Shown here: positions 1 through 64,000 of the stretch, in pieces
Layout of the letters: each line of letters starts with the position of its first letter
Numbering within the stretch: the first letter of the stretch is position 1
Assembly (NCBI RefSeq): GCF_000245735.1
Contig: NZ_AHTH01000049.1
Span: 62,001 to 126,000, forward strand
DNA from: Alishewanella jeotgali KCTC 22429
GTDB lineage: Bacteria; Pseudomonadota; Gammaproteobacteria; Enterobacterales; Alteromonadaceae
Length of the DNA: 64,000 bases
Reading direction: 5' to 3'
Translations under genes and position numbers: made by a program
The notes under the pieces: generated by a model
What the model was told of the DNA's origin: nothing
The model's database searches: none
What the model saw: only the letters and a program-made list of their open reading frames with translations

Positions 1-587
1 AGCAGGATATACAGGCTTAAACTTATGCCAAGTTGCAGCCAGTAATGCTCGCTAAGCTCGCCTTTGGCCATGGTTGCAATCACTGCCAGTACCAAGAGAG
101 CCAGGGTGTCGGTAATAATAGTACCGCCAACGGCAGTCGTTACGGCCGGGTTGCGGCTAATGCCTAAGCGGCTGGCGATAGGATAGGCCAGCAACGTATG
201 AGAGGCGAACATACTGGCCAGCAGTATTGCGGCCAGCCAGTCAAAGCCAAGCAATAAGCCAACGGCAGTGCCGGTTGCCTGCGGGATGGCAAAGGTGAAT
301 AGACCAAACAGCAAGGTATGCGATTTGGAGCGTTTTAATTGCTGCATATCAATCTCTAGTGCAGCAATAAACATAATATACAGCAAGCCAACGGTGCCAA
401 AGAGCACAAAAGACTGATCACGGGCCAGCACATTCAGCGCATTGGGGCCAAGCAGGGCACCGGCGAAGAGTAAACCCAGCATACCGGGTAAGCGGTAGCG
501 CGCTAATAGAATAGGGCAAATCAGGATCAGGCTGGCCACAATCGCAAACACAACAACCGGATTGGCTATAGGAAACAACTCAGACAT
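1..587 (-). CDS. Cation:proton antiporter (Kef/NapA type), N-terminal part; cut by window edge
   Basis: An open frame runs leftwards from an ATG at 587 to the first base, about 195 residues without a stop, so the C-terminal part lies outside the window. The visible product is almost wholly hydrophobic and shows about six membrane helices. A small-residue segment ending in LLGPNAL and the later segment GGTIITDTLALLVLA are typical of the CPA2 (Kef/NapA) exchanger family, the Asp of the latter lying where the family has its ion-binding acid. The expected role is exchange of Na+ or K+ for H+ at the inner membrane. The family is fairly sure; the ion and any C-terminal regulatory domain cannot be judged here. 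Confidence 0.85.
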   Translation of the reverse strand, partial: MSELFPIANPVVVFAIVASLILICPILLARYRLPGMLGLLFAGALLGPNALNVLARDQSFVLFGTVGLLYIMFIAALEIDMQQLKRSKSHTLLFGLFTFAIPQATGTAVGLLLGFDWLAAILLASMFASHTLLAYPIASRLGISRNPAVTTAVGGTIITDTLALLVLAVIATMAKGELSEHYWLQLGISLSLYIL

Positions 588-630
588 CTGTCCGTTATCC
601 TTCAAACTACGGTAAAAATAGCAGTGGCTA

Positions 631-671
631 GTGTAATCAAAGTTCATGGCGCCTGATAGCGTTGATTACAC
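631..671. other. Perfect 10-bp inverted repeat in the 216-bp intergenic region
   Basis: GTGTAATCAA (631-640) is matched exactly by TTGATTACAC (662-671) across a 21-nt spacer. It lies between the divergent antiporter gene and the cytochrome b561 gene, so it may be an operator for either one or a transcript hairpin. No T-run follows, so it is not a typical terminator. Nothing else recognisable is present in 588-803. Confidence 0.45.
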
Positions 672-803
672 CTTGCTGAGCGCTTTTGCCTGACGTTATT
701 CGAATTTCTGCAACAAAGTGAGCAACTAATACTGTTGTTGCCAGTGCACTAGGGCGTCAAACTAGGCTAATAGTTTGGTTAACAAAGGCTACTGGATTTC
801 GTT

Positions 804-1388
804 ATGCTAAAAAACTCCCCAACTCACTATGGCAAGGTTGCCCGCGCGCTGCATTGGCTGACGGCACTGCTGTTTTTACTGGCCTATGTCGCAGTGTATT
901 ACCGGCAATGGTTTACTGAGGCCCGGACGCCGGAGAACTGGACCGCACTGCAGCTGCATTTATCCTTTGGCGTGACTATCGCGGTGCTGGTAGTGCTGCG
1001 GCTCTACTGGCGGCTGACTAATGTTCAGCCTGAGGCTGAGCCGGGTTCGGCGCTGATGCAAAAGGCTGCGCATCTGGGGCATCTGGTATTGTATGGCGTG
1101 CTGATTGTGATGCCATTGACCGGCTATTTAGGTACCGGCGTGGCAACCGAGTTTTTCTTTTTATTTGAGATCCCGAAATTTGCCGATACCTGGTTGTTTC
1201 AGACGCTGGTTGCGGATGGTATGGGCCTGAGTTTTGAGCAATTTGAAGCGCCGATGGATTTTATTCACAAGCAGGGCGGAGCTTATCTGGTGTGGCTATT
1301 GATTTTGGGGCATGCCGCGGCCGCGCTTTACCATCACTATCATTTAAAAGATCGCACGCTGCTAAAAATGTTGCCACCCCGTCGCTGA
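804..1388 (+). CDS. Cytochrome b561 (CybB/YodB-type di-haem membrane protein)
   Basis: The protein is 194 residues, close to the usual 175-190. It has four predicted membrane helices with histidines placed for two b haems: one in the first helix (RALHWLTALLFLL, about residue 17), one at the start of the second (LHLSFG), one in the third (AAHLGHLVLYG) and one in the last (LILGHAAAALYHHY). The C-terminal HHYHLKDRTLLKMLP is a hallmark of the family. It should pass electrons between quinol and a partner in the inner membrane, though the physiological partner of CybB proteins is poorly defined. It appears monocistronic and divergent from the antiporter gene. Confidence 0.9.
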   Translation: MLKNSPTHYGKVARALHWLTALLFLLAYVAVYYRQWFTEARTPENWTALQLHLSFGVTIAVLVVLRLYWRLTNVQPEAEPGSALMQKAAHLGHLVLYGVLIVMPLTGYLGTGVATEFFFLFEIPKFADTWLFQTLVADGMGLSFEQFEAPMDFIHKQGGAYLVWLLILGHAAAALYHHYHLKDRTLLKMLPPRR

Positions 1389-1475
1389 TAGCGGAAATGT
1401 CTGCTGGGTCTGTGAACGTGAATGGCGTATCATACGTAGCACTTAGCAGTTGATAGTAGTGTAATACGAGGTGAC

Positions 1476-2858
1476 ATGGCCAGCCGTTCGAGCGCTGAAA
1501 TGACCTTAGCCGGCGAGCAGGATCTCTGGTTTTTGCCGCTTGGCGGTTGCGGCGAAATTGGGATGAACCTGAATTTATACGGTCATGCCGGGCGCTGGTT
1601 AATGGTGGATTGCGGTGTCACCTTTTATAATCCGCTGCAGCCGCAGACACAGCCACCGCAGCTCACGGCTGAAGTGCAGGCCGCCGATCCCAGCTTTATT
1701 GCCGCACAACGCGAAAATCTGTGCGGCATTATTATTACCCATGCCCACGAAGATCATATTGGTGCCTTGCCGTATTTATGGCCGCGCTTGCAAGCGCCGG
1801 TGTATTGCACCCCCTTTGCCGCCGAGGTGCTGCGCCGTAAACTGGCGCGTACCGACCTTATTGAGCAGATGCCCATTATTGAAATCCCGCCCGGCGGTAC
1901 CTGTCAGATCGGGCCTTTTCTCGTCAATTGGCTAAATATCACCCACTCGATCCCGGAATGTCAGGCACTGTTAATCAGCACCCCGGCCGGCAAGGTGTTT
2001 CATACCGCCGACTGGAAAATGGATCCGGCACCTATGCTGGGCCGGCCGTTCAAACCGCAGGTATTTAAACGGCTGGCAGCGCAAGGTATTACTGCTATGG
2101 TCTGTGATTCAACCAATGCACTAAAAAGTGGCTTTTCGTTGTCGGAAACCGCTTGCTTTCATGCGCTGCGTGAGGTGGTCAGTCAGGCACCGAAGCGCGT
2201 ATTGGTAACCGGTTTTAGCAGTAATATCGGCCGCTTAATTAGCCTGGGGCGCATTGCCCAGCAAACCGGCCGTTACCTGGCACTGTTCGGTCGGGCGATG
2301 GAGAATATGGTCGGTGCGGCGCGTGCCTGCGGTTATTGGCCGGATGATCTGCCGCTGATTGATAACGCCCATATTGGTTTTTTGCCAGCGGAAGAAGTGC
2401 TGGTCGCAGCAACCGGCAGCCAGGGCGAGCCCAGAGCCGCCCTGAGTAAACTGGCTGAAGATCGTCATCCTCAGCTGCTGCTGGCAAAAGATGACTTAGT
2501 TATTTTCAGTGCCAATCTGATCCCCGGTAATGAGATGCTGGTCAGCCGGTTGGTGGACAAACTGAAAGCCAAACAGCTGCAAGTGTTGCAGGCGGCGGAT
2601 ACCTTATTGCCAATCCATGTCTCTGGCCATCCGAATCAGGGGGAATTGGCTGAGATGTATCAGGCGGTAAAACCGGCCGTGGCGATACCGGTCCATGGCG
2701 AAGCTGCGCATATGCAAGCCAATGCTGCCATTGCCCGCGAGGTTGGGGTGCCGCAACAACTGCAGGGGCAAAACGGTGATCTGTTTGTGTTGGCACCACA
2801 ACCGCGCCTGTGGTCTGGGTTTGTGAAAGCGGGACGGGTCCCCATCGCGAATACTTGA
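1476..2858 (+). CDS. Metallo-beta-lactamase-fold hydrolase, ribonuclease J-like
   Basis: The 460-residue product begins with the RNase J-type opening LPLGGCGEIGMNLNLYG and carries the zinc motif H89-A-H-E-D-H94, followed by HTADWKMD and, near the C-terminus, SGHPNQGEL and IPVHGEA. These fit the beta-CASP/RNase J branch of the MBL superfamily, which cleaves RNA using two zinc ions. It is shorter than RNase J1 (about 555 residues) and lacks room for the usual C-terminal domain. Such short versions are common in proteobacteria and are usually annotated only as MBL-fold hydrolases. The ATG at 1476 follows a GAGGTG ribosome-binding site. Substrate unproven. Confidence 0.85.
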   Translation: MASRSSAEMTLAGEQDLWFLPLGGCGEIGMNLNLYGHAGRWLMVDCGVTFYNPLQPQTQPPQLTAEVQAADPSFIAAQRENLCGIIITHAHEDHIGALPYLWPRLQAPVYCTPFAAEVLRRKLARTDLIEQMPIIEIPPGGTCQIGPFLVNWLNITHSIPECQALLISTPAGKVFHTADWKMDPAPMLGRPFKPQVFKRLAAQGITAMVCDSTNALKSGFSLSETACFHALREVVSQAPKRVLVTGFSSNIGRLISLGRIAQQTGRYLALFGRAMENMVGAARACGYWPDDLPLIDNAHIGFLPAEEVLVAATGSQGEPRAALSKLAEDRHPQLLLAKDDLVIFSANLIPGNEMLVSRLVDKLKAKQLQVLQAADTLLPIHVSGHPNQGELAEMYQAVKPAVAIPVHGEAAHMQANAAIAREVGVPQQLQGQNGDLFVLAPQPRLWSGFVKAGRVPIANT

Positions 2859-2916
2859 GCTTTTCGCGCATAGGCGTTAGTTTAGATGGCATAACGTCTT
2901 TCCTTACAGGTTCTTT

Positions 2917-4032
2917 ATGCAGCAAGTGTTTAGCGCTGCCCAATTTTTTGATGGTTTTGTCTGGCAGTCAAATGTCGAGTTGTTGATTGAAAACGGTCGT
3001 ATTGCAGACATCCGACCCTGTCGTGATACGCCACAGGCAACCTATTTGGTGCCGGGGTTTATCGATTTACAGGTGAATGGCGGTGGCGGCGTGCTGTTTA
3101 ATAACGCACCGACGATTGACACGCTTCGCCGGATGCGACAAGCCCATAGCCGTTTTGGTACCACGGCACTGCTGCCAACCCTGATCACCGACCAACTGGC
3201 GGTGATGCAGCAAAGTGCCGATGTGATTGCCGCAGCCATTGCTGCTGGTGAGCCAGGCATTTTGGGAATTCATTTCGAAGGGCCGCATTTATCGGCACCG
3301 AAAAAAGGTGTGCATCCGCTGCAACATATCCGGCCGTTGGCAGAGGCAGAGATGCAGCTGTATCTGCGCCGTGATCTTGGGTGTGTCTTGGTTACGCTGG
3401 CGCCGGAAAATGTGACGCCAGAGCAAATTCAACGTTTAACCGCCGCCGGTGTTAAAGTTTGGCTTGGCCACTCTAATGCCTGTGCCGCGCAGGTACAGCA
3501 AGCCCTCGCTGCCGGCGCGCAGGGCTTTACTCATTTATATAATGCAATGTCGCCACTAACTTCGCGTGAGCCCGGCATGGTGGGCGTTGCGCTAACCGAC
3601 AGTCAAAGCTGGTGTGGCTTGATTCTGGACGGTTTACATTTGCATCCGTTAGCTGCAAAGCTGGCAGTAATAGCAAAACCCCGCGGCAAGGTGCTGTTAG
3701 TCACAGATGCGATGTCTCCGGTTGGCACCGACGAGACCGAATTTGATTTCTTTGCCGGTAAGGTAACCCGCCAGGGTAATAAGTTGACTGACAGTAGCGG
3801 CGCACTGGCAGGCTCAGTGCTGGATATGGCGGCCGCCGTGCGTTATGCAGTGAATACTTTACAGCTTGACCTTGCTGAAAGTCTGCGCATGGCAGCCTTA
3901 TATCCGGCGCAGGCGCTGGGGCTGACTGACCGCGGCCAGGCACAACCCGGCCATAGGGCTGATCTGGTGCAATTGAACGCGCAGCTACAGGTACAACAAT
4001 GCTGGATTAACGGCGAAGCGCAACTGGGTTAA
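2917..4032 (+). CDS. nagA: N-acetylglucosamine-6-phosphate deacetylase
   Basis: NagA removes the acetyl group from GlcNAc-6-phosphate to give glucosamine-6-phosphate and acetate, the first committed step of amino-sugar catabolism in the cytoplasm. The 371-residue protein is full length. It shows the amidohydrolase signatures in order: DLQVNGGGG near residue 50, HFEGPHL with the metal-binding Glu, WLGHSNA, FTHLYNAMSPL, DGLHLHP, and VTDAMSP with the catalytic Asp. It is followed after 52 bp by nagP on the same strand, and nagB lies convergent just beyond, so the three form a GlcNAc module. No nagK kinase or nag regulator is in view. Confidence 0.95.
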   Translation: MQQVFSAAQFFDGFVWQSNVELLIENGRIADIRPCRDTPQATYLVPGFIDLQVNGGGGVLFNNAPTIDTLRRMRQAHSRFGTTALLPTLITDQLAVMQQSADVIAAAIAAGEPGILGIHFEGPHLSAPKKGVHPLQHIRPLAEAEMQLYLRRDLGCVLVTLAPENVTPEQIQRLTAAGVKVWLGHSNACAAQVQQALAAGAQGFTHLYNAMSPLTSREPGMVGVALTDSQSWCGLILDGLHLHPLAAKLAVIAKPRGKVLLVTDAMSPVGTDETEFDFFAGKVTRQGNKLTDSSGALAGSVLDMAAAVRYAVNTLQLDLAESLRMAALYPAQALGLTDRGQAQPGHRADLVQLNAQLQVQQCWINGEAQLG

Positions 4033-4084
4033 GCCGGTAATCTAAGCCGGTAACGACAATAAAAATAACAATAAGGAGCCGAAG

Positions 4085-5404
4085 ATGCCCAACACTCCAA
4101 CCACGCCAGCACCCAAGGTGTTGGTGCCAATGCTGATTCTGGCGGTGCTGTTTTTTCTGTTCGGTTTTGTGACCTGGCTTAATGGTGCACTTATTCCATT
4201 TTTGCAGATTGTCTGTCAGTTAAACGAATTTCAGGCACTGTTGGTGACCTTTGTGTTTTATATCGCTTACACCGTCATGGCGATCCCGATGTCGTTTTTA
4301 CTGAACTATCTGGGGTACAAAAAGGGCATGCTGGCTGGCTTACTGATTATGGCCTTTGGCGCCTTGCTGTTTATTCCGGCAGCGAAAATAGCGGCTTACC
4401 CACTGTTTTTGTTGGCGTTATTTATGCTGGGTACTGGCCTGACGATTTTGCAAACCGCAACTAACCCCTATTTGGTTTGTATAGGGCCGCGCGACAGTGC
4501 TGCGATGCGGATCAGTGTTATGGGTTTGGTTAACAAAGCTGCCGGTATAGTAGTGCCGATGGTATTTGCCACCCTGGTGCTGACCAATATTGAACAATAT
4601 AGTGCTGACGCGCTGGCGCTATTGCCTGCGGCAGAGCAGCAGGTGCAGCTGGCGGAGTTATCGAATCGGTTAGTGCTGCCGTACATCTATATGACGTTGA
4701 TGCTGTTGCTGTTATCGGTATTCATCTGGTTTGCGCCCTTACCCGAGTTGCCCGATCAGCAAAATGATCGTGGTATTGAGTTGCGGGCCGTAAAAGCAGT
4801 ACTGGCCTATCCGCAGTTGGTGCTGGGTGTATTAGCGCTGTTTTGTTACGTCGGCGTCGAAGTGATTGCTGGCGATACGATCGGGCTCTATGGTAAGCAA
4901 CTGGGCGTAGCACATTTTGGTGTGCTGACCTCTTATACCATGGGTTTTATGGTGTTGGGTTACCTCCTTGGCGTATTACTAATCCCGCGCTACCTGTCAC
5001 AAGGCCGTGCTCTGCAGTTGTCGGCGGTCGCGGGCGTCTTGCTCAGTTTAGGTGTCCTGTTTGGCGCAACCGAGAGTCAGCAATTATCAGCCTGGTTATT
5101 TGGTTGGTTGGGTATTCCGCTGGTGCCGGATACCGTGGTGTTCGTTGCCTTACTGGGGTTGGCCAATGCGTTGGTATGGCCGGCGGTTTGGCCCTTGGCG
5201 CTGGAAGGCCTCGGGAAGTTAACCGCTACCGGCTCAGCCTTGCTGATAATGGGTATTGCCGGTGGCGCGGTTTTACCACTAAGTTATGGTTATCTGGCCG
5301 AACTGTCCGGCAATAGCCAGGGTGCGTACTGGATTCTCATTCCAGCCTATCTTTATATCTTATTTTATGCGATGAAAGGCCATAAGCTACGACGCTGGTC
5401 ATAA
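4085..5404 (+). CDS. nagP: N-acetylglucosamine permease, FucP-type MFS transporter
   Basis: This 439-residue, twelve-helix major-facilitator protein belongs to the sugar:H+ symporter group of FucP and NagP. The first helix contains LFFLFGFVTWLNG, and a later loop has LQTATNPYL, both characteristic of the group. Its position directly behind nagA, after an AAGGAG ribosome-binding site, supports GlcNAc as the substrate. NagP replaces the phosphotransferase route in Shewanella and Alteromonas relatives, so a separate GlcNAc kinase would be needed and must be encoded elsewhere. The assignment rests on family plus context; a different hexose is possible but less likely. Confidence 0.88.
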   Translation: MPNTPTTPAPKVLVPMLILAVLFFLFGFVTWLNGALIPFLQIVCQLNEFQALLVTFVFYIAYTVMAIPMSFLLNYLGYKKGMLAGLLIMAFGALLFIPAAKIAAYPLFLLALFMLGTGLTILQTATNPYLVCIGPRDSAAMRISVMGLVNKAAGIVVPMVFATLVLTNIEQYSADALALLPAAEQQVQLAELSNRLVLPYIYMTLMLLLLSVFIWFAPLPELPDQQNDRGIELRAVKAVLAYPQLVLGVLALFCYVGVEVIAGDTIGLYGKQLGVAHFGVLTSYTMGFMVLGYLLGVLLIPRYLSQGRALQLSAVAGVLLSLGVLFGATESQQLSAWLFGWLGIPLVPDTVVFVALLGLANALVWPAVWPLALEGLGKLTATGSALLIMGIAGGAVLPLSYGYLAELSGNSQGAYWILIPAYLYILFYAMKGHKLRRWS

Positions 5405-5413
5405 CAACGGCGG

Positions 5414-6208
5414 CTAATCACGATTCAGGCGGCGCAACAGGGCCGCGTTTTCCTGTTCAATATGGCGGTAAAATGCCAGTTGCTCTAAGTCACTGGCGGC
5501 TTCCTCATCCAGTACTACTGTAGCCTGCTGGTGCAGCTGTAAAGCTGATGCCGGACAGCTGGCACTCAGTGGCCCCTCTACCATCGCTTTTAATGCCTTA
5601 GCTTTAGCTTTACCCGTTGCCAGTAACAGCACTTTGCGAGCATCCAGAATGGTGCCGATGCCCATAGTGATTGATAGATGTGGTTGATATTCACCGGGCG
5701 CAAAGAAACGGGCATTATCGGCGATGGTTTGCTGTGTTAGGGTTTTAATCCTGGTGCGTGAACGCAATCCGGACGAGGGCTCGTTAAAGCCAATATGGCC
5801 ATTACGACCAATGCCCAGCAGCTGTATATCGATACCACCTGCGGCCATGATTTTTTGCTCATACTGCTCGCAGGCAAGTAACGGATCTGCGGCGTCACCC
5901 TCTGGCACTGCGGTATTTTCTGGCTGAATATCAATGTGATTAAATAAGTGGTGTTGCATAAAATAGCGGTAGCTTTGTGGATGCGTTGCCGCTAAACCAA
6001 TATATTCATCCAGATTAAAGGTTTTAACGGCCTGAAATGACACCTCGCCATGCTGATAGGCAGTAATTAATTGTTGATACAGCAGAATGGGTGTCGCACC
6101 TGTCGCCAGCCCCAGCACAGAGGCAGGGTGTTGCCTGATTTGCCGGATAATTGCAGCGGCACCATAACGGGCCACAGCTTGTGCATCTGGTTGAATAACG
6201 ATCTGCAC
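5414..6208 (-). CDS. nagB: Glucosamine-6-phosphate deaminase (type I)
   Basis: NagB converts glucosamine-6-phosphate to fructose-6-phosphate and ammonia, completing the pathway that nagA starts. The 264-residue protein matches the E. coli type (266) and has LGLATGATP for phosphate binding near residue 35, FNLDEYIGL with the catalytic Asp, and [15 protein letters not shown] with the catalytic His region. It is encoded on the opposite strand and ends 9 bp from nagP, so it needs its own promoter in the 6209-6370 interval, which it shares divergently with the EF-hand gene. Many Shewanella-type nag clusters carry the unrelated SIS-domain NagB-II instead. Confidence 0.95.
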
Positions 6209-6370
6209 CCTGATACTCCTGTCAACAAATTTGACTTAGCCTACCATAAAACCGTTGTGAAAAACGGCGTTTGACATCTGCTGATCTGGCTGTTTTTTCT
6301 TTAGTTATTGGCAACTTTGCCTCAGCTGGCATATGCTGAGAGCGAAAATAACACTTCACGGAGAGAAACC

Positions 6371-8497
6371 TTGACTGCTGCAACCAAACCCCATCAATGG
6401 CGTTTCTTCCGCTCCGGCGGTTTTGATCAAGTCGCGATTGAAACTGCAGGTGATTTACTGCATCTGCACGAACTCGATCCTAAGCTATGGACTGTACTTA
6501 ATTGCCCAACTACCGGCCTGGAATTTGACGACCGTACCCTGGCGCTAATGGATGGTGACGGCGACGGCCAAATCCGGGTACCGGAGATCCTGTCGGCAGT
6601 GCGTTGGAGTTGCCAGCGCCTGACGGATGCTAGCATTATGTTTGCACCACCTGGCTTGCCGCTTGCTGCGATTGCTGATCAGGACGCCGAAGGTGCCGGC
6701 ATTAAACATGCCGCCGAACTGGTACTGCGCTATAGCGATAAAACAGCTGAGCAGAGCCTGCAGGTGGAGGATGTGCTGGATACAACACGGTTATTCTCGG
6801 CTGATCACTTTAATGGCGATGGCGTGATTATGCCGGAGCTGACTACAGATGAAAGCTTACAATCGGTGCTGCTGCAGATCGTCGAAACTCAGGGTGGGGT
6901 TGCCGACCGCAGTGGCGGTCTTGGTGTGACTCAGGATACCTTATCGGCATTTTTTGAGCAGGCCGAAGCGGTAGTTAACTGGCACGCGGCTTTTACGGCA
7001 GAGCAGAATCAGCTTTGTCCGCTGGCCGATTCCACTGCCGATGCCGTTGCCGCTTTTGAAGCGGTTAAAGCGAAAGTTGATGATTATTTTGTACGTTGTC
7101 AATTGGCCGCCTTTGATCAGCGCGCTGCCGATACCTTAAATCCGTCTGCTTCGGTTTATGAAGTGCTGGCTAACCGCGTGGTAGCTGATGCTGATGCCGA
7201 GATAGCGGCTTTACCATTGTCTGCCATTGCGGCGGAGCGCCCTCTGGACTTAAGTCTTGGTATTAACCCAGCTTGGGCTTGCGCTATCGCCACGTTAAAA
7301 GACAAAGTGCTGACTCCGTTACTGGGGGCTGATTATGAAGTGCTGACTGCGGCTGACTGGCAACAGGTTTCTGCCAGGTTGGCAGCCTGGCGTAGCTGGC
7401 AGGCGGCGAAACCGGATACCGCCCTCCATAGTCTGGAACTGGAATATCTGCAACAACTGGTTGCCGGTGACGTAAAAAACCGGCTGGAAGCATTGATTAA
7501 TGACGATCTTGCCGCCAGTACTTTTGCCGATCATCTGTTAGCCTTGGAAAAGTTACTGCGTTATCAGCGGGATCTGGTGACCTTGCTACGTAACTTTGTC
7601 AGCCTCAGTGATTTTTATCAGGGCGAACACAAAGCCATTTTCCAGGCTGGTACCCTGTATCTGGATCAGCGCAGCTGTGAGCTGGTGATGCAGGTTGCCG
7701 ATCAAGGCCGGCACGCCACTATGGCCCCCTTTAGTGGTTGCTACCTGGTATATTGTAGCTGTATGCGTCAGGGCGAAGCGCCGATTAATATCGTCGCGGC
7801 GCTAACCGGTGGCGATGTCGATGAGCTGATGGTTGCCGGGCGTAACGGCATCTTCTATGACCGCAAGGGCCGTGACTGGCGAGCAACAGTGACTAAAGTG
7901 GTGGCGCAACCGGTTAGTATCCGCCAGGCATTCTGGTCGCCCTATAAGCGGGTTGCTGCCTTTATCGAAGGTCAGATCCAGAAATTTGCCGCTTCCCGCG
8001 ATAAGGATATCGAAACCCAAACTACCAGTGGCGTGGCTGATGCGGCTGCTGCACCGGCAACGGCGCCAAGCAGCTTTGATATTGCCAAATTCGCCGGTAT
8101 TTTTGCTGCCTTTGGTCTGGCGTTAGGTGCCTTAGGTACTGCACTGGCCGCGATCGTAGCGGGCTTGTTTTCGCTTAGCTGGTGGCAAGTCCCGCTGGTA
8201 CTACTCGGGGTAATGCTGCTGATCTCAACACCGTCGATGCTGCTGGCCTATTTAACATTACGCCGGCGCAATATCGGCCCCTTACTGGATGCCAATGGTT
8301 GGGCAGTGAATGCCCGGGCGAAAATTAACGTGCCTTTTGGCGCCTCCTTGACCGGATTAGCGCATTTGCCGAAGGGCGCTAAACGTTCACTCAATGATCC
8401 CTTTGCCGAGAAAAAACGGCCCTGGGGTCAATATCTGATAATACTGATTGTTTGTATTATCGCCGCCTGGTATGGCTATCAACACGGTTTAAGCTAA
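6371..8497 (+). CDS. Large EF-hand protein with C-terminal membrane anchor, function unknown
   Basis: From a TTG start at 6371 the product is 708 residues; GGAGAG lies six bases upstream. A longer reading from a TTG at 6308 has no comparable ribosome-binding site and adds residues unlike the rest. Residues 61-72 form a canonical EF-hand loop, DGDGDGQIRVPE, with all calcium ligands present. A second, degenerate loop (HFNGDGVIMPEL) lies near residue 150. The large middle part is soluble and alpha-helical-looking. Two or three hydrophobic segments fill residues 565-645, followed by a short basic loop and a last helix at the C-terminus. I do not recognise a characterised homologue. A calcium-responsive membrane protein is an inference from the loop alone. 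Confidence 0.75.
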   Translation: MTAATKPHQWRFFRSGGFDQVAIETAGDLLHLHELDPKLWTVLNCPTTGLEFDDRTLALMDGDGDGQIRVPEILSAVRWSCQRLTDASIMFAPPGLPLAAIADQDAEGAGIKHAAELVLRYSDKTAEQSLQVEDVLDTTRLFSADHFNGDGVIMPELTTDESLQSVLLQIVETQGGVADRSGGLGVTQDTLSAFFEQAEAVVNWHAAFTAEQNQLCPLADSTADAVAAFEAVKAKVDDYFVRCQLAAFDQRAADTLNPSASVYEVLANRVVADADAEIAALPLSAIAAERPLDLSLGINPAWACAIATLKDKVLTPLLGADYEVLTAADWQQVSARLAAWRSWQAAKPDTALHSLELEYLQQLVAGDVKNRLEALINDDLAASTFADHLLALEKLLRYQRDLVTLLRNFVSLSDFYQGEHKAIFQAGTLYLDQRSCELVMQVADQGRHATMAPFSGCYLVYCSCMRQGEAPINIVAALTGGDVDELMVAGRNGIFYDRKGRDWRATVTKVVAQPVSIRQAFWSPYKRVAAFIEGQIQKFAASRDKDIETQTTSGVADAAAAPATAPSSFDIAKFAGIFAAFGLALGALGTALAAIVAGLFSLSWWQVPLVLLGVMLLISTPSMLLAYLTLRRRNIGPLLDANGWAVNARAKINVPFGASLTGLAHLPKGAKRSLNDPFAEKKRPWGQYLIILIVCIIAAWYGYQHGLS

Positions 8498-8518
8498 CCG
8501 CATTAGCTGATATCAGTG

Positions 8519-8547
8519 AAAAGGGCTGTCATTAACAGCCCTTTTTT
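8519..8547. terminator. Rho-independent terminator, probably bidirectional
   Basis: An 11-bp stem, AAAAGGGCTGT paired with ACAGCCCTTTT, closes a five-base CATTA loop and runs into six Ts. It lies 22 bp after the EF-hand gene. Because the left arm starts with As, it can also stop transcription of the convergent fructokinase gene. Confidence 0.9.
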
Positions 8548-8585
8548 ACACTGGTCAAAACACCAGCACGGCTGACTAACGAAGG

Positions 8586-9533
8586 CTAGCTGGCATCCCA
8601 TTCAAAGCGGGTGGGCAGGGCGGTAAAGGCCCCAAAATGCTGACAGGTAAGGGAGCCGGCTTTAATGGCTTTTTGTAATATCAGTTGCTGTAACACCTGA
8701 TCGGCCAATAGACTTTGCCAGTCTTGATAGATAAGAGTTTGGCTAAGCTGATATAACCAGGCACCGACAAAGGCGTCGCCGGCGGCAGTAGTATCGACCA
8801 CTTTTACCGGTTGCACCGGGATGCTCAGATTAAGCTTGCTATAACTCTGCACGGCTGCGCTACCGGCGGTAACCACTATCCAGCGCTGCTTCTTCGCATT
8901 TAACGCGTTTAGCCAGTCGTGCTCGTCGCCAGCCCCGGCCAGATAACGCAGTTCATCGTCACTGAGTTTAATGATATCGGCCTGTTGTAGCAGTTGTTGC
9001 ACCAGCTCGCGGTTGGCGTGCCCGGTTGGCCAGAGGTTATGCCGCAAATTGGCATCGATAGAAATTAACCAGCCGTGGCGTTTGGCTTCGGCTACCAGTG
9101 CAAAACTGGTATCGGCAATGGCGCTATCGGTCAGGCTATTCGAGCATAAATGCAAAATAGCCTGCTGCTGCCAGAAATCTGCCGGCAGATGGCTGAGCCT
9201 ATACAACAAATCTGCTGCCGGTGGCCGGTAAAATGAAAAGCTGCGATCGCCGTCGGCATTGAGCGCAACAAAGGCCAGCGCTGTTTTTGCCTCTGCCGTG
9301 CGGGCACAGGCGCCGACATTAACGCCATAATGTTCAAGCTCGGCTTGCAGAAAATCCCCGAACATATCGGCCCCCAGCATGCCGACAAAGCGGCCATCGC
9401 CACCCAGTTTCGCTACGGCTACAGCGACATTTGCCGGTGCACCGCCGGCGAAGCGGCGAAAGACACCGGCTTGTTGTGGATCCTGTAAGAAGTCAATTAA
9501 GACTTCGCCAAAACAATAGACTGGTAGTGACAT
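8586..9533 (-). CDS. scrK: Fructokinase, PfkB family
   Basis: A 315-residue ribokinase/PfkB-fold sugar kinase. The N-terminal GGAPANVAVAVAKLGG and the C-terminal DTTAAGDAFVGAWL, with the catalytic Asp and anion hole, are the two PfkB signatures. It is divergent from amylosucrase across a region that carries a repressor palindrome, which points to ATP-dependent phosphorylation of the fructose released from sucrose. The usual second signature reads DTTGAGDAF; the Ala in place of the first Gly is a common variant in fructokinases. The substrate is inferred from context. Confidence 0.9.
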   Translation of the reverse strand: MSLPVYCFGEVLIDFLQDPQQAGVFRRFAGGAPANVAVAVAKLGGDGRFVGMLGADMFGDFLQAELEHYGVNVGACARTAEAKTALAFVALNADGDRSFSFYRPPAADLLYRLSHLPADFWQQQAILHLCSNSLTDSAIADTSFALVAEAKRHGWLISIDANLRHNLWPTGHANRELVQQLLQQADIIKLSDDELRYLAGAGDEHDWLNALNAKKQRWIVVTAGSAAVQSYSKLNLSIPVQPVKVVDTTAAGDAFVGAWLYQLSQTLIYQDWQSLLADQVLQQLILQKAIKAGSLTCQHFGAFTALPTRFEWDAS

Positions 9534-9554
9534 TATGGTACCCGTAAAGATTTA

Positions 9555-9570
9555 ACTTAAATGTTTAAGT
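9555..9570. promoter_or_regulatory. LacI-type operator between scrK and amylosucrase
   Basis: ACTTAAATGTTTAAGT has perfect 7-bp arms around a central TG, one base off the fully symmetric CTTAAACGTTTAAG found before the permease gene. It sits 22 bp upstream of the fructokinase start and about 130 bp before amylosucrase, so it could control both. A weaker AT-rich inverted repeat lies at 9621-9635. Confidence 0.75.
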
Positions 9571-9702
9571 TTAAGCTAGCCTATTCGCCTGCTGTTGTAA
9601 ATTGGACGCTGGCTAAAATTGCTTAAATTTTTAGCAAAAGCTTGCAATGCGGCAAAAATAAAGCAAAGATAGCGAATAAAACTTTGGTTTGGACCCTTGA
9701 TT

Positions 9703-11628
9703 ATGCCACAGTATCTGACCCGCTCCATGACAGCTGATCCTGCACAATTAGCGCATTTTTCTGATATTTTACTTAAACGTTATAGCTCGTCACTAAAAAC
9801 ACTGGCGAAAGGGCGCTGGCCGCTGCTGGCGGAGCGCTTACAGCAGCAGTTACCGGCTTTGCTGGCATTGTATCTGCCGCTTTATGGTGCACGCTTTGAT
9901 GCCTATTATCATTTGGAGCAGCTGCTAAAAATTCTGGCTAAAGCCATAGCGCAGCGGCCAGATTATCTGCTGGCGGAAGATGCTGCGCCGCAAGATTGGC
10001 ATCAATCGGAGCAGGCGCTTGGCTCGGCCTGTTATGTCGATCTGTTTGCCGGCGATTTTCAGGGGTTAAAGCAGCGTATTCCGTATTTACAGCAAACCGG
10101 GATTAATTATCTGCATCTGATGCCGCTGTTTAAAGCGCCCGAGCCAAATAGCGATGGCGGCTATGCGGTATCAGATTACCGCGCCACCATGCCTAAGCTG
10201 GGCACTATGACTGAGCTGGCAGATCTGATGCAGTCGCTGCATCAGCATGGCATCAGACCGGTGCTGGACTTTGTGTTTAACCATACCTCAGATGAGCACC
10301 GCTGGGCGCAAAAAGCCAAAGCGGGCGACACAGAGTACCAGGATTATTACTTCTTTTTTGATGAAGCGGAACGCGATCGCTATGCGCCTTATCTACGGGA
10401 AATTTTTCCGGAAATCCGCCGCGGTTGTTTTACGCGGGAAGCCAATTCCGGGCACTGGGTCTGGACCACCTTTAACAGTTTCCAGTGGGATCTGAATTAC
10501 GCTAACCCGGCGGTATTTAATGCGATGGCGGAAGAAATGCTATTTTTGGCCAATCAGGGTGCTGCCGTACTGCGCCTGGATGCATTAGCCTTTGTCTGGA
10601 AAGAGGCCGGCACTAACTGCGAAAACCTGCCGTTGGCACACACCTTGATCCGCGCCTTTAATCAGGTGGCACGGCTAGCGGCGCCGGCGCTGCAGTTTAA
10701 ATCAGAAGCCATAGTGCATCCGGATGAGGTGGTAAAATATATCGCCCCGGAGGAGTGTCAGCTGTCATACAACCCGTTGCTAATGGCTTTACTGTGGAAT
10801 AGTCTGGCGACCCGTAAAACCCGCCTGCTGACCGAGTCGTTACAGCGGCGCTTTGCGATTGACCCGCATTGTAGCTGGGTTAACTATATCCGTTGTCATG
10901 ATGATATCGGCTGGACCTTTGACGATAATGTCGCCTGGCAGCTGGGGATTAACCCGGAGCATCACCGGCAATTTTTAAATCAGTTCTATACCGGGCAATT
11001 TGCCGGTAGCTTTGCCAGCGGGGTGCCGTTTCAGCAAAATCCGCAAACCGGCGATTGCCGCGTTGCCGGCATGCTGGCGTCATTGACCGGCGTTGAGCAG
11101 GCTCTGAAAACCGGTAATACGGTGCATTTACAGCATGCGTTGGCCCGTATTTACCTGCTTAATAGCGTGATCCTGAGTATCGGCGGTTTGCCGCTGCTGT
11201 ATATGGGCGATGAGCTGGGCCTGTTAAATGATTACAGCTATCAGCAGGATGCAGCGAAAAAAGATGACAGCCGCTGGGTGAACCGGGTGGCGGTTAACGA
11301 GCAGCAGCTTGAAAGCGCCACCGACAGTACTAAGCTGTCCGGTAAAATTTATCAGCAACTGCAGCAGCTGCTGGGCGTAAGGCGGCACTTGCCGCTACTG
11401 GGGCAGGGCAAAACCGAAATTCTGGCCAGCGCCAATCCGCATCTGTTTAGCTATCGTCGTTATCAGGATCAGCAAAGTTTGCTGTGTGTGGTCAATTTTA
11501 GCGAACACAGTCAGACGCTGGCGATGCCGGCCAGCAGCCAGTGGCGGGATGAGTTAAGCGGTAACATGTATCAGGGCGCCCGGCTTGAGCTGCAGCCTTA
11601 TCAGGTACTGTGGTTAACGGCACTGTAA
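9703..11628 (+). CDS. Amylosucrase / sucrose-cleaving GH13 enzyme
   Basis: The 641-residue protein aligns in layout with Neisseria amylosucrase (636 residues): an all-helical N-terminal domain, a GH13 barrel from about residue 100, and a C-terminal beta domain. Visible catalytic motifs are LDFVFNHTSDEH, VLRLDALAFVWK (nucleophile Asp), KSEAIVHPDEV (acid/base Glu) and YIRCHDDIGWTF (third Asp). The enzyme cleaves sucrose, releasing fructose and either hydrolysing or polymerising the glucose. Hydrolase and polymerase forms cannot be told apart by eye. No signal peptide is seen, so it acts in the cytoplasm. I prefer the ATG at 9703, with GGA nine bases before it, over the TTG at 9697. Confidence 0.92.
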   Translation: MPQYLTRSMTADPAQLAHFSDILLKRYSSSLKTLAKGRWPLLAERLQQQLPALLALYLPLYGARFDAYYHLEQLLKILAKAIAQRPDYLLAEDAAPQDWHQSEQALGSACYVDLFAGDFQGLKQRIPYLQQTGINYLHLMPLFKAPEPNSDGGYAVSDYRATMPKLGTMTELADLMQSLHQHGIRPVLDFVFNHTSDEHRWAQKAKAGDTEYQDYYFFFDEAERDRYAPYLREIFPEIRRGCFTREANSGHWVWTTFNSFQWDLNYANPAVFNAMAEEMLFLANQGAAVLRLDALAFVWKEAGTNCENLPLAHTLIRAFNQVARLAAPALQFKSEAIVHPDEVVKYIAPEECQLSYNPLLMALLWNSLATRKTRLLTESLQRRFAIDPHCSWVNYIRCHDDIGWTFDDNVAWQLGINPEHHRQFLNQFYTGQFAGSFASGVPFQQNPQTGDCRVAGMLASLTGVEQALKTGNTVHLQHALARIYLLNSVILSIGGLPLLYMGDELGLLNDYSYQQDAAKKDDSRWVNRVAVNEQQLESATDSTKLSGKIYQQLQQLLGVRRHLPLLGQGKTEILASANPHLFSYRRYQDQQSLLCVVNFSEHSQTLAMPASSQWRDELSGNMYQGARLELQPYQVLWLTAL

Positions 11629-11664
11629 GTTGGGCACAAGGCTTATTCTTTTCTTACACCGCGC

Positions 11665-11803
11665 TTAAGGGCGCGGCGCTTGCCAAAAGATATTCAAATC
11701 AACGACAAACCTATTTGTTTGCTGCGACAGGATTATCCGCGGCGATAAATTCTGCCGCGTCACCAAGTTTTTGTAACGCTAGAGGTGACCAAACTACTTT
11801 CAT
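11665..11803 (-). pseudogene. Frameshifted N-terminal remnant of a ParE/RelE-family toxin
   Basis: The antitoxin stop overlaps an ATG at 11803 in the classic ATGA arrangement. The frame it opens reads MKVVWSPLALQKLGDAAEF, then IAADNPVAANK, and stops at TAG (11711-11713) after 30 residues. This is the opening helix-strand pattern of ParE/RelE toxins, whose usual length is 90-100. Skipping one base at the TAG restores a plausible continuation, RFVVDLNIFWQ, as expected after AANK in ParE proteins, before another stop at 11665. The toxin is therefore broken by a one-base insertion, and its C-terminal half, which holds the catalytic or gyrase-binding residues, is missing. Confidence 0.75.
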
Positions 11804-12081
11804 TTTTCCAGACGGCGCAGTATTTGGGAGCGCGCATCTTCACTCGATATACCCATACCTGCAGCTAGCTGCACTTCTGCAGCACGCATTTCTTCAAGTA
11901 ATTCGATTTTTTCTTGCATGGCTTCGTACTCAGCAACATCGAGAACAACGGCGACACCTTTACCACGCTGTGTAATAACCAGTGGGCGACGAGTTTCATT
12001 GATTTGCTTGATAAAAGATGCGACGCCCGCACGGAACTCAGACAAGGGTCGAATATCTTGATCAAGGTGAATACGGCTCAT
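11800..12081 (-). CDS. Phd/YefM-family antitoxin, orphaned
   Basis: A 93-residue protein starting at the ATG at 12081, six bases after GGAG; a GTG at 12093 is the only alternative. The N-terminal part, RPLSEFRAGVASFIKQINETRRP followed by LVITQRGKGVAVVLDVAEYEAM (split here), is the Phd/YefM DNA-binding and dimerisation fold. The C-terminal helical tail, which normally wraps the toxin, is present and ends in RSQILRRLEK. Its cognate toxin overlaps the stop codon but is disrupted. The intact reading frame may mean that the antitoxin is kept for self-regulation or to neutralise related toxins. The region looks AT-richer than its surroundings, which fits acquisition. Confidence 0.88.
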   Translation of the reverse strand: MSRIHLDQDIRPLSEFRAGVASFIKQINETRRPLVITQRGKGVAVVLDVAEYEAMQEKIELLEEMRAAEVQLAAGMGISSEDARSQILRRLEK

Positions 12082-12096
12082 ACTGAACTCCACTTA

Positions 12097-12116
12097 GTAC
12101 AAATTAACGTACAAAT
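12097..12116. promoter_or_regulatory. Paired GTACAAAT repeats upstream of the antitoxin gene
   Basis: GTACAAAT occurs at 12097-12104 and 12109-12116, exactly 12 bp apart and 16-35 bp upstream of the antitoxin start. Repeats on one DNA face in front of a Phd/YefM gene are likely autorepression sites; YefM operators contain the similar core TGTACA. The assignment is by position only. Confidence 0.5.
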
Positions 12117-12195
12117 AATAGTCTCACAGAACGTTCAGAGCAAGGAATCGATTTAATATTAAGTTTGCTTGAGTTTGCGTAAGTAGGCTTGGCAA

Positions 12196-12801
12196 TTAAT
12201 TGGCGCTAACCCGCCAGCCTTGTTCGGCTTTGCTGATGCATTTGGGGTTACCTTCTGCCACCAGCGACTCGGCAAAGAACCATTCTTTAAACAGTTGCCA
12301 ATTGGGCGTGATCGGACTTTGGCACTGGCCATTGGCTGTTTCGGCAAAGCGCTCTTCGCTGCAAGGCGGCACCTCGGGTAGCTGGCCGCGGTAGGCATAG
12401 GCATAAACCGCCTGACAATGTTCGGTCAGATAGGTATTAAACACCACCAGCCAGCCTTGCTGATAGCGCACTATACTAAAGCTGGGCAGGTTATTGGCCA
12501 CCGCAGTGGCAATGATCTCAGGCGCTTCTGCCTCGGCCAGTAACTGCAGCTCGCCCTGTTGTTCCCCCTCAGTCAGGCGCTGGCGGATCTGGATCCGTTC
12601 GCCGCGCCGCCAGGCGAAACCATCATAGGTAGTGTTATCTGCGGCTGCGATCAACGCATCCAGACCCCGTTCGTTACGTTTAACTTCCTGTTGAATGCTG
12701 CGCGCGATCTGCTCGGCTTCGGTCAGGGTTTTAAATTGATCGCAACCCGCAACAAACAGGCTGGCAAGTAGCAGAATAGTAGCAAAGGGTCTGGACATCA
12801 T
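12196..12801 (-). CDS. Predicted lipoprotein, function unknown
   Basis: Starting at the ATG at 12801 (or the adjacent one at 12798, with AGGT before it), the 201-residue product opens with a lipoprotein signal: a basic MMSRP, a hydrophobic stretch and the lipobox LFVAGC. A further in-frame extension upstream reads through a terminator hairpin and is not credible. The mature part begins with a helical region (LTEAEQIARSIQQEVKRNER) followed by mixed sequence with four more cysteines, two of them at AVYAY-proximal HCQ and PPCSEE. No known domain is apparent. It lies within the sucrose region, but nothing in it suggests a sugar role. Confidence 0.7.
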   Translation of the reverse strand: MMSRPFATILLLASLFVAGCDQFKTLTEAEQIARSIQQEVKRNERGLDALIAAADNTTYDGFAWRRGERIQIRQRLTEGEQQGELQLLAEAEAPEIIATAVANNLPSFSIVRYQQGWLVVFNTYLTEHCQAVYAYAYRGQLPEVPPCSEERFAETANGQCQSPITPNWQLFKEWFFAESLVAEGNPKCISKAEQGWRVSAN

Positions 12802-12882
12802 ATCTACCTGATCAGAGTAATAGCGCGGCGCTACCTTACTGCAAGGTCGGGAGCCTTGCAACTTGGTGCTGGCTTTAGCAAT

Positions 12883-12907
12883 AAAAAAAGCCCCGTTAAA
12901 GCGGGGC
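12883..12907 (-). terminator. Rho-independent terminator of the MFS permease gene
   Basis: GCCCCG (12890-12895) and CGGGGC (12902-12907) form a six-pair GC stem with a six-base loop; read on the minus strand it is followed by seven Ts. It lies 41 bp beyond the permease stop and just before the lipoprotein gene. Confidence 0.9.
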
Positions 12908-12947
12908 AACAGCACGAGAGAAAATCAATAATAGCGGTTATTACGCC

Positions 12948-14174
12948 TTAGTCGGACATCGCCTGTAATTGAGCCTCAGCCGGATTAAACAGATGGTTCC
13001 ACCACATTGCCGCTGCCAGCAGCAGCGCAAAGCCGGTAGCCAGATAAAAGCCGTAGCGTACGTCGCCAAACCAGTCGCCGACTATACCCATCAATAGTGG
13101 CCCCAGCGCGGCCGCCAGAGCGGTAAAGGCCAGGATCAGGCCTGCCGCTGCGCCATGTTGTTTGCGTGGGAAACAGCTGATGCCTTTAGAGTTCAGCGTA
13201 GGGTACATCATCGACATAAACAGGCCGGATAAGGGCATCAACCACAGCGCCCAGGCTACGCCATGCCACATACTAAGGACAAAACACAGCGCGATAACAC
13301 TGCTAAACCAGGCCAGCAGAATGGTCCAGCTAAAGCGGGTCAGTAACCATTCCGCAAGAAAGCGGCCGATAGTCCGCAAAATAAAGAATACGGTAATGGC
13401 ATGTGCGGCCAGTAAGGTCCACTGACCCTCATATTGCTGTAACAGAGTAGGTAACCAGACAAAGACCGCCACTTCAGTTGCGACATAGCAGGCAATGGCC
13501 AGCGAGAAGCCCAGCGCATAAGGATTTTTCACCAGAGCCAGAGTTTGCCAGATCGAGGCTTTAGGCTGTGGTGAGTAAAGCGGATAGTCCATGCGGTAGG
13601 CAATCAACAGTAACAGCGCACAAATAAAGCCGGCCACAAAATACAGCTGCTCCCAGGCCATATCAAACATCAGCAGGATCGCAACCAGGGCCGGGCCAAC
13701 GATGGCGCCCAGGCCAAAGAAACCCTCAACCCGGTTCATCAGCCGGGTATGGCTGGCAGAATTCGGGCTGATATCGCCAATCAGTGCCAGGGCGCCAGTT
13801 TTAAATAAACCGATACTCAGGCCACATAGCCCCAACAATAAGTTATAAAAGTAAAAACTCTGCCCCAGCGCAAAGGCAAAGCAGGCCAGGGAGTAGATCA
13901 GTAAGCCAAACAGAATAATTTTCTTCCGGCCAAGCTGGTCGGCCAGTTGGCCCAGGAATAGACCGGATAAACCGATAAAAATCATCGGCACGTAATGAAA
14001 GGCGGCTGCTTGCGTCAGGCTAAGGTCAAACTGCTTGACCACTTCGGGAATAATCACCCCCACGGCATCCGTGGTCATGGCGAAGACGAAGAACATCAGG
14101 CAGGTCATCCATTTAACCTGGGTATAGGTGTGCGTCGGCACGGCGGTTGCCGCTGCGCTGCTGAGCTGTTGCAT
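12948..14174 (-). CDS. MFS sugar transporter, probable sucrose permease
   Basis: A 408-residue, twelve-helix major-facilitator protein. The loop between helices 2 and 3 reads LADQLGRKKIILFG, the standard MFS signature, and a basic C-terminal loop precedes the last helices. Membership in the sucrose regulon is indicated by a perfect operator palindrome 179 bp upstream and by the neighbouring repressor, receptor, amylosucrase and fructokinase genes. Sucrose is therefore the likely substrate, brought across the inner membrane with protons. Sequence alone would not settle the sugar. It has its own terminator at 12883-12907. Confidence 0.85.
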   Translation of the reverse strand: MQQLSSAAATAVPTHTYTQVKWMTCLMFFVFAMTTDAVGVIIPEVVKQFDLSLTQAAAFHYVPMIFIGLSGLFLGQLADQLGRKKIILFGLLIYSLACFAFALGQSFYFYNLLLGLCGLSIGLFKTGALALIGDISPNSASHTRLMNRVEGFFGLGAIVGPALVAILLMFDMAWEQLYFVAGFICALLLLIAYRMDYPLYSPQPKASIWQTLALVKNPYALGFSLAIACYVATEVAVFVWLPTLLQQYEGQWTLLAAHAITVFFILRTIGRFLAEWLLTRFSWTILLAWFSSVIALCFVLSMWHGVAWALWLMPLSGLFMSMMYPTLNSKGISCFPRKQHGAAAGLILAFTALAAALGPLLMGIVGDWFGDVRYGFYLATGFALLLAAAMWWNHLFNPAEAQLQAMSD

Positions 14175-14352
14175 AGTCTAACCCTGTCTTATCGCTGTCG
14201 TAAGTGCAGCGTTTTATTAGTGTGGCAGTCTGCGCTATGCGCAGCTGGCCTTAGCCGCAGGTAGCATCAGTGGCTCAGGGGACTGCTTATCAGCAGACAC
14301 TGGCCATTTACGCTAACCCCGCTATATTCGTTGTTACGGCTTAAAATTACAC

Positions 14353-14366
14353 CTTAAACGTTTAAG
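14353..14366. promoter_or_regulatory. Perfect LacI-type operator upstream of the permease gene
   Basis: CTTAAACGTTTAAG is a fully symmetric 14-mer with the central CG typical of LacI-family operators. It is the strongest of five related sites in 9.5-18.4 kb and lies between the repressor gene and the permease gene. Confidence 0.85.
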
Positions 14367-14410
14367 TTGCAAGCTAAGAACCCGCTTTCTGGCGAAAAAT
14401 ACAACGTTTT

Positions 14411-15436
14411 TTAACAGCTGTCGCGCAGGCGTAGCTCACAAGGTAAAAGCACATTTTCAGCGGTATCGCCGGCCAGCAGCATTCTGGCGGCAATACGGCC
14501 TTTTTCATCGCTGTGCTGGGCGACGGTAGTCAGCGCCGGATAGCTACGCTCGGCCTCTTCAATGCCATCAAAGCCGACAATCCGCAGATCTTGCGGGATG
14601 TTAAGACCTAATTGCCGGGCGACACTAATAGCTCCGAGCGCAATCCGATCGCTCATACAAAGCAGCAGCGTTGGGCGGGGATGTTGCGTCAGAGCCTCAC
14701 GGGCGGCGATTTGCGCGTAATGATGGTTATTAACCGGTATATGCCAGATTTGCTCCGCGTTTAATTCGCGTTGCTGCTGCTTGGCGGCGGCCAGATAGCC
14801 CTCGAGCCGGCGGCGGGAAATCGCCTCATTCGCATCGTATAGCTCGTGTTGTTGTAGCCGGCAGACCCGATCGGAATCTATCAACCTAAGCCCTAGTACT
14901 GCGACCTTGCCAGGCTGTTTTTTCAGCGCATACTCAGCAATATCATAGGCATATTGATAGTTGTCGATATTAACCGAGCCGATACCACTGAGATTACAGT
15001 CGACACAGAGTAGCGGTTTGCCGCTTTGTTTAACCCGCTCCAGTTGCTCCGGATTTTTTGGGCTGCCGTAAATAATAAAGCCATCGGGTAGGGCTTCGGC
15101 GGTGCTATGTACCGCTTTGGCACCGGATAACAGCAACATATCCTTGCCGGCGTCTTGCAGCACCTCGGCGATGCCTTTAATTAACTGATTCGCAACCGGA
15201 TCGCTGACCGAATATTCCAGCGTATCCGACAGCAGAATGGCAATCATATCGGAGCGGCCGGTACGCAGGCTGCGGGCCGTGGCATTCGGGCCGCTAAAGC
15301 CGAGCTTTTCACTTTCCTGCAGAATATGTTTGCGCAGCTCTGCCGAGAGTTGATCCGGGCGGTTAAAGGCGTTAGATACAGTCGCCACCGACACCCCAAG
15401 GTGTTTGGCCAGCGCTTTAAGGGTAACTTTTGGCAT
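14411..15436 (-). CDS. scrR: LacI-family repressor, probable sucrose regulator
   Basis: The 341-residue protein begins with the LacI helix-turn-helix (VTLKALAKHLGVSVATVSNAFNR split as VTLKALAKHLGV and SVATVSNAFNRP) and the hinge helix NATARSLRTG. A periplasmic-binding-protein-like sensor follows and ends in CELRLRDSC, as usual. It is surrounded by sucrose genes and by palindromes of the LacI type before each of them, including its own promoter. The natural reading is a repressor that leaves DNA when sucrose or a product is bound. The effector is inferred. Confidence 0.92.
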   Translation of the reverse strand: MPKVTLKALAKHLGVSVATVSNAFNRPDQLSAELRKHILQESEKLGFSGPNATARSLRTGRSDMIAILLSDTLEYSVSDPVANQLIKGIAEVLQDAGKDMLLLSGAKAVHSTAEALPDGFIIYGSPKNPEQLERVKQSGKPLLCVDCNLSGIGSVNIDNYQYAYDIAEYALKKQPGKVAVLGLRLIDSDRVCRLQQHELYDANEAISRRRLEGYLAAAKQQQRELNAEQIWHIPVNNHHYAQIAAREALTQHPRPTLLLCMSDRIALGAISVARQLGLNIPQDLRIVGFDGIEEAERSYPALTTVAQHSDEKGRIAARMLLAGDTAENVLLPCELRLRDSC

Positions 15437-15499
15437 CAGGTTTTCCGGGTTTTTGCGTGTTAGCAGACAGAGCCGACAGATAAAACCACTCTAACCCAG

Positions 15500-15522
15500 T
15501 TTATCTTAAACGTTAAGATAAA
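15500..15522. promoter_or_regulatory. Operator-like inverted repeat before the lacI-type gene
   Basis: TTTATCTTAA and TTAAGATAAA form perfect 10-bp arms around ACG, 64 bp upstream of the repressor start. The core is one base shorter than the other sites, so the half-sites are spaced by an odd number. It is probably an autoregulatory site of lower or altered affinity. Confidence 0.65.
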
Positions 15523-15620
15523 TTGTGCTTTGGTTTTAGGTGCATGCTATCAGGAGCGAGCTTTCCGGAGTGGGGGGGCGGAGCAGAGGTTCCGGTACCG
15601 GGCTTAAATCTCGCAGGTAT

Positions 15621-15644
15621 AAAAAAAGGCGACCGCAGTCGCCT
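15621..15644 (-). terminator. Rho-independent terminator of the TonB receptor gene
   Basis: AGGCGAC (15627-15633) pairs with GTCGCCT (15638-15644) over a four-base loop, and on the minus strand the stem is followed by seven Ts. It lies 23 bp beyond the receptor stop codon. Confidence 0.9.
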
Positions 15645-15666
15645 TAAAGTATAAAGCAGCGGTCGC

Positions 15667-18102
15667 TTAGAACTGATAGCGTAAGCCAACAGAGGCAGTA
15701 CGACCATTGATGGTACGGGCGGTAATAATGCCATTGGCCGGCACACTGCCTTGCTCGGCTTCCGTTAAACCGACCTTATCGAACAGGTTATTGATATTCA
15801 GTGATACTGTCAGATCCTTGGCCAGCTCGTAACTGGCAAAGGCATTGACCTGGGTATAGGCGCCGAATTTCAAGTCGTTATTATCCTGGGCATAGGCAGC
15901 ACTGGTGCCAATTAAACTGACACCAAATTGTGCCTGATCCAGGGTGTAACGGGCTAACAGATTATAAATCACATCGGCCTGACGCCGTGGCGTATTGCCG
16001 ACTAATTCAGGATTCAGCGCATCTTTGCTGATCTCGGCATCGGTCCAGGTAATGGAGCCGCGCAGGTCCAGATCGCCGATACGGTAGCTACTTTCCAGCT
16101 CAATACCTTTGGCCTGATAAACGCGGTCAAAGAAGCGCTGGGTAGTGGCTTCAAAGTTCTGCTCATCCGTTTCGGCGAAAAACAGCGTCGCAAACAAATT
16201 CAGGTTGCCATGGCGGCTTTTGCTACCCAGTTCATATTGTTTCACCTGGTCAATGGCATCTTCGCGGGCCACCGAGCCATCGGCGTTAACCTTACCGAAC
16301 AACAGACGATCGGCATTAGCACGGCCACCTTTACTGACGCGGCCAAACATGGCCCAGTCGTTATTAAACTGATAGTTGGCACCGACTGAGTACGAGTTGT
16401 AAGCCCAGCCATAATTCACTAACTGCGGATTGGCCAGATCAATACCGGAAACACTCTGCTCAATAATACTGATCACCCCATCACCGTTCATATCACGGCT
16501 ACTTTGTACCGCGCCGGCATAGGTGCCGCTGGCACTGCCTATATCGCGACGCACACTGGCTTCCAACGACCAGTCGCCAAAGGCCCAGCTGGCTGCAGCG
16601 TAAGGAGCCTTAATGCTGTAGTCAGTATCATAATTGCGCTGGCAGCAGTTGCCCCAGAACGGCACGCCATAGGCCAGCTGGCCCTGCTCGGAGAAGGCTG
16701 TGCCGTTAGCGGCAAACACATTTAGCAGCTCAGCATTGTCACCTTTTAACGCCATCAGATAGGAGTTCCACAGCCAGGACATACTGATGCTCTGGTCAGC
16801 GAGGTAGTAGCCAAAGGTGACATCGACCTCGCCAAAACGGCGAGACAATTTCAGATCGTTAACGATGGAGCCAAAGTCATGCAGTTCGACATCAAAGGTA
16901 TGAATGCGCATTGCATTGCCGTTGCCGTACAAGTCGCCAGCCTGCGGACCTACCGCATAGCGTACTGTAGCGCCACTGCCGGCAATGCTATTGGCAATAG
17001 ACTGGGCGCTGTCGACTTCGGCCGGAAACAGCGTTATAAAGTTGCCGCTGATTTCACTGATCCGAAAGCGGTTATCCAGGGTCCAGTTATCATCGAGGTC
17101 AAACTGCGCCTCGATACCAAAGCTATTAACCTGTGGGTTCATGCCATCGCGAACATCGCCACGTGAGATCTGGTTGTCGCCGTTTAGCCGCACTGTCTGG
17201 GTTAAATAGGCGGATTGCAGCGTATCTTTTTTGGCGTTGTAGCCGGGAAGCGAACTGCCATCGGCCAACATCGGCATTGGCATATAGCTGGTTACCCGGT
17301 CATTCAGGTGCTTGGCATAAAGCCGCACATAACCGCTGTCAAAGTCTTTGGTCAGGTTGGCTTTTAGCTGATAGCCACGCTCGCCCTGATAACCTGGATC
17401 CCGCACGCCTTCACCCTGGCGGACAAAACCGCCAATATGAAAGCGCATATCGTTGTTGATATCACCGCCATATTCAAAATCGGTACGGAACTGATCGTAA
17501 TTTAAGCCGGAGGTCAGCGCCACGCTTCCGCCCTGCTCTTGACCCGTTTTACTGATAAAGTTAATCACACCGCCCGGTGAGTTGCTGGCGAGGGTACTGG
17601 CAGAGCCACCGCGGATCACTTCCAGTCGCGCCAGAGTCGCGTCAGCGCGGACAAAAATATCGGCGTTACCAAAGGCAATATCACCAAACTGGAGCACAGG
17701 CAGACCATCTTCCTGCAGGGTTAGAAATTTGGCGCCACCTGCAGCCACCGGCAAGCCGCGCACTGCGATATTGGCATTACCCTCGCCACCACTGGCTTCA
17801 CTGCGCACACCCGGTAGCATGCGGAACACTTCAGCAGTAGAGCGGGGCGCTGACGCATCGATATCTTCAAAGGTCAGGGTACTAACTGAGACGCTGGATT
17901 GCATTACGGTTTGGTTGCGCGATACTGCACCCGTTACCAGAATACGTTCAAAGCCGAGGCCACTGGGGGCAGCTTCTGCGGCCGCGTCAGTTTGTTCTGC
18001 AGCCTTCGGTTCAGGCGCAGTTTCCTGCGCAGTAAGTTGATGAGAAGTTAAAGCGAGAGTAATGGCCAGCGCCAGGCTGGATAACGCAGGTTGCTGTTGC
18101 AT
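15667..18102 (-). CDS. TonB-dependent receptor, probable sucrose/oligosaccharide uptake
   Basis: An 811-residue outer-membrane receptor. A signal peptide with a cut after about LTAQ is followed by an acidic, Ala-rich linker. The plug domain spans roughly residues 55-200, with SVSVSTLTFEDID, VFRMLPGVRSEASGG, NIAVRGLP and RLEVIRGGSASTLASNSPGG. The rest is a 22-strand barrel ending in the aromatic TASVGLRYQF. An operator-like site lies 45 bp upstream, placing it in the sucrose regulon together with the repressor, permease, amylosucrase and fructokinase genes. It would import the sugar across the outer membrane using TonB energy. The substrate is from context. Confidence 0.92.
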   Translation of the reverse strand: MQQQPALSSLALAITLALTSHQLTAQETAPEPKAAEQTDAAAEAAPSGLGFERILVTGAVSRNQTVMQSSVSVSTLTFEDIDASAPRSTAEVFRMLPGVRSEASGGEGNANIAVRGLPVAAGGAKFLTLQEDGLPVLQFGDIAFGNADIFVRADATLARLEVIRGGSASTLASNSPGGVINFISKTGQEQGGSVALTSGLNYDQFRTDFEYGGDINNDMRFHIGGFVRQGEGVRDPGYQGERGYQLKANLTKDFDSGYVRLYAKHLNDRVTSYMPMPMLADGSSLPGYNAKKDTLQSAYLTQTVRLNGDNQISRGDVRDGMNPQVNSFGIEAQFDLDDNWTLDNRFRISEISGNFITLFPAEVDSAQSIANSIAGSGATVRYAVGPQAGDLYGNGNAMRIHTFDVELHDFGSIVNDLKLSRRFGEVDVTFGYYLADQSISMSWLWNSYLMALKGDNAELLNVFAANGTAFSEQGQLAYGVPFWGNCCQRNYDTDYSIKAPYAAASWAFGDWSLEASVRRDIGSASGTYAGAVQSSRDMNGDGVISIIEQSVSGIDLANPQLVNYGWAYNSYSVGANYQFNNDWAMFGRVSKGGRANADRLLFGKVNADGSVAREDAIDQVKQYELGSKSRHGNLNLFATLFFAETDEQNFEATTQRFFDRVYQAKGIELESSYRIGDLDLRGSITWTDAEISKDALNPELVGNTPRRQADVIYNLLARYTLDQAQFGVSLIGTSAAYAQDNNDLKFGAYTQVNAFASYELAKDLTVSLNINNLFDKVGLTEAEQGSVPANGIITARTINGRTASVGLRYQF

Positions 18103-18146
18103 CTTGGGTGTCTCCCTTGTCGATCTGGAATATTATTTTTTATAAG

Positions 18147-18160
18147 CTGAAACGTTTAAG
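18147..18160. promoter_or_regulatory. LacI-type operator proximal to the TonB receptor gene
   Basis: CTGAAACGTTTAAG differs from the perfect operator at one base and lies 45-58 bp before the receptor start, a position that would block its promoter. Confidence 0.75.
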
Positions 18161-18309
18161 TTTGTTGCCGTTAAAAAAATGCCAGCAGGCATTTTCAGTA
18201 GGGCGACCGACCAGTACAGCGTGATAACAGCTAGATGACACGCTAAAGCTGCTGGCTGGTTCAGGTACAACTCTTATTATTTTGGTAAAACTTTATCAGT
18301 TAAAATTGT

Positions 18310-18323
18310 CTTAAACGTTTTAC
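18310..18323. promoter_or_regulatory. Distal LacI-type operator in the 331-bp receptor/acpH intergenic region
   Basis: CTTAAACGTTTTAC keeps the left half and centre of the operator and differs at two bases on the right. It is 163 bp from the proximal site, which would allow looping, and 111 bp before acpH. The remainder of 18103-18433 shows only a small GC hairpin, CCCGC-TGGC-GCGGG at 18381-18394, close to acpH. Confidence 0.55.
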
Positions 18324-18433
18324 CCCTAAATTTTGTGGGCGTCAAGACTGTTTAATAACTACACAACAATTTTTTTGTGACCCGCTGGCGCGGGCAGGGT
18401 AAACTACAACAAGCCCTGGTATTGGAGTAACGA

Positions 18434-19039
18434 GTGAATTATCTGGCGCATGCGGCGCTGGCGCAGCCTCAGCCGCAATCTTTAGTCGGCAATTTATTAG
18501 GTGACTTCTGCAAAGGTGTTGCCATCGATACGCTACCGCGGCCAATTCAGGCCGGTTTAGCCAATCACCGGGCGGTGGATCGCTTTACCGATAGTTATCC
18601 GCAGGTACGCGAAGCGCGCGCCTTTTTTAGTACCGAGCGCCGACGGTTTGCGCCAGTGGCATTGGATGTGCTGTTCGATCATTTCTTAATCAGGCATTGG
18701 CGGCAGTTTTACGCTACGCCTTATCTGCAAGCCAAGTCAGAGCTCTACCTGCAATTGGCGACAGCGGAGCCTCTGATGCCGGAAGCGATGGCGGTGGTAA
18801 TGCGCAAGGTACGCCAGCAAGACTGGTTGGCGGCCTATCAGCAGTTAGATGGTGTAGCAATGGCGCTGGACCGTATCGCACAGCGCATTCGCTTTGCTAA
18901 CCGTTTTAGCGGTGCCGGGCAAGATATTGAACGCCATTACCCCCGGCTGGAGCGGGTTTTTCTAGCCTTTTACCCTGAACTGCAGGCGCATGTCGCTGAA
19001 TTGGGGTTAGAGCAGCCTTGCCAAATCTTGGGCCGGTAA
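18434..19039 (+). CDS. acpH: Acyl carrier protein phosphodiesterase
   Basis: AcpH removes the 4'-phosphopantetheine arm from acyl carrier protein. The 201-residue product opens MNYLAHAALAQPQPQSLVGN and continues LLGDFCKGV, then NHRAVDRFTDSYPQV, the HD-like metal-binding pattern of the family, with DVLFDHFLIRHW further on. Length matches the family (about 193). Translation starts at a GTG (18434) seven bases after GGAG. It is a stand-alone gene, divergent from the TonB receptor. Confidence 0.92.
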   Translation: MNYLAHAALAQPQPQSLVGNLLGDFCKGVAIDTLPRPIQAGLANHRAVDRFTDSYPQVREARAFFSTERRRFAPVALDVLFDHFLIRHWRQFYATPYLQAKSELYLQLATAEPLMPEAMAVVMRKVRQQDWLAAYQQLDGVAMALDRIAQRIRFANRFSGAGQDIERHYPRLERVFLAFYPELQAHVAELGLEQPCQILGR

Positions 19040-19054
19040 AATCCAGAGAGAGTA

Positions 19055-19585
19055 TTAGCCTGCAGCCAGCCGGCCTTTCCAGTAGCTGCGCCAGAATTCG
19101 ACCTGGGCTTCACTTTCCAGTTTTTCATGCTGTATCGACAGCGCGGCTTTATCCGGTGCTTTCTGATAGATATTGATATTTAGCCGTGAACCGTCGGCCA
19201 GGCCACAGCGCCAGTAGCGCCATTTTTCAGTTTGGCTGATATCAGGGCCGCGGCTAAGTGGAATATCGGCAAAGGCTTGCTCCCCGGCAACAAGTTGTTG
19301 CCAGAATGCAAGGGCGTCGTCCATGCTGCCACTGAGTGTTTTATTAACCGAAACACTAAAGCTGCCGCTGCAATCCTGACCTACTACCCGCCGGCCAAGG
19401 TATTGCTCAAACTGCACTGCCAGCATCTGACACCACCAGGGGCTAACGCCCTGTTCGGCTAACAGGATCGCAATATCTTTATGGCTAAGTTGCTCGGCCT
19501 GTCGGGCAGTAAGCAACGCCAGCCAATGTGCCCAGCTCTGGCCACTCCCTTTCTCAATTGCCGCTTCGGACATCGAAATTGGCAT
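19055..19585 (-). CDS. Conserved hypothetical protein, DUF4287-like
   Basis: Starting at the ATG at 19585, preceded by AAGGAG, the product has 176 residues. The first half (SWAHWLALL, LSHKDIAILLAEQGVSPWW, then a region ending VSVNKTLSGSMDDAL) has the pattern of the small DUF4287-type helical domain, often linked to SRPBCC domains. The second half has alternating hydrophobic strands (EKWRYWRCGLADGSRLNINIY) that could be a shortened lipid- or ligand-binding fold ending in EVEFWRSYWKGRL-like sequence. No function is known. It lies 10 bp downstream of the K+ channel gene on the same strand and may be cotranscribed. Confidence 0.65.
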   Translation of the reverse strand: MPISMSEAAIEKGSGQSWAHWLALLTARQAEQLSHKDIAILLAEQGVSPWWCQMLAVQFEQYLGRRVVGQDCSGSFSVSVNKTLSGSMDDALAFWQQLVAGEQAFADIPLSRGPDISQTEKWRYWRCGLADGSRLNINIYQKAPDKAALSIQHEKLESEAQVEFWRSYWKGRLAAG

Positions 19586-19595
19586 AAGGTGCTCC

Positions 19596-20357
19596 TTATT
19601 GTTCTGTAGGTCCAGATTGGACCTTGGCTTTTTGATAGGCTTCGCTAAAGGCTGCCGCCAGGATCCCCGTTGGCATAGCGACAATACCGATACCAATCAG
19701 GGCCGTGATACCTGCACAAATTTTCCCCAGCGGCGAGAGCGGTGTGACATCGCCATAGCCAACCGTGGTCAGAGTAGCAATTGACCACCACATGGCCCGT
19801 GGAATACTGCCAAAATCTTCCGGATTACTACTACCCTCAACCAGATAAAGCAGGATAGAGGTGGTTAACAACAGCGACATAGCAATAATAAAACTGATAC
19901 CCAGTTCCATTTTGCGTTTTCTTACCGCCTGAATAAGTAAATTTAATGAGGCATTAAAGCGGCTAAGCCGCGAGAGGCGAACTATTCGGAACACCCTGAG
20001 CAGCCGGATCACCAGCAGCTGCAGTTCTTCTGATAATGGCATAAAGGTTAACAGCACCAGCAAATCCAGTAGCGTCCAGCCGCTGCTTAAAAAACGCCAG
20101 CGGCTTTGTCCCAAATGCGCCTGAGTATAGGGGGCGATATAGATCCGGAGCGCCAGCTCGGCACTGAATAGCAGCAAGAAAGCCAGATTAGCCCACCAAA
20201 ACAGTTGTGGCCAGTTGGTGGTTAATACAGGCTCGGTCTCGATAATGGCAAGCAGGGTAGAAAGCAGGATCGCCAGACAAATCACTTTGTTAAAAGTTGA
20301 CAGGCCCTGCGTAGGACACGCCTGGGGATCAATTTGCTGCACTAGGAGTTGCCGCAT
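19596..20357 (-). CDS. Voltage-gated-type potassium channel, six-helix
   Basis: A 253-residue inner-membrane protein with the Kv plan. Helices S1-S3 lie at about residues 23-110, and a voltage sensor S4 has Arg at 118, 121, 124, 127, 130 and 133, every third position. After S5 comes the pore with the selectivity filter TVGYGD at 198-203 and S6 ending in AMPTGILAAAFSEA. All features needed for a K+-selective, voltage-responsive tetramer are present. There is no large cytoplasmic regulatory domain. It precedes the DUF4287-like gene on the same strand. Confidence 0.93.
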   Translation of the reverse strand: MRQLLVQQIDPQACPTQGLSTFNKVICLAILLSTLLAIIETEPVLTTNWPQLFWWANLAFLLLFSAELALRIYIAPYTQAHLGQSRWRFLSSGWTLLDLLVLLTFMPLSEELQLLVIRLLRVFRIVRLSRLSRFNASLNLLIQAVRKRKMELGISFIIAMSLLLTTSILLYLVEGSSNPEDFGSIPRAMWWSIATLTTVGYGDVTPLSPLGKICAGITALIGIGIVAMPTGILAAAFSEAYQKAKVQSGPTEQ

Positions 20358-20488
20358 AAGGCTTAAAGGCTGAATAGATGAATGATCAACAGCTTAGCAG
20401 TTGGTATCTGGGCGCTCAAGCGAAGATTCAGATAGGGTTCAGTCGAGGTTCAGCATACTACGATTTTTTCGGATAGCAGGCGGTGATG

Positions 20489-21715
20489 ATGAAAAACGCA
20501 CAATACTCCTGGTTGGCCTTGCCACTTCTTTGCAGTGCAGCGTTGGTCGAGGCGGCGAATGGCTGGCATGGCCCGGAGCCATTCCGGCTGGAGCGCTTTG
20601 ACGGGCGTCAGTTTGATTACAATCTGGAGAGTTTTTTACAGCGTTTGAGCTTTACCGAACAACCGATTAGCAGTGGTGTGCCGCTATGGCAGCAAAATGG
20701 TTGGTATGGCACTGGCGGCAGCAGCCGGGGTAAAGAGTTTTATGTGCATTCCTTATTGCAGCAAAAAGTGCGCTTTGATGCGCCGCTCTTTGCCGGCTTC
20801 CGACATAAGCGCTCGGAGGATCTTGACGGTTGGTATGACCGGGCTTTATTCGGAGTAGGCTATCAGGCCCGCACCAACTGGGACCTGGGCGTTTGGGGCG
20901 ATGTCAGTGGCGCGAAAGAAGAAATGGATCTGCAATTTGAGGCCAACCGCTATTTTGATGATGGCAGCTATCTGACGGCGGCGGTGGTGCTGACCGATGT
21001 GTTTTATAACAGTAAAACCTACAGCGACAATCGTTACGAGCGCAATCCGCTCACGCTCTATTTGGCGGGAGCTAAGCAATTCGTCGATCAGCAGCTGTCG
21101 GCCTTTATCAATATCAACTTACCGACCGAGTTTAACGATGCCACCCTCGGTCAATTGCTACAGGATGAACAATACTCCGCCGGCATCAGTTGGCAGCGCA
21201 GTTTCCAAGGCGAGCGCCAGCTTAGCGTGCAAGGCCAGGGACTGTATGGCAAACGCCGCGCCGACAGCCCGCTTGCTGATAGCGATGCCGACTGGCAACT
21301 TACCCGGCGCTTTGCACAGCTGAATCTGGAGTGGCAGCAACCCTGGCAGCAACGACCAACAGCATTAGGCTTACAACTTAACCGCTTAACTGAGTACGAT
21401 AGCCGCTTTGCCAATGCGACACAAAGTGCTGAATCCCGACGTGAAGCCTTTGCTTATCTGCGACAAGATCGCAGCCTTAACGATAACTGGCGCTGGCGGC
21501 CTACGCTTTATGTTGGCTATGGTGCAGTCCGTAGCGAGCTAAGAACAAATAGCGATGAACCGTTAAAAGATAATGGCTGGCTGGCCAAAATTAGCCCCAA
21601 TCTGCTTTGGCAGCTTAGCCAAAGCAGCGGTGCTTATCTGCTGATCAACCCTACGGTTAAATTACATAATCTGCAATTTGGTGGCGGCAATATTCAGGTA
21701 TTTGTGCCATTTTAA
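20489..21715 (+). CDS. Outer-membrane beta-barrel protein, function unknown
   Basis: About 408 residues from the third of three clustered starts (GTG 20483, ATG 20486, ATG 20489), chosen for its spacing from AGGCGG. It opens with a signal peptide (LALPLLCSAALVEAANGW). The rest is full of alternating polar and aromatic strands, for example YQARTNWDLGVWGDVSG and LSAFININLPTEF, and ends in QVFVPF, the C-terminal aromatic needed for barrel insertion. The pattern suits a 14- to 18-strand barrel, perhaps a porin-like or solute-binding surface protein. No specific family is recognised. It is divergent from the K+ channel gene. Confidence 0.75.
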   Translation: MKNAQYSWLALPLLCSAALVEAANGWHGPEPFRLERFDGRQFDYNLESFLQRLSFTEQPISSGVPLWQQNGWYGTGGSSRGKEFYVHSLLQQKVRFDAPLFAGFRHKRSEDLDGWYDRALFGVGYQARTNWDLGVWGDVSGAKEEMDLQFEANRYFDDGSYLTAAVVLTDVFYNSKTYSDNRYERNPLTLYLAGAKQFVDQQLSAFININLPTEFNDATLGQLLQDEQYSAGISWQRSFQGERQLSVQGQGLYGKRRADSPLADSDADWQLTRRFAQLNLEWQQPWQQRPTALGLQLNRLTEYDSRFANATQSAESRREAFAYLRQDRSLNDNWRWRPTLYVGYGAVRSELRTNSDEPLKDNGWLAKISPNLLWQLSQSSGAYLLINPTVKLHNLQFGGGNIQVFVPF

Positions 21716-21745
21716 TTCTTGGCTGGACAGAGCACTCATTGGCAG

Positions 21746-22456
21746 TCAGTTGGCTAGCGTGTGCTGTTCTGCTTGAATGCTTACGTTGAGTTTGAACAGC
21801 ACTGGACGCAACAGTAACTCTGCAGCGCAGGCGGCATAGAGCCAACCAAGGCAGAGTACGCCGAGTGCTCCCTGCAGGCTTGCGGTGGATAAGTGCGGGC
21901 TATGGTAAAACACGCTGACTAAACCGAGCAGACTGAGTACTAGAGCACTGCCATAACATAATCGGTATTGCAGTTGGTATAGCTGCTGTAAAAAACGCCG
22001 CTCAGCCAAGGAGCCAGTAGCGTGCTGCCATAGTAATGATAGGTTAATGATGCTCATTATCAGACCCATTGGGCCGGCAGCGACTAAGGTTACGCCGGGG
22101 ACAAATAACAGCAGGAATAGCAGGGAAACCAGATCAAGATAAATACTGAATTGGCCATGTGAGGCCAGGCTGACTAGGGCCAATAGTAATGCCAGCAAAA
22201 GGAGCAAGGCACTAAGTTGGACGCTGCGTTGGGCAAAGGACCAGTGGCTGATCGTCGGGACAGAGCTGTGGCGCAGCGCCTGGGGTGAGACATTCAATGA
22301 TGCAGAGAGCGCCAGTAAAGACTCGGGCGAACCACCACCTGCCTGTTCCAAACGTTGAATCGTTCTTAAACTGAGACCACTCTGTTTGGCTAACAGATCC
22401 TGGCTTAAGCCACGTTCCAATCTTAACTGCTTTAGCTTTTCTGCACTAATATCCAT
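21746..22456 (-). CDS. XRE-type helix-turn-helix protein with membrane segments
   Basis: The first 60 of 236 residues are a Cro/XRE DNA-binding domain: EKLKQLRLERGLSQDLLAKQ, SGLSLRTIQRLEQ, then SPESLLALSASLNVSP. The remaining part contains four hydrophobic stretches (about residues 77-95, 100-135, 165-185 and 200-225), so the protein is likely a membrane-bound regulator. Such XRE-membrane proteins occur in many Alteromonadales, but their targets are unknown. The gene is convergent with the barrel gene. Confidence 0.8.
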   Translation of the reverse strand: MDISAEKLKQLRLERGLSQDLLAKQSGLSLRTIQRLEQAGGGSPESLLALSASLNVSPQALRHSSVPTISHWSFAQRSVQLSALLLLLALLLALVSLASHGQFSIYLDLVSLLFLLLFVPGVTLVAAGPMGLIMSIINLSLLWQHATGSLAERRFLQQLYQLQYRLCYGSALVLSLLGLVSVFYHSPHLSTASLQGALGVLCLGWLYAACAAELLLRPVLFKLNVSIQAEQHTLAN

Positions 22457-22674
22457 CTATCATCTCCTTGTTCTTTCTGGGTAGCTTAGGGGTTACCATG
22501 ACCAGGCTGCAAGCGAAAATGGTCTGTTTGGGCGGTCAAGTTACCGCCAGAAAGCCGCCAAATCGCCGTCACAGCGCTTTTTTTCGGCAACTGACGGCAC
22601 AGGGCTTTACAAAATAGCCAAAGCCGTTAGGCTGCCACTATTTCCGGCTCGAACAAGCATTATAGCGAGGCACT

Positions 22675-23625
22675 ATGCAACCCTTTATCTATCATATCGG
22701 CACTCAGGGACAAGCCTGGGGCGAGGCAGAAAAACAACAATGGCTTGCCGAGCAAAGCATCAAGCGCAGCTATCAGAGCGATGTGTTAAGTCAGCTTAGT
22801 GCGCTGGAGTCGCAGTTTGAGGTGATCCAATACGGTGAGCTGGATTATCAGGCGCAGGGTTTTGGCCGTTATCCGCTATTGTTATTAAAAAGCCGCAACT
22901 GGCAGGCTGATAAACCGCTGGCGCTGGTCACCGGCGGAGTGCACGGTTATGAAACCAGTGGTGTGCATGGTGCGTTGCGCTTTGCCAAAGCTCATGCTGC
23001 GGCCTATGTTGCCGACTTTAACCTGTTGATTGCACCCTGTATCAGCCCCTGGGGCTATGAAACGATCAATCGCTGGAACCCATTGGCGGTCGATCCAAAC
23101 CGTTCCTTTATTGCCAATAGCCCGGCAGCCGAAGCTGGTTTGTTGCGCGATTATCTGCTGGCGTTGGGTGTTACACCTCTAGTTCATATCGATCTGCATG
23201 AAACCACGGATTCGGATAACAGTGAGTTTCGTCCGGCCAAAGCAGCACGCGATGGCACGGTAAACACCAACTGGAATATTCCGGATGGCTTTTATCTGGT
23301 TGGCGATAGTGAAAACCCACAGCCGGATTTTCAAAAAGCCATGATTGATGAAGTGGTTAAAGTGACGCATATCGCCCCTGCTGATGAACAAGGTTGTTTG
23401 ATTGGCGAGCCGCTGGCGCAGTTTGGCGTCGTCAATTACCCGAAAAAATCCCTGGGGCTTTGTGGCGGCATGACCGCTGCGCGCTTTGTTACCACCACCG
23501 AAGTTTATCCGGACAGCCCCAGTGCCACGCCCGAGCAGTGTATTCTGGCGCAGGTAGCGGCGGTAGTGGGTGGCTTAAACTATGTTCGGGCGCTGCTGTT
23601 AGCAAAGTCGGAACAGTCGGCATAG
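22675..23625 (+). CDS. M14-family metallopeptidase / aspartoacylase-like
   Basis: A 316-residue zinc enzyme of the carboxypeptidase A clan. GGVHGYETSGVHG supplies the HxxE zinc ligands near residues 90-93, NRWNPLAVDPNR holds the substrate-binding Asn-Arg region, and VHIDLHETTD holds the third zinc His. The closest families are M14 peptidases of the succinylglutamate desuccinylase/aspartoacylase group. There is no signal peptide, so it works in the cytoplasm, probably on a small peptide or N-acyl amino acid. The acetyltransferase gene follows after 8 bp and is probably in the same transcript. Confidence 0.88.
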   Translation: MQPFIYHIGTQGQAWGEAEKQQWLAEQSIKRSYQSDVLSQLSALESQFEVIQYGELDYQAQGFGRYPLLLLKSRNWQADKPLALVTGGVHGYETSGVHGALRFAKAHAAAYVADFNLLIAPCISPWGYETINRWNPLAVDPNRSFIANSPAAEAGLLRDYLLALGVTPLVHIDLHETTDSDNSEFRPAKAARDGTVNTNWNIPDGFYLVGDSENPQPDFQKAMIDEVVKVTHIAPADEQGCLIGEPLAQFGVVNYPKKSLGLCGGMTAARFVTTTEVYPDSPSATPEQCILAQVAAVVGGLNYVRALLLAKSEQSA

Positions 23626-23633
23626 TAAGCAAC

Positions 23634-24143
23634 ATGAGTATTCAGATCCGCTTAATCAGCGCTGCCGATCTGGCGGCGGTGGTGGCGCTGCAGGATAGCT
23701 GTTATAGCGATAATCTGTATGAGCCACCGGAATTATTGGTAAAGCGCCTGACTGCTGCGCCGGATAGTTGCTGGCTGGCAGAAAACCCAGCCGGTGAGCT
23801 GCTCGCTTATTTGTTTTGCTACCCCTCTGTAGCTGGCAAGGTAGTGCCACTGGGCAGTCCGTTTCAGGTTGCCAGCAAGCCAGAGCTGCTGTATCTGCAC
23901 GATATGGCGGTTAGCGCTAAGGCTAGGGGTTTAGGCCTGGCCAGCCGCTTGCTGCAGCAGGCCGAATACTTTGCCAGAGAGCAGGGATTAACCCGGTTAG
24001 CGCTGGTAGCAGTACAGGGCTCGGTAAGCTACTGGCAGCGGCAGGGGTTTCTCGTACAAGATACACTCTGCCCCGATGCCGGGGCGGCACTGCAGAGTTA
24101 TACCGGGGAACAGGCGCGGTATATGTTCAAAGATGGTGCTTGA
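23634..24143 (+). CDS. GNAT-family N-acetyltransferase
   Basis: The start at 23634 gives a 169-residue product beginning MSIQIRLISAADLAAV; an upstream in-frame extension overlaps the peptidase gene and is spurious. The acetyl-CoA-binding loop is at AVSAKARGLGLASRLLQQA (an RGLGLA version of the Q/RxxGxG/A motif), preceded by the strand LYLHDMAV and followed by LTRLALVAVQGSVSYWQRQGF. This is a standard GNAT layout. The acceptor is unknown. Joint transcription with the M14 enzyme gene suggests a related small-molecule or peptide substrate, but this is only context. Confidence 0.88.
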   Translation: MSIQIRLISAADLAAVVALQDSCYSDNLYEPPELLVKRLTAAPDSCWLAENPAGELLAYLFCYPSVAGKVVPLGSPFQVASKPELLYLHDMAVSAKARGLGLASRLLQQAEYFAREQGLTRLALVAVQGSVSYWQRQGFLVQDTLCPDAGAALQSYTGEQARYMFKDGA

Positions 24144-24207
24144 CAGTAACTTGTTGCAAAACCGATTAAGCGCTAGAATTACCAATAGTTTAATCAAGGG
24201 GCTAAAT

Positions 24208-24369
24208 ATGGTCAGCAAGCAGCAGTTACAAAAGCGCTTTGAAGCAATAAAGGTTAGCAATTTTGCTGAGAGCCTGCGTCTTGAGGGGTTAAAACCTACC
24301 AAAGACAAAGCTAGCTTGAACCCCAAAATTTTAGCTAGACTCAAGCAATTACAAGAGTTACATGACTGA
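24208..24369 (+). CDS. yhfG: YhfG-family antitoxin of a Fic module
   Basis: A 53-residue protein beginning MVSKQQLQKRF, with AAGGGG seven bases before the ATG. It fits the YhfG/FicA family: a basic helix, then F-AES-LRLEG. The segment S22-L-R-L-E26-G27 matches the inhibitory motif [S/T]xxxE[G/N] of class I Fic antitoxins, whose Glu pushes against the Fic active-site Arg and blocks ATP placement. Its last eight bases overlap the fic start, as expected for coupled translation. The local DNA looks AT-richer than that of its neighbours. Confidence 0.88.
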   Translation: MVSKQQLQKRFEAIKVSNFAESLRLEGLKPTKDKASLNPKILARLKQLQELHD

Positions 24370-24958
24370 TAAGTATGGTGTTGGACAAGATCCCTACTGT
24401 TACCCAAACTCTTCTTTATTGATCAATCTGCTGGATTTAAAGTCTGAAGAGGAACTTATAGCAGCGGAAGTTGAGTTCACCTCATACCGGTTGAGCACCT
24501 TTATCCCAGACTTTGATAATCTGAGCTTCGATTATCTTTGCCATATCCATTATCATCTATTTCAAGACTTATACAGTTGGGCCGGACAAATCAGAACTGT
24601 CGATATTGCAAAACAATCGACGCATTTTTGTAATGTTCGATTTATTTCAAAGTCAGCGGAAAAGTGTTTTGAAGTACTGCCGAGAAATAATTACTTCCGA
24701 GAGATGCCGCTCCCAGTATTTATTAATAATCTTGCGGACTTTTTCTGTGAAGTTAATGTGCTTCATCCGTTTCGAGAGGGTAATGGCAGAAGCCTAAGAT
24801 TGTTTTGTGAGGTTTTAGCATTGCAGGCGGGTTATGAATTAAGTTGGCACCATATTTCGCAGGAAGACTGGTTGCTAACAAACATTGCAGGTTATCAGGG
24901 GGACCTAATGCCATTATTCCGGCTGTTTAGGTTAGCGACAAAACCTATCGATATTTAA
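24362..24958 (+). CDS. fic: Fic-domain AMP-transferase toxin
   Basis: A 198-residue Fic protein. The active-site loop HPFREGNGRSLR begins at His135 and contains every catalytic residue of HPFx(D/E)GNGRxxR. Upstream, the target-dock region LYSWAGQIRTVDIAKQ and the helix LSFDYLCHIHYHLFQDLY match class I Fic toxins such as E. coli Fic and Bartonella VbhT. It should transfer AMP from ATP to a Tyr, Ser or Thr of a cellular target, with DNA gyrase and topoisomerase IV known for relatives. It has no inhibitory helix of its own; inhibition comes from the upstream YhfG-like partner. Isolated between housekeeping genes, it may have been acquired. Confidence 0.92.
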   Translation: MTDKYGVGQDPYCYPNSSLLINLLDLKSEEELIAAEVEFTSYRLSTFIPDFDNLSFDYLCHIHYHLFQDLYSWAGQIRTVDIAKQSTHFCNVRFISKSAEKCFEVLPRNNYFREMPLPVFINNLADFFCEVNVLHPFREGNGRSLRLFCEVLALQAGYELSWHHISQEDWLLTNIAGYQGDLMPLFRLFRLATKPIDI

Positions 24959-25063
24959 GTTATTCCGCTTTCTACACTTAGCGGTGACCACAACTTTGCC
25001 CTATAGCGACAGCGGCAGCTATACTGATTGCTGCTTAAAGCAGCAACTGGCAGAGGAACCGCC

Positions 25064-26404
25064 ATGCGTAATCCCATTGTTATCCTGCACGGCTGGAGTG
25101 ATAACAGCCGCTCGTTTCGTGACTTAGCCCACTTTCTGCAAACCGAGTTTGGTGCTGCGGTACAACATCTGTATCTGGCTGACTGGTTGTCATTACAGGA
25201 TGAGATCAGTTATGGCGATCTGGCCGCGGCGATGCAACAAGCCTGGCTGGGTATGCAGCTGCCCACTTCGCCGCAAAGTGTTGATCTGATCGTCCACAGC
25301 ACCGGTGCCCTGGTTAGCCGGCACTGGTTTACCCGTTATTATGTTGCGGCCACCAATCCGGTTAAACGTTTTCTGCAACTGGCGCCGGCCAACTTTGGTT
25401 CGCCGCTGGCGCATAAAGGCCGCAGCTTCTATGGTCGGGCCGTTAAAGGCTGGAAGCAACCGGGCTTTCAAACCGGCGCCAATTTGTTATATGGGTTGGA
25501 GCTGGCGGCCGACTATAGCCGGGAACTGGCTAAAGCCGATCTCTTTGCCACTGAGTCTTGGTATGGTGCGGGCAGAATGCTCAGCACCATTTTAATTGGT
25601 AATCGTGGTTACAGCGGGATCAGCGCTATCGCCAACGAAGCCGGCTCAGATGGTACGGTGCGCATTGCCGGGGCAAACCTGAATTGCCGTTATCTGAAAG
25701 TGGCGCTGGATAAGCAGCAAAACGTTAAGCCTGGCAGTTTGCAGCTGCGAAAAAGTCAGGGTGAAATCGCCTTTTCGGTGCTGCCAGATGAGCATCATGG
25801 CAGTATTATCGGTAATGGTAAAAAAGCTCCGCATAACCCGCTGACCTTAAAGCTGATTCGGCAGGCACTGCAAGTCGAAGATGCCGATTTTCAGGTGGGC
25901 AGCACAGGTCATTTTGCCTATCAGCAGCAGTTGGATAGCCAAAACCCGCCCGCCAACTGGCAAGCGGATTTGCGCAGCCAGGTGCTTTGTAAGCTACAGG
26001 ATCAGCATGGCGATCCGGTCACCGATTACTTTTTAGAAATGTATCGCACGGCAAATGCCGATAGTCGCTTTGAACAAAGGCTGTATCAGCAGTTTTTACG
26101 GCACGTGCATCCGCATAGCCAGCAGCCACAAAACCGGGCGTTTTATTTTGATGTGGCGGCATTAAACGAGCTTAAACAAAGCCCGAACTTTCAGCAGTTG
26201 TTTTTAAGTTTCCATGCCCAGCCGCTGTTTAAGCCACCTCGGCAACCCGCAGGCTTTAGCGTGGTGCCAGCCAGTGCAGCTGCAGGGCTGCGCTTGGCGG
26301 TTGAGGAACTGGCGCAGATTTTTGCACCGCATCAAACACTGCTGTTGGATGTGGAATTAACGCGCCAGGTCGCTGAGTCGGTTTTTACTTTGCAGCGTCA
26401 TTAA
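25064..26404 (+). CDS. Alpha/beta hydrolase (lipase/esterase-like)
   Basis: The ATG at 25064, after AGAGGA, gives 446 residues starting MRNPIVILHGWSDNSRSF, with the oxyanion-hole HGW at the first strand. The nucleophile elbow is VHSTGALVSR, around residue 85, in which Ser follows His as in many lipases. The region HHGSIIGNGK near residue 245 may hold the catalytic His. The C-terminal third is predicted to be a separate beta-rich domain with no recognised family. No signal peptide is seen. It ends tail-to-tail with the pectate lyase fragment, overlapping by 20 bp. Substrate unknown. Confidence 0.8.
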   Translation: MRNPIVILHGWSDNSRSFRDLAHFLQTEFGAAVQHLYLADWLSLQDEISYGDLAAAMQQAWLGMQLPTSPQSVDLIVHSTGALVSRHWFTRYYVAATNPVKRFLQLAPANFGSPLAHKGRSFYGRAVKGWKQPGFQTGANLLYGLELAADYSRELAKADLFATESWYGAGRMLSTILIGNRGYSGISAIANEAGSDGTVRIAGANLNCRYLKVALDKQQNVKPGSLQLRKSQGEIAFSVLPDEHHGSIIGNGKKAPHNPLTLKLIRQALQVEDADFQVGSTGHFAYQQQLDSQNPPANWQADLRSQVLCKLQDQHGDPVTDYFLEMYRTANADSRFEQRLYQQFLRHVHPHSQQPQNRAFYFDVAALNELKQSPNFQQLFLSFHAQPLFKPPRQPAGFSVVPASAAAGLRLAVEELAQIFAPHQTLLLDVELTRQVAESVFTLQRH

Positions 26405-26834
26405 AGGCCGCACGCCAGCGTTGATAACGCTCAAGCGTTGGTGCCGGGCGCTCGGTATACCAGGCATAACCTTGCCGGCGTTCGAATGAGACCTGATGCA
26501 CGTCATAATACAGTTCGCCATCACGATCGCCAAAGATCGGTCTGTTGGTATTAAGCTCTGCAAAGCGTGGCCACAGCGGCCCGGCGCCGGCTTTGGCTTG
26601 CAGCACCCGCAGTTGCGGATGCCAGTGTTGATCAGCGATAGCATGGCGCGCCAACCAGCTAGCTGCCGCATGAATAGCTCGCTGTAACTCATCGGATGGC
26701 TCGGGCAAACTAAGCAAAAAATCCAGCAGGCTGGCACTTTCCATTACCGCCAGCGCTGGCCTCGCAGGCAAAGTCAGGCCTGGGGTTTTTGTGCTTTTGT
26801 TCGTATCTGGAATTTCCCTGTCGCGGAAAATCAC
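26385..26834 (-). pseudogene. C-terminal fragment of a PL10-family pectate lyase
   Basis: The 149-residue frame begins with GTG directly after a stop codon. From about residue 20 it matches the end of family PL10 pectate lyases: PARPALAVMESASLLDFLLS, then RAIHAAASWL, PLWPRFAELNTNRPIFGDRD, GELYYDVHQVSFERRQGYAW. Full enzymes have more than 300 residues with an alpha/alpha barrel; here the N-terminal two-thirds, including a catalytic Asp and a signal peptide, are absent. The missing part cannot be found in other frames, because only 36 bp separate it from the next gene. A deletion is the simplest explanation. The frame is still open, so loss may be recent. Confidence 0.75.
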
Positions 26835-26870
26835 TTAGTCTGTAACACGGTCTATTACGGAGAGTGCAAA

Positions 26871-28013
26871 TTGAGAGTATTGCTAAGCATGCTGGCATTA
26901 GCTTTTGCAGCGCCGCTTTCGGCAGAGATTCTGGCGCAGCAATTACCGGGTTTTTATCAGCAGCTGAAAGCAGAGCAACAGTTTAGTGCCGCCTGGCGCC
27001 CGGATAGCGCTACGCCAATTCAGCAGTGGCGCACTGAGGCGCGGCAACTACTGCGCGACGCACTGCTGTGGCCTGAACAGCCACTGGATTTTGCGGCTGA
27101 ACAACTGATGGTTGAGCAGCGCGATGGCTATCAGGCCGAGCGCTGGCAGCTTAATCTGACGCCAGAAAACCGGGTTACCGTTTCGGTGCTGCGCCCGGCA
27201 GGTGAGGGGCCTTTCCCGGCGGTACTGCTGCTGCATGATCACGGCGCTTATTTTTTAATTGGTAAAGCCAAGCTGATCAAACCCTTTGCCAGGGATCCCG
27301 ATCTTGCCAAGGCGGAGGCCTGGACTAAACGTTATTACGATGGCCGTTTTATCGGTGATGAGCTAGCGGCTCAGGGGTATCTGGTGCTGGCAGCGGACTC
27401 CTTGGGTTTTGGTGAACGGGGACCTTTAAATGCCGATGCCCAGCAGGCGCTGGCCGCGAATTTTTTTCAGCTCGGGCGCTCGCTGGCCGGGTTGGCGGCT
27501 TATGAAGACTTGCGCTTGGCAGCCTTTCTTGCCGAGTTGCCGCAGGTCGATAACACTCGCATTGCTGCATTGGGTTTTTCAATGGGCGGGTTTCGGGCCT
27601 GGCAACTGGCGGCGCTGACGGATGATATCAAAGCCGCAGCGACCATCAGCTGGATGACCACCAGTGATACTGCTATGACGCCGGGCAATAATCAATTACG
27701 CGGCCAAACGGCGTTCTGGATGTTACATCCCGGGTTGGCAGCGAAACTGGATTACCCGCATCTGGCGGGTATAGCAGCACCTAAACCGGCATTGTTTATC
27801 AGTGGTGCTAAAGATCGTCTGATGCCAGCGGTTGGCACTGAGCAGGCTTTTGCCACGATGCGACAAATCTGGCAGGCGAATGGCGCCGGCGAAAAGCTGG
27901 TGACTGAGCTTTGGCCGGAGTACGGGCATCAGTTTTCGGCGGCGCAGCAGCAGCGGGTATGGCGTTGGCTGGAGGAGGTGTTTACCATGCCGGCCGCAGA
28001 AGATAATCACTAG
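26871..28013 (+). CDS. Secreted alpha/beta hydrolase, dienelactone hydrolase/acetyl-esterase-like
   Basis: Translation likely starts at TTG 26871, seven bases after GGAGAG. A signal peptide (VLLSMLALAFAAPLSAE) precedes about 360 residues of alpha/beta hydrolase. LLLHDHGAYF gives the oxyanion region, LGFSMGGFRAW the nucleophile Ser, FISGAKDRLMP the acid Asp and PEYGHQF the His. Length and the long insert after the first strand resemble the AXE1/abhydrolase-7 esterases that deacetylate polysaccharides. Its head-to-head position with a pectate lyase remnant suggests that both once belonged to a pectin-degradation locus. The exact ester substrate is unknown. Confidence 0.82.
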   Translation: MRVLLSMLALAFAAPLSAEILAQQLPGFYQQLKAEQQFSAAWRPDSATPIQQWRTEARQLLRDALLWPEQPLDFAAEQLMVEQRDGYQAERWQLNLTPENRVTVSVLRPAGEGPFPAVLLLHDHGAYFLIGKAKLIKPFARDPDLAKAEAWTKRYYDGRFIGDELAAQGYLVLAADSLGFGERGPLNADAQQALAANFFQLGRSLAGLAAYEDLRLAAFLAELPQVDNTRIAALGFSMGGFRAWQLAALTDDIKAAATISWMTTSDTAMTPGNNQLRGQTAFWMLHPGLAAKLDYPHLAGIAAPKPALFISGAKDRLMPAVGTEQAFATMRQIWQANGAGEKLVTELWPEYGHQFSAAQQQRVWRWLEEVFTMPAAEDNH

Positions 28014-28022
28014 AGTTGGGAG

Positions 28023-28058
28023 CCGAGCATCCGGCGCGTTTAGCCGCCGGATGCTCGG
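28023..28058. repeat. Perfect 14-bp stem-loop at the left edge of the repeat block
   Basis: CCGAGCATCCGGCG (28023-28036) pairs exactly with CGCCGGATGCTCGG (28045-28058) over the 8-base loop CGTTTAGC. It starts ten bases after the esterase stop codon. It lacks a T-run, so factor-independent termination is doubtful. Its right arm and loop (GCGCGTTTAGCCGCCGGATGC) recur at 28387-28406 and, inverted, at 37515-37534, so it is part of the repeat family. Confidence 0.8.
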
Positions 28059-28247
28059 AATTAAAATCTGTGTAACGATGACTAACAGTAGCTTTGAGAT
28101 CGGAGCAGCGCCCTTAGCAGGGTAGTAATTTTCTCCACCGGCTTCAAGGATCACATCCCTGTGCCCTTTCAGCCTCCGCAGCATCCCTGCTGCTGTTACG
28201 AAAATTCTACCGCAGCCAAGGGCTTAAAGAGCATCGGTTAGGCATCA
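28033..28247 (-). repeat. Repeat module X, copy 1 (GGGA-hairpin module)
   Basis: First unit of a tandem duplication with an exact 352-bp period. The core 28110-28223 is one large imperfect palindrome: outer arms GCCCTTAGC and GCCAAGGGC, inner arms 28121-28133 and 28200-28211 that pair with one bulge. On the minus strand it encloses two hairpins, GCAGCA-GGGA-TGCTGC (28178-28193) and CACA-GGGA-TGTG (28152-28163). Bases 28101-28228 match copy 2 with one difference. No protein-coding capacity is apparent. Confidence 0.85.
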
Positions 28248-28256
28248 CGACAATAT

Positions 28257-28384
28257 ACTTTTGGCGGCACGATCGTGAACGAGGCGGTAAATGCAGAGTA
28301 CACTTTTCTGGGGACGTCTTTTTCAGGGATGAAAAAGAGGAGCCCCCATGGATGGGTTTACGGCGTGCCCCAGGAAAGTTGTAC
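28257..28384 (+). repeat. Repeat module Y, copy 1 (outer stem with two GGA hairpins)
   Basis: After a conserved lead-in (ACTTTTGGCGGCACGAT), GTACACTTTTCTGGGG (28298-28313) pairs with CCCCAGGAAAGTTGTAC (28368-28384) with one bulge and one wobble. Within it are TCTTTTTCA-GGGA-TGAAAAAGA (28317-28338, nine pairs) and CCCA-TGGA-TGGG (28345-28356). This branched fold has the same plan as module X, which faces the other way. Related copies lie at 37515-37645 (inverted) and 37711-37911. Short open frames through it look spurious. Confidence 0.85.
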
Positions 28385-28599
28385 GGCGCGTTTAGCCGCC
28401 GGATGCACCAGGTTGGAACCTGCGTAACTTTCGATAACAGTAGCTTTTAGAACGGAGCAGCGCCCTTAGCAGGGTAGTAATTTTCTCCACCGGCTTCAAG
28501 GATCACATCCCTGTGCCCTTTCAGCCTCCGCAGCATCCCTGCTGCTGTTACGAAAATTCTACCGCAGCTAAGGGCTTAAACAACATCGGTGCGGCATCA
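28385..28599 (-). repeat. Repeat module X, copy 2
   Basis: Second unit, shifted by exactly 352 bp from copy 1. The outer arms are perfect here: GCCCTTAGC (28462-28470) and GCTAAGGGC (28567-28575). The two GGGA hairpins on the minus strand are at 28504-28515 and 28530-28545 and are identical to those of copy 1. The rest of the gap, to the aldo-keto reductase start at 28673, shows only a possible promoter region and no further repeat. Confidence 0.85.
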
Positions 28600-28672
28600 G
28601 CAAGAGCACTACTGATCTAAACCCCCTGCGATCTGGTATAGTCCGCTTATTTCCCTGAATACAGAGCAACAT

Positions 28673-29725
28673 ATGCAATACACCACTTTAGGCAGCAGCG
28701 GCCTGCGGGTGTCACGGGTTTGTCTGGGTACCATGACCTGGGGCCAGCAAAATACCCAGGCAGATGCCGATGCACAACTGGCGCTGGCACTGGATGCCGG
28801 CGTGAATTTTATCGACACTGCAGAAATGTATGCGATTCCACCGCGGCCAGAAACCTATGGCGCCACCGAGCAGATTATTGGCAACTGGTTAAGCCGTAAT
28901 AGCGCCAAACGAGAGCAGTTAGTGCTTGCTACCAAGATCGCCGGCAACGGCCTGGCGCATATCCGCGACGGGAGCGATATTAGCCCGCAAAGTCTGGTTG
29001 CCGCAGTCGACGGCTCGCTTAAGCGGTTACAGACAGACTATATCGATTTATACCAGCTACACTGGCCAAATCGCCGTTCGCCGCACTTTGGCCGGCATGC
29101 CGTGAATCAGGTACGCTTTAGTGAAACGGATAGCATAGCGCAGCAAGCAGAGATGCTGGCGATTCTGGAAACGCTTGGCAAGCTGGTGCAGGCTGGCAAG
29201 ATCCGCTATTGCGGCCTGTCGAATGAAACGCCCTGGGGGATTAGCCAGTACCTAAAGCTCAGTGCAGAGCACAACTTACCGCGGATAGTCTCGATTCAAA
29301 ACGAGTTTGGCCCGCTGCATACCAAAGACTGGCCCTATCTAATCGAGCAATGCCAGCACGATAATATCGCCTATTTGCCCTGGTCACCGCTGGCGGGCGG
29401 TGCCCTAACCGGCAAATATTTGGACGGGCAACGACCGGCTGCCAGCCGCTGGACCCTGGTGCAGCGCAATGGTTTATTTCGCGATACACCAGAGTCAAAT
29501 GCGGCGATCCGTGCTTTTTGTGAACTGGCTGCCGCCCATCAGCTAAGCGCGGCGCAATTGGCGCTGGCCTGGGTGAATCAGGTTGATGGTGTCAGTTCGA
29601 CCATTATCGGCGCCACCAGTACCAGCCAGTTAGCAGAAAATCTGGCCGCCTTTGAGCTGACATTAAATCACGAGCTACTGGCTGGCGTAACCGAATTTCT
29701 GCGCCAGCACTCACTGCCGTTTTAG
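28673..29725 (+). CDS. tas: NADP(H)-dependent aldo-keto reductase, Tas-like
   Basis: A 350-residue aldo-keto reductase. It follows E. coli Tas closely in layout: LGTMTWGQQN, FIDTAEMYAIPPRPETYG with the catalytic Asp and Tyr, LVLATKIAG with the Lys, YIDLYQLHWPNR with the His, and IRYCGLSNETPWG. Near the C-terminus, SSTIIGATSTSQL binds the cofactor phosphate. It reduces carbonyl compounds in the cytoplasm; the natural substrate of Tas is not established. It lies directly after the repeat block, whose last unit ends 73 bp before the start. Confidence 0.9.
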   Translation: MQYTTLGSSGLRVSRVCLGTMTWGQQNTQADADAQLALALDAGVNFIDTAEMYAIPPRPETYGATEQIIGNWLSRNSAKREQLVLATKIAGNGLAHIRDGSDISPQSLVAAVDGSLKRLQTDYIDLYQLHWPNRRSPHFGRHAVNQVRFSETDSIAQQAEMLAILETLGKLVQAGKIRYCGLSNETPWGISQYLKLSAEHNLPRIVSIQNEFGPLHTKDWPYLIEQCQHDNIAYLPWSPLAGGALTGKYLDGQRPAASRWTLVQRNGLFRDTPESNAAIRAFCELAAAHQLSAAQLALAWVNQVDGVSSTIIGATSTSQLAENLAAFELTLNHELLAGVTEFLRQHSLPF

Positions 29726-29792
29726 CCACTTTACAATGGCTGGGGGGCAGGTGTTACAGTAACAGCTAATATGCAGCAGTTGAGGTATTACC

Positions 29793-30692
29793 GTGACCAG
29801 AGAGAATCAATCGGATTGCCAGCAATCAGCTTGTTGTGCAAAAGTGCAGCCTGAGCAAGAGCCTGTTACTAAAGCCGCCAGCCACGATGCTAAGTGGCAT
29901 AGCCTTTATCATATTCCGAAAATGGATTGTCCATCGGAAGAGCGATTAATCCGTCTGGCATTGCAGGACCTGGATGGGATTGTGCAACTCGAGTTTGATC
30001 TGGCACAGCGTCAGCTGGCCATCTTGCATCAGGGCGATGCAACGATGATCACCAAAAAGCTGCAAAGTTTGGGGTTGGGAGCACAGCTTTCCATCTCACG
30101 TGCCGCATCCGTAGCTGATCGCCAAAGCTTTACCGCTGATCCGGCAGCTGAAAGACGTACACTTTATTGGTTGCTGGCAATCAACGCTATGATGTTCGTG
30201 CTGGAGTTTGCTGTTGGCATAGTCGCGCAGTCAATGGCGCTGCTCGCCGACTCATTAGACATGTTTGCTGATGCAGCGGTTTATTTGCTGGCCTTATTCG
30301 CCGTCGGCAAAGGATTACAGTTACAGCTTCGGGCTGCCAAAGTAGCAGGCTGGTTACAGGCGATTCTGGCGCTTGGCGTGTTAGCCGAGGTTGTACGCAG
30401 AGCACTATATGGCAGTGAGCCGCAGTCAACGCTGATGCTGGGCATGGCCAGTCTGGCGTTAGTAGCAAACGTTAGTTGCTTGGTGTTACTGGCTAAACAT
30501 CGGCAGGGTGGCGCTCATATGAAAGCCAGCTGGATCTTTTCGGCTAACGATGTATTGATTAACTTTGGAGTGATTCTGGGCGCGTTGTTAGTCGCATGGA
30601 CCGGCTCGGCTTATCCGGATTTGCTGGTAGGGGCTGTTGTTGGCGCTATCGTGTTGTTGGGCGCCAAACGGATATTGGCGTTAAGACGCTAG
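29793..30692 (+). CDS. CDF-type cation transporter with N-terminal metal-binding-like domain
   Basis: A GTG start at 29793, after TTGAGG, gives 299 residues. The first 35 include a Cys cluster (C9, C14, C15). Residues 37-95 resemble a heavy-metal-associated (HMA) fold, but the usual CxxC is replaced by MDCPSEE with a single Cys46. From about residue 125, six membrane helices of the cation diffusion facilitator type follow, with ALLADSLDMFADA in helix 2 and FSANDVLINFGVI in helix 5 carrying the metal-site acids. The C-terminal cytoplasmic domain of classical CDF proteins is missing. It lies before the arsenic operon; the metal is unknown. Confidence 0.85.
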   Translation: MTRENQSDCQQSACCAKVQPEQEPVTKAASHDAKWHSLYHIPKMDCPSEERLIRLALQDLDGIVQLEFDLAQRQLAILHQGDATMITKKLQSLGLGAQLSISRAASVADRQSFTADPAAERRTLYWLLAINAMMFVLEFAVGIVAQSMALLADSLDMFADAAVYLLALFAVGKGLQLQLRAAKVAGWLQAILALGVLAEVVRRALYGSEPQSTLMLGMASLALVANVSCLVLLAKHRQGGAHMKASWIFSANDVLINFGVILGALLVAWTGSAYPDLLVGAVVGAIVLLGAKRILALRR

Positions 30693-30729
30693 CGTTTTAT
30701 GACAGTTTTATGAAGTTTAGCGCCATGAC

Positions 30730-30770
30730 TTGATATGTGAAAAAACATATATACAATGCAGTGCATATGT
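30730..30770 (+). promoter_or_regulatory. Promoter and ArsR-type operator of the arsenic operon
   Basis: TTGATA (30730-30735) and TACAAT (30752-30757), 16 bp apart, form a good sigma-70 promoter. Overlapping it, ATATGT (30733-30738) and ACATAT (30745-30750) form an inverted repeat with a 6-bp spacer, and another ATATGT follows at 30765-30770. This arrangement fits binding by the encoded ArsR domain and repression in the absence of arsenite. Confidence 0.7.
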
Positions 30771-30793
30771 GTTTTTACGTACATGGGTTCAGC

Positions 30794-31564
30794 ATGGCGT
30801 TAGCGAAAATCCTTTTTATCTGCACCGAAAATTCGGCGCGATCCATTATGGCGGAAGCGATAGCCCGACATAAATATGCCGATCGTTTTGAAGTTTATAG
30901 CGCCGGTAGCCACCCGGGCACCGCCGATAGCCGGGCATTGGCAGTATTAAACTCGCATGGCATTAGCACCGAAGGTTTGTTTTCCAAGCCCCTGAGCGCG
31001 CACCGGCAGCAGCATTTCGATTATGCCATCGTACTGTGCAGCAAAACCGCTGCTGAGTGTGCCCATGATATTTCAGCCAAACATCTGCTGGCCTGGGATT
31101 TTAGCGATCCCAAACAACAGGGTACTCTCAAAGCCTTTGAAACGACCTTGCATGAACTGGCTGAACGGCTGAGTATGTTTGTGCTGCTGTATGACAAACA
31201 ACATCAGCACGAGCCACTCACCGCACTAAATCTGTGCAAATTACTGTCTGACGACACCCGTCTTAATACCGTACTACTGATCCAGGCGGAGCAGGAGCTG
31301 TGTGTCTGTGAGCTGACGGCGGCACTGATGGAAACACAACCAAAAATTTCCCGGCATTTGGCGATGTTACGTAAAGCTGGCTTGTTACAAGACCGCCGGC
31401 AAGGGCAGTGGGTGTATTATCGCCTGGCCGAAGATTTACCGCTGTGGGCCAGCGAAAGCATTAAGCACTTTGCCACTGCTGCCGCCAACAGCATCCAGCC
31501 GCTATTAGCTAACCTTAACGCGATGGGCGAACGGCCGGTACGTGAACAGCTTTGCTGTAGTTAA
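30794..31564 (+). CDS. ArsC-ArsR fusion: arsenate reductase plus arsenic-responsive repressor
   Basis: Starting at ATG 30794 the product has 256 residues. Residues 1-135 are a low-molecular-weight phosphatase-type arsenate reductase. The P-loop is C10-TENSA-R16-S; C82 and C89 are seven residues apart, as in thioredoxin-coupled ArsC; WDFSD105P supplies the general acid. Residues 140-225 are an ArsR winged helix, [20 protein letters not shown], then ELC170VC172EL, the arsenite-binding motif, and [14 protein letters not shown] for DNA recognition. A further Cys pair ends the protein (EQLCCS). Sensor and reductase are thus one polypeptide at the head of the operon. An upstream in-frame ATG at 30737 falls inside the operator and is unlikely. 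Confidence 0.93.
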
Positions 31565-31586
31565 TAACGCAATCTGGAGTGATCTT

Positions 31587-32603
31587 TTGGGCATTTTTGA
31601 ACGCTATTTAACCCTTTGGGTGGCACTGGCGATGCTCGCCGGCGTGCTGGGTGGTCTGGCGGTACCTGCCGTATTTCAGCAAGTTGCCGCGCTGGAATTT
31701 GCTCATGTCAATCTGGTGATCGCCGTCTTTATCTGGATCATGATTTATCCAATGATGGTGCAGATTGATTTTAGTGCCATTAAAGACGTCGGCAAAAAAC
31801 CAGCGGGAATAGTGCTGACGCTGGTGGTCAACTGGCTGATCAAACCCTTTACGATGGCGCTGCTTGGCTGGTTATTTATTAAAGTGCTGTTTGCCGGCTG
31901 GGTTGACCCGCAAACCGCTACTGAATATATCGCCGGTATGATTCTACTTGGGGTAGCGCCCTGTACCGCTATGGTGTTCGTCTGGAGTCAATTAACTAAA
32001 GGCGACGCCAACTACACGCTGGTACAGGTATCGGTAAATGACCTGATTCTGATCTTTGCCTTTGCGCCTTTAACGGCGCTGTTGCTGGGTGTAACGGAGA
32101 TTTTTGTGCCCTGGCAAACGTTAGTGATATCAGTATTGCTGTATGTTGTCTTACCGCTGATCGCAGGTGTATTAACCCGCCAGCTGCTGGCGAAAGAGCC
32201 TGCCAGACTGGCTGCCTTTCTTGCCGGAATTAAACCCTTTTCCATTGCTGGCCTGGTTGCCACCGTGTTGCTGTTATTCGCACTACAGGCAGAGACCATT
32301 ATCCGGCAACCCCTGGCGATTGGCCTGATTGCGATACCGCTGTTGATCCAAACCTATGCGATTTTTGCCTTAACCTACTTTGCCGGCTGTAAATTGCGGT
32401 TACCGCATCAAGTCGCGGCACCGGCCAGCATGATTGGCGCCAGTAATTTCTTTGAACTGGCGGTTGCAGTAGCCATTGCTCTCTTTGGTTTGCACTCGGC
32501 AGCTGCGCTGGCGACCGTGGTTGGCGTCCTGGTCGAGGTGCCGGTGATGCTATCGTTGGTATGGTTTGCCAATCGTACCCGGCACTGGTTTAAAACAAGC
32601 TGA
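31587..32603 (+). CDS. acr3: ACR3-family arsenite efflux permease
   Basis: ACR3 exports arsenite across the inner membrane using the proton gradient. I place the start at TTG 31587, six bases after GGAGT, which gives the family's usual opening [19 protein letters not shown]; an upstream GTG at 31542 overlaps the previous gene. The 338-residue protein has ten helices with [13 protein letters not shown], where the essential Cys lies, and [14 protein letters not shown], where the conserved Glu lies. It follows the ArsC-ArsR fusion after 22 bp, so the arsenite made by the first domain is removed here. Confidence 0.93.
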
Positions 32604-32626
32604 CACTCAGCCTTTTGGAGCGATTT

Positions 32627-33118
32627 ATGTCACACCCTTATGATGTGCTACAGGTTAATGATGTGAACTTTATTTTCACCCCTTGCCCCGGTACCAAGGG
32701 CACCTCTGTGGCTGAGGCGTTAGCGACACTTAAAGCAGCGGGTGCCAAAGCCGTGTTAACGCTAACACCGGCAACTGAGCTGGCGGCGCTTCAGGTCACG
32801 GATCTGGCTGAGCAATGCGCAGCAGCTGGCTTAACCTGGTTTCATTGCCCGATAGAGGATGACTGTGCGCCGGGTGAAGCCTTTCAGCAGGCCTGGCAAA
32901 GTGCCGGCCCCGCCATACAGCAGTTACTTAGCCAGCAGCAGAGCGTGGCGATTCATTGCAAAGGCGGCTCAGGTCGCACTTCGCTGGCAGCAGCACAATT
33001 GCTGGCCGAACGCGGTGTCGCTAAAGCACAGATCCTGAGCAGTATTAAGCAGATCCGGCCGCATGCGCTAAGCCTGCCGCCACATATTGATTATTTTAAC
33101 GCGCTAGCTGGCGCCTGA
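32627..33118 (+). CDS. Dual-specificity/CDKN3-like phosphatase in the arsenic operon
   Basis: The ATG at 32627, after GGAG, gives 163 residues. The signature IHC111KGGSGR117TS is the Cys-X5-Arg loop of protein tyrosine phosphatases in its dual-specificity/KAP form. D78 or D79 in PIEDDCAPGEAF is well placed as general acid. The fold is unrelated to the LMW-type ArsC at the operon head, so the operon carries two Cys-based phosphatase folds. Position between acr3 and the GAPDH gene implies an arsenic role: perhaps a second arsenate reductase, or processing of an arseno- or phospho-metabolite. No function is established; this is inference. Confidence 0.82.
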   Translation: MSHPYDVLQVNDVNFIFTPCPGTKGTSVAEALATLKAAGAKAVLTLTPATELAALQVTDLAEQCAAAGLTWFHCPIEDDCAPGEAFQQAWQSAGPAIQQLLSQQQSVAIHCKGGSGRTSLAAAQLLAERGVAKAQILSSIKQIRPHALSLPPHIDYFNALAGA

Positions 33119-33133
33119 CAGAAGGATTTACTG

Positions 33134-34138
33134 ATGACGATTAAAGTTGGTATTAACGGCTTTGGCCGGATTGGCCGCCTGGCCCTGCGTGCGGCCTTTG
33201 ATTGGCCAGAGTTTGAGTTTGTACAGATCAATGATCCGGCAGCCGATGCTGCAACCTTTGCCCATTTACTGAACTTTGACTCAGTGCATGGCCGCTGGCA
33301 GCATCAAGCTGAGGCGGCTGGCGATACCATACTTATTAATGGCAAAACCATTCAGGTCAGCGGCAATAAAGCCATTGCCGATACTGACTGGTCCGGTTGT
33401 GATCTGGTGATTGAAGCTTCGGGTAAGATGAAAACCAAAGCCGCGCTACAAGCTTACCTGGAGCAGGGCGTAAAGCGGGTGGTGGTAAGTGCACCGGTAA
33501 AAGAAGCCGGAGTGCTGAATGTGGTGATGGGCGTGAATCAGCAGTTATTTAATGCCGCAGAACATCGCATTGTTACTGCAGCCAGTTGTACCACTAACTG
33601 TTTAGCGCCGGTGGTTAAGGTGATCCACGAACAACTGGGGATTAAGCATGGCTCTATTACCACGATTCATGATTTAACCAATACGCAATCGATTTTAGAT
33701 ACACCCCATAAAGACTTACGCCGGGCCCGCGCTTGTGGTGCCAGTTTAATTCCGACCACCACCGGTTCAGCGACCGCTATTACCGAGATCTTCCCGGAGT
33801 TAAAGGGCCGCTTAAATGGCCACGCGGTGCGGGTGCCACTGGCTAATGCCTCGTTAACGGATTGCGTGTTTGAAGTCGAGCGCGCCACTACCGCAGAGGA
33901 AGTGAATGCCATGCTTAAGGCTGCAGCTGAAGGTGAGCTGGCAGGTATTTTGGGTTATGAAAGCCGGCCGCTGGTATCGGTGGATTATAAAACCGACCCA
34001 CGCTCCAGTATTATTGATGCCTTATCGACTATGGTAGTAAATGGTACTCAGGTAAAAATTTATGCCTGGTACGACAACGAATGGGGTTATGCCAATCGCA
34101 CGGTCGAACTGGCGAAATTAGTCGGTTTGGCAGACTAA
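33134..34138 (+). CDS. Glyceraldehyde-3-phosphate dehydrogenase of the ArsJ pathway
   Basis: A complete 334-residue GAPDH with the NAD-binding [17 protein letters not shown], the catalytic SC152TTNCLAP, the His in [11 protein letters not shown] and the C-terminal [10 protein letters not shown]. In operons with arsJ this enzyme uses arsenate in place of phosphate to make 1-arseno-3-phosphoglycerate, which ArsJ exports; the two genes together give arsenate resistance. It is separated from the phosphatase gene by 15 bp and from arsJ by 8 bp. The short spacing supports one transcript. It is probably distinct from the glycolytic gapA, judged from context. Confidence 0.9.
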
Positions 34139-34146
34139 ATGACGAT

Positions 34147-35370
34147 ATGATGACTATGCGCAGCGATATCAAACAATATCTGGTCGTTACCGGTAATTAC
34201 TGGGCCTTCACGCTGACCGACGGTGCGCTGCGCATGCTGATTGTGCTGCATTTTTATCAGCTGGGTTACTCGCCACTGGCCATTGCCTCGTTATTCTTGT
34301 TTTACGAGTTTTTCGGGATTGTAACTAACCTCACCGGCGGCTGGCTCGGTGCCCGGCTCGGCTTAAACAAGACGATGAATATCGGTTTGTTTCTGCAAAT
34401 TATTGCGCTCAGTATGTTGTTAGTTCCTGCCGATATGCTAACGGTACTGTGGGTAATGGTGGTGCAAGCGATTTCAGGTATTGCCAAAGATCTGAATAAA
34501 ATGAGCGCGAAAAGCGCCATCAAGTTATTGCTACCGGATGAGGCCCAAGGGGCGCTGTATAAGTGGGTGGCGGTACTAACCGGCTCCAAGAATGCGCTAA
34601 AGGGCGTCGGGTTTTTCCTCGGTGGTCTATTGCTGGCGTTGCTGGGATTTCAGGGCGCAATGGCAGCGATGGCGGCTGCGCTCTTGCTGGTGTGGATCCT
34701 CAGTTTGTTGCTGCTGAAAAAGGATCTGGGGAGAAAAAGTTTCAAACCCAAATTTACCGAGTTGCTGTCAAAAAGTGCCAGTTTAAACTGGCTATCGGCG
34801 GCGCGGTTTTGTTTGTTTGCCTCGCGCGATGTCTGGTTTGTCATAGCACTGCCCATTTATCTTGCCAGCAGCGCCGGTTGGTCACAAAGTGCGGTCGGGG
34901 CCTTTTTAGCCTGCTGGGTGATTGGTTATGGCATAGTGCAAGCTCTTACGCCAGCACTTACCCGCAGCAGTAAAAAGGCGCCACCGGCAGCCGGTACAGC
35001 GCTGCATTGGGCGTTGGTGCTGGCTGCCTTACCCTGGCTGATCGGCCTGGCGATGCTATTTAGTGGCGAGCCGTTGTGGGCGCTGCTGCTCGGTTTGCTG
35101 CTCTACGGTGCGGTATTTGCCATTAACTCCAGTTTGCACAGCTATTTAATTGTGGCCAGTGCCAATCGTGACGGTGTCTCGCTGGATGTCGGCTTTTATT
35201 ATATGGCAAACGCGGCCGGGCGCTTAGTCGGCACTTTATTATCCGGCTGGGCGTTTCAGGCCTATGGTTTAGTGGCGTGTTTGTGGATCTCAGGGTTACT
35301 GTTGCTCGGGGCTGTGGCTTGTACCTGGGCATTGCGGCGCTGTCAGATATCGGCACAGGTAACGGGTTGA
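34147..35370 (+). CDS. arsJ: ArsJ, MFS exporter of 1-arseno-3-phosphoglycerate
   Basis: Starting at ATG 34147 (ATGs at 34150 and 34156 also possible), the 407-residue product opens MMTMRSDIKQYLVVTGNYWA, typical of ArsJ. Twelve membrane helices follow, with the characteristic KDLNKMSAKSAIKLLLPD after helix 4 and YKWVAVLTGSKNALKGVGFF next to it. It exports the unstable arseno-sugar acid made by the preceding GAPDH; once outside, this breaks down to arsenate. It is the last gene of the arsenic operon. Confidence 0.92.
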   Translation: MMTMRSDIKQYLVVTGNYWAFTLTDGALRMLIVLHFYQLGYSPLAIASLFLFYEFFGIVTNLTGGWLGARLGLNKTMNIGLFLQIIALSMLLVPADMLTVLWVMVVQAISGIAKDLNKMSAKSAIKLLLPDEAQGALYKWVAVLTGSKNALKGVGFFLGGLLLALLGFQGAMAAMAAALLLVWILSLLLLKKDLGRKSFKPKFTELLSKSASLNWLSAARFCLFASRDVWFVIALPIYLASSAGWSQSAVGAFLACWVIGYGIVQALTPALTRSSKKAPPAAGTALHWALVLAALPWLIGLAMLFSGEPLWALLLGLLLYGAVFAINSSLHSYLIVASANRDGVSLDVGFYYMANAAGRLVGTLLSGWAFQAYGLVACLWISGLLLLGAVACTWALRRCQISAQVTG

Positions 35371-35450
35371 GCAGATTAATTTTTCTTTTGTTGTTTTTTT
35401 ACACTAGACTGAAGCGGACTGGAACAAAAAAACAGCAAGAGGAGAGTGAT

Positions 35451-37373
35451 ATGCGTTGGTCTGCTTCAATTTTAGCGTTATCTTGCGCCGCTTTATTAGC
35501 GGCCTGCTCGCCACCGGCAGAGCAAAAAACGGCTACTCCGCCACCACAGGCAGCGGTAAGTCAGACAGTGCCGCAGTATTCGGCTGAAACCTTTTTTAAC
35601 ACCACCACCCTCTATGGCTCTTCACTAAGTCATGACGGCACTGCGGTACTGGTAACCAGCGATGCCAGTGGTATTTTTAATGTCTACCGTTATCCGGTAG
35701 ATGGCAGCGCCCCAACGCAGTTAACCCAATCGACCAGCGATGCATATAACGGTATCAGTTGGTTTCCTAAGGATGATCGCTTTTTATATACCGCCGATCA
35801 GGGTGGCAATGAGTTAAACCACGTTTATGTGCAACTGCCCGATGGCAGCAGTAAAGACTTAACGCCGGGCGACAAGCTAAAGGCGCAGATGGTGGGCTGG
35901 CATCAGGACGATGTGCATTTCTTTATTATGACCAACGAGCGGGATAACCGCTTTTTCGATTTGTATCAATACAGCAGTGTGGACTACAGCCGTAGCATGT
36001 TGTTTGAAAACAATACCGGTTTTAATTTAGAAGCGGTCAGTCCGAATGGCCGCTATCTGGCGCTTAGCCGCACTAACTCTAACTCTGATTCCGATCTGTT
36101 TTTGGTCGATTTACAGGCCGATAAAGCAGAACCTAAGTTGATTACGCCTACCGATGGCAATATCCAACATGGGGCTTATACCTTTACCGTTGATAATAAG
36201 GCCCTGATTTACAGTACCAATGGTCATGGCGAATTTAATCAAGCCTGGCGTTATGATCTGGCGACGGCTGAACACAGTGCCTATATCGCCGCCGATTGGG
36301 ATGTTTCTTTCCTGTATTTCTCGAAATCAGGCCGTTATCAGGTGGTGGGGGTGAATGCCGATGCCCGTACTGAGTTAACCATTACCGATCTGAGCAGCGG
36401 GCAAAAACTGCAAATGCCGGCTTATCCAGCCGGCGATTTACGGGGTGTCAGTTTCTCGGCCGATGAAAACACCATGGTGTTTTATGTGAACTCAGATACC
36501 TCACCGTCAAACTTGTTCGTCTGGCGTCTGGGCACCGATAGCGTGGCCCAGCTAACCCAAACCCTGGCTGCGGGTATGGATGCCGCGCATCTGGTGCAAA
36601 GCTCGATCGAGCGCTTTAAAAGTTTCGATGGCCTGGAAATTCCCGGTTTACTGTATAAACCTAAGCAGGCCAGTAGCAGCAACAAAGTCCCCGGCATTAT
36701 CTGGATCCACGGTGGTCCGGGCGGCCAAACCCGCCAGGGCTACAGTGCGATGATGCAGCATCTGGTCAATCATGGTTATGCGGTGTTTGGTGTCAATAAC
36801 CGGGGTTCGTCCGGTTACGGTAAAACTTTCTATCATCTTGATGATAAACGGCATGGTGAAGATGACTTACAAGACATCGTCTATGGCAAAAAGTACCTGC
36901 AAAGCCTGGATTGGATTGATGGCGACAAGATAGTGGTCATGGGTGGTAGCTATGGTGGCTATCTGACGATGGCGGCACTGGCCTTTACCGATGAGTTTGA
37001 TGCTGGCATTAATATCTTCGGTGTTACCAATTGGGTTCGAACGCTGGAGAGCATTCCGCCATGGTGGGAGAGTTTCCGTCAGTCGCTGTACGATGAGTTG
37101 GGCGATCCGGCCGTTGATGGTGAACGTTTGCGTCGTATTTCGCCGCTGTTTCATGCCGGTAATATTAAAGCCCCAGTATTGGTCGTGCAGGGCGCTAACG
37201 ACCCGCGGGTGTTACAGGTTGAGAGCGATGAGATGGTGGCGGCGATCCGTGCTAATAATGTGCCGGTGGAGTATGTGTTGTTCCCGGACGAAGGTCATGG
37301 GTTTGCGGTAAAAGCTAACCGGATTAAAGCGCAGGAGGCGTATTTAAGTTTCCTGCAAACGCATCTGAAATAA
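35451..37373 (+). CDS. S9-family prolyl oligopeptidase-like lipoprotein
   Basis: The ATG at 35451, after GGAGAG, starts a 640-residue protein with a lipoprotein signal (ILALSCAALLAAC). A seven-bladed beta-propeller occupies roughly residues 45-390, with repeats such as NGISWFPKDDRFLYTAD. The catalytic alpha/beta domain contains WIHGGPGGQTR (oxyanion), VVMGGSYGGYLTMAA (Ser near 500), VVQGANDPRV (Asp) and FPDEGHGF (His). It should cleave oligopeptides at the cell envelope; relatives include dipeptidyl and acylaminoacyl peptidases. An in-frame upstream extension lacks any signal and overlaps arsJ. Confidence 0.92.
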   Translation: MRWSASILALSCAALLAACSPPAEQKTATPPPQAAVSQTVPQYSAETFFNTTTLYGSSLSHDGTAVLVTSDASGIFNVYRYPVDGSAPTQLTQSTSDAYNGISWFPKDDRFLYTADQGGNELNHVYVQLPDGSSKDLTPGDKLKAQMVGWHQDDVHFFIMTNERDNRFFDLYQYSSVDYSRSMLFENNTGFNLEAVSPNGRYLALSRTNSNSDSDLFLVDLQADKAEPKLITPTDGNIQHGAYTFTVDNKALIYSTNGHGEFNQAWRYDLATAEHSAYIAADWDVSFLYFSKSGRYQVVGVNADARTELTITDLSSGQKLQMPAYPAGDLRGVSFSADENTMVFYVNSDTSPSNLFVWRLGTDSVAQLTQTLAAGMDAAHLVQSSIERFKSFDGLEIPGLLYKPKQASSSNKVPGIIWIHGGPGGQTRQGYSAMMQHLVNHGYAVFGVNNRGSSGYGKTFYHLDDKRHGEDDLQDIVYGKKYLQSLDWIDGDKIVVMGGSYGGYLTMAALAFTDEFDAGINIFGVTNWVRTLESIPPWWESFRQSLYDELGDPAVDGERLRRISPLFHAGNIKAPVLVVQGANDPRVLQVESDEMVAAIRANNVPVEYVLFPDEGHGFAVKANRIKAQEAYLSFLQTHLK

Positions 37374-37397
37374 CGGATTCGTGTTATTTCATTAAAG

Positions 37398-37425
37398 CGC
37401 CGTAGCTAAGTACTGCGGCGTTTTT
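37398..37425 (+). terminator. Rho-independent terminator of the S9 peptidase gene
   Basis: CGCCGTAG (37398-37405) and CTGCGGCG (37413-37420) pair with one G-T wobble over a seven-base loop, followed by five Ts. It lies 25 bp past the stop codon and separates that gene from the repeat block. Confidence 0.88.
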
Positions 37426-37514
37426 GTTGGTGACGGATTGTTGCAGTAATATTACCGTCATACAGCATGGGTAAGTTAGCTTTCGGTTTGATATGCTGAA
37501 TCGTCTGGATAGGT

Positions 37515-37645
37515 TCATCCGGCGGCTAAACGCGCCGTACAACTTTGCTGGGGCACGCCGTGAACCCATCCCTGGGGGCTCCTCTTTCGCATCCATGCGA
37601 AAGACGTCCCCAGCCAAAGTGTACTATGCATTTACCGCCTCGTTC
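37515..37645 (-). repeat. Repeat module Y, copy 2 (inverted)
   Basis: Read on the minus strand this is a homologue of module Y at 28.3 kb. The outer arms are at 37607-37623 and 37536-37552. The inner hairpins are TCTTTCGCA-TGGA-TGCGAAAGA (37582-37603) and CCCA-GGGA-TGGG (37564-37575). Two base pairs of the first hairpin differ from copy 1 on both sides, keeping the pairing. The motif CATCCGGCGGCTAAACGCGCC flanks it at 37515-37535. The 65 bp to the next module hold nothing recognisable. Confidence 0.85.
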
Positions 37646-37710
37646 GAAAACTGCTAACGCAGCGGCAATGATCATCCGAAGCTGGTGAATGACATTCATG
37701 CCCTCTGATA

Positions 37711-37911
37711 ATACTTTTGGCGGCACGATAGTGAACGAGGTGGTAAGCATTCCGTGCACTTTGTAAGGGAATGTATTTTTCAGGGATGAAAAATGACACA
37801 AATTTGCCGGGAGCAAATTTGAACAGCTTTAGCTGGCCCGTAGGGCAAACTTCAGGATGAAGTTTGTAACCGTACAGGGATGTATTAACAGCGTGTCCCG
37901 TCAAAGTTGTA
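37711..37911 (+). repeat. Repeat module Y, copy 3, expanded with extra GGA hairpins
   Basis: The lead-in ACTTTTGGCGGCACGAT is shared with copy 1. The outer stem is GTGCACTTTG (37753-37762) with CAAAGTTGTAC (37901-37911). Inside are four GGA-loop hairpins: ATTTTTCA-GGGA-TGAAAAAT (37774-37793), CAAATTTGC-CGGGA-GCAAATTTG (37798-37820), CAAACTTCA-GGA-TGAAGTTTG (37845-37865) and GTACA-GGGA-TGTAT (37871-37884). Two small hairpins without GGA are at 37823-37834 and 37835-37845. Bases 37871-37882, GTACAGGGATGT, match the CsrA consensus RUACARGGAUGU at every position. Confidence 0.82.
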
Positions 37912-38006
37912 CGGTGTGCTTGCCGCCGGATGCAACGGGTTTGAATCTGCGTAACTATGTGTAACGGTAGCGTTTAAAATAGAGTGGCTAAGGGCTTAAA
38001 TGACAT
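37912..38006 (+). repeat. Repeat module X, copy 3, lacking its hairpin core
   Basis: The flanks match module X: GCCGCCGGATGCA at the left, CTGCGTAACT in the middle, and GGCTAAGGGCTTAAA with GACATC at the right. The roughly 110-bp palindromic core found in copies 1 and 2 is absent. It ends 30 bp before the chrA start, so it would be in the chrA leader if transcribed from upstream. Confidence 0.7.
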
Positions 38007-38036
38007 CTGCGAGCGAGCAGAATTTAGCAAGGAATA

Positions 38037-39242
38037 ATGATTAAAAACATGACTGAGACATCGACAAATAACTTCTGGAGCATCTTCCGGATTTTCCTGG
38101 TACTGGGCCTGACCTCCTTCGGCGGGCCGGTAGCGCATCTTGGTTATTTTCGTACCGAGTTTGTTGAAAAACGTAAATGGCTGACTGAACGCGACTATGC
38201 TGAACTGGTGGCGTTGTGCCAGTTCTTACCCGGCCCGGCCAGTAGTCAGGTTGGTTTAGCGCTTGGGTTATTACGTGGCCGTTATCGCGGTGCGTTGGCG
38301 GCCTGGCTTGGTTTTACGTTGCCATCTGCCGCGGTGTTGATTGCGTTTAGCCTCAGTTTGGCGATGTTACAAAGCCCGCTGTTGCAGGGGGCCTTGCAGG
38401 GTTTAAAGCTGGTGGCAGTAGCGGTGGTCGCTCATGCGGTTTGGGGGATGGCAAAAAGTTTATGTAATACGGTGTCAAAAGTCAGCATTATGGCGCTAAG
38501 TGCGGTGTTGTTGCTGTTATTTCCGGTTATCTGGTTACAACCTGTAGTGATCCTGCTTGGCGCGCTGCTCGGTTATTTTTTGTTAAAGCAGGAAGCAGCC
38601 GCTGCAGCCTCTGCCTTACCTCTTACCGTGTCGAATACGGCAGCCAAGGCTTACGGTCTGTTATTTCTGGTCTTGTTATTCGGTTTACCGCTAGTGGCGC
38701 AGCTCTATCCCGGTGCTGTTGTCACCATGTTCGATATTTTCTACCGTGCCGGTGCGCTGGTGTTTGGCGGGGGGCATGTGGTGTTGCCATTGTTACAGGC
38801 CGAAGTGGTGCCAACGGATCTCGTCAGCGCTGATAACTTTATTGCCGGTTATGCGGCAGCGCAGGCGGTACCCGGCCCCTTGTTTACCTTTGCCGCTTTT
38901 TTAGGTGCCGCCAGTAATGGTGAACTAAGCGGTGTGTGGGGTGGGGTAGTGGCGCTGCTGGCCATCTTTTTGCCGTCTTTTCTGGTATTGGCTGCGGTAC
39001 TGCCGTACTGGCAGAAACTGCGCGCTTCTAATAACGTCAGTCGCTTAATGGCTGGCGTGGGGGCCAGTGTCACCGGCATTTTGCTGTCAGCGCTATATCA
39101 GCCAATCTGGCAAAGTAGTGTGTTCGGAGCCACTGATTTTGCGCTGGCACTGCTGGGTTTTATTGCGCTGCAATTCTGGCGCCTGCCAGCCTGGTTACTG
39201 GTGCTGGCTGGCGCCCTGATTGGCATGGTAAGGGTGCTGTAG
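38037..39242 (+). CDS. chrA: Chromate transporter, ChrA family
   Basis: A 401-residue protein built of two homologous CHR halves. The first has SFGGPVAHLGYFRTEFVEKR, WLTERDYAELVALCQFLPGP and QVGLALG; the second has VFGGGHVVLPLL, FIAGYAAAQAVPGP and FTFAAFLGA. The paired GGP/GGGH and PGP motifs define ChrA. It exports chromate from the cytoplasm, or a related oxyanion such as sulfate in sensitive strains. AAGGA lies six bases before the ATG. Directly upstream is the hairpin repeat block, which may influence its expression. No chrB regulator is present. Confidence 0.92.
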   Translation: MIKNMTETSTNNFWSIFRIFLVLGLTSFGGPVAHLGYFRTEFVEKRKWLTERDYAELVALCQFLPGPASSQVGLALGLLRGRYRGALAAWLGFTLPSAAVLIAFSLSLAMLQSPLLQGALQGLKLVAVAVVAHAVWGMAKSLCNTVSKVSIMALSAVLLLLFPVIWLQPVVILLGALLGYFLLKQEAAAAASALPLTVSNTAAKAYGLLFLVLLFGLPLVAQLYPGAVVTMFDIFYRAGALVFGGGHVVLPLLQAEVVPTDLVSADNFIAGYAAAQAVPGPLFTFAAFLGAASNGELSGVWGGVVALLAIFLPSFLVLAAVLPYWQKLRASNNVSRLMAGVGASVTGILLSALYQPIWQSSVFGATDFALALLGFIALQFWRLPAWLLVLAGALIGMVRVL

Positions 39243-39252
39243 AGCCCTTTTG

Positions 39253-41118
39253 TTATTGCTTTAGAATCTCATCGACACTGCCCTGCGCCAGTGGGTGATA
39301 ACCTGGCCGCGCCTGTTGATAGACCTTACGGGCAAAGGCCAGACCATCCGGCGTTTTCGCCAGCTCGCGGTACAGTGGCAGGATCAGTTTGCGCCGCCCG
39401 ATGCTAATCAGATAGCGCTCTAATGCCGGTAGCACTTCGCGGTAGCCGGTTTTTAGGGCTAACAGATACCAGGCGTGGGCAATTTCGCTATTGGTCGATT
39501 GCGTCAGGTTAAAGCCATTATCCAGCTGCTGTAACTGGCCGGGGCTAATGCTCAGCGGCAGGTTATTGATAAAATACAGCCACTCGTGCACTGTCCAGTC
39601 TGCCGTTGGTAGCTCATCCAGGGTGCGTAAACCTGATAACCAGGCATTGCTATGTTGTTGTACCCTGACAAAGGCATCTGATTGCGGGTTGGGGGCTGTC
39701 GCCGGTAAACCCCGGCCATGGATCCATTCCTGCACTTCGGCGGCACTGACTTTGCCGGGATGCTTATCCAGCAAATTCGCTGTTAAGTAAGCCTCAAAGG
39801 CGGCCGTAGTGATACTTTGAAAGGCATGGTCATCGAAGTATTTTCTAACGAAAGGATCAAAGACCTCACGGCCAAAGCGGCTTTCCAAAAACATCAGAAA
39901 CAGTTGTCCCTTGGTATAGGGCACGCCACTAAAAGCATCATCCGGATCGCGGCCTTTCAGATCGAGGTAGAGCCGGCTATCGTCCGGATCCATACTGGAC
40001 AATTCTTGCTTTAGATCCTGCACCGACAGGGCTTGCTCCATAATGGCGCGGTCTGTGCCAAACACCTGCTCCATAATGCGGTTCTCGACATAGGAGGTAA
40101 AGCCCTCGTTTAACCACAAGTCCTGCCAGGTCGCATTGGTGACCAGATTGCCGGACCAGGAATGCGCCAGCTCGTGGGCAATCAGATTGACCAGGCTGCC
40201 ATCGCCAGCGACTACGGTCGGCGTAATAAAAGACAGCACCGGGTTTTCCATGCCACCAAACGGAAAGCTGGGCGGTAAGATCAGTAAATCATAACGGCCC
40301 CAGCGATAGTCACCGTATAGCTGTTCAGTTACATCGATCATCTGTTGCGTGCTGGCAAACTCTTTGGCGGCGGCCTCCAGAATATAAGCTTCGGCATAAA
40401 CGCCGGTTTGCGCACTCATGGCTTTAAATTCCAGATCACCGACGGCGATGGCCAGCAAATAAGGCGGGATCGCCTGCGGCATAGTAAAGCGGTAATCGCC
40501 ACTACGCGCTGCGCCGGGTGCGGTTGGCGCACTCATTACCGCCAGCAGGTCTTTATCGGTTTGAATGCGGGCACTATAAGTCAGGCGCACCGCGGGCGTA
40601 TCCTGGATGGGGATCCAGCTTCTGGCATGAATCGCCTGATTCTGGCTAAACATAAAGGGTTGAGTTTTCGCTGCAGTTTGTTCTTTGCTCAGCCATTGCA
40701 AGCCTGAGGCCTGCGGTTGCGATTGATAGTGAATTCGTAGCGTATCGGCCTGAAAACCCGGCTCTATCGTCAGCTTACTACCCAGCACCGGCTCAGCTGC
40801 GGCCAGACTAAAGGGCACTTTACGCCACTGACCATCAGCGCGGCGGGCATACACCTGTTTAATGATTAAGTCCCGGGTATCGAGATAAACGGTATTGGCG
40901 CTCTGGTTTTGCCAGGTTAACGTCAAATCGGCAAAACCGGTCAGGGTTTTTTGTTCAAAATCGACCGCCAAATCCAGATAGAGATGGCTGACTTTCACAT
41001 CCTTTAAATTGGCGTAGGTATAGGCATCATCAGCGGCTTGGATTAATGAGCTACCTAACAGCAACGCGCCCAGTGCAGAAGCACGTGCAGAAGATAGTGC
41101 AGAAAAACGCAGTAACAT
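39253..41118 (-). CDS. M1-family aminopeptidase, leukotriene-A4-hydrolase-like
   Basis: The 621-residue protein has a signal peptide (about residues 1-28), an N-terminal beta domain, and a catalytic domain with G288-G-M-E-N292 and zinc motif H315-E-L-A-H319 plus E338 in [11 protein letters not shown]-terminal helical domain ends in [13 protein letters not shown]. The layout is that of the LTA4 hydrolase branch, including cold-active marine aminopeptidases. It should remove N-terminal residues from peptides in the periplasm. It is convergent with chrA, with only 10 bp between them. Confidence 0.93.
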
Positions 41119-41198
41119 AGCAAACCTTATTCTTATTCAGCTAAAGTACAGTCAACAAGGTATGTAATAGTCGCACTTATGTAAAGGGAAGAACCATC

Positions 41199-41924
41199 AT
41201 GCTGAGATTAACCACCGCTTTTAGTCTGTTAGTTGCTGCTGCCAGTGTCACCGCCAGTCCGTTACCTGATTTTCCGTTTATCAATGTTACCGGTCAGGCG
41301 ACGTTGGAAGTGGCCCCCGACAAAGCTCAGATCCGCTTTGTCTTACGCCAGACGGGGGCAACTGCTGAACAGGCTACCCGGGCTGTGTATCAGCAAGGCG
41401 AAAGTTTGCTGAAGTTTTTGCAAACACAAGGCTTAACTGAGAAAGCACTGGATGCGGCACAAATCAATAAAGAAGCGCTGTATAAAGACTATCAGGACAG
41501 AACCATTACCGGTTATGAAGCCAGCCAGCCGATCACCCTGACGCTGACCAATCTGGAGCAGTATGTGACGGTGATGGATTATTTGTTTACCCAGCCACAG
41601 ATTTTTTCTATTCACAGCAGCTTTGATCACAGCAAACGCGAGGAATTTGAACTGACGCTAAGTGAAAAAGCCGGCGCGGATGCCCGTGCCCGTGCCAACC
41701 GCTTAGCCGCGGCGCAAGGCGTAAAGCTTAGCACCGTGTTTGCCATAACCGAGAACGCCGGTTTCGGTAATCTGGCCGGTGATTTTGGCTTTGGCGGTGG
41801 CCAGGTAAGTTATGGCCGGCTGGAGAAAATGAGTGCTGACAGCGGCATGGCCGGGGCCTTATTAGCGCCGAAGCAGATTACGTTGCAAAAAAGCGTGAAT
41901 GTCATTTATAAGCTCAATCCTTAA
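41199..41924 (+). CDS. SIMPL-domain (DUF541) periplasmic protein
   Basis: A 241-residue protein with a signal peptide (LLVAAASVTASPLPDF) and one SIMPL domain: INVTGQATLEVAPDKAQIRF at the start of the fold, YEASQPITLTLTNLEQY in the middle, and DARARANRLAAAQGVKLSTV near the end. Relatives include Brucella BP26/OMP28 and E. coli YggE, linked to oxidative-stress tolerance and envelope assembly, but with no clear biochemical activity. It is divergent from the M1 aminopeptidase gene with an 80-bp gap. Confidence 0.9.
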   Translation: MLRLTTAFSLLVAAASVTASPLPDFPFINVTGQATLEVAPDKAQIRFVLRQTGATAEQATRAVYQQGESLLKFLQTQGLTEKALDAAQINKEALYKDYQDRTITGYEASQPITLTLTNLEQYVTVMDYLFTQPQIFSIHSSFDHSKREEFELTLSEKAGADARARANRLAAAQGVKLSTVFAITENAGFGNLAGDFGFGGGQVSYGRLEKMSADSGMAGALLAPKQITLQKSVNVIYKLNP

Positions 41925-41940
41925 GTCATATCGCAGATCG

Positions 41941-41971
41941 CGACTCCGGTACGACAAGCATACCGGAGTCG
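41941..41971. other. Perfect 11-bp stem-loop after the SIMPL gene
   Basis: CGACTCCGGTA (41941-41951) is complementary to TACCGGAGTCG (41961-41971) with a nine-base loop. It starts 17 bases after the stop codon. With no T-run it may be a Rho-dependent or attenuating structure or a transcript-stabilising hairpin. Confidence 0.6.
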
Positions 41972-42074
41972 AACGGTGTAACGCGTCGATAAGCGCTGAT
42001 GCAGTTGCCTTAGCAAATTGGTATAATCTGCGCCCTCACTATCCTGCTGCTGTGCTTGCTAAAGGTCCTGCTTC

Positions 42075-42947
42075 ATGTCGCAACCCCTGATTGACCGTCC
42101 GCTGCGCGGTATTATCGCTATGCTGCTGGCGGTGGCGTTTTTTTCGGCGATGGATGCCGGTATGAAAGCCTTGACTGCTTACCATAGCCCGATGCAAATC
42201 ACCGCACTGCGTGGCGCCTTAGCCTGGCCGCTGGTAGTAATTTGGTTATGCAGCAGTGGTGCCATTAAGCAGATTTTGCAAACCCGCTGGTCGCTGCATC
42301 TGCTGCGCGCAGCGCTCGGAATTACTATGCTTTGGGCCTTTGTGTTTAGCTTGCAAACGCTGGCACTGGCCGACGCTTATGCCATTTTCTTTGCCGCGCC
42401 CTTTATTATTACCCTGCTGTCGGCCTGGTGGCTGAAAGAGTATGTGGCACCGCGGCAGTATCTGGTGTTGGTGATTGGCCTGGCGGCGGTGTGTTATATG
42501 TTAAAACCGGATGCCGGGCAGTGGCTAAGTTTAGGGGCTTTAGCGGCACTGTTGGCGGCCTGTTGCTACGCCGTGTCGGCAATTTCGGTGCGGGTTTTGG
42601 CGCGCTCAGACAGTGCTGCCAATATGGTGTTCTGGCTGATGACCTTTTTAACCCTGGGCGCCACGGCGCTGGCATTGCCGAACTGGCAGCCGTTACAAGC
42701 GCAGCTATGGCCGGTCTATCTGCTGATTGGTGTCTGTGGCTTTCTGGGGCAAATTACGATTACCGAAGCCTTTCGCATTGCGCCGGCGGCAATAGTCGCG
42801 CCCTTTGAGTATACAGCCCTGCTGTGGGGCATTGGCTTTGATATTGCGTTATGGCAACTGTATCCGGGGCGCAGTGTTTTGCTTGGTGCCACTGTGATTA
42901 TGCTCTGTGGTTTATATCTGCTGTGGCAGCAAAGGCGCGGTCATTAG
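42075..42947 (+). CDS. EamA/DMT-family transporter
   Basis: A 290-residue protein with ten hydrophobic helices in two EamA halves. The first half begins AMLLAVAFFSAMDAGMKALT, the second GALAALLAACCYAVSAISVRV, and the typical PFEYTALLWGIGFDIAL closes the ninth helix. Such proteins export metabolites such as amino acids, nucleosides or carboxylates; the substrate cannot be told. It is convergent with a TetR gene that ends 10 bp away. Confidence 0.88.
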   Translation: MSQPLIDRPLRGIIAMLLAVAFFSAMDAGMKALTAYHSPMQITALRGALAWPLVVIWLCSSGAIKQILQTRWSLHLLRAALGITMLWAFVFSLQTLALADAYAIFFAAPFIITLLSAWWLKEYVAPRQYLVLVIGLAAVCYMLKPDAGQWLSLGALAALLAACCYAVSAISVRVLARSDSAANMVFWLMTFLTLGATALALPNWQPLQAQLWPVYLLIGVCGFLGQITITEAFRIAPAAIVAPFEYTALLWGIGFDIALWQLYPGRSVLLGATVIMLCGLYLLWQQRRGH

Positions 42948-42957
42948 CTTACCAACA

Positions 42958-43515
42958 TCAGCGCCACAAGCCCAGCTTATCGCCGGCACTCAGTTTTCGT
43001 TGCAGCAGCTGCAGCGTTTGCTGTTGCCCGTCTGAACGGTCATTTAACCAATGCACAAAAACCCCGACAAAAAGCGCGCTGAGTGCCAGTTCCTGACCAA
43101 TTCGCGCCAGGCCACTGGCACTAAGTGCTGCTGCTTCGCGCAGCCACTGCACCGTCGCGCTGATCCTAAGCAGCGCCGCTGCCTGCAGATGAACATGACC
43201 CGGTTCCAGCTTATACAGCAACATTTGCCCGGTTTGCTGTTGATAAGGGGCCAGAGCATTAAGCCAGCTGCTAATGGCCAAATATAAGCGCTCGCTTGCT
43301 GACCGCCCCTGATAGCAGTGGCTTAGCATTTGTTGATCGGCACGATCAAACCAGGCGTCGGCCAGCTGATCTTTGGTGCTGATCTGCTGATAGAGCGCAC
43401 TGAGCGGACAGTTGAGGGCTGAGGCGATATCGCATAGCCGCAATTGCTCCCAACTGCTGGCCGTAGCCAGCTGTAAGGCGGTGTCGAGAATTTGTGCTTT
43501 AGTGGGGGCTTCCAT
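42958..43515 (-). CDS. TetR-family regulator
   Basis: The 185-residue product has an N-terminal helix-turn-helix, ILDTALQLATASSWEQLRLC, then DIASALNCPLSALYQQISTK, where the usual YYHF turn reads LYQQIS. A helical ligand-binding domain follows. The slightly altered recognition helix and the acidic, Ala-rich C-terminal part recall COQ9-like TetR relatives, but I do not push that. Target genes are unknown; the DMT exporter next door is convergent and so not an obvious target. Confidence 0.82.
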   Translation of the reverse strand: MEAPTKAQILDTALQLATASSWEQLRLCDIASALNCPLSALYQQISTKDQLADAWFDRADQQMLSHCYQGRSASERLYLAISSWLNALAPYQQQTGQMLLYKLEPGHVHLQAAALLRISATVQWLREAAALSASGLARIGQELALSALFVGVFVHWLNDRSDGQQQTLQLLQRKLSAGDKLGLWR

Positions 43516-43568
43516 TGGTCGCTTTGGCTCCGGCTTAAATACTGGGTTAAGTATAGTGGTGCCGGGCG

Positions 43569-43608
43569 AAAAAACGCCGGCAACAGCGTGAAATCTGTGC
43601 CGGCGTTT
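43569..43608 (-). terminator. Rho-independent terminator of the Tricorn-like gene
   Basis: AAACGCCGGC (43572-43581) and GCCGGCGTTT (43599-43608) form a perfect 10-bp stem, and on the minus strand it is followed by six Ts. The 17-base loop is long for a terminator. It lies 38 bp after the protease stop. Confidence 0.85.
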
Positions 43609-43645
43609 GATTAGAGCGTGCTGCGTTTGTATGCAGCACTAATGC

Positions 43646-46600
43646 TTATAATCCCAACTTGGTTGGCATGGCTGGTGCCTGCCGGTGGTCCTGCGGTGGG
43701 TTGGCTTTTAGCTGTTGCAGCGTGTGTTCAATTGCACGCTCCAGCTGCACATCGATGCCACGGTTGACGGCGATCGGATCGAGCTCTACCTCAATATCCG
43801 GCGCCACCCCTTCGTTTTCTACCCGCCATTCACCATCCGGCGTATAGAAGCGGAAATAAGGCACTACGTGGAAGCCACCATCGATCATCGCTGGATTCGC
43901 CGAAATACCAATCAGACCACCCCAGGTGCGGGTACCAATGGTTTTGCCCAGGCCCAACCGTTTAAAGGCCCAGGGCAGGAAGTCGCCGCCTGAGCCGGCA
44001 TCCTGGTCAATTAGCATGGTTTTCGGGCCATAGATACCGGCACCTGGTGTGGTAAAGCCGGCGCCGGCCCGATCTTTCCAGCCGGCCAGGAAAGGCCGGG
44101 CCAGAATTTCGGTGATATAGTTCGCCGCCTGACCGCCACCATTTTTCCGCTCATCAATAATCAGCGCCGGCTTTTCGGTTTGCGCAAAGAACATCCGGTT
44201 AAAGAAGTAGAAACCGCCATCGGCCGTATTTGGCAGGTAAACATAGGCAACCTGGCCCTGAGTCTTTTCTTCAACCCGTTTACGATTGTTTTCTACCCAA
44301 TGCCAGAGTCTTAGCTGACTTTCATCGGTCACGGGCTCTACAGTAATATCGCGTTTGTTACGGCCACGCACATCGTCGGCCAGTGTCAGGCGAACTTGCT
44401 TGCCGGCCGTATTATCTAACAACTGATAGATATTTTGCGCAGCAGTGAGCTCGACACCGTTAATGGCCAGCAGGTAATCACCGGCCTTGGCACTGGCGCC
44501 AGGCGTCGCCAGCGGCGCGCGCAGGAAGGGGCTCCAGCGATCGCCCTGATATACAGTTTGGATTCGGTAGCGATTATTATCAATTGCAAAATCGGCACCC
44601 AGTAAGCCAACACCCGTCGCAGCGGCCTGGTATACATCGCCGCCACCAATCCGGTTATGGCCAACCTGTAGCTCGGCAATCATCTCGACCAGCACGTCGT
44701 TCAGATCTTCCCGGCGCTGCACATGCGCCAGCATCGGCTGATACTTATCGTAAATACCTTGCCAGTTAATACCATGCAACGCCGGATCGTAGAAGTAATC
44801 GCGCTGCATCCGCCAGGCATCATCAAAGATTTGCTGCCATTCCACAGCCGGATCGATAAAGCTACGCACCTGACTCAGATCCAGGGCTTTAGGTTCAGGC
44901 TTGGCGACCGCATCAGCCAGTTGCAGCCGGTTCGGTAAACTGACCAGTAACAATTTTTTGCCATCACTGCTCAGCTCGTAGTCATTCAGCCCTTGCTGAA
45001 CTAACGCTGCTTTACGCTCTGTAAAATCAAAGCGATACAAGCTGGCGCTATTGCGGTTATCGCTGCCTGGTGGCTCGTTACTGGCACCGCTTTGTGGCAG
45101 CTCCAGATAGAACAGGGCACCATCACTGGCGACGCTAAGCCGGCTGTAGTTGCGCTCGGCAACCGGTAAGCCGACAATCCGATCCTGAATGCCGATCAGG
45201 TCCAGCTGCACCGGCTTGACAGTCGCCGCCTTATCATCGGCCTCGGTTTTTGCTGCCGTCGCTTTCGGGCTCTCTTCATCACTTCGCGGTAACAACGGCG
45301 ACTTGCCGTTAGCGGCAAGCACTGCAGCATAAAGCGCTGAGCGCACCGGCCGCTCCCGCGTCGACAGATCCAGCCCCACCTGAGCCGGGCCGGTATTTAC
45401 CGAGGCCGCGAAGTACAGATAATCCTGACTAAATACCGGGCTGGTGGCATGGCTCAAGCCATCGGTTAACTGTTGACTGCGTTGCAGCGTAAAGTCATAG
45501 ATCTTGATTTGGCTAAAGTAATTTTCGCCCACGGTGGTATAAGCCAGATAGCGGCTATCCGGTGAAAAACTGACGCTAAAATTCTGCCGGCGTAATGACG
45601 TATCCAGCTTGGCTTCGCGTTTGCGCTTTAAATCATAAGCATACAAATTCAGGTTGCTGTCCTGATAGACCAGCACATTGGCATCCGGTGACCAGCTCAG
45701 CAGGTTGTAGTAACCGCTGCTCCCAAGAGCAATAGTGGTTGCCTGGCTGCTGCCATCCTGATTACTGATCAGCAGCTGATGCTGATTACCCTGATCCGAA
45801 ATATAGGCCACTTTGCTGCCGTCCGGGCTCCAGTGGGCATCAAATTCCCGCACGCCGGCACTTTGCGTCAGATTGCGCGTCGAACCCTCTTTGGCCGGTA
45901 CGGTAAAGATATCACCGCGGGCACTAACCAGAATTCGCTGGCCGGTGGCAGATAAACGGGCCGAGGTCAGCGTTTTGCTGGCATCTTTCCACTGCGGCCG
46001 CCGTTGTTCCGATTGCGTATTAAGTTGCACCACCAATTGCTGACTCTGACCGCTGGTCAGATCCAGCTGGTATAAATAGCCCCCAGCCTCATATACCACC
46101 TGATTATCAAAACCGGCTGCCGAGCGGATATCCCAATCCCGCAGTGTGGTTAACTGCTCTACCTGCTGGTTGCGATAGCGGAACAGATTAACCGCCTGAT
46201 TATCGCGATCGGATAAAAAATACACCTCATTATTTAACCAAAACGGATTGAGGTTATTGGCGTTGGGTTGTGGCACTTTTTCCAGCTGAGCTTGTTCCAG
46301 ATCGAGGATCCAGATCGGTGGCGTGCTGCCACCACGATGCAGCCGCCAGCCGCTGCTGCCGCTATACGCCATATTGTTTGGACGGTACGCCAATTTTTTG
46401 CCATCGGCCGACAGCTGGCCTTCGAAGGCGACAGCCTGCATCAGTTTTTCTTCATAGCCGCCGGTTACGGCGACCTGATACAGCTGATTGCTGCGGCTAT
46501 TAGCCACTTCGCGGTTCGAGGCGAACAAGACCTTGCGACCATCCGGGCTCCAGCCATTGACGGTATCGGCACCGGGATGCCAGGTTAGACGCTGTGCCGG

Positions 46601-46894
46601 ACCACCGCTTACCGGCATCAGATAGACATCAGTATTGTTATCGTAACTGGCTGAAAATGCGATCCACTTGCCGTCAGGTGAGAACTTTGGCGCAAACTCT
46701 GCCGCCGGGTGATTGGTCAGTTGCCGTGGTGACGAGCCATCACGGTTCGCCAGCCACAGGTCGCCACCGTAAACAAATACCAGATGATTGGCTGAAATAT
46801 CGGGTTGGCGTAATAGCCGGCTGCCTTCACTGGCCATAGCGGTACCGCACAGGGCAAGCGTGCAGCACAGCGCCAGATAGGATCGAGCGTGCAT
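43646..46894 (-). CDS. Tricorn-like S41 protease
   Basis: A 1082-residue secreted protein, close to archaeal Tricorn (about 1070), with a signal peptide (ALCCTLALCGTAMASEG). A six-bladed propeller (residues about 25-320) and a second seven-bladed one (about 330-640) show WD/TolB-type repeats such as FAPKFSPDGKWIAFSA. Then come a helical core containing AELQVGHNRIGGGD with the catalytic His, a PDZ domain (GVGLLGADFAID to VRLTLADD), and the S41 core with DQDAGSGGDFLPW (nucleophile Ser) and GTRTWGGLIGIS (Glu region). It degrades peptides in the periplasm, downstream of other proteases. Confidence 0.93.
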   Translation of the reverse strand: MHARSYLALCCTLALCGTAMASEGSRLLRQPDISANHLVFVYGGDLWLANRDGSSPRQLTNHPAAEFAPKFSPDGKWIAFSASYDNNTDVYLMPVSGGPAQRLTWHPGADTVNGWSPDGRKVLFASNREVANSRSNQLYQVAVTGGYEEKLMQAVAFEGQLSADGKKLAYRPNNMAYSGSSGWRLHRGGSTPPIWILDLEQAQLEKVPQPNANNLNPFWLNNEVYFLSDRDNQAVNLFRYRNQQVEQLTTLRDWDIRSAAGFDNQVVYEAGGYLYQLDLTSGQSQQLVVQLNTQSEQRRPQWKDASKTLTSARLSATGQRILVSARGDIFTVPAKEGSTRNLTQSAGVREFDAHWSPDGSKVAYISDQGNQHQLLISNQDGSSQATTIALGSSGYYNLLSWSPDANVLVYQDSNLNLYAYDLKRKREAKLDTSLRRQNFSVSFSPDSRYLAYTTVGENYFSQIKIYDFTLQRSQQLTDGLSHATSPVFSQDYLYFAASVNTGPAQVGLDLSTRERPVRSALYAAVLAANGKSPLLPRSDEESPKATAAKTEADDKAATVKPVQLDLIGIQDRIVGLPVAERNYSRLSVASDGALFYLELPQSGASNEPPGSDNRNSASLYRFDFTERKAALVQQGLNDYELSSDGKKLLLVSLPNRLQLADAVAKPEPKALDLSQVRSFIDPAVEWQQIFDDAWRMQRDYFYDPALHGINWQGIYDKYQPMLAHVQRREDLNDVLVEMIAELQVGHNRIGGGDVYQAAATGVGLLGADFAIDNNRYRIQTVYQGDRWSPFLRAPLATPGASAKAGDYLLAINGVELTAAQNIYQLLDNTAGKQVRLTLADDVRGRNKRDITVEPVTDESQLRLWHWVENNRKRVEEKTQGQVAYVYLPNTADGGFYFFNRMFFAQTEKPALIIDERKNGGGQAANYITEILARPFLAGWKDRAGAGFTTPGAGIYGPKTMLIDQDAGSGGDFLPWAFKRLGLGKTIGTRTWGGLIGISANPAMIDGGFHVVPYFRFYTPDGEWRVENEGVAPDIEVELDPIAVNRGIDVQLERAIEHTLQQLKANPPQDHRQAPAMPTKLGL

Positions 46895-46935
46895 AAGCAG
46901 TTCCTTGGAGTAGTTGTTGTAGTAATTAACTTATC

Positions 46936-47277
46936 TTAGCCAGAAAATTCCTGGCTTAACACCTGTTGTCGTTCGGTTTCGGTCAGAATACCGGTTAGCA
47001 GCGTTTTGCGGCGTAGCCGGCGCATACTCTCACTGTCTTCCAGTAGGGCGCGACGAAACAGTTCCGGCTGGTCAAGCTGGCTTAGCATACTGTACCAGCG
47101 GATATAGCCCCAATGTTTAATTAAACCGCTCTGATAGCGCAGTTCCAGTTTTTCCAGTAGCGGCGCTGCCAACTCAGGCTGAGCCAATAGCTTATCGGCA
47201 ATTAGCTGGTGCAGCGCCAACAGCTGGGCATCGGTATGAATTTGCGCCCGGCTGGGCGCACGACGGGGACGACGCAT
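46936..47277 (-). CDS. Conserved hypothetical protein, 113 residues
   Basis: A small, highly charged protein starting MRRPRRAPSRAQIHTDAQL. It is predicted all-helical, with LLALHQLIADKLLAQPEL and LLEKLELRYQSGLIKHWG as amphipathic helices. The basic N-terminus could contact nucleic acid or membrane. No known domain is recognised. It lies 41 bp upstream of the Tricorn gene on the same strand and 53 bp downstream of the DCC-family gene, so it may share a transcript with either. Confidence 0.65.
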   Translation of the reverse strand: MRRPRRAPSRAQIHTDAQLLALHQLIADKLLAQPELAAPLLEKLELRYQSGLIKHWGYIRWYSMLSQLDQPELFRRALLEDSESMRRLRRKTLLTGILTETERQQVLSQEFSG

Positions 47278-47329
47278 TTATTTACTCTCTGGGCTCGGGC
47301 TGTTCAGATTTGACTGCATATTGCGTCGG

Positions 47330-47716
47330 TTAAAGGTCACATTGGCCATCGCTACAGCCTTTGCGGCGGGCTGCCCAGAAATAATACGCCCGGTTTGCCA
47401 GCGTAGTAATAAGCGGTAAACTCAAAAGCCAGGGTAAAAAGCGCAGACCCGCTAAACGCCAGTAGTAAAGTGTAGCGGGTAGGGCAGTAATAAAGCGCTT
47501 GCCATCCCACAGATGGATTTCAGCCTGCATGGCGCTGCGCTTAACCCCGGCAAAGCCGGTAAAGTCGGGCGCACTGATATCAACCAGCTCAATTTTGTCG
47601 CTGAGTTTCGGACCCAGCCAGCTCATTTCATGCCGGCATAGTTTGCAGCTGCCATCGAAAAACAGCTTTCTATCCACTTTTTTATTTACAGTGGTGCTGA
47701 CCTTAGTAGGCGACAT
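47330..47716 (-). CDS. DCC-family thiol-disulfide oxidoreductase-like protein (DUF393)
   Basis: A 128-residue protein with the family signature near the start, RKLFFDGSCKLCRHEMSWLG: the D-G-x-C-x-L-C thioredoxin-like motif that names the DCC group. A middle region (ALPATLYYWRLAGLRFLPWL) and an end with Cys (KGCSDGQCDL) complete it. Activity is predicted from the fold only. Its start overlaps the end of the DUF3429 gene by 14 bp, a pairing common in marine Gammaproteobacteria. Confidence 0.88.
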   Translation of the reverse strand: MSPTKVSTTVNKKVDRKLFFDGSCKLCRHEMSWLGPKLSDKIELVDISAPDFTGFAGVKRSAMQAEIHLWDGKRFITALPATLYYWRLAGLRFLPWLLSLPLITTLANRAYYFWAARRKGCSDGQCDL

Positions 47717-48116
47717 AAAACCCCAGATGACACAGTATTACGACGACAGTGAGCTGATTGCGCAGGCTACGGTAAGGCAAAGCATAGCGCTGATTAATAC
47801 CGCTGATAATCTCATAACACCTTAAGGCTGCAAATAACAGGGCGAGCGCCAGCAGGCTATATGCAGGCAGCAGTGCTAATGCCAGGATCGCCAGTACCGG
47901 AAAGCTGACTACCCACAGGGCCCGGCTTGACGGCTCGGGCGCCTGGTATAATACCGGCCATAGCACGCCAGCCATAAAACCTAAGATCAGGCAGCTGTAG
48001 AACTGAAACAACAGCATGGCCTGTGCTGGAGCAAGCAAAGGCCAGAGCAGGCTGCAAAATGGTAACAAAACAAAGGGAATTAAACCCGCATAACCCAGAG
48101 GCGTAATCATCGACAT
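47703..48116 (-). CDS. DUF3429-family membrane protein
   Basis: A 137-residue protein with four or five hydrophobic helices, opening MSMITPLGYAGLIPFVLLPF and containing FYSCLILGFMAGVLW, both typical of DUF3429. Function unknown. It is translationally coupled to the DCC-family gene, so the two may work together in membrane redox or quality control; this is inference from overlap only. Confidence 0.85.
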   Translation of the reverse strand: MSMITPLGYAGLIPFVLLPFCSLLWPLLAPAQAMLLFQFYSCLILGFMAGVLWPVLYQAPEPSSRALWVVSFPVLAILALALLPAYSLLALALLFAALRCYEIISGINQRYALPYRSLRNQLTVVVILCHLGFYVAY

Positions 48117-48166
48117 ACTATAGTGCTACTCAGATGCCGCTTCTACGCCTGGGCCAGGTTCCGGGA

Positions 48167-48586
48167 TCAGACCAGACGCTGCTTATTAATCACCGTTTTG
48201 CCAATGGGGGCTACTGCCAGGCCGGCCAGTTTCAGATGCTGCAGACCAAAGGGGATACCAATGATTGTGATAAAGCAGACAATAGCATGGAACAAATGGC
48301 CAATGGCCAGCCAGATACCAAACAGCACAAACCAGATAATATTCCCCATAGTACCAAGGGCACCAGTGCCGATGTCGTCCGCCTTATTCAGATAGCGGCG
48401 GTTGATGGTGTCCTGACCAAAGGGCCAGAATGCCAGTTCACCCATCACAAAGCAGGCGCGGCCAAATGGAATACCGATAATACTGATAAAACAAATCAGC
48501 CCAATCAGCCACCAAGCCAGCCCCATCACAAAGCCGCCTAAAATAAACCAGAAGAAATTAAAAATTAGCCGCAGTACGCTCATCAT
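48167..48586 (-). CDS. yccF: YccF-family inner-membrane protein
   Basis: The start at 48586, or the adjacent ATG at 48583, follows AGGATAGG and gives 138-139 residues; a longer in-frame reading has no ribosome-binding site. The protein holds two repeats of the YccF domain: LIGLICFISIIGIPFGRACF and AIVCFITIIGIPFGLQHLKL. IGIPFG is the family mark. The function of YccF is unknown. It seems monocistronic. Confidence 0.92.
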   Translation of the reverse strand: MMSVLRLIFNFFWFILGGFVMGLAWWLIGLICFISIIGIPFGRACFVMGELAFWPFGQDTINRRYLNKADDIGTGALGTMGNIIWFVLFGIWLAIGHLFHAIVCFITIIGIPFGLQHLKLAGLAVAPIGKTVINKQRLV

Positions 48587-48779
48587 CCTATCCTTTTTTT
48601 GTGTATAAGGCTGAACCCGCACGCTGACAGCCGCTATCCGTCAGCAGTGATTTAATTCCCTGCTATACTTGCCAATAGTATGCCAGGTATTAATGCATTG
48701 TTTTTATTGATTTTAATTTATTGCTTTCCCAAGCCTATAGCGAGAATAACTAAAATATAGTCATTTTTCAGCCGGCTTA

Positions 48780-48832
48780 TTGCAGTTTAAGCCAGTTATT
48801 CTATAATAATTTACTGTACCAACCAGTCGGTT
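48780..48832 (+). promoter_or_regulatory. Promoter and TetR-type operator of the RND efflux operon
   Basis: TTGCAG (48780-48785) and TATAAT (48802-48807), 16 bp apart, form a strong promoter. Just downstream, AACCAGTCGGTT (48821-48832) has inverted ends AACC and GGTT and resembles operators of AcrR/NemR-like TetR proteins. The position, overlapping the early transcript, suits autorepression by the first gene of the operon. The rest of 48623-48886 is AT-rich and featureless. Confidence 0.68.
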
Positions 48833-48886
48833 TTTTGTGACCTGCCAGGCCGTAATCCCAGCCCGGCGGAACACAGGAGTAACATA

Positions 48887-49429
48887 TTGAGCAAAAAGGC
48901 CCAGATCACCGTCAGCCAGATTATTCAAGCCGCGCTTAGCGTTGCAGCAGACAAGGGCGCCGGCAAAGTTACTCTGGACGCTGTTGCCAAAGCGGCAGGC
49001 GTCAGTAAGGGGGGCTTGATCTATCACTTTCCAAGCAAGGAAGCACTGATCAGCGCTATGGTGCAGCATCTACTGGATGAGGCCGATTGCCGGCGCGAGC
49101 AACAGACGCAACTGGAGCAATCGACGCTGGCTGCGTTGCTGCAAACTCGCGCATCCTTTACCCGGCAAATTGCCGGCAATACTGCTATGGCCATTTTGGC
49201 CGCTGCGGCTGAGCAACCAGCCTTACTTAAACCGGTACAGCAGCACAATATTGCGATGCTGCAGCAGGTGCAGGCCGAGCATCAGCAATCACCTCAGGCC
49301 TTGTTATTGTTTTTAGCCAGCGAAGCCCTAGTTTTTCACGATTTATTGCAGATTTCGCCCTTCACTGAGCAGGAGCGAATCGATTTGGAACAATTATTAG
49401 TGCAACAGGCACGGGAGCTGCAAGCATGA
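48887..49429 (+). CDS. TetR-family repressor of the RND operon
   Basis: A TTG start six bases after AGGAGT gives 180 residues. The N-terminal helix-turn-helix is clear: VSQIIQAALSVAADKGAGKV, then TLDAVAKAAGVSKGGLIYHF and PSKEALISAM. The ligand-binding C-terminal half is helical. Its stop codon overlaps the adaptor start (ATGA), so it is cotranscribed with the pump it most likely represses. Confidence 0.9.
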   Translation: MSKKAQITVSQIIQAALSVAADKGAGKVTLDAVAKAAGVSKGGLIYHFPSKEALISAMVQHLLDEADCRREQQTQLEQSTLAALLQTRASFTRQIAGNTAMAILAAAAEQPALLKPVQQHNIAMLQQVQAEHQQSPQALLLFLASEALVFHDLLQISPFTEQERIDLEQLLVQQARELQA

Positions 49430-50478
49430 AATTGACACTGAAATCATCATGGTGGATTGCCAGTTTAGTCGTCGGGCTAAGTGCCTGCTCGGACGCACCA
49501 CAGCAGGCAACAGTGGCGGTGCCAACGGTGAAACTTTATACCGTTAATGGCGAAGATCAGGCCAGTAGCCGGCATTTTGTCGGGCGTATTGATGCCGTAA
49601 GTACAGTGGATCTGGCGTTTCAGGTTGGCGGCAGAGTAACAGAGCTACCCGTGCAGCAAGGTCAGGTGGTTCCGGCAGGGGAATTGCTGGCCGCGCTGGA
49701 CCCGGCAGATTACCGGTTAGCAGTGGAACAAGCCGAAGTGCAGTTGGCGCAGGCCAGCCGTGATTTAGAGCGGGGCAAGCCGTTGCGTGAGCAGGGGATT
49801 TTAACACCGTCTGCTTTTGATCAGTTACAAACCAATTTTGAGATTGCCCGGGTCGCGCTGGAAAATGCCCGACGTAATTTGGACTATACCCAACTGAAAG
49901 CACCTTTCGATGCGCTGGTGACCCGGCGTATTGTCGAGCGTTTTGCGACAGTAGCTGCAGGCACACCGTTATTAAGAGTGCAAAATATTACCGAGCTGCG
50001 GGTACATATCAATGTGCCGGAGCAGATTATGCGCCAGGTGCGGGATACCAGTGATTATCTGGTTTCGGTGCGCTTGTCAGAGTCTGCCACTGAGCGCTAT
50101 CCACTGGCCTACCGTGAGCATGCAACCGAGGTTGATCCGCTGACCCAGACTTATCAGGTGTCCTTTGCTATGCCACGTTTGCCGGATGTGAATTTACTGC
50201 CGGGTATGACAGTCAACGTCGTCACAGAAAAAGTGGCGGCGAACAGTGCGGTACTGATCCCGGTATCGGCGCTGGATACCGCCACACCGGACCAATTCTA
50301 TGTCTGGCGCTATCAGGCCCAGACGCAAAGCGTGCAGCGGGTGCCGGTGCAGGTGGGCAGTATTCGTGAGCAGCAGGTAGAGATTATCAGTGGTTTAAGC
50401 CGTGGCGAGCAGGTGGTATCAGCCGGGATCTATCAGCTGCAACCTGAGCAGCAAGTTCAGCCCTTTGTAGCCTATTAA
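49426..50478 (+). CDS. RND efflux periplasmic adaptor (membrane fusion protein)
   Basis: A 350-residue lipoprotein: LVVGLSAC marks the lipid-modified Cys. The lipoyl-like part has FQVGGRVTELPVQQGQVVPA and the second half LKAPFDALVTRRIVERFATV around a short hairpin (VQLAQASRDLERGKPLREQG). A beta-barrel and a membrane-proximal domain follow. It links the inner-membrane pump to an outer-membrane channel. It overlaps tetR by four bases and lies 11 bp before the permease gene. Confidence 0.92.
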   Translation: MKLTLKSSWWIASLVVGLSACSDAPQQATVAVPTVKLYTVNGEDQASSRHFVGRIDAVSTVDLAFQVGGRVTELPVQQGQVVPAGELLAALDPADYRLAVEQAEVQLAQASRDLERGKPLREQGILTPSAFDQLQTNFEIARVALENARRNLDYTQLKAPFDALVTRRIVERFATVAAGTPLLRVQNITELRVHINVPEQIMRQVRDTSDYLVSVRLSESATERYPLAYREHATEVDPLTQTYQVSFAMPRLPDVNLLPGMTVNVVTEKVAANSAVLIPVSALDTATPDQFYVWRYQAQTQSVQRVPVQVGSIREQQVEIISGLSRGEQVVSAGIYQLQPEQQVQPFVAY

Positions 50479-50489
50479 GGAGCGGCCTG

Positions 50490-53400
50490 ATGCGGATTGC
50501 CAGTTATGCAATAGAAAAGCAAATCAATACCTGGTTATTGATTATGCTGTGTTTTTTAGGCGGTTTATGGGCGCTGGTCAGTATTGGCCGGTTGGAAGAT
50601 CCGGCCTTTACGCTGAAAGAAGCGGTGATTATGACCTACTACCCCGGGGCGACGGCGGTAGAGGTGGAGGAAGAAGTGACAGAGCTGCTGGAATCCGGCA
50701 TTCAGCAGTTATCGCAGTTAAAACGTATTACCTCCAAGTCGATGCCCGGTAAATCGGAAATCCGGGTACAAATTCAGGATAAATACGATGGCAGTCAGAT
50801 GCCGCAAATTTGGGATGAGCTCAGACGCAAGGTAAATGACGCCAGTATGCGCTTACCCGCTGGGGTGATGAAACCGATCGTCAATGACGACTTTGGTGAT
50901 GTATTCGGTATCTTTTATGCGGTAACCGCCGATGGCTTTTCGGATCGCGAAATCCGTGAGCTGGCCACCTTTTTACGCCGCGAAATGTTAACGGTTAACG
51001 GCGTCGCTAAGGTGCAAACAGCCGGTGAGCCGGAAGAGCAAATCAGCGTTGAAATTTCGCAGGAACGCTTACTGGGCATCGGCTTGCCGCTGCAGCTGGT
51101 GGTCAATACCTTGCAAACCGAGAATGCCGTAGCGGCCGCAGGTTCGGTGCAGGTCGGCGATAAAAGGGTACGGCTGATCAGCAAGCCGGGCTTAGACTCC
51201 ATCAGTGCCATTGAGAATCTGCGTATCGGCAAACCTGGTTCTACTGAACAACTGAGTATCTTTGATGTCGCTACGGTAAGCCGTGGCGAGGTAGAGGTGC
51301 CGACACAGTTGATCCGCTTCAATGGCCAGCCGGCATTTACGCTGGCTATTTCCGGTCTGACGGACGCCAATATTGTCGATGTCGGCAAAGCGGTCGACCG
51401 GCATCTGGCCAGTCTTGCAGAGCGGATCCCATTAGGGGTTACCCTACATCCGATTTATCAGCAACATCTGGTAGTCGATAACGCCATTAACGACTTTATC
51501 GTCAATCTGGTGCTGTCCGTAGTGATCGTGATAGCGGTGCTATGTCTGACCATGGGTTGGCGTGTTGGCTTGGTCGTTGGCGGTACCCTGTTGCTGACGG
51601 TATTGGGCACGGTATTTTTTATGAAGCTAGCCCATATCGAGATGGAGCGGATTTCGCTTGGTGCCCTGATCATTGCGATGGGGATGCTGGTTGACAATGC
51701 GATTGTTGTCGCCGAAACCATGCTGATTAATATGCAGCGCGGCCAGAGTTCACGCCAGGCTGCCGGCGAAGCAGCCAGTCGGACCCAGATCCCGTTATTG
51801 GGAGCGACGGTGATCGGTATCATGGCCTTTGCCGGTATCGGCCTGTCGCCGGACAGCACCGGTGAATTCTTATTCTCGTTATTCGCGGTGATTGCTATTT
51901 CGCTGCTGCTCAGCTGGGTGCTGGCCATCAGTGTCACGCCGTTACTGGCGCATTACCTGTTTAAAGTCAGCGCTGACAGTGCCAGTCAGGACCCTTATGC
52001 AGGTCAGTTCTACCAGCGTTATGCTGGCTTATTGCGCCTGGCACTACGCCAGCGGGCGCTAACCCTGGGTGGTCTGGCACTGTTAACCCTGGTTAGTGTG
52101 ATCGGTTTTGGTCAGGTTAAGCAGGTGTTCTTCCCGGCCTCTAACACCCCCATCTTTTATCTGAATTACTTTTTGCCGCAAGGTTCGGATATCCGGGCGA
52201 CCTCACGCGATCTGGCAGAGATTGAACGCTTTGTCATGGCGCAGCCTGAGGTGGAATCGGTCAGTAGCTTTATTGGTTCGGGCGCCAGTCGCTTTATGCT
52301 GACCTATGCACCGGAGCAACCGAATGCAGCCTATGGCCAGTTGATTATCCGTACCGCACACCGCGATCAGATCCCACCGCTGATGCAGCGGCTGCGCACT
52401 GAACTGCCGCCGCGCTTACCGCAGGCTGAAATCTACACCCAGCAACTGATGTTCGGTCCGGGCAGTGGTGCCAAGCTGCAGGCCAGGGTATCAGGGCCGG
52501 ATGAGCGTATTTTGCGCCAGTTGGGGCAGCAAATTACTGAGCTGATGCGCCAGGATGCCAGTATTACCGATTTACGGCAAAACTGGCGGCAGCGTGAGCT
52601 GGTGATCGTTCCGGATTTTAACGAGGAGCGGGCACGGGTCGCGGGCATTAACCGTACTGATTTGGCGCAAACCCTGGAGTTTGCCAGCACCGGGGTGCGC
52701 AGCGGTGTCTTCCGTGAACATGATAAGCAGATCCCGATCGTGGTCAGGCCGCCGGCCTCGGAGCGCTTTGATATCGACCGCCTGCATGATCGGATGATCT
52801 GGAGTTCCAGCGACAATACCTATATTCCGATCACGCAGGTGATTAATGGGCTGCAAACGCAAACCGAAGAGGCAAAAATTCAGCGCCGTGACCGTTTAAG
52901 AACCTTGACCGTCGAAGCGGAGCCGGCACTGGGTTATACCGCTGACCAGGCGTTAAAGCGTATTAAAGCAAAGGTCGAGGCTCTGCCATTACCCAGCGGC
53001 TATCAGCTTAGTTGGGGCGGTGAGTATGAAAGCTCAGCTGAGGCGCAGCAGTCGTTGGCGGCGCAGTTACCGCTGAGCTTTATCGTGATGCTGGTGATCA
53101 GTATTCTGCTGTTTGGCTCGCTGAAGCAAACGCTGGTGATTTGGCTGATTGTGCCGATGTCGATCTGCGGCGTGGCGGCAGGCCTGCTGGCATCCGGCTT
53201 CCCCTTTGGTTTTACCGCGCTGCTGGGGTTCCTCAGTTTATCGGGTATGCTGATGAAAAATGCCATTGTGCTGGTTGATGAAATTGATCTGCAAAGCGCG
53301 CAAAAAACTGACAAGCTGCAAGCCATTATCGAAGCCAGTACCAGCCGGATCCGGCCGGTAATCCTGGCTGCGCTCACGACTATTCTGGGGATGTTACCGC

Positions 53401-53537
53401 TGTTGTGGGATGCGTTCTTTAATAGTATGGCGGTGACCATAATGGCCGGCCTGGCTTTTGCGACCATCCTGACACTGATTGCGGTACCGGTATTGTACGC
53501 CCTGGTATTCAGAGTCAAAGCGCAGCAGCAGAGCTGA
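50490..53537 (+). CDS. RND multidrug-type efflux permease
   Basis: A 1015-residue AcrB-type protein with twelve membrane helices in two halves and two large periplasmic loops. Helix 4 carries GMLVDNAIVVAETMLINMQR, with the proton-relay Asp region, and the second half has SGMLMKNAIVLVDEID. It belongs to the branch of MexI/VexF-like and related pumps with a short adaptor. It follows AAGGAG. There is no outer-membrane channel gene in the operon, so it presumably uses a TolC homologue from elsewhere. The substrate is unknown; drugs, dyes or fatty-acid-like compounds are usual. Confidence 0.93.
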   Translation: MRIASYAIEKQINTWLLIMLCFLGGLWALVSIGRLEDPAFTLKEAVIMTYYPGATAVEVEEEVTELLESGIQQLSQLKRITSKSMPGKSEIRVQIQDKYDGSQMPQIWDELRRKVNDASMRLPAGVMKPIVNDDFGDVFGIFYAVTADGFSDREIRELATFLRREMLTVNGVAKVQTAGEPEEQISVEISQERLLGIGLPLQLVVNTLQTENAVAAAGSVQVGDKRVRLISKPGLDSISAIENLRIGKPGSTEQLSIFDVATVSRGEVEVPTQLIRFNGQPAFTLAISGLTDANIVDVGKAVDRHLASLAERIPLGVTLHPIYQQHLVVDNAINDFIVNLVLSVVIVIAVLCLTMGWRVGLVVGGTLLLTVLGTVFFMKLAHIEMERISLGALIIAMGMLVDNAIVVAETMLINMQRGQSSRQAAGEAASRTQIPLLGATVIGIMAFAGIGLSPDSTGEFLFSLFAVIAISLLLSWVLAISVTPLLAHYLFKVSADSASQDPYAGQFYQRYAGLLRLALRQRALTLGGLALLTLVSVIGFGQVKQVFFPASNTPIFYLNYFLPQGSDIRATSRDLAEIERFVMAQPEVESVSSFIGSGASRFMLTYAPEQPNAAYGQLIIRTAHRDQIPPLMQRLRTELPPRLPQAEIYTQQLMFGPGSGAKLQARVSGPDERILRQLGQQITELMRQDASITDLRQNWRQRELVIVPDFNEERARVAGINRTDLAQTLEFASTGVRSGVFREHDKQIPIVVRPPASERFDIDRLHDRMIWSSSDNTYIPITQVINGLQTQTEEAKIQRRDRLRTLTVEAEPALGYTADQALKRIKAKVEALPLPSGYQLSWGGEYESSAEAQQSLAAQLPLSFIVMLVISILLFGSLKQTLVIWLIVPMSICGVAAGLLASGFPFGFTALLGFLSLSGMLMKNAIVLVDEIDLQSAQKTDKLQAIIEASTSRIRPVILAALTTILGMLPLLWDAFFNSMAVTIMAGLAFATILTLIAVPVLYALVFRVKAQQQS

Positions 53538-53546
53538 ACAGTAAAA

Positions 53547-53574
53547 CAGCCGGCCGCGATAGTGCGGCCGGCTG
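53547..53574. terminator. Strong GC hairpin between the RND and DksA-like genes
   Basis: CAGCCGGCCGC (53547-53557) pairs perfectly with GCGGCCGGCTG (53564-53574) over GATAGT. On the minus strand it is followed by TTTTAC, so it can end the DksA-like transcript; on the plus strand the T-run is missing, so it is weaker for the RND operon. Confidence 0.75.
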
Positions 53575-53633
53575 GTGTGTGTGGACGGTGTGATAACAGC
53601 GCGTTGCAACGCTAGGGTAGCGCTAAGACAGCG

Positions 53634-53948
53634 CTATTTAGCGCATTTAATACAACGCTCAGTAAAGGGGATAATATTCAGGCGTTCTACGTTGATATTG
53701 TCACCACAACGGGCACACTGATCATAGGTACCCTGTTCGATACGCGCCAGGGCGCGTTCAATTTGCTGCAGCTCTAACCGATCCTTTTGTTCCAGCGCAT
53801 TGAGGACTTCCTCGTTTTCACGCTCCTGGGCCTGTTCACTAAAATCAGCGCTGCGGCCCATGGCAAAATCACGTTCAATTGCAGCGACCTGACGTTCCAG
53901 TTCTAATTTACGGCTAAGTAAGCGGCGTTTTAGCTCTTGAAATGGCAT
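53634..53948 (-). CDS. TraR/DksA-family zinc-finger protein
   Basis: A 104-residue protein shorter than DksA (151). A long helix pair covers residues 1-75, and a four-Cys zinc finger follows, C-ARC...C-IKC (YDQCARCGDNINVERL, then FTERCIKCAK). Proteins of this size bind the secondary channel of RNA polymerase or act as DksA antagonists. The tip acidic residues of DksA (DxxDxA) are not clearly present, so it may lack full DksA activity. It is monocistronic. Confidence 0.88.
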   Translation of the reverse strand: MPFQELKRRLLSRKLELERQVAAIERDFAMGRSADFSEQAQERENEEVLNALEQKDRLELQQIERALARIEQGTYDQCARCGDNINVERLNIIPFTERCIKCAK

Positions 53949-54066
53949 CTGCGGCTCCTGTTTGCTGTGCTACCCGCCTTAACTGTAGCAGACTGCAGTT
54001 GGCCTACAGTTGATCTGGCGCACAAAAATTGTGCAATCGCCGCCGCCGAGCTGCCGGTCAGGCTAA

Positions 54067-55872
54067 CTATTCCGACTGCTGTTCAGCCTGCTGGCGCCAC
54101 ATTCTGGCGTAACTGCCGTTAGCGGCCAGCAGCTGTTGATGATTCCCTTGCTCAATCAACTGACCATGCTGTAACACCAGAATTTGGTCGGCATCGGTTA
54201 CGGTAGATAAGCGGTGCGCAATCACTAAACTGGTATGTTGTTTCGCCACTTCGCGCATCGCACTGAGGATCGCTTGCTCTGATTGTGAGTCCAGTGACGA
54301 GGTGGCCTCATCAAAGATCAGGATCGGCGAGCCTTTCAGGATGGCTCGGGCAATCGCAATACGTTGCTTCTCCCCCCCGGATACTTTTAAACCGCGTTCA
54401 CCAACCTGCGTCTGATCGCCTTGCGGTAAGCTGTTAATAAATTCCCGCAGGTGCGCCAGGTCAATGGCGCGTTCGATCTCGGCGGCACTGGCATCTGGGT
54501 TGGCATAGGCAATGTTTTCGCGAATGCTGCTATTAAACAGCACCGTATCCTGCGGAACTATCGCAATAGCCCGGCGCAGTGAGTCCAGAGTCAGCTGTCG
54601 GATATCCTGGCCATCGACCAGAATTTGCCCGCTCTCCAGCTCATAAAAACGGTACAACAGGCGGGCAATGGTACTTTTACCGGCACCAGAGGCGCCAACG
54701 ATTGCGACCTTACTGCCACTTGGTACCTGAAAACTCAGTTGTTGTAAAATCGGCCGCTCTGCCTGATAGCGAAAACTGACCTGCTGAAAGCTGATTGCCG
54801 CTGCCTGCAGCTGCCAGGGCCGGGCATCTGGCGCATCGACGATCGCTGGCTTGCGGGTAAGCAGTCCGAGCATATTTTCCAAATCGGTCAGAGCCCTGCG
54901 GATCTCGCGATAGACAAACCCCAAAAAGTTCAGCGGCAAAAACAACTGAATTAAATAGGCATTTAACATCACCAACTCACCTAAACTCAGCTGCGCGTTG
55001 ACCACATCGCGGGCCGCCAGATACATCAAAGCAGTGACTGCCAGCGCAATAAGTAGTGCCTGCCCCGAGTTTAATAGCAGTAAACTAAGACGGTTCTTTA
55101 ACCGCGCCTGCTCCCAGCTGGCTAAAAAGCCATCATAAATTTTGGCTTCATACTGTTCATTATTAAAGTATTTAACCGTTTCATAGTTCAGCAGGCTGTC
55201 GACGGCGCGACTATTGGTAGTGTTATCGGCCTGATTGGCTTCGCGGATAAACTTATTGCGCCACTCCGTGACATAGACGGTAAAGAAAATATAGAGCGCA
55301 ACCGCGACCACGGTAATCAACGCATACAGCGGAGAGAACAACAGGCTGAAAATGACCGCCACCGCCAGGATCTCCAGCAGGGTCGGTACTATATTAAACA
55401 TTAAAAAGCGCATCAGAAAACTGAGGCCATTGGTACCGCGTTCGATATCGCGGCTAATGCCACCGGTTTGCCGATCCAGATGGAAGCTGAGTTCCAGTTG
55501 GTGTAAATGCTGAAATACCTTTAAACCCAGTTGCCGCATTGCATGTTCGGTGACCCGGCCGAACAGGGCATCGCGTAGCTCACCGAAAAACACTGTGGCA
55601 AAACGCAGACCACCGTACAGCAGGAGCAGCGCCAGTGGCAGCACTAACAGTGCCTGGCGGCCGGAGTCCAGCGCGTCGACAATTTCTTTTAATGCAAAAG
55701 GCACCAGCAGGGTTGCTGCTTTAGCGGCAATCAGACAAAGCAACGCCAGCAACACCCGGCCTTTAAATGCCATTAAATAAGGCCAGAGGGTTTGTACACT
55801 CTGGCCTAATGACATGGCATAGCTACGTTTTTGTGGTTCAGGCTGTTTGGCTGCGCTGCGCATGCCACGCAT
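54067..55872 (-). CDS. Atm1-type ABC exporter (half-transporter)
   Basis: A 601-residue fused permease-ATPase. Six helices cover residues 25-320, with LDRQTGGISRDIERGTNGLS and SLLNYETVKYFNNEQYEAKI, both specific to the Atm1/HMT1 group. The nucleotide-binding domain has VGASGAGKSTIARLL (Walker A), KVSGGEKQRIAIARAIL (signature) and PILIFDEATSSLDS (Walker B), with the switch His in VIAHRLSTV. Atm1 proteins export glutathione persulfide-type compounds that serve iron-sulfur cluster and metal homeostasis. A role in metal tolerance fits the gene's general setting but is not demonstrated. Confidence 0.92.
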   Translation of the reverse strand: MRGMRSAAKQPEPQKRSYAMSLGQSVQTLWPYLMAFKGRVLLALLCLIAAKAATLLVPFALKEIVDALDSGRQALLVLPLALLLLYGGLRFATVFFGELRDALFGRVTEHAMRQLGLKVFQHLHQLELSFHLDRQTGGISRDIERGTNGLSFLMRFLMFNIVPTLLEILAVAVIFSLLFSPLYALITVVAVALYIFFTVYVTEWRNKFIREANQADNTTNSRAVDSLLNYETVKYFNNEQYEAKIYDGFLASWEQARLKNRLSLLLLNSGQALLIALAVTALMYLAARDVVNAQLSLGELVMLNAYLIQLFLPLNFLGFVYREIRRALTDLENMLGLLTRKPAIVDAPDARPWQLQAAAISFQQVSFRYQAERPILQQLSFQVPSGSKVAIVGASGAGKSTIARLLYRFYELESGQILVDGQDIRQLTLDSLRRAIAIVPQDTVLFNSSIRENIAYANPDASAAEIERAIDLAHLREFINSLPQGDQTQVGERGLKVSGGEKQRIAIARAILKGSPILIFDEATSSLDSQSEQAILSAMREVAKQHTSLVIAHRLSTVTDADQILVLQHGQLIEQGNHQQLLAANGSYARMWRQQAEQQSE

Positions 55873-55892
55873 AGTTCACTCGTTCGGCTGGC

Positions 55893-56174
55893 TTACTGAT
55901 AGGTGCAAAGGTAAGCGGTATCACGGGCGACTTGCAACTGAAACTTGCTATTAGCAGGCACCTGAAAGGCCTGGCCGCGCGAATAGGTTTGCCAGCTGTC
56001 ACTACCCGGCAGCTTTACGGTCAACTCGCCGCTGATTACCGTCATCACTTCGTGCTGGCTGGTGCCAAACTCATAATTCCCCGGTGCCATCACGCCAACG
56101 GTGGCAGGCAGTTGCTCGCCCTGAAATGCGATAGACGCCACCTTACCATCAAAATACTGATTGACTTTAAACAT
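55893..56174 (-). CDS. ppnP: Pyrimidine/purine nucleoside phosphorylase
   Basis: A 93-residue cupin protein matching E. coli PpnP (YaiE, 94 residues): [28 protein letters not shown]-type middle, [17 protein letters not shown], and [14 protein letters not shown] at the end. It splits many nucleosides with phosphate into base and ribose-1-phosphate. The start is the second of two adjacent ATGs (56177 and 56174), which sits six bases from GAGGAG. Confidence 0.93.
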
Positions 56175-56270
56175 CATGTTCTCCTCAAGTTATGCGCTGT
56201 CAGTAAAACCTAAAACTTGATACTTGACCAGCTTTATTTGGACGTTTAGAAGTCTTTATTGCTTGTTAAT

Positions 56271-56297
56271 AAAAAAGGCCGGTTGCGATAACCGGCC
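56271..56297 (-). terminator. Rho-independent terminator of fadE
   Basis: GGCCGGTT (56277-56284) and AACCGGCC (56290-56297) form an 8-bp stem over five bases, with six Ts following on the minus strand. It is 27 bp beyond the fadE stop. Confidence 0.92.
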
Positions 56298-56323
56298 TGT
56301 TAATTTTTCTGACTTGGCTGTTA

Positions 56324-58810
56324 TTAAGCCGCCTTTGTTTTTTTCTCGGCGGCATTTAGCGCCTCGGCGCCATTAGCCTGCTGTTTTAATGATTTATCCG
56401 CAGCCAGATACTCTGGCTCAAAATCATCAACATTAATCACAAATAAACGGCTTTCTTCAGCTGTGCGCAGTACCTGAGCTTCTTGTTGGTTAATCACGCC
56501 CAGTTTCAGACCTTCATCCGCCACTTCATGCAGGCGGAAGAACGGCAGACGTTTGCCTGAGGCTTTGCTGACTTTATCGAACAGAGGCTCAGCGGCCAAC
56601 ACATCCAGCAGCGCCTGCTCCACGCGGCCTAACTGATTTAGTGGCTCTACTTTCAGATACAGGTGCTTACCTAAGCGGTTACGCGCTTCACATGGCGTCA
56701 TCATAATCCGTGCTACCTGATGATCCAGTTGATCTGATGGCTTACGCAAGGTACGGCCAAACGGGAATACGATACGCTTTAATACCACACCGACAACGCG
56801 GTTCGGGAAGTTATCGAACAGCTCTGTTAACGCCAGCTGCGCACGGAACAGGTTATCTTCACAGGCCCACTGCACCAGCGGTAAATCCTGCACCTGACGG
56901 CCTTCGTCCTGATAACGTTTTAACACGGACGAGGTGATATACAGCATACTCAGAATATCACCCAGGCGCGCTGAAATGCGTTCACGACGTTTTAAATCAC
57001 CACCCAGGGTGCCCATGGCCACATCAGACATCAGTGCCAGTGCTGCGCTAAAGCGGTTCATTTGCTTGTAGTAGCGGGCGGTATCATCGTTGTAAGGGGC
57101 GTGACTGAAGGCGCCGCCGGTTAACGATAACCAGAAGGTGCGGAAGAAATTACTGATTGCAAAGCCGATATGGCCAAACAGTGCCTTGTCAAAAGCCGTG
57201 ACCGCTGCGCCTTCGTCCGTCAGTTGGGCTGCCTGCAATTCAGCCAGTACAAAAGGATGGCAACGGATCGCGCCCTGACCGTAAATAATCATATTCCGGG
57301 TCAGGATATTGGCACCCTCTACGGTAATGGCTACCGGTGCACCCTGATAACCGCGGGCCAGGTAGTTGTTCGGGCCCATACAGATCCCCTTACCACCATG
57401 CACGTCCATCGCGTCAATAATAGCCTGACGCATGCGTTCGGTCATATGGTATTTGGTAATAGCAGAGATCACCGACGGCTTTTCGCCCAGGTCAATCGAA
57501 CTCACTGACATTGCCGTTGACGCATCGGCCATGTAGGCATAACCGCCAATCCGCGCCATCACTTCTTCTACGCCTTCCATCTTACCAACAGGTAATTTGA
57601 ACTGACGACGAATACGGGCATAGGCACCGGTCGCCAGCGCCACAGCCTTGATACCACCAGTACTGTTCGATGGCAGCGTAATAGCCCGGCCCACTGATAA
57701 ACATTCCACCAGCATCCGCCAGCCCTGGCCAGCCATCTTCGGACCACCGATAATATAATCCAGTGGCACAAAGACCTCAGTACCCTGAGTTGGACCGTTC
57801 TGGAATGGCACATTCAGCGGGAAGTGACGGCGGCCAATTTTAACACCAGGGGTATTAGCAGGGATCAGCGCACAGGTAATGCCCAGATCTTCTTTATCGC
57901 CCAGCAGTTTGTCCGGATCTTGCAGCTTAAACGCCAGGCCCAGTACAGTGGCGATCGGCGCCAGCGTGATATAGCGCTTATTCCAGGTCAGGCGCATGCC
58001 GAGGATTTCCTCACCATTCCACTGACCTTTACATACCACACCAAAATCCGGAATGGCACCGGCGTCAGAGCCGGCCTCCGGGCTGGTCAGGGCGAAGCAG
58101 GGCACATCGATACCCTTGGCCAGACGCGGTAAATAGTAGGCTTTTTGCTCATCAGTACCATAATGCTGCAACAGCTCGCCCGGGCCTAAGGAGTTTGGCA
58201 CGCCGACGATGCTGGATAACATCATGCTCTTACTGGTCAGTTTTTGCAGCACGCAAGACTGGGCAAAGGCAGAAAATTCCAGACCACCATATTCTTTCTT
58301 GATGATCATGGCAAAGAAGCCTTTGTCTTTCAGGTACTGATACACTTCCGGTGCCAGATCCGCCCGCTCGTGGGTGGCATGCCAGTCATCCATCATTGCC
58401 AGCACTTCTTCTACCGGGCCGTCTAAAAAGGCCTGCTCTTCAGCGCTTAAACGCGGCTGCGGGTAGTTGTGCATCTTGTGCCAATCCGGATTGCCACGGA
58501 ACAGATCGCCTTCCCACCAGGTGGTACCGGCGTCAATGGCTTCTTTTTCGGTGCTGGACATTTCCGGCATAATTTTGCGATACAGCTTTAACAGCGGTTT
58601 GGTCAGGTGCTGTTGACGCACTGACGCAATGTTCAGGGGTAAGGCAATGGCTAAAAAGACCAGCCAGGCAAAAAAGCCTGCGACGCCACTAAAGGTACCC
58701 AGTAGTAGGATAGCGCCGAGCACGGCGGTAAATAATGTCAGGCTGGCGCGGTGATAGGCGAGAACGCCCGTCGCCACCAGCAGGGCAACACAAAGCAGAA
58801 ACACACTCAT
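56324..58810 (-). CDS. fadE: Acyl-CoA dehydrogenase FadE
   Basis: FadE catalyses the first oxidation of fatty-acid beta-oxidation, acyl-CoA to trans-2-enoyl-CoA with FAD. The 828-residue length matches E. coli FadE (814), much longer than ordinary acyl-CoA dehydrogenases. Two N-terminal membrane helices (residues 1-55) anchor it. Then come [20 protein letters not shown], the flavin-binding [17 protein letters not shown], and [20 protein letters not shown]. The C-terminus ends in a charged, Ala-rich tail. A FadR-like palindrome is just upstream, and a strong terminator follows. Confidence 0.95.
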
Positions 58811-58827
58811 TGTAAACTCCTGTGATA

Positions 58828-58843
58828 AGAGGTCTGACCACTA
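58828..58843. promoter_or_regulatory. FadR-like operator upstream of fadE
   Basis: AGAGGTCTGACCACTA contains the symmetric core GGTC-T-GACC (58831-58839). The E. coli FadR operator has the related core TGGTCNGACC. It lies 18-33 bp before the fadE start, suited to repression relieved by long-chain acyl-CoA. Other regulators with similar sites cannot be excluded. Confidence 0.55.
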
Positions 58844-59023
58844 AAGCTTTAGCTTAGAATGCTTTAAGCCAAGTTGCAAGCAATTCGTGTTGATGCACTG
58901 GCGTTGCAGCTGTCAACAAAAGTTGCAGACACTGTTAGTTACGTTTTAGCATAGCAATCAGATGTGAAATGTACCGCTAAACAGTGGGGTTTTTCCGGAG
59001 TTTTCAGATGCGGAGACGGGCAG

Positions 59024-59794
59024 TTGTGTGAATTATTAGGCATGTCAGCTAATGTGCCAACGGATATTTGCTTTAGCTTTAAAGGCTTAAAGGAACGTGG
59101 TGGCCGCACTGGGCCGCATAAAGACGGTTGGGGCGTAGCGTTCTACGAAGGTAAGGGCGTGTGTACCTTTAAGGATGCCTTGCCCAGCTATCAGTCAGAA
59201 ATCGCCCGCCTGGTCTCCGACTATCCAATCAAAAGTACGGCCGTGGTGGCCCATGTGCGGCAAGCTAACAGCGGCCGCGTTGGCCTTGAAAATACTCACC
59301 CTTTTACCCGCGAGCTGTGGGGCCGTTATTGGACCTATGCCCATAATGGCCAGCTAAAGGATTTCCGCCAGTTAGCAGTCGAGCGCTTTCAGCCGGTAGG
59401 GACTACCGACAGTGAACGGGCGTTTTGCTATCTGCTGAGTGAGCTGGTGAAACGCTATCCGAACCGCAGTCCTGGCCCTAAAGCGGCGATGCGCTTTATC
59501 GCCCGGCTGTTACCGCGCCTGCAACAGCTGGGAGTGTTTAATATGCTGCTAACGGATGGCGAGTATGTGCTGGCATTTTGCACCACTAAGCTGCATTGGA
59601 TCACCCGCCGCGCGCCCTTTGGTGTGGCGCGCTTGTCTGATGTTGATGTGGATATTGATTTTAGCCGGGAAACCACACCCAAGGATGTGGTTACCATTAT
59701 TGCCACAGAGCCGCTGACTAACAACGAGCAGTGGCATAAGATGCAGCCGGGGGAGGCGCAGTTATTCCGTTTCGGTGAGCCGCTCGGGCGCTAA
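59024..59794 (+). CDS. yafJ: YafJ-type class II glutamine amidotransferase
   Basis: The start matters: TTG at 59024, nine bases after GGAG, places Cys at position 2 (MCELLGMSANVPTDICFSF), the free N-terminal nucleophile that this class needs. A longer reading from 58964 would bury it. The 256 residues then match YafJ (255): RTGPHKDGWGVAFYEG, VVAHVRQANSGRVGLENTHP, TYAHNGQLKDF, and GTTDSERAFCYLL. The enzyme should hydrolyse glutamine or a gamma-glutamyl amide; the acceptor is unknown. It overlaps the convergent DUF3108 gene by 33 bp. Confidence 0.92.
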   Translation: MCELLGMSANVPTDICFSFKGLKERGGRTGPHKDGWGVAFYEGKGVCTFKDALPSYQSEIARLVSDYPIKSTAVVAHVRQANSGRVGLENTHPFTRELWGRYWTYAHNGQLKDFRQLAVERFQPVGTTDSERAFCYLLSELVKRYPNRSPGPKAAMRFIARLLPRLQQLGVFNMLLTDGEYVLAFCTTKLHWITRRAPFGVARLSDVDVDIDFSRETTPKDVVTIIATEPLTNNEQWHKMQPGEAQLFRFGEPLGR

Positions 59795-60547
59795 ACGCTG
59801 TAGCCACTCTAATTTGTGGAGCTGCACATCAAATTGCTCGACATTATCTTCACCGCGCCATAGACGTACCAGCATATAATCCAGCTCCGGTGCTACCCAG
59901 GCCAGCACCTGCTTATCGCTGTTTTCTTCTACCCGGGCGATCCGGATCGCGCGCAGGTTGCCATAGGGCAGGGCCAGTGGCTCTTCCAGTTCCACCCGGT
60001 AATGGTAGGTGCGGCTATTACCATCCCGGTTCAGCACCTGATAACTGAACTCCGTTTTACCTGCTTTCAGATCCGTTACCAGTTGTTGATGGTAACTAAG
60101 TGGATCTAACCAGTTATCCTGCCATGGGATCTGTTTCAGGGTGGCTCTTTTGCCTGTCAACACCTGCTGCTGTTGCCAGTCCAGCCGCCATTCATAATGC
60201 CGGTTGCTGCCGGTGCCGCTGCGTTTCATCAGGTAGTGTACAGGCCGGATCTGCCCTTGTTCTACCTTAAACTCTGATAATTCACTGCGTTTATCACTAA
60301 ACACCAGCCAGCTGATATCACTGCTGTAGCCCATTTCATAATGCTGGCCTTTATCGTGCAGATAGCGACGGGCTTTACCATGGTTTTTACCGGCTCGGTA
60401 AATTAAATATTCGGCGTTAAAGGTGCTGAAGGCTGGCGCCTCGACCGTGACAGGGGCTGCAGCCTGAGCTGCAGCGCTGAGTAAACAGGTGGTAATTAAT
60501 ACGGCAGCGCTATGGCGCCACCTCGACATCATCCTCATCCTGGGCAT
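59762..60547 (-). CDS. DUF3108-family periplasmic protein
   Basis: A 261-residue protein with a signal peptide (RHSAAVLITTCLLSAAAQA); alternative ATGs lie at 60538, 60532 and 60529. The mature part is beta-rich, with FNAEYLIYRAGKNHGKARRY, YEMGYSSDISWLVFSDKRSE and PYGNLRAIRIARVEE, a pattern of DUF3108 proteins. Function unknown; an envelope or lipid-related role is supposed. Its start overlaps the purN end by 38 bp, so it is likely cotranscribed with purMN. Confidence 0.85.
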   Translation of the reverse strand: MPRMRMMSRWRHSAAVLITTCLLSAAAQAAAPVTVEAPAFSTFNAEYLIYRAGKNHGKARRYLHDKGQHYEMGYSSDISWLVFSDKRSELSEFKVEQGQIRPVHYLMKRSGTGSNRHYEWRLDWQQQQVLTGKRATLKQIPWQDNWLDPLSYHQQLVTDLKAGKTEFSYQVLNRDGNSRTYHYRVELEEPLALPYGNLRAIRIARVEENSDKQVLAWVAPELDYMLVRLWRGEDNVEQFDVQLHKLEWLQRLAPERLTETE

Positions 60548-61172
60548 AACCTTGTGCTGGAAGTACGTTACCGTCTAACCATGCCTCATTTGCCCGTTGT
60601 TGTAAACGGTCCTGACAGAACCAGCGCACCACCAGCGGATAAATCTGATGTTCCTGCGCATGAACCCGCTCTGCTACGATTGAAGCATCGTCCCCCGGGA
60701 AAATCGGTACCTTGGCCTGTAAAATTACCGGACCACCGTCCAGTTGCTCGGTAACAAAATGTACGCTGCAACCATGTTCGGTATCACCGGCGTCAATTGC
60801 CCGCTGGTGGGTAGCCAATCCCTGATACTTAGGTAGCAAAGAAGGGTGAATGTTCAATAATTTACCGGAAAAGTGCTGCACAAATTCTGCAGTCAGGATG
60901 CGCATAAAGCCAGCCAGCACAATTAAATCAGGCTTAAATTGCTCAATCGCAGCAATCAGTGCCTGATCATAGGCTTCCCGGCTGTCGAAACCTTTATGAC
61001 TAAGCACTGCGGTACTGATACCGGCGGCTTCAGCCCGCTTTAAGCCAAAGGCGTTTGCCTTGTTCGAGATCACCCCGGTAATCTTACCGGGGATAAAGCC
61101 CGCAGCACAGCTATCCAGCAGGGCTTGCAAATTGCTGCCACTGCCGGAAATCAGCACGACGATAGATTTCAT
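60510..61172 (-). CDS. purN: Phosphoribosylglycinamide formyltransferase
   Basis: PurN transfers a formyl group from 10-formyl-THF to GAR, the third step of purine synthesis. The 220-residue protein has VLISGSGSNLQALLDSC for phosphate binding, GFMRILTAEFV, the catalytic Asn-His-Asp set in LLNIHPSLLPKYQGLATHQR, and GCSVHFVTEQLDGGP. It follows purM after nine bases. Its last 38 bp overlap the DUF3108 gene. Confidence 0.95.
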   Translation of the reverse strand: MKSIVVLISGSGSNLQALLDSCAAGFIPGKITGVISNKANAFGLKRAEAAGISTAVLSHKGFDSREAYDQALIAAIEQFKPDLIVLAGFMRILTAEFVQHFSGKLLNIHPSLLPKYQGLATHQRAIDAGDTEHGCSVHFVTEQLDGGPVILQAKVPIFPGDDASIVAERVHAQEHQIYPLVVRWFCQDRLQQRANEAWLDGNVLPAQGYAQDEDDVEVAP

Positions 61173-61181
61173 GCTGCCTCG

Positions 61182-62225
61182 TTACTCGTTGATAATAACC
61201 AGTTGCTCGTCAGCCGCCGCAGCCTGGATTTCACCGAGGTGCCAGGCAGTTTCACCAGCTTGTTGTAATTGTGACAGGGCATTATCGAGTTGTGCAGCTG
61301 GTACTACCACTATCATCCCAACACCGCAGTTAAAGGTGCGGTACATTTCATGGCGACTGATATTGCCCTGCTGTTGCAGCCAGTCAAAAATCGCCGGCCA
61401 CTGCCAGCTCTTGCCATTAATCACGGCCTTGGTATCGGCTGGTAACACCCGTGGAATATTTTCCCAGAAGCCACCGCCAGTGATATGACACAAAGCATGT
61501 ACCGGTGTGGTTTTAAACAGCGCCAGCAAATTCTTCACATAAATGCGGGTTGGTTCCAGCAGATGATCAGCCAGAGACTTGCCTGCCAATAACGTGTCAG
61601 GGGATTGACCTGACACTTCCAGTACCTTGCGGATCAGTGAAAAGCCATTAGAGTGTGGGCCAGAAGACGCTAAGGCAATCAGTTGATCGCCGGGTTGGAC
61701 TTTAGTGCCATCGATAATATCGGCTTTTTCGACCACGCCGACGCAGAAACCGGCGATATCATAGTCATCACCATGATACATGCCTGGCATTTCAGCGGTT
61801 TCACCGCCAACCAGTGCACAGCCTGACTGGACACAGCCTTCCGCAATACCGGCTACCACGCGCGACGCCGTATCGACATCTAATTTACCGGTGGCGTAAT
61901 AATCGAGGAAAAACAGCGGTTCGGCACCCTGAACTACCAGATCGTTCACGCACATCGCAACCAGATCGATGCCTACGCCATCATGGCGTTTTAAATCCAT
62001 CGCCAAGCGTAACTTAGTGCCGACACCGTCGGTACCTGACACCAGCACCGGCTCTTTATAACCGGCAGGGATCTGGCACAGCGCGCCAAAACCACCGAGG
62101 CCACCAATGACTTCCGGACGGGTGGTGCGCTTAACCGCGCCTTTGATCCGATCAACCAGCGCATTACCTGCGTCTATGTCTACTCCGGCGTCTTTATAGC
62201 TTAAAGATGTTTTCTGCTCGCTCAC
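61182..62225 (-). CDS. purM: Phosphoribosylformylglycinamidine cyclo-ligase
   Basis: PurM closes the imidazole ring using ATP to make AIR, the fifth step of purine synthesis. The 347 residues show [20 protein letters not shown] at the start, [49 protein letters not shown] and [14 protein letters not shown], all standard. It leads the purM-purN-DUF3108 transcript, as in E. coli for the first two. Confidence 0.96.
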
Positions 62226-62299
62226 GGCTTTCCTCGAATGGCTTGGGGGTTGGCTAAAGAGGGCGCTATTTTACCTTTTTAACGGCGCCGACAAAAGCC

Positions 62300-62707
62300 T
62301 TACTGTGTAGCATTCTCACGTGCCTGACGCAGATAGTCCTGCAAGCTGATACTGTCATGGTTCACAATTTTATGGTAACACACTGATGCAAAAGGAAATT
62401 CCTTGTCGCTAAAACCCACTGCCATATAGGGTGCACTTTCATCCGCCGTATTATTTTGCCACTGGCCGCCAACGTGGCGGATAAAGACTTCACCAATATA
62501 GGCACCAATAATATTACAGAGGGTAAACAGCAGCTCACTGGAATGGGGTTTACTCTGTTGATCCTGATGCAAGCGGGATAACAGCTGGTCGACTTGGTGC
62601 AGGCTATCCAGACTGTAATCTAGTGTCAGTTGGTGCTGCTCGGCAGCATAACCTACGGCATCTGCTGCAGATTGCTGCATCAGTGTACTCAGTTCCTGTG
62701 ATTGCAT
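62300..62707 (-). CDS. Conserved hypothetical protein, 135 residues
   Basis: A small acidic protein with two helical stretches (MQQSAADAVGYAAEQ, SLDSLHQVDQLLSRLHQDQQ) and a middle block NIIGAYIGEVFIRHVGGQW found in uncharacterised gammaproteobacterial proteins. The C-terminal part (FPFASVCYHKIVNHDSISL) looks like a beta-alpha closing unit. It begins 12 bp after the LysR gene on the same strand and is probably cotranscribed. No function is known. Confidence 0.65.
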   Translation of the reverse strand: MQSQELSTLMQQSAADAVGYAAEQHQLTLDYSLDSLHQVDQLLSRLHQDQQSKPHSSELLFTLCNIIGAYIGEVFIRHVGGQWQNNTADESAPYMAVGFSDKEFPFASVCYHKIVNHDSISLQDYLRQARENATQ

Positions 62708-62719
62708 AATGTCTCCTGA

Positions 62720-63607
62720 TTATTTTTGATGTGCGGCCAGTAACAGTTGGCGCAATTGCCGGCTGCCAGGCCCCAGTGTTTCTTCTTGTGGTGCCAACAG
62801 GCTCATGGGTACCAGCCGCTCGGTACTTTGTTTAAGCGGTAAGCGGCAGAGTTGACCAGTATCGAGCTGTGGCTGCGCCACAAAGTCGGGTAGCCAACAA
62901 AAGCCCAGGCCCAGTTGCAAGATCTCGACGGCTTCGTAAAAGTTATCTACTGTCCAGCGTTGCTCTGCCTTTAACCAGCCCATATGCTCCTGCGGTTTAA
63001 TCGCCGTATCCCGGATCACGATCTGCAGCTGCTGACTCAGTTCATTCTGATCCAGGCTCTCGATAGCGGCTAACGGATGCTGGCTCCCCACTACCGGAAT
63101 AAAGCGGGTCACATACAGCGGTTCACTGAGATAACCTTTGGGCACCACGCCGGTAATTACCAGGTCCGCTTTTTTCTGGGTAATAATTTCACTGGTGCCG
63201 GTCAGTACGGTATCAATAATCTGCACCCGGCTGCCGCGACTCAGCGGATAAAAGGCCTGTAGCGCCTGATATAAAAACTGTTTCGGATAGGCCAATTCCG
63301 TCGCGATGCGGATCTCCGGCTCCCAGCCCTTGTCCAGGTTATCGGCCAACAACTCTAAGTCTTCAATTTGCTGGGTCAGAATACGGGAGCGGCGCAACAT
63401 CACTTCACCGGCTGCTGTGAGCTGGGCTTTGCGGCCAATGACTTCCAATAATTCCACCCCAAGCTGCGATTGCAATTTGGCCACCGCATGATTGAGTGAC
63501 GATTGGCTTTTGTTCAGTAACTCGGCGGCCTGGGCATAGCCGCCGGCGTCTACGACTGCCTGTAAAATACGCCATTGCTCTAGGGTGGACTTTGGTCGAA
63601 ATGGCAT
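62720..63607 (-). CDS. LysR-family transcriptional regulator
   Basis: A 295-residue LysR protein. The N-terminal winged helix is LEQWRILQAVVDAGGYAQAA, then ELLNKSQSSLNHAVAKLQSQ and LGVELLEVIGRKAQLTAAGE; a substrate-binding domain follows (PEIRIATELAYPKQFLYQAL onward). Its effector and targets are unknown. It lies between cmoB and the 135-residue gene and probably forms a unit with the latter. Confidence 0.92.
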   Translation of the reverse strand: MPFRPKSTLEQWRILQAVVDAGGYAQAAELLNKSQSSLNHAVAKLQSQLGVELLEVIGRKAQLTAAGEVMLRRSRILTQQIEDLELLADNLDKGWEPEIRIATELAYPKQFLYQALQAFYPLSRGSRVQIIDTVLTGTSEIITQKKADLVITGVVPKGYLSEPLYVTRFIPVVGSQHPLAAIESLDQNELSQQLQIVIRDTAIKPQEHMGWLKAEQRWTVDNFYEAVEILQLGLGFCWLPDFVAQPQLDTGQLCRLPLKQSTERLVPMSLLAPQEETLGPGSRQLRQLLLAAHQK

Positions 63608-63639
63608 AGAATACTGTGCTCCTGCTAGGGGCTGCGCCG

Positions 63640-64000
63640 TTACACCCGGGCCAGCACCACGGCCCGTAATGGCGCCGGATAACCTTCAATGGTCTTACTA
63701 TGATCATTCGGATCGAGAAAATCAATCAGACTTTCATTTTCCATCCAGGCTGTGGCGCGCTGCTCCTCCAGGCTGGTAGTATTTAAATCAACCACCCGTA
63801 CATCCTTAAAGCCAAGTCGGGTTAGCCAGTGGCATAAGGCGGCGGTACTGGGTATAAACCAGACATTACGCATTTTGGCATAGCGCTCACCCGGCACTAA
63901 CACTGTTTGCTCGTTGCCTTCGACGACTAAGGTCTCCAACACCAGCTCGCCACCCGGCCGCAGTTGTTGCTTTAATTGCTGTAAAAAATCCAGCGGTGAG
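63640..64000 (-). CDS. cmoB: tRNA U34 carboxymethyltransferase, C-terminal part; cut by window edge
   Basis: The frame is open from the window end to a stop at 63640, giving the last 120 residues of Cmo[21 protein letters not shown] leads to [46 protein letters not shown] and [17 protein letters not shown]. These match the end of E. coli CmoB closely. The enzyme uses carboxy-SAM to make cmo5U34 in tRNA. The N-terminal two-thirds, and cmoA if adjacent, lie outside. Confidence 0.93.

What the first reader, a model, noticed from the sequence alone, without database searches (positions are those of the whole stretch)
37711..37911. Expanded intergenic module made of GGA-loop hairpins, including a perfect CsrA consensus site
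Within 160 bp, one outer stem encloses four hairpins whose loops contain GGA or GGGA (37774-37793, 37798-37820, 37845-37865, 37871-37884). Bases 37871-37882 equal the CsrA consensus RUACARGGAUGU at all positions, and 37852-37858 carries CAGGATG, the repeat of CsrB-type decoy RNAs. GGA at hairpin tips is the known recognition element of CsrA/RsmA. A transcript of this region would be a multivalent CsrA ligand, either a sponge RNA or a leader controlling chrA 125 bp downstream. The structures are seen; CsrA binding is inference.
Basis: partly seen in the sequence, partly recalled or inferred. Interest (0 to 1): 0.85.

Follow-up and report, generated by a model that had tools for sequence, protein, structure and literature searches.

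The report
Scattered RNA-like repeat displaying CsrA-type loops
The spot is one copy of a DNA repeat, scattered through many Gammaproteobacteria, that folds into paired hairpins whose tips show the docking sequence of the global RNA-binding regulator CsrA; it matters because, if transcribed, it could link a mobile repeat to a master control system.

Summary
The hairpins are real (given coordinates are one base low) and far beyond chance. They belong to a head-to-head pair of copies of an interspersed intergenic element (about 37516-37933), not to a unique module. The core is 88 nt: an outer stem around two hairpins, each with GGA at its tip, usually 22-24 nt apart. Stems differ between copies yet stay paired (30 of 34 pairs change on both sides); GGA stays at the first tip in 74 of 82 copies, and in 37 of 41 held-out ones, though not a search condition. 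Copies occur across Gammaproteobacteria: 24 matches here, at least 128 and 127 in one Stenotrophomonas and one Marinobacter. The element resembles Rfam TwoAYGGAY (clan of CsrB/rsm RNAs; CsrA binding predicted in 2014) but misses its cut-off. The right arm carries an extra cassette also found behind csrA and its tRNA genes. CsrA binding is therefore plausible but untested. Against an ordinary leader or UTR role: no bias to the mRNA strand, no promoter signal, and two of five chrA loci without the element. A DNA-level, REP-like explanation is the main rival. New variant of a known kind.

The parts
37516..37933 (.). Head-to-head pair of elements bounded by similar inverted ends (GCCGCCGGATG...); ends approximate
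   Evidence: Inverted arms 37528-37574 / 37875-37921, 79%; repeated GCCGCCGGATG ends; 59 blastn matches of 37500-38040 in the genome at E <= 1, partial and overlapping pieces included
37537..37624 (-). Basal element core (left arm, GGA strand is minus)
   Evidence: R1 match, 79.7 bits, E 5.9e-20 in the window; fold z = -4.73, 0 of 200 shuffles
37583..37604 (-). Hairpin 1 of left arm, TCTTTCGCATGGATGCGAAAGA, tip ATGGAT
37565..37576 (-). Hairpin 2 of left arm, CCCAGGGATGGG, tip AGGGAT
   Evidence: sequence; in the family its two outer pairs covary
37625..37753 (.). Spacer between the two cores; no promoter above chance
37754..37912 (+). Expanded element (right arm, GGA strand is plus): outer stem 37754-37763 / 37902-37912
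   Evidence: Fold z = -5.32, 0 of 200 shuffles; R1 match 37821-37912, 30.6 bits
37775..37794 (+). GGA hairpin ATTTTTCAGGGATGAAAAAT
37797..37868 (+). Inserted cassette of four hairpins (GGA, none, none, GGA), related to the array behind csrA; ends approximate
   Evidence: Alignment A3, 22 rows: GGA in tips A and D in 22 of 22, in B and C in 0 of 22
37799..37821 (+). Cassette hairpin A, tip CGGGA
37824..37835 (+). Cassette hairpin B, no GGA
37836..37846 (+). Cassette hairpin C, no GGA
37846..37866 (+). Cassette hairpin D, CAGGATG at the tip
37872..37883 (+). GTACAGGGATGT, full match to the CsrA SELEX consensus; hairpin 2 of right arm
   Evidence: consensus from PMC7652899 (passages)
28298..28384 (+). 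Another basal element core in the window
   Evidence: R1 match, 74.4 bits
38037..39242 (+). chrA, chromate transporter gene (context)
   Evidence: PF02417, 262.5 bits
35277..37373 (+). S9 family peptidase gene (context; ORF as listed, true start not determined)
   Evidence: PF00326, 155.6 bits

Best explanation
An interspersed, non-coding element, found alone or in head-to-head pairs (tandem or tail-to-tail more rarely), whose GGA strand folds into a three-way junction with two tips of the type A-N-GGA-T/C, mostly 22-24 nt apart. Shown: the structure, its covariation, the spacing, conserved GGA, GGA-strand polarity, wide distribution, pairing, and a cassette shared with the csrA neighbourhood. 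Inferred: when the GGA strand is transcribed, by read-through or antisense transcription, the two tips are bound together by one CsrA dimer, so each transcribed copy is a bivalent CsrA site and the expanded right arm (37754-37912) a multivalent one, adding to a distributed CsrA-binding pool and possibly affecting the carrier RNA. How it spreads is unknown.
For: Covariation in 50 aligned copies: 89.2% of cells paired, 30 of 34 pairs with changes on both sides, score 0.709 against 0.178 shuffled. GGA at the hairpin-1 tip in 74 of 82 copies found by a pattern that did not ask for it, and in 37 of 41 copies of 39 loci not used before. GGA-to-GGA spacing 22-24 nt in 60 of the 69 copies (of 81 scanned) where the script found a GGA tip, inside the 10-63 nt that CsrA bridges (PMC7652899, passages). 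G-U exceeds A-C in the stems, 56 to 25, p = 0.00075, and 46 to 25, p = 0.017, in 25 held-out copies, so the GGA strand is the folding strand. 75 of 76 element-bearing genomes have csrA against 249 of 294 without the element (Fisher p = 3e-4). Cassette GGA kept in 22 of 22 rows, 11 from repeats and 11 from csrA loci. TwoAYGGAY, the nearest Rfam family, sits in clan CL00106 with CsrB and rsmX, and CsrA binding was predicted for it in PMC4333381 (passages).
Against: No strand preference relative to genes: tandem pairs 25 sense, 29 antisense. No promoter excess in 15 spacers or around the window copy; on the minus strand cassette hairpin A reads as terminator-like. The base before GGA fits the SELEX R in only 23 of 50 first tips and 30 of 50 second tips, T being common. 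SELEX hairpins mostly had four or fewer pairs (PMC7652899); stems here are often longer. One csrA-less genome, G175, has 9 matches. The csrA association is not corrected for kinship or genome size. No transcription or binding data exist here. G-U over A-C also fits single-stranded DNA.
Confidence: 0.58

Rival explanations
1. A non-autonomous mobile DNA element comparable to REP/BIME: the GGA strand is recognised as folded single-stranded DNA by a transposase in trans, GGA tips are that enzyme's mark, and any likeness to CsrA sites is coincidence.
For: Head-to-head arrangement in 29 of 29 neighbour pairs within 500 nt among 104 of the at least 128 Stenotrophomonas matches, and in 15 of 22 in the 80 loci after dropping one overlapping pair; no transcription-strand bias; 24 to at least 128 copies in most genomes counted whole, though 2 in Microbulbifer variabilis; core types exchanged between arms at the orthologous G374 locus. 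REPs occur in alternating orientation (PMC2817692, passages).
Against: No GT(A/G)G head among conserved columns; the only Y1 transposase match of the own genome (C61:175391-175714) has no R1 match in C61:160001-200000; does not explain GGA in the cassette shared with the csrA locus. Transposases of the other genomes were not searched.
Confidence: 0.27
2. A stand-alone CsrB-like sponge RNA made from its own promoter at this locus.
For: Several GGA hairpins as in CsrB; consensus site.
Against: CsrB model gives 9.5 bits in the window region and 12.3 at this place in the genome search, against a cut-off of 71; no promoter above chance; the genome has a better CsrB-like candidate at C28:43590-43904, 31.3 bits, also below the cut-off.
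Confidence: 0.07
3. A CsrA-responsive leader of chrA.
For: Lies about 125 bp upstream of chrA; elements also lie upstream of chrA in G374 and G380.
Against: No element match in the G372 and G385 chrA loci; in G372 homology begins only at 37992.
Confidence: 0.05
4. Chance or merely thermodynamic structure.
For: None beyond the small sample in a single window.
Against: 0 of 500 shuffles reach the observed covariation score; recurs across a class.
Confidence: 0.01

Closest known systems
TwoAYGGAY RNA (RF01731)
   Same: Two side-by-side hairpins with A-N-GGA-T/C tips inside an outer stem; reported from Gammaproteobacteria among others (PMC2864571, passage); Rfam clan CL00106; predicted to bind CsrA (PMC4333381, passages)
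   Different: R1 cores did not reach its cut-off in the window or in 18 loci tested; conserved GAGC and TTYACRGCGTG joints; interspersed, often paired. The one sub-threshold hit in the genome (C13:6525-6652, 34.3 of 43 bits) is an adjoining module, not an R1 core
CsrB/CsrC and RsmX/Y/Z sponge RNAs
   Same: Repeated GGA at hairpin tips
   Different: No promoter found, multi-copy, CsrB scores far below cut-off
REP/BIME elements and RAYT transposases
   Same: Many intergenic copies per genome, inverted pairs
   Different: No GT(A/G)G head, 88-nt three-way junction, no linked transposase found in the own genome
RrA/RrB/RrF RNAs of E. coli rrn operons (PMC8144298, abstract and outline)
   Same: CsrA-interacting RNA between two terminators of a stable-RNA operon, like the cassette array behind csrA-tRNA-Ser-Arg-Arg here
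   Different: There rRNA operons; here tRNA genes beside csrA, and the cassette also sits in dispersed repeats; binding untested here

Membership tests
TwoAYGGAY (RF01731) | Score at or above the gathering cut-off (43 bits) | tested here: not met
   Window none; 0 of 18 loci with copies; own genome best 34.3 bits
TwoAYGGAY (RF01731) | Two hairpins with AYGGAY tips within one outer stem | tested here: inconclusive
   Same layout, but the base before GGA is C or T in only 27 of 50 first tips and 20 of 50 second tips, G or A otherwise
TwoAYGGAY (RF01731) | Tandem G-A pairs in one stem (PMC4333381, passages) | tested here: inconclusive
   37 G-A/A-G cells in stem P2 of 50 copies; seen in some copies only
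CsrB/Rsm sponge RNA | Several GGA motifs at hairpin tips | tested here: met
CsrB/Rsm sponge RNA | Covariance-model score over cut-off | tested here: not met
   CsrB 9.5 and 12.3 bits, cut-off 71
CsrB/Rsm sponge RNA | Discrete transcript with own promoter | tested here: inconclusive
   Only consensus scans, at chance level; no RNA data
CsrB/Rsm sponge RNA | Binds and titrates CsrA | not testable with these tools
   needs gel shift or CLIP
REP/BIME | GT(A/G)G head at the foot of a short palindrome | tested here: not met
   No such conserved columns in A1; definition from PMC2817692 passages
REP/BIME | RAYT gene flanked by copies | tested here: not met
   Single Y1_Tnp match in own genome, no R1 match in the 40 kb around it; other genomes not tested
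REP/BIME | High copy number, inverted arrangement | tested here: met
   only 24 matches in own genome
chrA leader | Conserved upstream of chrA orthologues | tested here: not met
   Matches in own genome, G374, G380; none in G372, G385

The most novel reading that the evidence does not exclude
Gammaproteobacterial genomes carry up to a hundred or more dispersed bivalent CsrA sites as a repeat family that exchanges hairpin cassettes with a sponge-like RNA in the csrA-tRNA neighbourhood, so that a mobile repeat sets the size and wiring of the CsrA network.
Probability: 0.27. Interest if true: 0.88.

Novelty: new variant of a known kind. Interest (0 to 1): 0.7.

Why it matters
CsrA activity depends on how many binding sites compete for it. 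A repeat family offering tens to over a hundred paired sites per genome, with GGA preserved while stems turn over, would be an unrecognised part of that balance and a case of a repeat tuned to a global regulator. It also gives a direct test of the 2014 prediction that TwoAYGGAY-like RNAs bind CsrA, and a covariance model for a family that Rfam 15 did not call at its cut-offs in the stretches tested here.

Tried and rejected
Loop census: among 278 perfect hairpins in 400 kb of one contig GGA tips were not prominent, so the signal is tied to this family and is not genome-wide. My first hairpin filter dropped A-GGGA-T tips and was replaced. First drawing of the junction (CGT pairing with ACG) was wrong: columns -32/-7 and -31/-8 covary instead. 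The first gene caller placed 32 of 84 copies inside ORFs and gave 3 divergent of the 46 with both flanks; the codon-based one placed 1 of 107 inside and gave 13 divergent, 25 convergent, 25 and 29 tandem, 14 with a flank missing, so depletion between divergent genes is suggestive only. Bidirectional promoters in spacers (14 of the 16 '-+' pairs plus the window): 1 found, 0.91 expected. Terminator scan around the window copy: 3 sites, 1.0 expected; one is cassette hairpin A on the minus strand, two lie outside the element. Literature: ten searches; none of the titles and abstract beginnings listed describes this repeat, but only open-licence PMC text was searched and lists were capped.

Biases: alignment A1 holds 50 of 84 pattern copies, chosen for GGA at a fixed place and complete flanks, so its invariant tips are partly by selection (its stems are not). 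By my reading of titles 116 of 119 records are Gammaproteobacteria; L128 and L146 are named only to phylum, and L134, labelled Bacillus subtilis, is probably mislabelled. Searches scored at most 11 candidates per genome, at most 150. The csrA cross-table was read by eye from the printed lists. A3 holds 22 rows: of 24 regex hits L081 (chance), L059:8169 and L184 were left out and the window copy added; its rows fall into two close-knit groups, so its shuffle control is generous. One of the 16 '-+' pairs (L129) is two overlapping matches.

Full report
What is there. The four GGA-tipped hairpins exist, one base higher than stated, and the full CsrA SELEX consensus occurs once in the window, in none of 100 shuffles. 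Delimited by its family the structure is 37754-37912, z = -5.32. It is the right arm of a head-to-head pair; the left arm, 37537-37624 on the minus strand, is a smaller version with two GGA hairpins. A third copy is at 28298-28384. A blastn search with 37500-38040 gave 59 matches in the genome at E <= 1, overlapping pieces included.

Copies keep GGA and change stems. In the copies of this genome that I listed, most hairpins with stems of six or more pairs inside the repeat have GGA at the tip on one strand, for example caTGGAtg, caGGGAtg, CGGGA, CTGGA and CAGGA, on stems of quite different sequence. One copy (L058) has the same inner core on a wholly different outer stem.

The family reaches across a class. 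The 80 listed loci gave 84 copies. Hairpin 1 was not in the pattern, yet GGA lies at its tip in 74 of 82 usable copies and in 37 of 41 from the 39 loci held out. Where the script located it (69 of 81) the two GGAs are 22-24 nt apart in 60.

Structure. In 50 gap-poor copies 89.2% of cells pair, 30 of 34 pairs change on both sides, covariation score 0.709 against 0.178 (sd 0.010) for shuffles and at most 0.160 when partners are slid. The model is an outer stem P1, stem P2 with tip 1, and stem P3 (GCC/GGC, a TTYAC bulge, then tip 2). G-U outnumbers A-C 56 to 25 (p = 0.00075) and 46 to 25 in 25 held-out copies (p = 0.017), so selection sees the GGA strand folded. This does not tell RNA from single-stranded DNA, and palindrome correction during replication (recalled, untested) could also keep long stems matched; neither explains by itself the conserved GGA tips.

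Counts and kinship. Model R1 finds 24 matches in the own genome at E <= 1, 15 of them at 60 bits or more, and at E <= 0.001 at least 128 in Stenotrophomonas maltophilia SJTL3, 127 in Marinobacter denitrificans, 40 in Halomonas socia and 2 in Microbulbifer variabilis. In a sample of the class 76 of 370 genomes match at E <= 1e-6; in a sample of the phylum 33 of 397 do at 1e-8, all 33 of the window's class or nearer (how many of the 397 are of that class is not shown). csrA is matched in 324 of 370: 75 of 76 genomes with the element and 249 of 294 without (hypergeometric P = 1.7e-4; kinship and genome size not controlled).

Arrangement. Among 104 Stenotrophomonas copies all 29 neighbour pairs within 500 nt are left-minus, right-plus; in the 80 loci 15 such (after dropping one overlapping match), 4 tandem, 3 tail-to-tail. 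The window pair is of the first kind. Copies are intergenic (1 of 107 inside a called gene) with no bias to the sense strand: 25 sense, 29 antisense in tandem gene pairs, 25 convergent, 13 divergent (home-made gene caller; a cruder one had put 32 of 84 inside ORFs). So the repeat was not placed to serve one neighbouring mRNA.

The expanded cassette. Between the two core hairpins the right arm carries four hairpins, the first and last with GGA. Related cassettes stand behind csrA, tRNA-Ser and two tRNA-Arg genes, between two terminator-like hairpins (by eye): three tandem units in the own genome and, by regex, at least one in 10 of the 20 genus loci fetched, own included, of 26 genomes searched. 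In 22 aligned cassettes, 11 repeat-borne and 11 from csrA loci, GGA is at tips A and D in all 22, at B and C in none, and 10 of 24 pairs change on both sides (one of the five covariation measures, further pair types, was below the shuffles). The array begins and ends like the tRNA-Arg acceptor stem (by eye). This shared cassette is the best local link to CsrA.

Known relatives. No Rfam family reaches its cut-off in the window. TwoAYGGAY gives 34.3 of 43 bits on a neighbouring module in the same genome and nothing at cut-off in 18 loci with copies; Rfam places it in clan CL00106 with CsrB and rsmX. PMC4333381 predicted CsrA binding for it (passages); PMC2864571 listed it from human gut, Gammaproteobacteria and Clostridiales (passage). 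So the element works like, and is probably kin to, TwoAYGGAY, but is not filed as a member.

Leader of chrA? At the G374 locus a pair stands in the same place with core types exchanged; G380 has four matches upstream of chrA; G372 and G385 have none. No promoter exceeds chance. I reject a specific chrA leader.

Verdict. Real, conserved and ordinary in place (a dispersed repeat), but unusual in content: paired GGA tips kept at near-fixed spacing through stem turnover. CsrA binding is the most likely reason (0.58), a DNA-level mobile element the main rival (0.27). The host genus, probably Rheinheimera, is inferred from the nearest named copies.

Noticed in passing
L001:2200-2480 (G000:C21, behind csrA and tRNA-Ser-Arg-Arg); relatives L208, L210-L216, L219: GGA-hairpin cassettes between two terminator-like hairpins, starting and ending like the tRNA-Arg acceptor stem (by eye); a candidate CsrA-binding RNA in csrA's own neighbourhood. 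rsmX model 25.4 bits, cut-off 56.
   Followed up: partly
G000:C28:43590-43904 (L202): Likely CsrB homologue, many GGA on the minus strand, 31.3 bits against a cut-off of 71.
   Followed up: no
G000:C13:6525-6652 (L063); kin at window 28032-28247 and 28384-28599: A further repeat module with two GGA hairpins that gives the sub-threshold TwoAYGGAY match; in the window a related module flanks the 28.3-kb copy as a direct repeat.
   Followed up: partly
L209 (G374:C12): The array behind csrA is cut short and followed directly by an element of this family, as if one had replaced it.
   Followed up: no
L191 upstream of chrA (G372): Other hairpins with CATCCATG tips in a different complex repeat, so more such families may exist.
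   Followed up: no
window 37799-37821, minus strand: Read on the minus strand, cassette hairpin A is followed by a T-rich tail and scores as terminator-like.
   Followed up: no
L134: A contig labelled Bacillus subtilis carries a typical copy, probably a mislabelled or contaminated record.
   Followed up: no
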